IMG/VR virus record: IMGVR_UViG_3300005827_000082
Location: 1-24,407 of that record
Length of the DNA stretch: 24,407 bases
Direction: 5' to 3' (one strand)
Origin: a virus
A program made the translations under genes and the position numbers. Of the stretch, positions 1 through 24,407 are shown piece by piece; the stretch's first letter is position 1, and the number at the start of each line of letters is the position of its first letter. The notes beneath the pieces are model-generated. The model worked only from the letters and a program-made list of their open reading frames with translations, did not search any database and was not told the origin of the DNA.

Positions 1-435
1 CCACAACCCACTGGAGTAATCTACCAGTTGAGCTGTAGCCCATTGATCTACTAATTGTGTAAGTTCACCGTTAATTGTTTCTGATCCGTTTGCATCGATT
101 GTAACGATTCCAGTGTTTACATTTGATATTGCGTACGTCTGTCCTGATCCCGTTGCTGCTGGTAGGGTTATTGTTATCGCTGTGGTACTGTTACACACAA
201 TTACTTCATCGGAGACCGTTGCTGTATAGTCTGCTGTTTTAATGGCTACGTTCTTTATTCCCCCCACTGGAATAAAATCAGAAGCAGAAGTAGATTTACC
301 CACGTAAAGTTTATGAGTGTCTGTTGTGAAAGCCAACTCACCCTCAGCTCTGGGATACGTTGTCGAAGAAACTATGGTCGTAGATGTACCAAGGGCAGGA
401 ACTATAATTTCAGGAAATCTATTCTGTTGGGGCAT
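1..435 (-). CDS. Phage tail fibre / tropism-determinant-like protein, 3' end cut by the window
   Basis: The first 145 residues of a protein that runs off the left edge; no stop is reached. The start is the ATG at 435-433, preceded six bases upstream by a strong SD (AGGAGG, 447-442), one of the best in the window. Residues about 30-47 contain EGELAFTTDTHKLYVG, a motif common at the N-terminus of phage fibres and major tropism determinant-like proteins, where a small beta-domain attaches the fibre. The rest is Thr/Val/Ala-rich with short alternating beta-strand patterns (for example ITITLPAATGSGQTYAISN), typical of trimeric fibre shafts. The first 17 bases overlap the end of the upstream 50-aa gene, so translation may be both SD-driven and coupled. 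The role in host binding is inferred from family resemblance and position at the end of the structural module. Confidence 0.8.
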   Translation of the reverse strand, partial: MPQQNRFPEIIVPALGTSTTIVSSTTYPRAEGELAFTTDTHKLYVGKSTSASDFIPVGGIKNVAIKTADYTATVSDEVIVCNSTTAITITLPAATGSGQTYAISNVNTGIVTIDANGSETINGELTQLVDQWATAQLVDYSSGLW

Positions 436-571
436 TTTCTACCTCCTTTTCTGTTTTAATTACTTTTTTAACCATTGAATCTGGAAATGAATCAGAGACC
501 TCCAAGACCGTTCCGTCTCTGTATAAAGAACCTCCTATTAGTTGATCTCCATTTAAAATAATAGTTTTCAT
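419..571 (-). CDS. Small 50-aa phage protein, unknown function
   Basis: Encodes 50 residues, beginning MKTIILNGDQLIGGSLYRDG and ending in TAG. The pattern of a short N-terminal strand, a LIGGSLYRDGTVLEVSDSF core and a Lys/Glu-rich end recalls small phage proteins with a 'G..Y..G..VEV' core found near structural genes; that family link is tentative. Its ATG lies one base after the stop of the beta-helix gene (TAA-T-ATG), with no SD, so it probably depends on reinitiation. Its last 17 bases overlap the start of the next fibre gene and carry that gene's SD. The tight fit on both sides supports a real gene. No catalytic motif or membrane segment is visible. Confidence 0.6.
   Translation of the reverse strand: MKTIILNGDQLIGGSLYRDGTVLEVSDSFPDSMVKKVIKTEKEVENAPTE
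442..447 (-). promoter_or_regulatory. Strong Shine-Dalgarno site of the fibre gene starting at 435
   Basis: AGGAGG on the minus strand, six bases before the ATG at 435. It lies inside the 3' end of the upstream 50-aa gene. It fixes the fibre start and shows that the host ribosome uses a canonical anti-SD. Confidence 0.75.
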
Positions 572-572
572 A

Positions 573-1397
573 TTAAACTAAAATTCCCGTATCTATACAC
601 GGACTGGTTGGTCTGAGATTAAAGTTCGAAAGCGATATGTCAATGAATAAAGGATCTGTAGTTATGTTATTTATTCCTGTGGGTGGAACCGTCATCTGAA
701 AAGCATCATTGTATTGGTAAGTAGTTGTCGCATTAGTTGGGTTAACTAAGTTAATTATCGTAGCTCCAATTGCGTTGTAGAAAATGTTGTTTTTTATGTT
801 GTAGGTTTCTCCTGCTGCTCCAGTTGCAATAAACACTCTCATTGCCGTGAGTCCGTCAAAGTAAAAAGTATTGTTGTAAATGTTATACGTCATACTAGGA
901 GAATCAGCTGAAACCCTGCCAAAAATAGAGGCGCTTGCCCCCCCGAGGTTATTAAACAGACAAGCTTTAATCGTATAAGAACAATTAGTAGCATTTCTGT
1001 TTGAAAATAAAGGTGTTCCTGCCGTGTTAGCCACTCCCGTAAAAATACACCTATTCCAAGAGGCTGCTATTCCAGACAAATCTCTTAGGTTCCAAAACGT
1101 AGAAGATGAAGAAACAATCTTTAAGTCATTAAACGTAGTTGATTTATTAGAGGTAAATGTACTCGGATTAGCACTGGAAATCATGTCTACAATCGCCCCT
1201 GTTGATTGTCCTTGGTAGGTACTATTTAAAGTACTGTTTGAGTACGTGTAATGTGCTGTTGCATTATAAAGATAAAAAGTGTCTCCATCAGCGTCTACGG
1301 TTTGAGCTTTAGCTATGGTTTGATATGGATGAGCAACAGTTCCGTCTCCTGGGGCTGTATCACTTCCTGTATCTGCGTTTATGTACCACGTGCTCAT
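573..1397 (-). CDS. Parallel beta-helix tail spike / adhesin-like protein
   Basis: 274 residues. The N-terminus (STWYINADTGSDTAPGDGT, then HPYQTIAKA) is the opening typical of secreted or phage right-handed beta-helix proteins of the pectate-lyase-like fold. Later, short rungs repeat with the pattern hydrophobic-Asn-Asn-x-Phe: about residues 145 (CLFNN), 172 (YNIYNNTFYFD) and 200 (YNIKNNIFYN). These match parallel beta-helix repeats. The C-terminus (PLFID, then NFNLRPTSPCIDTG) is the closing motif seen in many such proteins. No catalytic pair can be assigned by eye, so glycan binding is as likely as cleavage. There is no fused virion anchor domain, so it probably attaches through neighbouring small fibre proteins. 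The start follows the previous stop by one base (TAA-A-ATG). Confidence 0.78.
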   Translation of the reverse strand: MSTWYINADTGSDTAPGDGTVAHPYQTIAKAQTVDADGDTFYLYNATAHYTYSNSTLNSTYQGQSTGAIVDMISSANPSTFTSNKSTTFNDLKIVSSSSTFWNLRDLSGIAASWNRCIFTGVANTAGTPLFSNRNATNCSYTIKACLFNNLGGASASIFGRVSADSPSMTYNIYNNTFYFDGLTAMRVFIATGAAGETYNIKNNIFYNAIGATIINLVNPTNATTTYQYNDAFQMTVPPTGINNITTDPLFIDISLSNFNLRPTSPCIDTGILV

Positions 1398-1398
1398 T

Positions 1399-2004
1399 TT
1401 AAATTGTTCTTCCGCCTATTGTTCCCGTTACGGGATAAGCACCCATAGAAACTTTATAAGCATTAATAATTGGTAATCCATTTAATCCTAAATAACTTAA
1501 GCTTTGGCCTGTCATTATTTCAATATAACTAGTGAATCCTATTGGTTGGTGTTCAAATGTATACCCAAAAGTAGAATCTTCTCTTAAAACTAGACCAGTC
1601 ACAATATCTCTCCACGAACCAGTCCTATAAACCTGAAATCTTAGTAATGTAGTGTTAAACCTAATACATCCATCTTCTGCTACGTCTGAGTGATTCCCTA
1701 AGCAAATATTAGAAAGTGTTTTATCTGTTATGTAGTCGTTACCATAACCAATCCTCGAAGAATCTTGTAAATATCCCATGTCTGGAGCAGTAGTATCTGT
1801 TACCAAAGTAAATGGTATTTTCTTCCAAACCGTACCGCTTGCTATAAATAGTTCAAATGTGTCTGATGAGAAACCTGCGTTTCCTGATGTTGGGGTAGAC
1901 GTAAGGATATTATCTTTAGTGTCTACAAAATACGATGACTCTCCTGCACTTGGCAAGAGTTGTAGTTCTTCACTTTGGAATGGATTGTAGACTGTTTTAG
2001 GCAT
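1399..2004 (-). CDS. Phage tail fibre / virion surface protein
   Basis: 201 residues. About residues 111-137 read GCIRFNTTLLRFQVYRTGSW, close to the 'G.IRFNTTT..FE.Y..GSW..' motif found in many phage fibres and appendage proteins. The N-terminal part (SSYFVDTKDNILTST, then GFSSDTFELFIASGTVWKKI) has a related 'display value' style of short beta-strands. No enzyme motif is seen. It sits between a 98-aa structural protein and the beta-helix protein, and its ATG follows the preceding TAA by one base (TAATATG), indicating coupled translation without an SD. The role as a fibre or connector component is inferred from motif and context. Confidence 0.7.
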   Translation of the reverse strand: MPKTVYNPFQSEELQLLPSAGESSYFVDTKDNILTSTPTSGNAGFSSDTFELFIASGTVWKKIPFTLVTDTTAPDMGYLQDSSRIGYGNDYITDKTLSNICLGNHSDVAEDGCIRFNTTLLRFQVYRTGSWRDIVTGLVLREDSTFGYTFEHQPIGFTSYIEIMTGQSLSYLGLNGLPIINAYKVSMGAYPVTGTIGGRTI

Positions 2005-2005
2005 A

Positions 2006-2302
2006 TTAAACCCATGCAGATATGCTTATTAATACATTACCACTGTAAGTTAAAGTTTTTGTATAAGTAGTTGACCCTATGGTCTTTTGTATAGTGGTTA
2101 GGTTTGTACCAGTGTATCCAAGGACAAGAGATGGATTGTTTCCAGAAGTTGGGATTGTTCCGTCTATATTAGAAACAAACTTAAATGGCTGGCCAGTAGA
2201 TAATCCTCCGACACGGCCATGCTCACTCATGTCTATATCGGTCCCCTTTTGGGTCCCTGATCTTCCAAATAGTTGTCGGTAAAGATCCTGAACTGAGCTC
2301 AT
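2006..2302 (-). CDS. Small phage structural protein (fibre or baseplate associated)
   Basis: 98 residues. It contains EHGRVGGLSTGQPFKFVSN in the middle and a C-terminal TNLTTIQKTIGSTTYTKTLTYSG segment, a pattern seen in small phage appendage proteins and fibre N-terminal domains. It is Ser/Thr/Gly-rich and beta-like, with no membrane segment. The ATG overlaps the stop of the HNH gene by four bases (ATGA), but it also has a strong SD (AAGGAG at 2315-2310) embedded in the last codons of the endonuclease gene. It can therefore be translated independently of that gene. The precise role is unknown; the position at the head of the fibre gene series suggests an anchor. Confidence 0.65.
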   Translation of the reverse strand: MSSVQDLYRQLFGRSGTQKGTDIDMSEHGRVGGLSTGQPFKFVSNIDGTIPTSGNNPSLVLGYTGTNLTTIQKTIGSTTYTKTLTYSGNVLISISAWV

Positions 2303-2952
2303 AGTATTACTCCTTCCATCTTTCTAAAAAAGATTATCCAATATTCTCTATTAAAACATGTTTTAGTGTGGCAGCTACGACATAGGGTTACAAGGTTATT
2401 CGGACTGCAATTGTTTTTAACATAGTCTATGTGGTGAACCTGTATTGATGGCTCCACTCCGCAAATTCTACAAGTATAATTATCTCTTTGTCTAATACTT
2501 TGCCGAAGCGCTTTACTCCAATCTCTTGGGTAGTTTCTAAACGATTTTCCACCCTTCCAATTGAAATGATTTTCTCCCCTAAGTTGTGGATATTCCTTAC
2601 CCTTATTCCAAATATCGTGTGTTTCAAAATACCTCTTTGTGTTTATCTTATTTTTTTCTCCTATTTTTTTCCTTGTTTCCTCGCTGGGAACTGTTCCTAC
2701 ATGTCTTAACGACCATATCTTCGTATAACATTTTCTAGAACAAAAATGCCTGTCCATTCTCCTAGACGTAAATTCTCTGTTGCAGTTCTCACAGTTTATT
2801 TTTCTTATTGGCTTTATTCCAATTCCGCAAGTCATACACCCGGGAAATCTCTCAACATATCTTTTAACTTCACCATCAGATAATCTAACCAACTTTGATT
2901 GATGGCATTTATTACATATTATTTCTTGCAGTTTCCTTTTTTTATCAGTCAT
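2299..2952 (-). CDS. HNH endonuclease with N-terminal zinc-binding segments (homing endonuclease-like)
   Basis: 217 residues. The C-terminal nuclease core is clear: CRIC at 161-164, the HH pair at 173-174 (QVHHIDYVKN), the Asn of the NNLVTLC strand and CRSCH at 191-195. This gives a beta-beta-alpha-metal HNH fold with structural zinc. The N-terminal part carries zinc-knuckle cysteines: C13/C16, C39/C42, then C54/C57 with C71/C75 (RHFCSRKCY). Residues about 91-100 (EETRKKIGEKNK) resemble a NUMOD3-type DNA-binding motif, and NHFNWKGGKS follows as in many phage HNH enzymes. It overlaps the genes on both sides by four bases, unusually neat for a homing gene. Activity as a selfish free-standing endonuclease is inferred; a packaging role is less likely because it is far from the terminase. 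Confidence 0.88.
   Translation of the reverse strand: MTDKKRKLQEIICNKCHQSKLVRLSDGEVKRYVERFPGCMTCGIGIKPIRKINCENCNREFTSRRMDRHFCSRKCYTKIWSLRHVGTVPSEETRKKIGEKNKINTKRYFETHDIWNKGKEYPQLRGENHFNWKGGKSFRNYPRDWSKALRQSIRQRDNYTCRICGVEPSIQVHHIDYVKNNCSPNNLVTLCRSCHTKTCFNREYWIIFFRKMEGVIL
2310..2315 (-). promoter_or_regulatory. Shine-Dalgarno site embedded in the 3' end of the HNH gene
   Basis: AAGGAG, seven bases before the ATG at 2302. It serves the 98-aa structural gene and forms part of the last codons of the HNH endonuclease gene, so the structural gene does not rely only on coupling to the endonuclease. Confidence 0.65.
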
Positions 2953-3323
2953 TTGTTTCTTTCAAACTTTTCCTTTTCCTTATTAATCTTCTGGATTTCT
3001 AAACTTAAAAAAGCATATCTTGAGAGGTATGGAATCCATCTCTCACCTAGTGGTGGCGTTCCTACTCGTCCTTGAAGTTGTCTCAATGCCCATTTAATAC
3101 CCTCTGGACTCTTGTCATCTGTTTGAGTCTGTGCAAAGCGAATTAATGTATCTAGTTTGTCACCGTATTGAGATATCTCACTTGGTTTTAAGTCAAACAT
3201 ACTAGCTACATTTTGTACCAGAAACTCGGAGTCCTTTACAATTGGATGTGCCTCAACTTCCGACATTTCTCTCGGTTCTATTTGCTCAATTTCTCCGTTT
3301 GGTCCAACTATCTTGATCTCCAT
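2949..3323 (-). CDS. Phage protein of unknown function, 124 aa
   Basis: No family was recognised. The N-terminus (MEIKIVGPNGEIEQIEPREM) is a short acidic beta-like stretch. The middle (KDSEFLVQNVASMFDLKPSE, then YGDKLDTLIRFAQTQTDD) and C-terminus are helical, and the last 15 residues are strongly charged (KINKEKEKFERNK). There is no signal peptide, membrane segment or cysteine motif. Its ATG follows the stop of the 1305-aa internal protein gene with three bases between, and its stop overlaps the HNH gene by ATGA. Position between the ejection protein and the fibre genes suggests a small virion or assembly factor, but the sequence shows nothing specific. Confidence 0.7.
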   Translation of the reverse strand: MEIKIVGPNGEIEQIEPREMSEVEAHPIVKDSEFLVQNVASMFDLKPSEISQYGDKLDTLIRFAQTQTDDKSPEGIKWALRQLQGRVGTPPLGERWIPYLSRYAFLSLEIQKINKEKEKFERNK

Positions 3324-3326
3324 AGA

Positions 3327-6300
3327 TTATTTAAAACTTTTTAATTTCAAACTTGATAAATTATAATCTTTAATCTTTTTGGTTGCTTTAAATTTGAATT
3401 TTAGGGGCGTGAATTTAATTTTCTTTAATTTAGCTGTTCTGCCCCGACCTGTCATTTTAGCGACTGGTTTCTTACCCGTAGAGTCAATCTTTAATGCTTT
3501 AAGTTGTTTTAATTCTGTCTTATCGATTAACCCCTCGTTATAAAGATTAGTTAAGACTCCGTCAGATACGATTGACTGTTTATTCACCTCAAGTCTACCT
3601 TGGACCAAGATATCCATCATCCCCTTACGATCTTTGGCTTCTAAGGTTCCTAGTTTATCCATGATGTAAGCAGTCTTAATATCATTATCTTCTTTGGCTA
3701 CTGTGTAATACTTAGCCTTTTGTGGGGTAATCCCCAAGCCCTCGTAGATAGTCTGTTTCTGGTCTTCTGGTATGTCTGCATTCACTACATCATCAATGAG
3801 TGCATAAGCCTTCTTGGACTTAATGGCGGCCTCGTAGGTGGTGTTGGAGGGGAGAGAGGCTACCTTGCCGTAGTCGATTTTTTTTACATTGCCCGAATTA
3901 TCAACATATTGTACTGATTGACCAGTGACGGTAGATCCAGACCCTTGCGACTCTAATTGTTTTTTAATTCTATTTTCAACTCCAGACTGGATTACATTTT
4001 GTTTTTGGGCATTGTATAAATCTACGTTTGAATTTTCTTGACTTATTCTTAATGGAGAAAAAGCATTTATATTAGCAATTGCTTGGCTTGGAGCACCCTC
4101 ATAAGTTGGAATATTTTTAGACAACCCCGGAATAGAAGCTTGTATCTTTTGAGATATATTGCCAAACTCTGGTCTTTTAGTTCCCGGATCTGTCAATCTA
4201 GTCAGCCAACCCATAAAAGCACTATATGGAACCAATTGACCTGCAAAGTTTGCCATCTGGGCCTTTAGAGAGTCCACAGAGAGACTTTTCCCTTGTTGAA
4301 TTGAAGTCACTAAATCTCCTATCGATCTAACATAAGACTGATCTGCAAAAAACCCTAAAGTACCAACAGCCCCCTGCTGTAACTGTTCAATAGTATTCAT
4401 GTCTGGATTTCTGTCAGCAGCGTCTTTTAGAGAAGCGGCCATCGCAATAGGATAGGATAATGGACCAAGTTTTGAGTACGATACCCACTTGTCACCTATT
4501 TTTACTGAGTATGGTTGCATTCCTGCTGCATAAAACAAGTCTTTTTCCTTTTGGTTAGTTGGAGCACCCCATGTAGTAACACCGCTATTAGCCAGACCAT
4601 AAGCTGCCATGAATACAGTTGATCCTACGGCTGCTTTAGCTAATTGTTCAACTGGTTCCTTTGCTCCCGGGGCAGTTATTACTCCTAACGGGGAATATTC
4701 AAGCCCTTGTTTTAGTATATTTGTTGGTGTCTGCATAAATGGGAGTATCCAGTTACCACCGGGGAGTCTCCTTGCCCCTTGAATAAAAGAGTTCCATTTA
4801 TCAAATGTTTGCAGTATCTTATTTGATCCCAACTCCCCTGTCGGGTCAAACTTTTGTCTAAAAAGTTGATATTGCGCAGACTTCTCAGCGTCCTTGATAG
4901 ACATTCCTGCTGCAAGTTCACCCTTTGTAGTAAGGGTTCTAAAAAATTGGTCTGATGCCTCAAGCATCCTAAGTGGGGTTGTATATAACTTACCGATACC
5001 TTTTGTGAATACTGGCATTCTTTCCATGTCTGGCTTGCTTTCAATACCAGAGTTTCCGAGTGTGGTTTTAAACTTACCCCACGCCTCTGGTAAGGATTTC
5101 CAATACCCCTTTGCGTAATCTAGTCCTTGAGATGCGTAGTATTTTCTTTCACTTCCGGTAAGTGAGTTCTTGGCCCAGTCTATTCCTCCCGCCAGTGTTT
5201 TTGTCACCGGCCTAACTACTCCTGTCATTAAAAAGTTACTAGCAGCGTTGTTTATCTGGGTATTAGGACTAGATAACATGTTTGTATACCTAATCTCCGT
5301 CAATACTTCACTTAGTTTGGGAGGTACATACTTTCGGTAAAATTCTACCACCTGATTGGGGTTGTTAAAGTCTATTTTTACTGCGTCATCAAGATATTTA
5401 CTCTTATCTACTCCTGCACTATCAAGTAAGGCAAATATCCTTTGCATTGGAGTTGCTAAGTCGTTGGCTACTATTTTTTGTGCTTCCAAAAGACGACCCG
5501 CAAACGTACCAGTCTGTTGAGCGACCCTAGAGGCATCTGCTATTTGAGACAACTGCGACTTTAGTTCCAGATCGCTAGCTCCAGACTGCTGTAACTTTGT
5601 AAATTCGTTTGTGAGTGATGTAACTTGCTGTCTACTAGCTAACTGCCTTGCAATAATATCTGCCTGTTCAGCGTCGTTTAATGGTCTAGTTCTCGGCTTA
5701 GCCAGAGCAGCTTTGTCCACTATCTCTTTGTGACCAATAACTGTAGTTGGTATATTTGCTTGCAAGTCTCTAATTGCTTGTTTTTGAGATTGGTTTAGGT
5801 TTAATTTTTCTACGTTTAATTTCCCCTTTTCTGGTAGAATCTTGGCAGATGAAACAGGTAATTGTTCCTCAATGGATGGCGGTGTTGGCAAACCTTGTTT
5901 TGCTTCCCCTAATGTTTGTGTTACCTGTTCTGGTACTATTTCTTCCCTTTTGGCTAATTGGTCTGTTCCTTTAACCTCCACCATCTCCACCTTACCCTTA
6001 GCGTTTATCCTTGGTTCTACTAGGGGTGTTCTTAGACGTGCTTTACCTTCGGGGATAGCTTCTACTCCTTGAGGGGAGAGTTTTGCTTGTTCTGCATTTA
6101 GAGTAGCCTGTTCTAAAGATCCTCTTTCCGTAGATTTAACAGATTGACCGGGGTTATATTTTTCAACCCATTTATCCATTTGCTCCATCCACAGAGGCTT
6201 GACATCTCTTACACCTGTTTTTAAGTTTATATTTCCTTCAACTGGGATCCAGGCACGTTTCCATGCTCCCTCAATCTTACCTGTTGCCGAATCCATTATT

Positions 6301-7244
6301 TTAGTAAATTCACGTCCTGCTTGAGTATCCATTCCCTTAGCAATCAATTTTCCCCCTGCTCCCATAGCCACTTCTGAACCTGCACCGAATAATCCCTGTT
6401 GAGCTAAATAGTTAAACCTTTCCTGCGGAGTTGAATTGACTGGTATATCACTATATCCTTGCAAAAGGCCTTCTATGCCACCCTTAATGCCTCTGGTTGC
6501 AATAAAGTTCATTACTGGACTTGAAACGATCTTCATACCCTCCAGTTTAGATGTTAGTGGGAATATACCTTTCCACACTGGATTAGAAGTAAATCCAGCC
6601 ATAGATCCTACAAACTTATATGGATCAAATTCTTGACCCACGAGTGATATGTTTTTATCGGGTACATTTGATCCCAAAGTTTTTTCATCTGTCATTCCCT
6701 GCATAAATCCAGTGGCTAATCTCCTAACTTCATCATTGTTGGTATTTACATTCGGATCTGGTGATATCAATCCTGGGGTTCCCCATTTATTAGGAACTGC
6801 TGAAATAGCACTAGCGGTATTGAATAATGGATTAAGAGGAATCGCAGTCATCTTAGCCCCACCAAAAGCTAACTTAGTAACACCCTCAAGTGGTCTTCCT
6901 TGTTTAAAAGATGTTATTCCTTCCCCAAATTGATTTTGTCCAGATCCAAACGTCTTAATGGTGTTTCCGGCCATGTTTCCTCCAAAATTTAGACCAAAAT
7001 CTATAGGTTTTACTCCTGTTTGCACTGTAGATAAATATTGAGCCTTGGGGATATTCTGTTGGACGTTTTGTCTTGATAAGACATTAAACTGTGCGGGATT
7101 ATTTTTTATTTCGTTGCCAATTCTTCCAAACCCTGTATTAGGACTGTTAAATGAAAAATCATAAGCCTGTTTGGCTGTATTCCCTAAGTTTTGTGCAAGT
7201 TGTAAGACCTTATTTTTAGCCGCTTCAATTAAGTTAATCGCCAT
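3327..7244 (-). CDS. Large internal virion / polyvalent ejection protein
   Basis: 1305 residues, the largest gene here. The N-terminal 300 residues are Gly/Asn/Ala-rich with hydrophobic stretches. Residues about 360-560 are Glu/Lys/Gln-rich, partly coiled coil and linker. Residues about 655-670 (NMLSSPNTQINNAASN) and 833-854 (LPFMQTPTNILKQGLEYSPL) match motifs found in very large phage polyvalent or internal proteins (LPD38-like 'PF.RTP.NI...ER.P'). A hydrophobic Ala/Gly segment near 869-885 could insert in membrane. The C-terminal 60 residues are very Lys-rich (for example KFTPLKFKFKATKKIKDYN), suggesting DNA contact inside the capsid. The start is fixed by an in-frame TAA 18 bases upstream of the ATG; no good SD is seen. 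Ejection into the cell with the genome is inferred from size, composition and neighbours. Confidence 0.75.
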   Translation of the reverse strand: MAINLIEAAKNKVLQLAQNLGNTAKQAYDFSFNSPNTGFGRIGNEIKNNPAQFNVLSRQNVQQNIPKAQYLSTVQTGVKPIDFGLNFGGNMAGNTIKTFGSGQNQFGEGITSFKQGRPLEGVTKLAFGGAKMTAIPLNPLFNTASAISAVPNKWGTPGLISPDPNVNTNNDEVRRLATGFMQGMTDEKTLGSNVPDKNISLVGQEFDPYKFVGSMAGFTSNPVWKGIFPLTSKLEGMKIVSSPVMNFIATRGIKGGIEGLLQGYSDIPVNSTPQERFNYLAQQGLFGAGSEVAMGAGGKLIAKGMDTQAGREFTKIMDSATGKIEGAWKRAWIPVEGNINLKTGVRDVKPLWMEQMDKWVEKYNPGQSVKSTERGSLEQATLNAEQAKLSPQGVEAIPEGKARLRTPLVEPRINAKGKVEMVEVKGTDQLAKREEIVPEQVTQTLGEAKQGLPTPPSIEEQLPVSSAKILPEKGKLNVEKLNLNQSQKQAIRDLQANIPTTVIGHKEIVDKAALAKPRTRPLNDAEQADIIARQLASRQQVTSLTNEFTKLQQSGASDLELKSQLSQIADASRVAQQTGTFAGRLLEAQKIVANDLATPMQRIFALLDSAGVDKSKYLDDAVKIDFNNPNQVVEFYRKYVPPKLSEVLTEIRYTNMLSSPNTQINNAASNFLMTGVVRPVTKTLAGGIDWAKNSLTGSERKYYASQGLDYAKGYWKSLPEAWGKFKTTLGNSGIESKPDMERMPVFTKGIGKLYTTPLRMLEASDQFFRTLTTKGELAAGMSIKDAEKSAQYQLFRQKFDPTGELGSNKILQTFDKWNSFIQGARRLPGGNWILPFMQTPTNILKQGLEYSPLGVITAPGAKEPVEQLAKAAVGSTVFMAAYGLANSGVTTWGAPTNQKEKDLFYAAGMQPYSVKIGDKWVSYSKLGPLSYPIAMAASLKDAADRNPDMNTIEQLQQGAVGTLGFFADQSYVRSIGDLVTSIQQGKSLSVDSLKAQMANFAGQLVPYSAFMGWLTRLTDPGTKRPEFGNISQKIQASIPGLSKNIPTYEGAPSQAIANINAFSPLRISQENSNVDLYNAQKQNVIQSGVENRIKKQLESQGSGSTVTGQSVQYVDNSGNVKKIDYGKVASLPSNTTYEAAIKSKKAYALIDDVVNADIPEDQKQTIYEGLGITPQKAKYYTVAKEDNDIKTAYIMDKLGTLEAKDRKGMMDILVQGRLEVNKQSIVSDGVLTNLYNEGLIDKTELKQLKALKIDSTGKKPVAKMTGRGRTAKLKKIKFTPLKFKFKATKKIKDYNLSSLKLKSFK

Positions 7245-7277
7245 AGTATGAACTGTAGCTGATTACACTAGCCGTTT

Positions 7278-7940
7278 TCAATAAATCTCCTCATACATTC
7301 TGTTCTCTACTATTTTTCCTGAAACAAAATGGTTTATATTCCAGTCCGTATTTCTGTCTTCTGAGAACCATTTATCAATCACAATTTTCCAACTCTCTAC
7401 ATCTAAGTCCCATTCGCAGTTAGATATTAATTCCTTAACCCTAGATGAGTTTGATTCACTTAGTCTAGGGTGGTTTCTACCCGTTTTTTCTTTATAAGAC
7501 AAAAAGTAATGGGATGTTACCTCACCAATCCATAAAGGAATGGGAGCAAGAACATTCTTAAATGTTCCATTATCATTATTATTATCTTTTATCTTATTAT
7601 CTTTATCTGATACTGCAGTATCATTCCGACTGATACCACGGTATCCTTCGGGGCACGGTTTTTGCTTGTTTATAAACCTTATTTTCCCTCCATCGGCTTT
7701 TATTTTGTATTTTATTTCTACGTATCCAAAGAATTTACACCGAAGTAAGGCTTTAGATATTCCCTTTTCGGATACACTAAACATCTCTGCTAGCTTTTGG
7801 TTAGAAAAATAGAACTGCCTCCCACTATATGTGTGTATAAATCCCAACAACTCCATTTGTAATCGACTCAACCTCCTATCCTTATACAGCCATCTCGGTA
7901 TTACTAAGTAATTCAAATCGAAAGATGTTATTTCTTTCAT
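7278..7940 (-). CDS. Helix-turn-helix protein resembling phage/plasmid replication organisers
   Basis: 220 residues. Residues 8-75 look like a winged helix-turn-helix of the HTH_36/replication-organiser type: an opening FDLNYLVIPRWLY, a helix RRLSRLQMELLGFI, then SNQKLAEMFSVSEKGISKAL as the DNA-reading unit. An Asn/Asp-rich linker (about 113-124, KIKDNNNDNGT) separates it from a helical C-terminal domain ending NTDWNINHFVSGKIVENRMYEE, a pattern seen at the end of phage replication proteins. No DnaA/helicase motif is present. It lies among virion genes, which is out of place for a replication gene, and could instead be a regulator. Its ATG immediately follows the U-tract of a terminator-like hairpin and has no SD, so expression is probably low or conditional. 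Confidence 0.65.
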   Translation of the reverse strand: MKEITSFDLNYLVIPRWLYKDRRLSRLQMELLGFIHTYSGRQFYFSNQKLAEMFSVSEKGISKALLRCKFFGYVEIKYKIKADGGKIRFINKQKPCPEGYRGISRNDTAVSDKDNKIKDNNNDNGTFKNVLAPIPLWIGEVTSHYFLSYKEKTGRNHPRLSESNSSRVKELISNCEWDLDVESWKIVIDKWFSEDRNTDWNINHFVSGKIVENRMYEEIY

Positions 7941-8005
7941 AAAAAAATCTATTGTGTAGGAGGGTTGCGTGGGCCGTTAGATACCCGACCCCCCCACATA
8001 ATAGA
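7941..8005 (-). terminator. Intrinsic terminator directly against the start codon of the HTH gene
   Basis: Long inverted repeat: the arms 8005-7983 and 7970-7948 pair over about 20 positions with a few mismatches and G-U pairs, around a 12-base loop (7982-7971). On the minus strand the stem is followed by seven T (7947-7941) and then immediately by the ATG at 7940. It closes the transcript of the coiled-coil virion gene. The stem is GC-rich in its centre, from the run of C at 7989-7995. Stability is judged by eye, not computed. Confidence 0.75.
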
Positions 8006-8068
8006 CTTTCGTATATTCTAACGTATATTTGCATTTACATACTATCAACAATAGATCTGGGTTTTCAA
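8006..8068 (-). promoter_or_regulatory. Possible promoter/operator with 8-bp direct repeat before the HTH gene
   Basis: A non-coding stretch between the coiled-coil gene and the terminator. It holds TTGATA (8048-8043), close to a -35 element, then TATACG (8027-8022, spacing 15) and TAGAAT (8020-8015, spacing 22); neither spacing is ideal. The octamer AATATACG occurs twice, at 8029-8022 and 8017-8010, exactly 12 bp apart. Such spacing, about one helical turn, fits a tandem binding site, possibly for the adjacent HTH protein. A transcript starting here would pass straight through the terminator hairpin. The regulatory role is inferred. Confidence 0.3.
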
Positions 8069-9226
8069 TTACTGAAGATCCCTACCAAACAGGTCTTTCT
8101 TCTTGGTGTAGTCAATATTACCTGTCATTTGAGTACCAGTGCTAGCTAAGATTGAGGGTCCCATTGTGAGTGATGTTAAAGGATTGGTTGTGGTATTAGC
8201 TGAATAGTTTTGAGCTAAGCCTAGTCCTGCATTTGCGTTGGTATTAAAGTTATTGGTTGCGTCGCCCACTAAGGAGTTGAATTGACTTGTTACTTGCTGT
8301 TTAGCGTTTTCTGACTGTAATTGAAGCTGGAAAGTCTGGTTTCTTAAATCTTGTAAGGCTTGAAGTCTTAAATTAGCTTTATTCTCACCAGCACTAGCTT
8401 TCATTTGCTGAATCTGTAACATTTTGTCATCGAAGTCTGCTTTAGCGGCTCTTAATTGGGAGTTCTTTTGTTCTTCTAGTGAAGCGATTGAGGATTGGTA
8501 CTTAGTTTCAAGATCTGCCCGTTGCTGTTGAATTTGTTGATTGGTTTGAGTTAAACCTTGTTCTGCTTGAGCGTTTGACCTTTGGAACTCACGACCTGTT
8601 AACTCGTTATATGCCTGACCTGCACTGGAAGCTCCACCGAATCTTTGCTGACCGCCCATTGATAATTCGTTGAACAATCTTCGTGCAGCGTTTACTACAT
8701 CCATTTTTCTTTGCTGAGCAGTATTTTCTGCTCCTGTAAGTTGGCCTTGAGCCGTACCATAAGCACCTTGAAGATTCTTATTACTCAAATCATAAGCACC
8801 CTGAATATCTTGCTGTACTCCTGGATAGGCATTGTTAAGATTTGATTCTGCCTTATTAGCTACTCCCATGCTTTCGTTATAAGCGTTTTGAATCTCATTC
8901 ATTAAGGCAGCGTTTGGGTCTGCTTGTTGAGGTGCGGGGTTAGAGGGAGCTGGGTTACTGTTTTTAACAGGATTGTTGTTCGTATTGTTAACTACTGGAG
9001 CGTTGTATCCAGGGTTACTTACTGGGTTTTGAACTGGTCCTTGAACAACTTGTCCCGAGTAATTGGGACTAACCGTAGTACCTACAGGAAGAACTGTGTT
9101 ATTTGTCCATTGACTCATTTGTGGACTGACAATAGATGCGTTAGCGGGTCCAACTCCTAGTTTTTCAGAGATACCAAAGTCTGGTAAATTGAATCCTCCG
9201 ATATTCCATAATCCTTGTGTGGGCAT
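8069..9226 (-). CDS. Gln/Asn-rich coiled-coil virion protein
   Basis: 385 residues from MPTQGLWNIGGFNLPDFG. I chose this ATG (9226), not one 13 codons earlier, because it follows the stop of the small gene upstream by one base (TAATATG) and the extra residues would be that gene's tail read in another frame. After about residue 60 comes a Pro/Asn-rich linker (90-115). From 120 to 300 there is a long Ala/Gln/Glu-rich helical region with heptad-like spacing (for example QRADLETKYQSSIASLEEQK) and Gly-Ala repeats near 155-180 (QGAYDLSNKNLQGAYGTAQG). No enzyme motif is seen. In short-tailed phages, genes of this composition beside the nozzle and the large internal protein encode internal core or ejection proteins; that role is inferred. 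It is followed by a terminator. Confidence 0.7.
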   Translation of the reverse strand: MPTQGLWNIGGFNLPDFGISEKLGVGPANASIVSPQMSQWTNNTVLPVGTTVSPNYSGQVVQGPVQNPVSNPGYNAPVVNNTNNNPVKNSNPAPSNPAPQQADPNAALMNEIQNAYNESMGVANKAESNLNNAYPGVQQDIQGAYDLSNKNLQGAYGTAQGQLTGAENTAQQRKMDVVNAARRLFNELSMGGQQRFGGASSAGQAYNELTGREFQRSNAQAEQGLTQTNQQIQQQRADLETKYQSSIASLEEQKNSQLRAAKADFDDKMLQIQQMKASAGENKANLRLQALQDLRNQTFQLQLQSENAKQQVTSQFNSLVGDATNNFNTNANAGLGLAQNYSANTTTNPLTSLTMGPSILASTGTQMTGNIDYTKKKDLFGRDLQ

Positions 9227-9227
9227 A

Positions 9228-9377
9228 TTATTTTTTCTTTTTAGATTTTGATAAAGCAATTGCAATTATTTGGTTTCTTGATCTTGGTTTACCGTTAGCA
9301 CCACGAGCTTTTCCTTTCTTCTTATTATCTGCATACAGTTCTTTAAAATTCTTCTTTATGTTCTTTGTGATTGGCAT
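9228..9377 (-). CDS. Small basic DUF6496-like protein, 49 aa
   Basis: Begins MPITKNIKKNFKELYADNKK and ends KSKKKK. The segment NGKPRSRNQIIAIALSKSKK matches the DUF6496-type signature 'V.NRKQAIAIALSEA' of small basic proteins common in phages and bacteria; the family role is unknown. One third of the residues are Lys or Arg, which suggests nucleic-acid binding. The stop precedes the ATG of the coiled-coil gene by one base. Upstream is a 38-base gap with a candidate promoter so close that the transcript would be nearly leaderless. A gene this short is easily missed, but the family motif and exact junction with the next gene make it likely. Confidence 0.72.
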   Translation of the reverse strand: MPITKNIKKNFKELYADNKKKGKARGANGKPRSRNQIIAIALSKSKKKK

Positions 9378-9386
9378 AATCTGTAA

Positions 9387-9414
9387 TGTATATAAGTATT
9401 GTTTAGGTTTTCAA
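9387..9414 (-). promoter_or_regulatory. Candidate sigma70-like promoter upstream of the DUF6496-like gene
   Basis: TTGAAA (9414-9409), a 16-base spacer, then TATACA (9392-9387). This is the only gap between the nozzle gene and the small basic gene. Predicted initiation near 9380 would leave almost no leader before the ATG at 9377. The boxes are partial matches in AT-rich DNA, so this is tentative. Confidence 0.3.
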
Positions 9415-9415
9415 G

Positions 9416-11278
9416 CTAGGCCCTCTGTGAACTCGAGAGTATGCCCCTTGAGCCTGGTTGAGCTGTCATCTTAATTGCTAATAGCTCAAAGTTGGAATTA
9501 TTCTCGTTACTAATAACTTGAATCTGGAACTGTCTTGATTGCTTAAACAGTGAACCCCATTTAGTTAGTTCGTCCCCTGCGGTTACTGAGGTTGTTGATT
9601 TAGATAGACCCCATTTAGTAGATCCCCACGGACTCATACCCCATCCTGTAAAGCCTGATGTTTCAGAACCTAAAATAGTGAATGTCTTGGGAGTATATGT
9701 AACTCCGTTACGATCTTCGGCTACGATATTAACCGTTGTAGACCCCGAGATGGCCCTAAAAAGCACGTAGAAGTATTGCAAGATATAAAGCTTAGTCCAG
9801 TCGTTAAAAGACTCTTTCTTGGTCTTCAAAGACTTAATAATAGTGGCTCCATTGTCTGAATTAACCGATGCTTCAAAAGTATAAACCTGATTATCTTCAT
9901 AAGACCCAATTACCCATCTTTCGGTCCCTGTAGGATCTATATACTTCATCATTTTAGAAATTCCGAAAGGTAACTGCCAAATTCCTAGGAATGCGCCTCT
10001 TTCTCGGTCGTAAGCAATCATCTGTTTACGTCTTGGGAATGAAATTATGTATTTATTGTCTACATAGAAAGCATTGGCCGTGTTGTAGTCTTCTTCATTT
10101 AACAAAGCTAGGTACGGTCTGATCTTTGCACTAATTTCATTTGTTCTTAGAATGTTTAAGAAATTAGGCTCGTATCCTGTGACGTAAATACCATTTCTGC
10201 CAAAATAGAAAGTATCATTCTCAACCGTACAGATTGTGTTTTTATTTGCGGCACCTACACTTGTACTTATTGGTGCATATTGAGGATCTAGGACTGAGAA
10301 ATTACCTATACTAATAACAGAAAGTTCAACTGCGTAGGATGATCTTTGTTTGTAAACCACAATACGATCTGCAATAGGCTGAACTGCAATACCCACTATT
10401 TTGTCACCAGAATCAGGGTCTATGTAGATATACCCCCCACCGTATGTCCATGAGAATTTGGTTTGATTGGGGAATCTTCCCGAAATCATTAACTTATTAG
10501 GATCATCTGCGGGAACAATTAGCAGTCTGTCCTTGTATTTGACAATAATATCTGACTTAACCCCACCTGTTGTATTAGCTAAAGGAGGTTCAATTGATTC
10601 ACTTGCTGGTTCGCCACGATCTGTATAAGCAGTAGTTCCTACCGGGGACGACGCAAGGTACGTTTCGTCACCTTCCGAACCCCTGTAGATCTCATATCCA
10701 GATAGTGATAATGCGGAGGGAGCTGTCCACGCGAGATTAACTTGGGTCCTTGTAAGGTCCGACGGAAGATTAGATAGTACATAATTAGTTGATGGTGTTG
10801 TTTGGCCTCCATTTTCTCCTACAGCGACTACTTTCCAACTAACACGGTTAGTTCCTGAAGCTCCTGAAAAGTTAGTGGCCGTTAATCCTGTTGGTGGTGA
10901 AATTGTAGCAAAAACTGATAAATCCGTACCATCGTATTCAGTAAAGGTTACATCTTCACTCACTATGTACGTTTTACCTCCTAGTTGTTCGGCCATCATG
11001 GTAGAACCAGACGGCCAAGACTGCCCCGTGATAACTGATGATCCTGTGCCGTTTTTCTTAACTAAATATCCTTGATCTGATAAAGCTAGTAATTCGTTAG
11101 TCGTACCATCATTTGTTTTATACGTTCCTAAGCCCCTGACCGTGCCTGTAGCTCCAACAGAAAAGTACGTAGAGGTTCCCCAGCGACCTGTAGGCGTTCC
11201 CTTACCTACAAGCATCAAATTATTCATTTCAGCTAGTTCTTCGTTATCAAGTTCTGTGGGTCTAAGTAACATGTTCAC
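9416..11278 (-). CDS. Tail nozzle / stabilisation-like protein with an FN3-like domain
   Basis: 620 residues counted from the GTG at 11278; ATG follows two codons later. Residues about 15-55 (ELAEMNNLMLVGKGTPTGRWG) match the 'N....N.... G....R.G' opening of short-tailed-phage nozzle or stabilisation proteins (P22 gp10 / T7 gp12 type). Residues about 125-225 form an FN3-like beta-sandwich (SPPTGLTATN, then VNLAWTAPSALSLSGYEIYRG). Beta-propeller-like strands follow (KDRLLIVPADDPNKLMISGR, then VGIAVQPIADRIVVYKQRSS). The reading frame stays open upstream back to the stop of the adaptor gene and looks coding, so the true start may be 27 or more codons earlier at a rare start codon (see 11279-11365). 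It ends in TAG. Assignment as tail nozzle rests on fold pattern and position after the adaptor. Confidence 0.75.
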   Translation of the reverse strand: MNMLLRPTELDNEELAEMNNLMLVGKGTPTGRWGTSTYFSVGATGTVRGLGTYKTNDGTTNELLALSDQGYLVKKNGTGSSVITGQSWPSGSTMMAEQLGGKTYIVSEDVTFTEYDGTDLSVFATISPPTGLTATNFSGASGTNRVSWKVVAVGENGGQTTPSTNYVLSNLPSDLTRTQVNLAWTAPSALSLSGYEIYRGSEGDETYLASSPVGTTAYTDRGEPASESIEPPLANTTGGVKSDIIVKYKDRLLIVPADDPNKLMISGRFPNQTKFSWTYGGGYIYIDPDSGDKIVGIAVQPIADRIVVYKQRSSYAVELSVISIGNFSVLDPQYAPISTSVGAANKNTICTVENDTFYFGRNGIYVTGYEPNFLNILRTNEISAKIRPYLALLNEEDYNTANAFYVDNKYIISFPRRKQMIAYDRERGAFLGIWQLPFGISKMMKYIDPTGTERWVIGSYEDNQVYTFEASVNSDNGATIIKSLKTKKESFNDWTKLYILQYFYVLFRAISGSTTVNIVAEDRNGVTYTPKTFTILGSETSGFTGWGMSPWGSTKWGLSKSTTSVTAGDELTKWGSLFKQSRQFQIQVISNENNSNFELLAIKMTAQPGSRGILSSSQRA

Positions 11279-11365
11279 ACCTTTGCGAAACGAATCCCAA
11301 GAAGCATCAATTACTTGCGACTTTTTATAGGGACTTTGACGTGTATCTATGCGAGGAATATGCTT
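11279..11365 (-). other. Coding-like, in-frame 5' extension of the nozzle gene
   Basis: The 29 codons between the stop of the 214-aa adaptor gene (TAA, 11368-11366) and the GTG at 11278 are open and in frame with both genes. They read KHIPRIDTRQSPYKKSQ, then VIDASWDSFRKGV, leading into NMLLRPTELDNEEL. The 'R.D.R.SP' and 'WDSF.KGVN.LL' patterns look like the first strand of this protein class. No ATG, GTG or TTG occurs in the stretch. ATT (11359-11357) is the best placed rare start and would give 647 residues. A lost ATG, a base error or readthrough of the TAA are alternatives. Confidence 0.5.
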
Positions 11366-12010
11366 TTAAGATAGGTTTGCTAATGGATTATTGAATTTCG
11401 ACTTAGTATCTCTGTTTGGTTGCGATCCTTTAGACGCTCTACCAAGCATGTTAGAAAGCGAAGTCTGTGCTCGTTGTTCTGCGATTGAGAATCTATCATC
11501 TGATCTTGAATAGAGAACATAAGACTCGATTTTCCTAACAACATACTGAGGATCGCTTAGTTCACATTTATCAGTTAAGGTTAAAAGACCATTAGGGAAT
11601 CTTTGATAAAGAACCGAAAGTGTAGCCCCGATAATTGGACTAGAGAAAATCATGTTATAGCCGTTATCTGCGTCACCTAAAACGTAGCAATATCTTTCTC
11701 CACTACCTTTTGAGTATTTTTCTTCTGCTTCTATAACTTCAAACTCTGTCCATCCTGAACCATCCCACATCTGAGGATTCTGCATAATCTCACGAAAGTT
11801 AGCTTGCATTGGCACTGTAGCACTATTAGAAAGCCCCACCATGTATTCTGATTTAAACTCTTGGAACTGTCCTAAGGCAGAAGCGTCCCAAATAGCTTGG
11901 TCTGCGTAGTTCTTTCTAGTTTCCAGTTCTGATCCTGTTGGTAAACTTGTCTCTAGATCGAGAATACTATTTGCGTCCAGCAATATTTGATTAAGTGTCT
12001 TTTGTGCCAT
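11366..12010 (-). CDS. Head-tail adaptor / tail tube-A-like connector protein
   Basis: 214 residues. The N-terminus (KTLNQILLDANSILDLETSL, then GSELETRKNYADQAIWDAS) and the helical C-terminal part (PQYVVRKIESYVLYSRSDDR) fit the mostly helical head-tail adaptors below the portal in short-tailed phages (P22 gp4 / T7 gp11 type). The fold is inferred from pattern and order, not a strong motif. The middle has beta-rich segments (WTEFEVIEAEEKYSKGSGER). It directly precedes the nozzle-like gene in the same frame, separated by TAA and 87 bases. A 32-base gap separates it from the glycosyltransferase gene upstream; a weak SD-like AGGGG lies two bases before the ATG. Confidence 0.65.
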   Translation of the reverse strand: MAQKTLNQILLDANSILDLETSLPTGSELETRKNYADQAIWDASALGQFQEFKSEYMVGLSNSATVPMQANFREIMQNPQMWDGSGWTEFEVIEAEEKYSKGSGERYCYVLGDADNGYNMIFSSPIIGATLSVLYQRFPNGLLTLTDKCELSDPQYVVRKIESYVLYSRSDDRFSIAEQRAQTSLSNMLGRASKGSQPNRDTKSKFNNPLANLS

Positions 12011-12042
12011 GCCCCTATATTCCCAAATCAGAGACTACCTTT

Positions 12043-12684
12043 TCAATCTATCTCCCAGTTTACGTTAGGAGCTATGCACCCTACAACCAAATGTGTCGCA
12101 AAACTAGGCACAGGATTGTGCATTCTTAGTCCCATTTCATTCCTTAAATACTCAAACATTGGATGGTCTGATATTCCAAACCTTAACATTGTAGTCATGG
12201 TCTTTTTAGCTACTTCGTTACGCATGGCAAAGGTTAAGGTATTACTAGGAGCTTCTCGATATGTTCTGTTGCCTATTAGTTTCATTTCATAGTGTTTATC
12301 AAACCTTTCTTCTAAGTAATGTCCGGGGTGGTCGTAAGGCGAGAGAAAATCAAGCTCCTTAACCGCTTCTTTCATATACTTAAACGTATCAGGCACCCAT
12401 AAGTAGTCATCTTCAACAAAAAATACATCATCCTCGGTGTCATTGCACATTTCTATCTGTTTGTGGAAAGTTCCTACGTTTCCCAAGCCTGTGCAATCAA
12501 TGATTTCTCCGTATGGTTCAAATAAGCTCTGATCATCATACGAGTCTAGTAAAAAGATTATTTTCTCAGGCTTCGTGTCTAGGAAAGACTCTAAACATAG
12601 TTTTGTTTGGGTGTACTTGTCACACTTGAGGGGTGATGGGTTCCCTGACTTGAATGGTGCGGCTCTATAAAATGTGGTTAGCAT
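12043..12684 (-). CDS. GT-A type glycosyltransferase with VEDDY motif
   Basis: 213 residues. Residues 87-95 (VFFVEDDYL) hold an acidic E-D-D metal/nucleotide-sugar motif after a hydrophobic strand, as in GT-A glycosyltransferases. SPYDHPGHY (about 115-123) downstream is a combination I associate with phage-encoded sugar transferases ('FVEDDYL.R.G ... YDHPDKY'). The N-terminus (MLTTFYRAAP) and EKIIFLLDSYDD strand fit the start of the fold. Donor and acceptor cannot be told from the sequence. It overlaps the preceding glycosyltransferase by seven bases and is the last gene of the cassette. The protein lacks a membrane anchor and is likely cytoplasmic. It could decorate virion proteins or a host glycan. 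Confidence 0.72.
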   Translation of the reverse strand: MLTTFYRAAPFKSGNPSPLKCDKYTQTKLCLESFLDTKPEKIIFLLDSYDDQSLFEPYGEIIDCTGLGNVGTFHKQIEMCNDTEDDVFFVEDDYLWVPDTFKYMKEAVKELDFLSPYDHPGHYLEERFDKHYEMKLIGNRTYREAPSNTLTFAMRNEVAKKTMTTMLRFGISDHPMFEYLRNEMGLRMHNPVPSFATHLVVGCIAPNVNWEID

Positions 12685-13250
12685 GATGGGTCTGTAATCG
12701 GGTCAAATACCTCACGCCCCCACTTTTCTATAAATAAATCTCTGTCTTGGTTTTGGATTTCATTAGTATATGACTTCATAGTTCTCCCTGGATCGTTGTG
12801 TTGAACATTAACGCCATAATTTATACCCACTGGTATTCCTAGGCGTTTTAACCTCATGGCATACGAGCTGTCTGAGTAGTAGATGTGAAAATCCTCCTCA
12901 AATCTACCAACTTTGTCCCAAACTTCTTTATCCATGCACCAAATATGTGCGTGAAAGACCTTAAACACCCCGTTGTTGACCGTTGGACTAACAACTTGAC
13001 CTTCTACACACAAATCTCTTAACGAACCTTTGTCTAAGATAACATCATCGTTACTTACACATACAAAATCAGCTCCCATACCAAAAGCTAGTTCGATACA
13101 TTGGTTCCAAGCGTCAGGAAGTGATGGTTGTTTACCAGCAAGTATTATCAGTTCATCCTGTTGATTGCTAAATGAGTTTATACATTTTTGTAGAACTTCA
13201 CGCTTCTGGGGATCGCTCTCGTAGTAAGGGATGACGGTTATTAGTTTCAT
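12678..13250 (-). CDS. Glycosyltransferase family 2-like protein
   Basis: 190 residues. The opening MKLITVIPYY is the first strand of a GT2 fold, QPSLPDAWNQCIELAFGMGA precedes the central strand, and FVCVSNDDVIL (62-72) carries the D68-D69 metal-binding motif. The segment HAHIWCMDKEVWDKVGRFEE followed by DFHIYYSDSSYAMRLKRLG matches the acceptor-side region of GT2 enzymes, with the conserved acidic residues where the base Asp is expected. It is shorter than typical GT2 enzymes (220-300), essentially a bare catalytic core. It overlaps both neighbours (4 and 7 bases). The sugar specificity is not visible. Confidence 0.8.
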   Translation of the reverse strand: MKLITVIPYYESDPQKREVLQKCINSFSNQQDELIILAGKQPSLPDAWNQCIELAFGMGADFVCVSNDDVILDKGSLRDLCVEGQVVSPTVNNGVFKVFHAHIWCMDKEVWDKVGRFEEDFHIYYSDSSYAMRLKRLGIPVGINYGVNVQHNDPGRTMKSYTNEIQNQDRDLFIEKWGREVFDPITDPSC

Positions 13251-13618
13251 TTTCTTTTTTTCTTTTTAGTCCAGATTTCTAATATATCTCTACACTTTCC
13301 AGCTAACCAGTCTTGGTAATAGGCAAATACTTCCTTGGTTGAATCTTCTAGCGACATTCCTCGATCTCTAAGTATCTCAAAAGTAATGTGATTAGTTTCG
13401 TGAACAATGGTGGTAAATCCGTATAAATCAAAGTGAATATGGTAGGTTTGCTCTTTATTGTCCTCTATCAATGTTTCGCTATATGCTCCCCAGTGATCGG
13501 ATAGTTCTTGTTCTTCGTATTTGTTTCTTTCATAAAACTTGTTCATCTCCTGAATAGGACCAAGAGTAACAATAATCCTAGCTCTAAACACTGGATCAAA
13601 GATTGTTTTTGATCTCAT
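13247..13618 (-). CDS. Small HExxH zinc metallopeptidase-like protein
   Basis: 123 residues. Residues 73-77 are HETNH in TTIVHETNHITFEILRDRG, an HExxH zinc site in a helix, and E96 in STKEVFAYYQDWL lies 19 residues later in a second helix, the arrangement of gluzincin-like metallopeptidases. The N-terminal half (FDPVFRARIIVTLGP) is beta-like and may form the edge strand. The C-terminus ends in a basic KKKKRK run. It is about the minimum size for this fold, so it could be a degraded enzyme or a metal-binding structural protein. Similar phage proteins are of unknown function. It lies between the cytidylyltransferase and a glycosyltransferase with ATGA overlaps on both sides, which ties it to the glycan cassette. 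Confidence 0.6.
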   Translation of the reverse strand: MRSKTIFDPVFRARIIVTLGPIQEMNKFYERNKYEEQELSDHWGAYSETLIEDNKEQTYHIHFDLYGFTTIVHETNHITFEILRDRGMSLEDSTKEVFAYYQDWLAGKCRDILEIWTKKKKRK

Positions 13619-14115
13619 TTAGATAGTTCTATTACTCTTTTCTTAATATTAGTTGTTGATATACCACCAATACGAGGTATAAAAACAACTTTCATCTTAT
13701 GTTCTTCTAGCCATTCAGGTGTAAAGTCCATCTGCTTGCAATACTTATCAAATGTGTAGTCATCCCCAACGACGATAAAATCAGGATTAAATTTGAGTAA
13801 CATTGGTTTTGAGTCTGCACCCGATTCGTTTACGACTACCAAGTCAACCATTCTCATCGCTCCAATTACTCTCATACGATCCTCAAGTGGCATGATTGGA
13901 CGTTTGCCCTTAAATCTCTCGACAAATTCATCAGTATTGAGAGCTACAACTAAAAAGTCACACATAGACTTAGCTTGTTCGAGTAAATAAACGTGTCCAG
14001 CGTGGGGAATATCCATTGTGGAACCAACGTATGCAATAACAGGTTTTGGTTCGAGTTCTTTATCTCGGGATCTCTCGTAATAGTAGTTATTGTGTGCGGC
14101 CTGTTCTTTACTCAT
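13615..14115 (-). CDS. TagD/RfaE-like cytidylyltransferase-fold nucleotidyltransferase
   Basis: 166 residues. HAGH at 38-41 follows the strand VIAYVGSTMD and is the HxGH nucleotide-binding signature; ISTTNIKKR at 152-160 is the second signature (ISTTxIK) of glycerol-3-phosphate cytidylyltransferase and relatives. Between them, FLVVALNTDEF and DFIVVGDDYTF occupy the expected strands. Such enzymes join CTP (or ATP) to a phosphorylated polyol or sugar, giving for example CDP-glycerol. About 24 residues precede the usual start (EQAAHNNYYYERSRDKE); no internal Met offers a better start, so the extension seems real. No CDP-glycerol polymerase of the TagB/TagF kind is in the window. The substrate is inferred only by family. 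The start overlaps the previous stop by eight bases. Confidence 0.85.
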   Translation of the reverse strand: MSKEQAAHNNYYYERSRDKELEPKPVIAYVGSTMDIPHAGHVYLLEQAKSMCDFLVVALNTDEFVERFKGKRPIMPLEDRMRVIGAMRMVDLVVVNESGADSKPMLLKFNPDFIVVGDDYTFDKYCKQMDFTPEWLEEHKMKVVFIPRIGGISTTNIKKRVIELSK

Positions 14116-15619
14116 AGTCTTTCCATGTTTTAACTATTTCATCAGTGTTTTCTTGAATCCACTGTGACATATTCTCGTCTGTTACCTCTTTTGGAAGATC
14201 GTATTTCAAAACAATTGAATCATCAATCTTTTCATCTCTAACTATTGGAAGTTTTCCAGATTCTATTTGATTAACTAGCCATTTGTATCTTGGAGGGTTA
14301 GCCATACGCTCTCTATTAAGAACATTCTCACCAGTCCTACCAACCACAGGCCAAATGTTTATACATTTAGCGATGTTAGTATCATCAACTAAGATTCTAT
14401 AACCTAGTTTTAGTGCCATGTATCCGATAATAGTGTTATCGTATCCGATCCCAAAATCCAAACATTCCCAAAAACCATTGCACGCATCCAAAATAGTTCT
14501 AGGAATAGCTCCGTAATTAGCCTCGTAATCATAAGGATTTTCTGATTCTCTTATGCCTTGGTTCAAACATCTAGGGTTTGACCATGACTTTTTAGTCATT
14601 ATGTTAGTCTCACCATTCCACCAATCTTCTTTGTTATTCTTATCAGCTTCTATGGCGTTAAAGTATTCATCCACAGGGGCTATTATTGCATCCGGGTTGT
14701 GTAAGTGAAGTGAAACAAGTCTTTCAATGGCGTTAGGATCTAAAAGAATAAAGTCCTGTAGCCAGACAAGTAATTCACCCTTAGATTGTTTCCAGCCGAT
14801 GTTATTAGCTCTTACCAATCCACAAGGTCGTTTGTAAGTTCCTAAAGCTTTATCACCACGAATGTACTTAATGTCTAAGTTGTATTTCTCAGCGTATTTT
14901 TTGGCTATTTCTGTTCGATCTTCTTTGTAATCATCGACTATTACCCACTCAAAGTTTTTATATACCTGATGAGATAGATTCTCGGCCATTAGGTTCCACC
15001 ATCCAGTTCTTATCGTTGGTGTGATTATGCTAACAAGTGGGTAGTCTGATTCTTCTCTAAATACTAAGTCCCAAGAAGATGCAATTTTGTCCCACGAATA
15101 TGACTTAGCAAATTCAATACCTTTTTTAGATTCTGCTTCCCACAATTCTTTGTTACCCATCATCTCGAGCAAGGCTTTTAAATAGGCATCCTTGCCTTCT
15201 GGGGTATTAATATCAGCATCTACCTTGATACCTGAACCCACTGTTTCCTTTAAGGCTGCTTTACTCATAACTACAGGGACAATGCCATCAGACTGTGCTT
15301 CTATAGCCCCAATCATAAATATCTCATCAAAATAGGTTGGATACGCGAGTATGCCGTGTTCTTTCCTCATCTCTCTCAACTTATCTTGACCAACTTTACC
15401 ATAATGAGTTATTCCATCTTGTTGCATTAGCATTTCTACGGATTTCTTCCACTGTCTGCGTTCAGGGTTAGATTCAGCCATGATGTCGAAGTTACCCCAA
15501 CCGTAGCAAATTGAAAGCTCTGCATCAGGAAACACTTTTTTAATATCAGACCACATAAATAGAAGCATGTCTAAACCGCGATCGTACGAACTCTGCCACC
15601 AAAGTTTGTGTTGTTTCAT
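14108..15619 (-). CDS. GT4 C-terminal half fused to a GT2 glycosyltransferase
   Basis: 503 residues. Residues 1-185 are the C-terminal, donor-binding Rossmann half of a GT4 enzyme: QSSYDRGLDMLL, a GKVGQDKL helix, then AYPTYFDEIFMIGAIEAQ with the E99-x7-E107 motif. The protein begins where the N-terminal half, encoded at the end of the upstream gene, stops. From about residue 194 a GT2 domain follows: PLVSIITPTIRTGWWNLMAE, EWVIVDDYKEDRT, and VWLQDF (285-290) in the usual DXD position. The last 100 residues are unassigned and probably close the fold. Its ATG overlaps the previous stop by four bases. The two halves probably assemble, or a frameshift joins them. Product and sugar unknown. Confidence 0.85.
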   Translation of the reverse strand: MKQHKLWWQSSYDRGLDMLLFMWSDIKKVFPDAELSICYGWGNFDIMAESNPERRQWKKSVEMLMQQDGITHYGKVGQDKLREMRKEHGILAYPTYFDEIFMIGAIEAQSDGIVPVVMSKAALKETVGSGIKVDADINTPEGKDAYLKALLEMMGNKELWEAESKKGIEFAKSYSWDKIASSWDLVFREESDYPLVSIITPTIRTGWWNLMAENLSHQVYKNFEWVIVDDYKEDRTEIAKKYAEKYNLDIKYIRGDKALGTYKRPCGLVRANNIGWKQSKGELLVWLQDFILLDPNAIERLVSLHLHNPDAIIAPVDEYFNAIEADKNNKEDWWNGETNIMTKKSWSNPRCLNQGIRESENPYDYEANYGAIPRTILDACNGFWECLDFGIGYDNTIIGYMALKLGYRILVDDTNIAKCINIWPVVGRTGENVLNRERMANPPRYKWLVNQIESGKLPIVRDEKIDDSIVLKYDLPKEVTDENMSQWIQENTDEIVKTWKDYE

Positions 15620-17388
15620 AGTGTTATGCCATTACCAATAATCGCAAATTTAGAATCAGGAAGTTTAGTATCGCACTCTCTGTGAAAGTTAGACTTAACC
15701 ATAATCTTGTCAAACGCATTGATGTTTTTAGTAAAACTTTGAGAAACCCATAGGTCGTGAAGGTCGATCAGATGCTTCCTTGAGTTTATGCTGTTGGTAA
15801 GCATATTATGTCTCCAGGATATAAAAATATTAAAGAAGTCGCGCCTATTAAACATGTAGTAAGGCATATAAAGCACGTCGTTGATCTTTTTAACAGTTCC
15901 GCAGTCACAATACACGGTTACATGATATCCAAGCTTCGACCATTCCTCAGAAAGTTTAATCACAGCCGTCTCTGATCCCCCCACCCCTTTTTTAATTGAA
16001 TCACCGTCCCATTTAAATAAATGATTACTTCCAAAAGTAGCATAATAACAAATCTCTTTCTCTCCCCAAATTCTAGGTTCTTTATATTTGTTATATGCAC
16101 TAACCGCAAACGGTAGCATCTGCATCTCGTTAGGCAGTGAAGTACACAGTTTAGGAATTAAGTCTTTCTTGCCTATTGATTCGTAATATTTCATCAATTT
16201 ATGAGCATTTTCTGAAGCTATGTCTAGTTCTTTTTGATCGTATAAGAAGTCCTCAGCATTTTGATTCTCTGGGGTGGGATTAAACTTATTTACAAGCACA
16301 GATGCTTCGTAAGCCTTGCGAATATCTTTCTTGCCATGAAGATTGAACTGTAGCATCAGTTCAGCAGACAACATTTTTAATTCAAGAATGTTTGATGGTT
16401 GCGCAGTCACTCCGACAGGTAAACTTAAACCAACTTTCATCCAGTGCTCCATCGCGGAATAGTTTTTAAGGTTATAGTAGCAACGCGCTAAATAAAGATA
16501 TGACAGTGGGTTAGTAGGATACTCCTCTAGGGCTTTGTGAGCCATCTTGACGGCAGTTACGTTGTCCCCTAACTTACCGTACGCTGTAGTCATTAAGTGA
16601 TAGCAAACACCTCTCTCTTGATCCCATCCAGAACGCTGTAAGTATTCACGTCCCATGTCGATTAGTTTTAATAGTGTTTCTTTGTCCCAAGACTCACCAT
16701 AGATTTTCATTAAGTACAAAAGAGTCCTTGGGTCAGCTTGTCCACCGTTTGATCTTTCGTCTTGTAAATCAAGTTCTAATATTTCTCTATTCCTAGCCAT
16801 TCTGGGAGCCATGTCAGTGTTAAATCTGTCGGCTTCGCAGTGCATCCAAGCAACAGGATGTTCATCACTATAAACGATCACCGAATGTTTAGATTTAGTA
16901 CCGTCTAAAGGCATTGGAGATTCATGTAGTCTTTTGTGCCACAGAAAAGCTCCTGGTTTTAACAATCTCTCTCTTTCCTGAGTAACTTCAATATCAATTA
17001 GATTTTTAAGTGAAGGTTCACCACTAAATGTGCATGAATACCAGTAATCAAAAAATACAGCATCTAAACCTTGAGCGTAAGCCTTAGTTGCTATATCTCT
17101 AATTTTATCTGCTCCAACAATCAAATCATCCCCATCTGCCCATAAAATGTAAGTAGTGTCTTTGGGTACTCTATTAAAATTAAAATTCCTTTGTTCTGAG
17201 AAGTTCTTATTCCAGGGTAAATAAGAAAAGTCATAGCCCATTTCCTTACACCACCTTTTTGTCTTAACGTGTTTATGGTTAGCTGTGATATGAACCGTAT
17301 CTACAGCAGGAAGCATTGACTCAACTGCTTTTTTAAGATTCTTTAACTCCTCATCCCCCTTAGTAATTAAGCATCCTGCTATCTTCAT
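15616..17388 (-). CDS. GT2-TPR glycosyltransferase ending in the N-terminal half of a GT4 domain
   Basis: 590 residues. Residues 1-200 form a GT2 domain of the SunS/TPR-associated type: AGCLITKGDEELKNLKKAVE, then ILWADGDDL (81-89) with the D85-x-D87 metal motif. Residues about 220-400 are tandem helical repeats (HLMTTAYGKLGDNVTAVKMA, then YPTNPLSYLYLARCYYNLKN), TPR-like. From about 445 the protein enters a GT4 N-terminal half, with GVGGSETAVIKLSEEW near 468-483, and stops at FAIIGNGITL, just where the inter-domain linker and C-terminal half should begin. The missing half opens the next gene. The start codon overlaps the previous TAA (TAATG). Such multi-domain enzymes build or modify glycans; the acceptor is unknown. 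Confidence 0.85.
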   Translation of the reverse strand: MKIAGCLITKGDEELKNLKKAVESMLPAVDTVHITANHKHVKTKRWCKEMGYDFSYLPWNKNFSEQRNFNFNRVPKDTTYILWADGDDLIVGADKIRDIATKAYAQGLDAVFFDYWYSCTFSGEPSLKNLIDIEVTQERERLLKPGAFLWHKRLHESPMPLDGTKSKHSVIVYSDEHPVAWMHCEADRFNTDMAPRMARNREILELDLQDERSNGGQADPRTLLYLMKIYGESWDKETLLKLIDMGREYLQRSGWDQERGVCYHLMTTAYGKLGDNVTAVKMAHKALEEYPTNPLSYLYLARCYYNLKNYSAMEHWMKVGLSLPVGVTAQPSNILELKMLSAELMLQFNLHGKKDIRKAYEASVLVNKFNPTPENQNAEDFLYDQKELDIASENAHKLMKYYESIGKKDLIPKLCTSLPNEMQMLPFAVSAYNKYKEPRIWGEKEICYYATFGSNHLFKWDGDSIKKGVGGSETAVIKLSEEWSKLGYHVTVYCDCGTVKKINDVLYMPYYMFNRRDFFNIFISWRHNMLTNSINSRKHLIDLHDLWVSQSFTKNINAFDKIMVKSNFHRECDTKLPDSKFAIIGNGITL

Positions 17389-17813
17389 TATATTTTGTTA
17401 ACGTATCTAAAAATTGGATAAAGTTGTGCCATTTTCATTGCGTTATCTCTCTGACAAGCATCAAACTTAGGAAATATTTTTTTCATCATTTCGTATACAA
17501 GTCCAGGATAAACAACAATTGATCTTCCTGTCTTTTGGGCTACTTGCTCACTGATACTCATTTCTGCATTTAAGTGTTCAGTTCTTCTTTGAAACCAAGT
17601 CTGGTAATCAAGTGGAGCAAGATCTTGCCAGATTGAGATCATAATGGTCATTAACTTCTGTCCTGTTTCGCTTAGTGGATTTTCTGGCTTACCCAACAAC
17701 TCATAGATGTCAACGAGTGCTTTAGTAGCTGAGACTGCTTCACCAGGGACTTCATCGTATTCTTCACCGTTGATTTTTATCACTATGTATATTTTAGCAC
17801 TTTCGTTTTTCAT
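17388..17813 (-). CDS. Phage protein of unknown function after the capsid gene
   Basis: 141 residues from MKNESAKIYIVIKINGEEYD. The open frame extends upstream into the capsid gene, but that part would overlap the capsid C-terminus by 134 bases and read through the terminator, so the ATG at 17813 is preferred. The N-terminus is a beta hairpin (KIYIVIKINGEEYDEV), the rest helical (ATKALVDIYELL, then ETGQKLMTIMISIWQDLAPL). No enzyme motif or membrane segment is recognised. The order capsid, terminator, small protein suggests a head or tail assembly protein made in lower amounts than capsid, but this is context only. Its ATG lies two bases after the T-run of the terminator and there is no SD. 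Confidence 0.6.
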   Translation of the reverse strand: MKNESAKIYIVIKINGEEYDEVPGEAVSATKALVDIYELLGKPENPLSETGQKLMTIMISIWQDLAPLDYQTWFQRRTEHLNAEMSISEQVAQKTGRSIVVYPGLVYEMMKKIFPKFDACQRDNAMKMAQLYPIFRYVNKI

Positions 17814-17815
17814 AC

Positions 17816-17840
17816 AAAAAGGACCCCCGAATGGGAGTCC
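17816..17840 (-). terminator. Intrinsic terminator after the major capsid gene
   Basis: On the minus strand 17840-17821 reads GGACTCCC, loop ATTC, GGGGGTCC: an eight-pair stem with one G-U, followed by TTTTT (17820-17816). It sits 25 bases after the capsid stop and two bases before the next ATG. Partial termination here would keep capsid mRNA abundant while downstream genes receive less, as T7 does after its capsid gene. Confidence 0.88.
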
Positions 17841-17865
17841 AATTTTGTTTAGAACTAACAGCTCG

Positions 17866-18795
17866 TTAAAGAGTGTTGGCGTATCCAACGCGTTTAACAG
17901 AGGCTCGTTCGTCATAGGACACCATAGTGTGTTCTGAGACGTAAGCTCCTGATGTTCTGTCACCATCCTTAGCGGCTTCTTCCCAATGTGGCTCTCCACT
18001 ATTGACCAAGAAAGCTAATTCAAAGAGTTCTTCTCTAATGCCTAGAACCTGAAGTGTTCCGACACCTTTGACGATATCTTTGTGTGCAAGGATTTTAACG
18101 GTTTGTCCTACTTCTGAATCGTATACACGAACTTCAGATGTAAGTCTCTTGTCCTCAGCTTTGACATTGCGAGTAAGGTTGGTACCAAAGGTAGCAACTC
18201 TACGCTTAATGACTACTGGAGCCAAAAGGGTATCCATTACATATCCTGAACCAACTCTGTCGTATGAATCCTGAACCATGTCATTCAAAGATGTTTCTGT
18301 GAATGATGTCCCAGTAGCCATAAGGGTTACGTTGGTACTAATACATTGAGAAATACCACTCATACCTCTAGCAACTCCTGAAGAACCAGCGGCGTATGTG
18401 CCGTTGACGTTTGCATATTCCATCTGTGATTTAAGGCGTTTAAGTGCTCTCTCTTTTTCTTTACCGAGGGCATCTTCACCTGTAACCATAGCGATAGAAG
18501 CTTTGGTACGAGATAAGCGGACAGTCTCGCTCAAAATAATAGTTTTGTTGCTGGATCGAGTCTCAGCAGTTAAGTCACCGTAGGAAAAAGCAGCACCTTC
18601 AATCTGACCAGTTGCACTCGTAGCTCTTGCATCATAGTACAAGTTCCACTCATGGGTCTGTTGCATTGCGGGCGAACCCTTACCTAGGTTGGACATGAGG
18701 TAGTTATCCTCATTTGGCGAAACGTCACGGAGAATATCCAAAAGGGATTCTCTCATTTCGTTTGAGCCGTTGTATGTGTCTTTTCCGAAGGCCAT
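17866..18795 (-). CDS. Major capsid protein, SU10/DUF5309-like (HK97-fold family)
   Basis: 309 residues. The N-terminal layout (ESLLDILRDVSPNEDNYLMS, then TTHEWN-like QQTHEWNLYYDARA, then EGAAFSYGDLT) matches the SU10 major capsid family (PF17236), including the conserved 'T.EW..D' and 'EG' motifs. The middle (TLLAPVVIKRRVATFGTNLT) and C-terminal parts fit the axial and peripheral domains of an HK97-like subunit. The length is normal for the family. Several hundred copies would form the shell. It follows the scaffold-like gene with 155 bases of leader between, a promoter and a terminator of its own. No SD precedes the ATG; the leader just upstream is A-rich (TTATAAACAACAA). Confidence 0.88.
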   Translation of the reverse strand: MAFGKDTYNGSNEMRESLLDILRDVSPNEDNYLMSNLGKGSPAMQQTHEWNLYYDARATSATGQIEGAAFSYGDLTAETRSSNKTIILSETVRLSRTKASIAMVTGEDALGKEKERALKRLKSQMEYANVNGTYAAGSSGVARGMSGISQCISTNVTLMATGTSFTETSLNDMVQDSYDRVGSGYVMDTLLAPVVIKRRVATFGTNLTRNVKAEDKRLTSEVRVYDSEVGQTVKILAHKDIVKGVGTLQVLGIREELFELAFLVNSGEPHWEEAAKDGDRTSGAYVSEHTMVSYDERASVKRVGYANTL

Positions 18796-18849
18796 TTGTT
18801 GTTTATAAATAATATCGGCTTGGTTGTGTCGGAAAGAAGAATAGATTTC

Positions 18850-18882
18850 AAACTGCCCAGTTTATCGAGGGGGCACCGCTCG
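18850..18882 (-). promoter_or_regulatory. Tandem small hairpins in the capsid mRNA leader
   Basis: Two short inverted repeats, two bases apart: 18850-18863 (AAACT stem, four-base loop, AGTTT) and 18866-18882 (CGAG...CTCG with two further inner G-C pairs). They lie in the middle of the leader between the promoter and the ATG at 18795. A role in transcript stability or translation is inferred only. Confidence 0.35.
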
Positions 18883-18919
18883 CCTAATTTCTATTTCAAC
18901 TTAACTTTACCTTACGCAG

Positions 18920-18950
18920 ATATTACCTAAACAATACAGGAGGTTGTCAA
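18920..18950 (-). promoter_or_regulatory. Sigma70-like promoter for the major capsid gene
   Basis: A perfect -35 box TTGACA at 18950-18945 starts directly after the scaffold stop codon. A TAATAT -10-like box lies at 18925-18920, spacing 19, slightly long. Initiation near 18913 would give a leader of about 118 bases before the capsid ATG. Together with the terminator at 17816-17840 it defines a capsid-only transcript. Confidence 0.5.
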
Positions 18951-19826
18951 TTAATACCCTGAACGCTTCAATCTTTCAGCAAGTGAACCCTTGACATTGT
19001 GCAATGTCCCCTGCCTTAGAGTCTCAAAGTCGTGACCTGATACAGCAGTCCTAGTAGACTTAGGTACAGTTGCTTGAATTTGACTCTTTTGTTCGGCTTT
19101 CTTTAACGCTTCTTTTTTCTTCATAGGATTTATTAATATTTTGTGCCATTTACTAACAGCGTTGTAAATATCATTCTCACCCTTTGTGTATTGACTTACA
19201 AGTTCGTTTCTAACAGCGTCAAACAAAGTCTCATCAAATACTGGACCATTAGGATCTAGTTCAGGAAATTCTTTATGTATCTCGCGCATCTGTTGAGTTT
19301 CTTCAAAGTCACGCTTATCTGTCATCCTTCTCTCCTCGGCTTGTCTTGCTACTTGCTCGGCTCTTATGGCTCTTTCATTAGCTTGTCTAGTCATTTCAGC
19401 TAAGGCTTGAAGTTGTTTAGTGTCTACATATCCATCAGCATCGACTAGATTTACAAACTGTTCTTGTGTAGGTGGTAAGACTACAGGGGCTTGTGGAACG
19501 TAAGCGGGTTGTTCAGGTCTTAGACTTTCGACAACGCTCTTTCTTTTTATTTGTTGTTTAAGTTGTTTGTTTTCTTCTAAGACTTTATTAAAATTCTGTT
19601 TAGTTCTCTCGTTTTCTGTTTCAATTACAGGAGTTTCCTCTGTTTCTGTGGTTTCTTCCTCAGTTTCGACTTCTTCTTGTGCCTGCCAGCCCTCAGAATC
19701 GTCTGTAACGGCTTCTGGATCTGTTTGTGGCTCTGGTGTAGGCTCAGTTTCCTCTTTTTCAACAACATCATCATAAGGAGGGAGTTTTTTTAGTCTATTA
19801 ACGATAGCTGGATCAGTTGTTTCCAT
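18951..19826 (-). CDS. Capsid scaffold-like protein
   Basis: 291 residues. The N-terminal 75 residues are extremely acidic (Glu/Asp/Thr/Pro, for example EEVETEEETTETEETP). A coiled coil follows (about 72-98, QNFNKVLEENKQLKQQIKRK), then a Pro-rich linker, a second Ala/Glu/Arg-rich helix (about 145-170, ANERAIRAEQVARQAEERR) and a basic C-terminus (SLAERLKRSGY). Acidic and coiled-coil segments with a basic C-terminal capsid-binding tail are typical of phage scaffolds. Position immediately before the capsid gene supports this. No protease motif is seen. The ATG overlaps the upstream stop by 14 bases. Confidence 0.78.
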   Translation of the reverse strand: METTDPAIVNRLKKLPPYDDVVEKEETEPTPEPQTDPEAVTDDSEGWQAQEEVETEEETTETEETPVIETENERTKQNFNKVLEENKQLKQQIKRKSVVESLRPEQPAYVPQAPVVLPPTQEQFVNLVDADGYVDTKQLQALAEMTRQANERAIRAEQVARQAEERRMTDKRDFEETQQMREIHKEFPELDPNGPVFDETLFDAVRNELVSQYTKGENDIYNAVSKWHKILINPMKKKEALKKAEQKSQIQATVPKSTRTAVSGHDFETLRQGTLHNVKGSLAERLKRSGY

Positions 19827-20007
19827 TTTTTGTAAAATATTTATAAAGCTCTGCTAATCTAGTGCCTTGCCAAGCCGAACCACACGGACAACGTAACTCG
19901 CCACCAACAAAAACTACTTTTGAGTGGTTACATTTCTTCATGTTAATTTCAATGGTTTCTTCAAATGCGTCATATTTCTTTTTTTCTTCTGCATTATTTA
20001 TTTTCAT
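19813..20007 (-). CDS. Small zinc-ribbon-like protein, 64 aa
   Basis: Starts at MKINNAEEKKKYDAF; an earlier ATG at 20022 would add five residues, but the 20007 start gives the same 14-base overlap seen at the next two junctions. Cysteine/histidine residues CNH near 26-28 and CPC near 40-42 (ELRCPCGSAWQG) could hold one zinc. The N-terminal half is charged and helical. Function unknown; it lies just before the scaffold and might be a head-assembly accessory or a DNA/RNA-binding protein. Confidence 0.62.
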   Translation of the reverse strand: MKINNAEEKKKYDAFEETIEINMKKCNHSKVVFVGGELRCPCGSAWQGTRLAELYKYFTKNGNN

Positions 20008-20209
20008 CGTTAACATAGACATAAGGTACTCTACCGTAAGGAGTTTTTACACCCTCCCACGGTGTGTCACCTATTTTTCTAAATTCCCAAACAACTCCAT
20101 CTATCTTCTTATAAAACGACTTTATTTCCACGGTCTCTACTTCCTCACCTGGGGCATGGTCCAAGATGTCTAATAGTTTTCTTTTATAGTAAAAATTATT
20201 CCATTCCAT
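19994..20209 (-). CDS. Small protein of unknown function, 71 aa
   Basis: Starts at MEWNNFYYKRKLLDILDHAP. The frame is open for 19 more codons upstream, but an earlier start would overlap the preceding gene by 71 bases, so this ATG with a 14-base overlap is preferred. The protein has an N-terminal helix and then strands (EVETVEIKSFYKKIDGVVWE, then TPYGRVPYVYVND). The 'GVVWEFRKIGD' pattern suggests a small beta-barrel or Tudor/SH3-like fold, but no family is recognised. Confidence 0.58.
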   Translation of the reverse strand: MEWNNFYYKRKLLDILDHAPGEEVETVEIKSFYKKIDGVVWEFRKIGDTPWEGVKTPYGRVPYVYVNDENK

Positions 20210-20504
20210 AAGTCTTTTTAGGTGACGCGATTTGTTCTGCCATAGTCTTTGCCATAGATTCACCACCCTCGATCATGTTGAATAGCTCTTTGTAAGCCAT
20301 TGCGCGACCATATTGTTCTGTATATTGCTTGTGAAATTCTTTTGTTCCTTTAGCTTGTGTTGGATCAGGCCATTTATTTTGAAACGCCTCTTGAAGAATT
20401 GGTTTAAGATGGTTTTGATACTCAGGCAACTTACAAATCGCACCTAACGCAGCGTATCTATCTAAAATTATCTTCAGATTATCAGCTTTTACTTTTGCAT
20501 CCAT
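20196..20504 (-). CDS. Small helical phage protein after the portal, 102 aa
   Basis: Almost entirely predicted helical: MDAKVKADNLKIILDRYAAL, then QNHLKPILQEAFQNKW and EFHKQYTEQYGRAMAYKELF. There is no cysteine motif and no membrane segment. It begins 16 bases after the portal stop. Phages with this gene order often carry a small helical protein of unknown function between portal and scaffold. Function cannot be assigned. Confidence 0.7.
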   Translation of the reverse strand: MDAKVKADNLKIILDRYAALGAICKLPEYQNHLKPILQEAFQNKWPDPTQAKGTKEFHKQYTEQYGRAMAYKELFNMIEGGESMAKTMAEQIASPKKTYGME

Positions 20505-20520
20505 TAAAAACGATTATACA

Positions 20521-22488
20521 TCAAGCCATTGCGGGCATTTGTGGCATACCCTGTGGAGGTGTGCCTTGTGGCATTGGTTGTCCAGGCATAGCACCTGGAA
20601 TTCCTGGCATCTGTGGTGCTTGAGGTATTTCGATAAAATATTTTCCAGCGCCTTTGAGCCCAGAATCTTCGTAAATATCAGTTAGTATTTCCTCCATATC
20701 AATCATCTTGCCCTGAAGCTGTAGTTGTGAAGTAACTACTGGATTTATCGACATGTTAAATGCTTGAGTTCTTGCTTGGACCATTTCCTCAGTAGCATTA
20801 GAGCTTAAACTTGATACAACTGGAATGTAGTCATACTGTCCTTCTAGGTCTTCTTGGGTTATATAAAGGTCTGCGACTGATCCCTGGTCGGAGATAATCA
20901 TCTTAGCCTTGTACTCAATCTTTTCAGGGTTTTCCTCGTCTTTGTTTTTAAATACCGGGAATCTTGGGGTTTGTCCTGCTTCAATTAATTGATTTATCTC
21001 AGCGTCAGTTGTTTCTGGTCTTTGCTGGAGAATATCACCTATCATTGTAGCTACTTCTGGTTTTAGGTCCATCTCAGCAAGTCCCATTGCCTTAAAATCT
21101 TCAAATGCTTCGCGTCCTACAATCTTTAGAACATAATCAGATTTTTTAGGATCAGAGAATAAAAACTGTTTATTATTTTGTCTCCAAAGATCAACGATGT
21201 CTGTAATAAAAGCCGCTAGGTCTGTTTGGTTCTTTTGGTCCCTAGCATTTTGCTGTTTAACTACAGCTTTAATTTCTGTGGCCGTCTTGTCACCACTCAT
21301 AGGGTCAGCGTTACTCGTGCCTTGAGATAATCCTCCCATCGCGTTGTTAAAAGCCGAAACTAAGGAAGAATAGGTTGTTTGGAAATAACGAAGTGAATCG
21401 CCATTAGACTGCATCTCCTGAACAGCGTTTATGTCATTCATCATCCATTGAGCCTCTGGACCATAAACGATTGTTTCAATTCGTGCCATGTTTTCGACTA
21501 TCTTTAAAGGAGGTCTCATTTTGAGCATAACTTCATCCAAGTACGCACAGATAGTAGCCTGAATAGCTTTCCACAAAGGAAGTACAGGTTCTACCTCAGA
21601 CTCACCTAAGTTATCATCCTGAATGGGGTAGTATCTTAATTGAACAATGGGAAGTTTACCGTGTTCGTAAGGATTGGGGATGTCTCTTAAAATAACATTA
21701 TGGTTAGGTGCAAAAGTTATCCACCTATCCTCACGATACTCGGTAACAATTTCAACGATAGGGAAAGCTATGTCTTCACCTGCGTGATCGGTTAGCCCCC
21801 TAAGCTCTAATACTCTGCGTGTATATTCAGTATTTCTCTTCTCAGAGTTAGCAGACATTTTAGAATCAGGATGCATTAAGTCACCCTTGATCTTTCCTAA
21901 GTTCTTAAACGCTGGGTTACCATTAACATCTACTTGGGCCTCTAAATCCTCTATAAACTGCCACGACCTGTGCTGGAACCACTTAGCACCTTTAATGAAC
22001 TTAGCGCTAAAATCCATTCCACAGTCACGAATATCTAATAATTCAAAATCATTACCCTCATACTTTAATTCACCATCTGCGCCATATACACACTTCCATT
22101 TAGTTAATCCGAATTTAGATTGATACAGACGTGTATCCATATCAGCCATTGAGATTTTAGAACTCATTGATCCACCCTCATCGGCCATATCCCATTGAAA
22201 ATCTACCAAAGCGGAATTAATCTTAGCTCCTAATACATCTCCACCCTCGCGAGGTGAGAATTTACCCTTTAACTTACCCGAAGTTAGTCTCGCGTTCTTT
22301 TCAAGTAATGTAGTCTTAATTCTTGGATCAGTAATACGCGTAATAAAAGCCCAATCATCGGGTAATTTCCCATAATATGCATCAGTGATTTGATTCCATC
22401 CGTTAACCCGTGTAAGTCTTTGTTGAACATCATCGGTCCACTTTTCATAATGTGAAGTTAATTCAAGAATTAGATTTTCCTTTTTCAT
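20521..22488 (-). CDS. Portal protein
   Basis: 655 residues. The N-terminal portion (DDWAFITRITDPRIKTTLLE, then EKNARLTSGKLKGKFSP) and the central wing and stem (PNPYEHGKLPIVQLRYYPIQ, LWKAIQATICAYLDEVMLKM, SGDKTATEIKAVVKQQNARD) match large podovirus-type portals: the 'G..P......Y' strand, the long helix with a hydrophobic face and the 'TATE' helix near the channel. The last 30 residues are Met/Pro/Gln/Gly repeats (PGIPGAMPGQPMPQGTPPQG), a low-complexity tail common in such portals. Twelve copies form the DNA entry vertex and bind terminase. It follows the terminase gene with one small gene between, and begins 15 bases after that gene's stop. Confidence 0.88.
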   Translation of the reverse strand: MKKENLILELTSHYEKWTDDVQQRLTRVNGWNQITDAYYGKLPDDWAFITRITDPRIKTTLLEKNARLTSGKLKGKFSPREGGDVLGAKINSALVDFQWDMADEGGSMSSKISMADMDTRLYQSKFGLTKWKCVYGADGELKYEGNDFELLDIRDCGMDFSAKFIKGAKWFQHRSWQFIEDLEAQVDVNGNPAFKNLGKIKGDLMHPDSKMSANSEKRNTEYTRRVLELRGLTDHAGEDIAFPIVEIVTEYREDRWITFAPNHNVILRDIPNPYEHGKLPIVQLRYYPIQDDNLGESEVEPVLPLWKAIQATICAYLDEVMLKMRPPLKIVENMARIETIVYGPEAQWMMNDINAVQEMQSNGDSLRYFQTTYSSLVSAFNNAMGGLSQGTSNADPMSGDKTATEIKAVVKQQNARDQKNQTDLAAFITDIVDLWRQNNKQFLFSDPKKSDYVLKIVGREAFEDFKAMGLAEMDLKPEVATMIGDILQQRPETTDAEINQLIEAGQTPRFPVFKNKDEENPEKIEYKAKMIISDQGSVADLYITQEDLEGQYDYIPVVSSLSSNATEEMVQARTQAFNMSINPVVTSQLQLQGKMIDMEEILTDIYEDSGLKGAGKYFIEIPQAPQMPGIPGAMPGQPMPQGTPPQGMPQMPAMA

Positions 22489-22503
22489 ATCTACGGCATA
22501 TTA

Positions 22504-22791
22504 CTAAAACAAACCATGCGTTTGCAATCTGAGTAATCTATGTAACTCTTGAAAGGTCTTGTCTACCTGTTTAATCCATAACTTATGCTCACATTGACTG
22601 CAAACCCTTACAAAATCACGATCAGAGATAATGGTTACTGGTAGCATATAACTAGGTAAACCCCTTTTTTGAAGCATTCCACAGCCTTGACAGTACCATT
22701 CGGGGAGTTCTTCTTTAACTAGGCCGTGAGAAGCACCCCCGTATTTTGACCATCCATACATTTGGTGTGTCAGTATCAACCTATCTGCCAT
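22504..22791 (-). CDS. Small CxxC zinc-knuckle protein between terminase and portal
   Basis: 95 residues. C34-x2-C37 (WYCQGCGML) and C64-x2-C67 (RVCSQCEHK) form a probable four-cysteine zinc site, separated by a strand segment (SYMLPVTIISDRDF). The C-terminal part is helical (QVDKTFQELHRLLRLQ). The fold suggests a zinc ribbon, maybe a nucleic-acid or packaging partner. Position in the packaging module supports that loosely. The ATG overlaps the terminase stop by 16 bases. Confidence 0.72.
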   Translation of the reverse strand: MADRLILTHQMYGWSKYGGASHGLVKEELPEWYCQGCGMLQKRGLPSYMLPVTIISDRDFVRVCSQCEHKLWIKQVDKTFQELHRLLRLQTHGLF

Positions 22792-23996
22792 TTGGATTTA
22801 TTGTATGGAACATAATTTGAGGTTTGCAAAGGTTGAAATCCCTCTAAGCCGTAGCGAATAGCATCCATGCAGTTAGACCATTCATGGTTAGAATCATCTG
22901 GCTCGTTAATCACCTTACCATTTTTGTCTGTCATAAACATGTAGTTTTTGTAAGACTTGATTATGTTTATGCTTCTCTTGGTTACGCTTATTCTTTGACC
23001 TTGGACGTATTGAATCCCTTGATAAACGCTCCCCGGACCCTTTTGTGAACTTACAATAGATATTCCATATAGTTTAATCTCATCAATTGATTTAGGCTCA
23101 GATCCGTCAGCAATGACTAAAGCTCTTGGAAGTGCAGATAAAATATCAGCAATGTATCTGTTACTCATACCTTTTTGATAAGCAACCTCGTCTAGGATAA
23201 TTCCACCGTTATACTTGTAGACCGCTACAATTGCCGCAGGATCGATACTGTAACCAAAGTCTAGTCCATATCGCTCAAGCCTTGCTTCGTGAGGTATTTC
23301 GTCTATTATGTCCCAGTCTTTATAGATCTTCATCTCTAAACCAAACGGCTCACCTAACCACTTGTGTTTATAAAGCGTCGGTCTTCTTTCTCTATCGTCT
23401 TCCATTTCTAACCTAACGACTTCCGGCATCATTCCGTATTTAATAGCAACGTCGTAGTTTGTATTTATGACTAAAGTGTTTGGTCTTCCCTCAATGACTA
23501 ACCTTTGATGTACAGGATCATCTTCAAGCAATCGGTTGTAAGTGTAGATAAGTTGCGAACCTGGTTTACGAACCGTAGGGGTTAAAACCTCAATACTCTT
23601 TTGAGATATCGTCTGAGCCTCCTCAATCCAAGCTATATCTATTCCCTCAATGGATTTGATGCTTTGTTCGTTTAGGTGTAATCCTTTAAAAAGAAAATCA
23701 GATCCGTTTATTCTGTTTACAATTGAGTTATCAGTAATTAAAAAATCATTTAACTCAAACTCGTGAATAAGATCAGATAGTAATTGGTGAGAGCTTTCTG
23801 CAATAGAATTTTGGAACTCACGAAAACAAGCTACTCTTTTTTTACTTTCCCTAGCTCTTATGAGTAAAAATCTGGCTACCGTATGGCTTTTAAGCGAGAA
23901 ACGGCCTCCATAGATTGCCGCCTCACGCCAGTCCGAATCAAATAGTCTTCGATATTCTGCTGGAATTTCAATTACTTTTTCTGTCTTGCTTGTCAT
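22776..23996 (-). CDS. terL: Terminase large subunit (ATPase-nuclease)
   Basis: 406 residues, normal for the PBSX/XtmB-type family. The ATPase has a Walker A-like GGRFSLKS at 30-37, with Leu where Gly, Ala or Ser is usual, and Walker B IDIAWIEEA with E125-E126. The nuclease has D246 (YGLDFGYSIDP), D297 (VIADGSEPKSIDEI) and D378 (HEWSNCMDAIRYGL), the three metal-binding acidic residues of the RNase H-like fold. It moves DNA into the procapsid through the portal and cuts it. The ATG lies within the last codons of the small subunit gene, a 29-base overlap, which suggests coupling. Confidence 0.93.
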   Translation of the reverse strand: MTSKTEKVIEIPAEYRRLFDSDWREAAIYGGRFSLKSHTVARFLLIRARESKKRVACFREFQNSIAESSHQLLSDLIHEFELNDFLITDNSIVNRINGSDFLFKGLHLNEQSIKSIEGIDIAWIEEAQTISQKSIEVLTPTVRKPGSQLIYTYNRLLEDDPVHQRLVIEGRPNTLVINTNYDVAIKYGMMPEVVRLEMEDDRERRPTLYKHKWLGEPFGLEMKIYKDWDIIDEIPHEARLERYGLDFGYSIDPAAIVAVYKYNGGIILDEVAYQKGMSNRYIADILSALPRALVIADGSEPKSIDEIKLYGISIVSSQKGPGSVYQGIQYVQGQRISVTKRSINIIKSYKNYMFMTDKNGKVINEPDDSNHEWSNCMDAIRYGLEGFQPLQTSNYVPYNKSKWQIG

Positions 23997-24407
23997 TTAT
24001 GAATTTAACAAGAATAGGGTTTAGTTCTTTACCACCCGATGTAATGTCTACCTTATCTTTCAAGTGACCCTTTATCTTACTGGCTAACTCTGCCGCCTTT
24101 AATCTATTTTGGGTGTCTGGAATATCAATGAAGTCATTTGTTTCAGCGTTTGATTCTTTTCCTGTGTTGTAACTACTCACTGTTTTGTTAGCCTCCATTC
24201 CATCAAAAATTGTTTGTGCTATCTTTTCGTCTGTAACACCAGCTTTGTCTAAAACTTCGTTGATGTTAAGCTTTGTTAAAATTTGCGATCCTGTTGATCT
24301 AGCACTAGCATTTGTTGATACATCGTAAACTTTCATTGCCGCCCTGGTTGCGTTTCCAGTTTTTAGATACTCTTTTACAAACTTCTTCTCCTTTATTGTT
24401 CTTGGAG
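23968..24407 (-). CDS. terS: Terminase small subunit, 5' end cut by the window
   Basis: 145 residues are visible; the frame is open to the right edge, so an internal ATG at 24336 is not the start. The visible N-terminus (TIKEKKFVKEYLKTGNATRA, then AAMKVYD) is the classic helix-turn-helix opening of small terminase subunits, 'KQ.KFV.EYL.TGNAT.AA..AY'. The next segment (GSQILTKLNINEVLDKAGVT) matches the following family segment. The C-terminal 60 residues are helical and charged (RLKAAELASKIKGHLKDKVD), used for oligomerisation or contact with the large subunit. It recognises the packaging site and loads the large subunit. It overlaps the large subunit gene by 29 bases. Confidence 0.88.
   Translation of the reverse strand, partial: PRTIKEKKFVKEYLKTGNATRAAMKVYDVSTNASARSTGSQILTKLNINEVLDKAGVTDEKIAQTIFDGMEANKTVSSYNTGKESNAETNDFIDIPDTQNRLKAAELASKIKGHLKDKVDITSGGKELNPILVKFINDKQDRKSN

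Follow-up and report, generated by a model that had tools for sequence, protein, structure and literature searches.

Two-subunit GT-B glycosyltransferases are known from Alg13/Alg14 and EpsE/EpsF, in which the active site lies between the subunits (PMC8993221). Soluble, cytoplasmic glycosylation of proteins is described for FlmG, where a TPR domain binds the acceptor (PMC7591256). In phages, gene fission that keeps function is represented by the split nrdA of phage Aeh1 and by gene 43A/43B, with homing endonuclease genes linked to the split (PMC2988022). Virion glycosylation has also been suggested for mycobacteriophages such as Maravista, for which two putative glycosyltransferases are named (PMC11256854). 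Two-polypeptide GT-B enzymes, function-keeping fission of phage genes and TPR-guided cytoplasmic protein glycosylation are each already known. A limited literature search found no paper on split GT-B enzymes in phages, and no description of a divided GT4 enzyme whose halves are each attached to a GT2 domain of their own.

Here we analyse a locus of an uncultured tailed phage, represented by a virus record from IMG/VR, a 24.4-kb fragment taken at its full length of 24,407 bases (the window). Comparison with relatives shows a core of two predicted proteins, GT2-TPR-GT4N and GT4C-GT2, in which each GT4 half sits on a polypeptide with a complete GT2 domain. As in Alg13/Alg14 and EpsE/EpsF, a GT-B enzyme is laid out as N- and C-domain polypeptides, and fused homologs exist (PMC8993221). 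Those pairs, however, are MurG/GT28 relatives that work at the membrane on lipid-linked sugars (PMC8993221), whereas the phage halves belong to GT4 (PF00534 type), lack membrane segments and are each fused to GT2. The likeness to FlmG is soluble cytoplasmic protein glycosylation with a TPR domain, which for the phage cassette we deduce from its genes; FlmG differs in its single-chain GT-B catalytic part and its flagellin acceptor (PMC7591256). As with nrdA and 43A/43B, a phage gene is divided into two polypeptides, whose joint working is proposed here (PMC2988022); unlike in those cases, the fission falls at a domain hinge, is found in most sampled relatives and leaves the C-half fused to another enzyme domain. 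Lastly, Maravista offers a parallel in phage-encoded glycosyltransferases that are thought to decorate the capsid, and its abstract mentions no split enzyme (PMC11256854).

Genomic context of the cassette

The cassette comprises six overlapping minus-strand ORFs (12043-17388), all intact in the ORF list, between the capsid gene and g141 on one side and a conserved 214-aa gene on the other (Table 1). From the g141 gene downward the overlaps measure 1, 4, 8, 4, 4 and 7 bases, and a 32-base gap separates the last cassette ORF from the 214-aa gene. An earlier note on this DNA had described six such genes with these overlaps, and its account is accurate. It also placed a glycan cassette inside the morphogenesis region; this placement is conserved, and relatives carry sugar-nucleotide genes in the same slot. 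The SU10-type capsid gene with the same cassette core behind it is found in dozens of independent contigs, and because of this recurrence the cassette is more than a chance arrangement. The gene-order comparison that the note proposed therefore finds the cassette present in relatives. The note's view that a six-gene cassette is unusual here does not hold, since related cassettes occupy the same site in relatives and are usual in this phage group.

Table 1. Predicted features of the cassette region, with positions in the window.
Feature	Position	Strand	Remarks
Major capsid protein, SU10_MCP family	17866..18795	-	Upstream anchor; PF17236 6.7e-45, phrog_1328 3.4e-38
Terminator-like hairpin GGACTCCC-ATTC-GGGGGTCC + TTTTT	17821..17840	-	Capsid/g141 gap; pattern scan
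g141, small protein, no function assigned	17388..17813	-	Directly upstream of cassette; ATG at 17813
590-aa protein: GT2 + TPR (residues 1-435) + GT4 GT-B N-terminal half (441-590)	15616..17388	-	
ATGA junction: 590-aa gene stop overlaps 503-aa gene start, at GT-B hinge	15616..15619	-	
503-aa protein, whole ORF	14108..15619	-	
GT4 GT-B C-terminal half, residues 1-188 of 503-aa protein	15056..15619	-	PF00534, structure match
GT2 domain, about residues 190-503 of 503-aa protein, + stop codon	14108..15055	-	PF00535 3.9e-11
TagD/GCT-like cytidylyltransferase, 166 aa	13615..14115	-	PF01467 3.7e-18
HExxH protein, 123 aa, probably passenger	13247..13618	-	phrog_1365 7.4e-15
Small GT2 glycosyltransferase, 190 aa	12678..13250	-	GT2 structure profiles 5e-7
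213-aa probable GT-A protein	12043..12684	-	Family invariants, weak SunS match
Conserved 214-aa structural-module gene behind cassette	11366..12010	-	Syntenic in relatives

The flanking genes show the following features. A 203-aa GTG ORF is a longer reading of g141, and homologs of g141 are found in at least 36 of the 77 relatives. The 214-aa gene is conserved and syntenic, as the note implied, whereas the name that it gave, head-tail adaptor, is assigned by position only; the product has no Pfam or PHROG match. Elsewhere in the window, a gene for a DnaD-like/replication-initiation protein (7278-7940; phrog_186, 9.8e-10) lies inside the late structural module.

A pattern scan detected a hairpin with a T-run at 17840-17821, between the capsid gene and g141. 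An equivalent hairpin stands behind the capsid gene in 42 of the 73 distinct loci tested (window included), compared with 0.4% of shuffles. The note had proposed coexpression of the cassette with the structural genes. The overlaps do join g141 to the cassette, but the hairpin means that coexpression with the capsid gene is not simple, and the predicted structure suggests that expression levels probably differ between capsid and cassette. In T7 a terminator follows the capsid gene, and we propose the same arrangement as a parallel. Separately, the capsid gene of one relative (L003, 1058-2845) is divided by an HNH-containing stretch, with the N-part fused in frame to the HNH and the C-part as the next ORF; this divided gene has no Rfam intron match.

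Two halves of one GT4 enzyme

Profile searches and structure prediction, as the note had advised, were used to assign domains to the two large proteins. With Pfam and PHROGs, GT2, TPR and GT4 C-domains are recognised and the GT4 N-domain is matched weakly, and their order across the 590-aa and 503-aa proteins is unusual. In profile searches, the family of the 590-aa protein matches GmaR (3.6e-16) and SunS (1.9e-7). Its predicted model (pLDDT 90.7) matches SunS and ThuS at Z about 22, well ahead of all other matches, with SunS at Z 21.8 over residues 1-305; OGT is also matched, via the TPR part. SunS and ThuS are peptide S-glycosyltransferases. The likeness to SunS, ThuS and GmaR covers the GT2 domain and the TPR-like helical part; those enzymes stand alone, whereas the 590-aa unit is fused to half a GT-B enzyme. 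In the GT2 domain, Asp85, Asp87 and Asp88 are invariant in the family (a DxD-type motif), and the helical TPR-like part follows. The GT4 N-half contains an invariant GG-S-E (GG-x-E) loop formed by Gly468, Gly470, Gly471, Ser472 and Glu473. A profile search with this half alone found no match among PDB sequences, and no solved structure for it appears among the structure matches listed for the 590-aa model. Its assignment as a GT4 domain rests on sequence, namely the fused homologs, a weak PF13439 match (0.0021) and the conserved GG-S-E motif.

The C-half, at the head of the 503-aa protein, matches PF00534 (Glycos_transf_1; 9.9e-6) and not the GT28/MurG-like family. In the predicted model (pLDDT 89.6), residues 1-184 overlay on the C-terminal halves of GT4 chains, residues 185-349 of PimA and 316-481 of SdgB (Z about 20), and also on the C-half of BshA (Z about 19-20 over the three). 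This half is a C-terminal Rossmann domain with a nucleotide-binding fold, in which Glu99, the first glutamate of EX7E, is invariant; the second varies as Glu, Asp or Gln, and is Lys in L004. Residues 190-503 match GT2 enzymes, including chondroitin polymerase, polypeptide GalNAc-transferases and RmlT, and this domain reads LQDF at the expected DxD site.

The C-terminus of the 590-aa protein reads IIGNGITL and the N-terminus of the 503-aa protein MKQHKLWWQSSYDRGLD, so that the two termini lie on the two sides of the GT-B hinge, the junction falling two codons past the conserved NGI. In L026, a single 1080-aa ORF covers both proteins and is colinear with them across the junction: residues 1-570 align with the 590-aa protein up to NGI and residues 585-1075 with the 503-aa protein from its residue 4. 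Because both are colinear with this one ORF, a single GT4 enzyme is divided over two genes of the window. At the same position in phage MW202524, GT2-TPR-GT4 form one 770-aa chain that is followed by a separate GT2 gene, and the C-half of that chain is 36% identical to the 503-aa protein (E 3e-34). From these alignments, the tail of the 590-aa protein and the head of the 503-aa protein are the two halves of one GT4 GT-B enzyme and not independent enzymes. The usual one-polypeptide layout, which does not strictly define GT-B enzymes, is absent here, and the two-polypeptide layout is found. Thus the note was right about the domains of its two multi-domain glycosyltransferases, but not about their independence, as they share one GT-B enzyme.

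The junction was measured in 52 split loci. The halves overlap by an ATGA-type junction in 19, the C-half starts inside the AAT-GGN codons for Asn-Gly in nine, and two show another overlap; in the others the halves are separated by a short gap (four), by 31-220 nt (seven) or by more than 220 nt (11). The intervening DNA includes a 47-aa hydrophobic peptide (L014), HNH-like ORFs recognised by motif (L102, L116 and L117; the ORF of L102 has no significant Pfam match) and a GroEL gene with an HExxH gene (L005 and L168). The contigs with GroEL between the halves form one phage group (L005 at 35151-39470, L162, L164, L166 and L168), and in most of them terL lies just upstream. Since overlaps, gaps and frames vary and whole genes can intervene, the halves are read as two polypeptides and not as a frameshift product. 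A programmed frameshift or other recoding, by which a single GT2-TPR-GT4-GT2 protein would be made, is hardly credible: such a chain does exist in fused form in L026, and the ATGA overlap of the window places the frames one base apart, but the relative frame of the halves is inconstant (29/16/7), a slippery heptamer occurs at only one of the 52 junctions, and more than 220 nt, whole genes included, separate the halves in 11 loci.

Two further candidates for the junction were rejected. A group I intron is not indicated, as 11 loci gave no Rfam match, and neither is a split intein joining the halves, as the proteins stop at the hinge and carry no additional stretch of intein size. In L112 (6291-6602) and L134 (7575-8060), a partial start of the C-half gene (MKHHKLFWGSSYDR and MKNLKLFYGSSYDR, respectively) lies upstream of a complete restart, which suggests an insertion event at the SSYDR codons that regenerated the 5' end.

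Distribution and conservation of the split

Relatives were collected by two alignment-based scans of IMG/VR and one of genome contigs, together with two phages-collection records, and were made distinct at 95% identity, giving 78 loci including the window. Alignment queries were needed; a scan of viral contigs with the single 590-aa sequence gave no match. The gene is split in 56 of the 78 distinct loci and fused in 22 (window included). In every case the division falls within the hinge, immediately after NG[IVL], a motif that reads SNPL in L127. Only two close matches came from the scan of genome contigs, each on a contig with phage structural genes, and the remaining matches are distant GT2 domains; a cellular origin was therefore rejected.

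The invariant motifs are retained in both halves across the split loci. Where synonymous sites are not saturated, pairwise dN/dS is mostly 0.03-0.12, and three values reach 0.25-0.29, two of which come from one very close pair. In several loci the C-half is a stand-alone gene of 184-216 aa. These observations bear on the possibility that the split marks a decayed gene or an assembly error, with the GT4 activity lost and only two GT2 enzymes at work. L002 has a frameshift inside the GT4 N-half, as such decay would produce, but the same split recurs in 56 distinct loci with nearly all ORFs intact, both halves keep their motifs at low dN/dS, and the C-half persists as a separate gene; we regard decay as improbable. 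The L002 frameshift lies at about 10495, ahead of the hinge, and could be an assembly error.

The window lies inside a clade of 48 rows, all split (SH-aLRT 100). The split or fused state must change four times on the tree of the N part and three times on the trees of the C-half and of both together, and well-supported branches force at least three, two and two changes, respectively. The trees do not fix the root; given a fused ancestor, fission on more than one occasion explains them most simply, and re-fusion may also have occurred.

The remaining cassette genes

Many loci of relatives are truncated, so the positive gene counts among the 77 relatives are lower bounds: at least 37 carry the 190-aa gene, 34 the 213-aa gene and 12 the cytidylyltransferase gene. 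The note had named two GT-A enzymes. For the 190-aa protein this is borne out, as profile comparison places its family with GT2 structures (5e-7), whereas the 213-aa protein is weakly assigned as a probable GT-A enzyme, with a SunS match of 0.012, PF00535 in two of 12 members and invariant Glu91, Asp93 and Tyr94. The TagD-like cytidylyltransferase that the note proposed is confirmed by its Pfam match (Table 1). Against the PDB, it matches both the glycerol-3-phosphate enzyme GCT (1coz, 9.9e-18) and the ethanolamine-phosphate enzyme ECT (3elb, 1.9e-23).

The 123-aa protein contains HETNH, in line with the HExxH motif noted earlier, and belongs to phrog_1365, a family with no assigned function. 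It has no PDB match and no similarity to the 96-aa HExxH protein of MW202497, and its gene is found in none of the 77 relatives. A role in the cassette is thus not upheld, and the gene is probably a passenger private to the window. In the same slot, relatives carry genes for an NAD epimerase, a DegT aminotransferase, a CgeB-type glycosyltransferase and a methyltransferase, as expected of a glycan pathway that exchanges its sugars while the core stays. The DegT-type aminotransferase of the L018 cassette (8456-10408) is interrupted by an intein (Hint_2, 3.8e-9; Intein_splicing, 3.8e-7).

Proposed function

Our preferred reading, held with moderate confidence, is a phage-borne cytoplasmic protein-glycosylation cassette in which the halves of the divided GT4 associate and a virion protein would be the acceptor. 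Cytoplasmic glycosylation of a phage protein is proposed because of the match to SunS, ThuS and GmaR and because the cassette proteins of the window have no membrane segment. The GT2-TPR part would begin the glycan by attaching a sugar to a phage protein, for which a capsid-associated or tail structural protein is the likeliest candidate; this role is suggested because SunS/ThuS and flagellin transferases act in this way on their substrates. The GT4 halves would then come together around a cleft that holds a single active site, which would require the two gene products to associate in a multi-enzyme complex. This complex, the trailing GT2 domain and the 190- and 213-aa enzymes may lengthen the protein-bound glycan, with the cytidylyltransferase supplying the activated donor. 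The association of the halves, their activity, the donor, the acceptor and the glycan are all inferred here. As for the split, its most likely source is a fused ancestral gene that was divided at the hinge, either because a start codon arose at or close to the Asn-Gly codons (AAT GGN contains an ATG out of frame) or because an endonuclease gene was inserted.

The note had left the target between decoration of the virion and remodelling of the host surface. By gene position and enzyme type a virion protein is most likely the acceptor, and the SunS/ThuS/GmaR-type TPR enzyme and the lack of membrane segments make the virion the better option, although GT2 domains of this type could serve non-virion acceptors. 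Many phage glycosyltransferases modify the host surface, and action there, for superinfection exclusion or receptor masking, is the main rival. Besides this general precedent, the C-half and GT2 folds resemble, among others, the wall-teichoic-acid enzymes TarM, TarP and RmlT, and the cytidylyltransferase is GCT/TagD-like. Nevertheless, we consider it unlikely: the proteins lack a membrane segment, the ORFs inspected include no recognisable flippase, polymerase or lipid-phosphate transferase, the first enzyme best matches peptide and protein S- and O-glycosyltransferases, and the cassette sits in the late module.

Other phage glycosyltransferases act on modified DNA bases, such as the T4 alpha- and beta-glucosyltransferases. 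Such a role has this precedent in its favour, and base-modification genes could sit outside the incomplete window. It is highly improbable here, as no hydroxymethylase or other base-modification family was matched among the window proteins tested, the TPR part and the similarity to SunS and GmaR indicate a protein acceptor, and the cassette holds several glycosyltransferases, with sugar-remodelling genes in relatives.

Within the preferred reading of virion-protein glycosylation, the two proteins may form an obligate machine, in which the GT4 site exists only on docking, the split holds the pathway on the acceptor and fission arose more than once; we give this extension an even chance.

Implications

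If the halves work together, phages would possess a natural split GT4 enzyme, and with it a system in which to study the tolerance of GT-B enzymes to fission and from which to engineer two-part glycosyltransferases. The locus also provides a gene signature for phages whose virions are likely to be decorated with sugars, and it offers a testable account of how the cassette stays together as its sugar genes are swapped. If the obligate complex is real, the enzyme split would itself serve to hold the pathway together on the acceptor.
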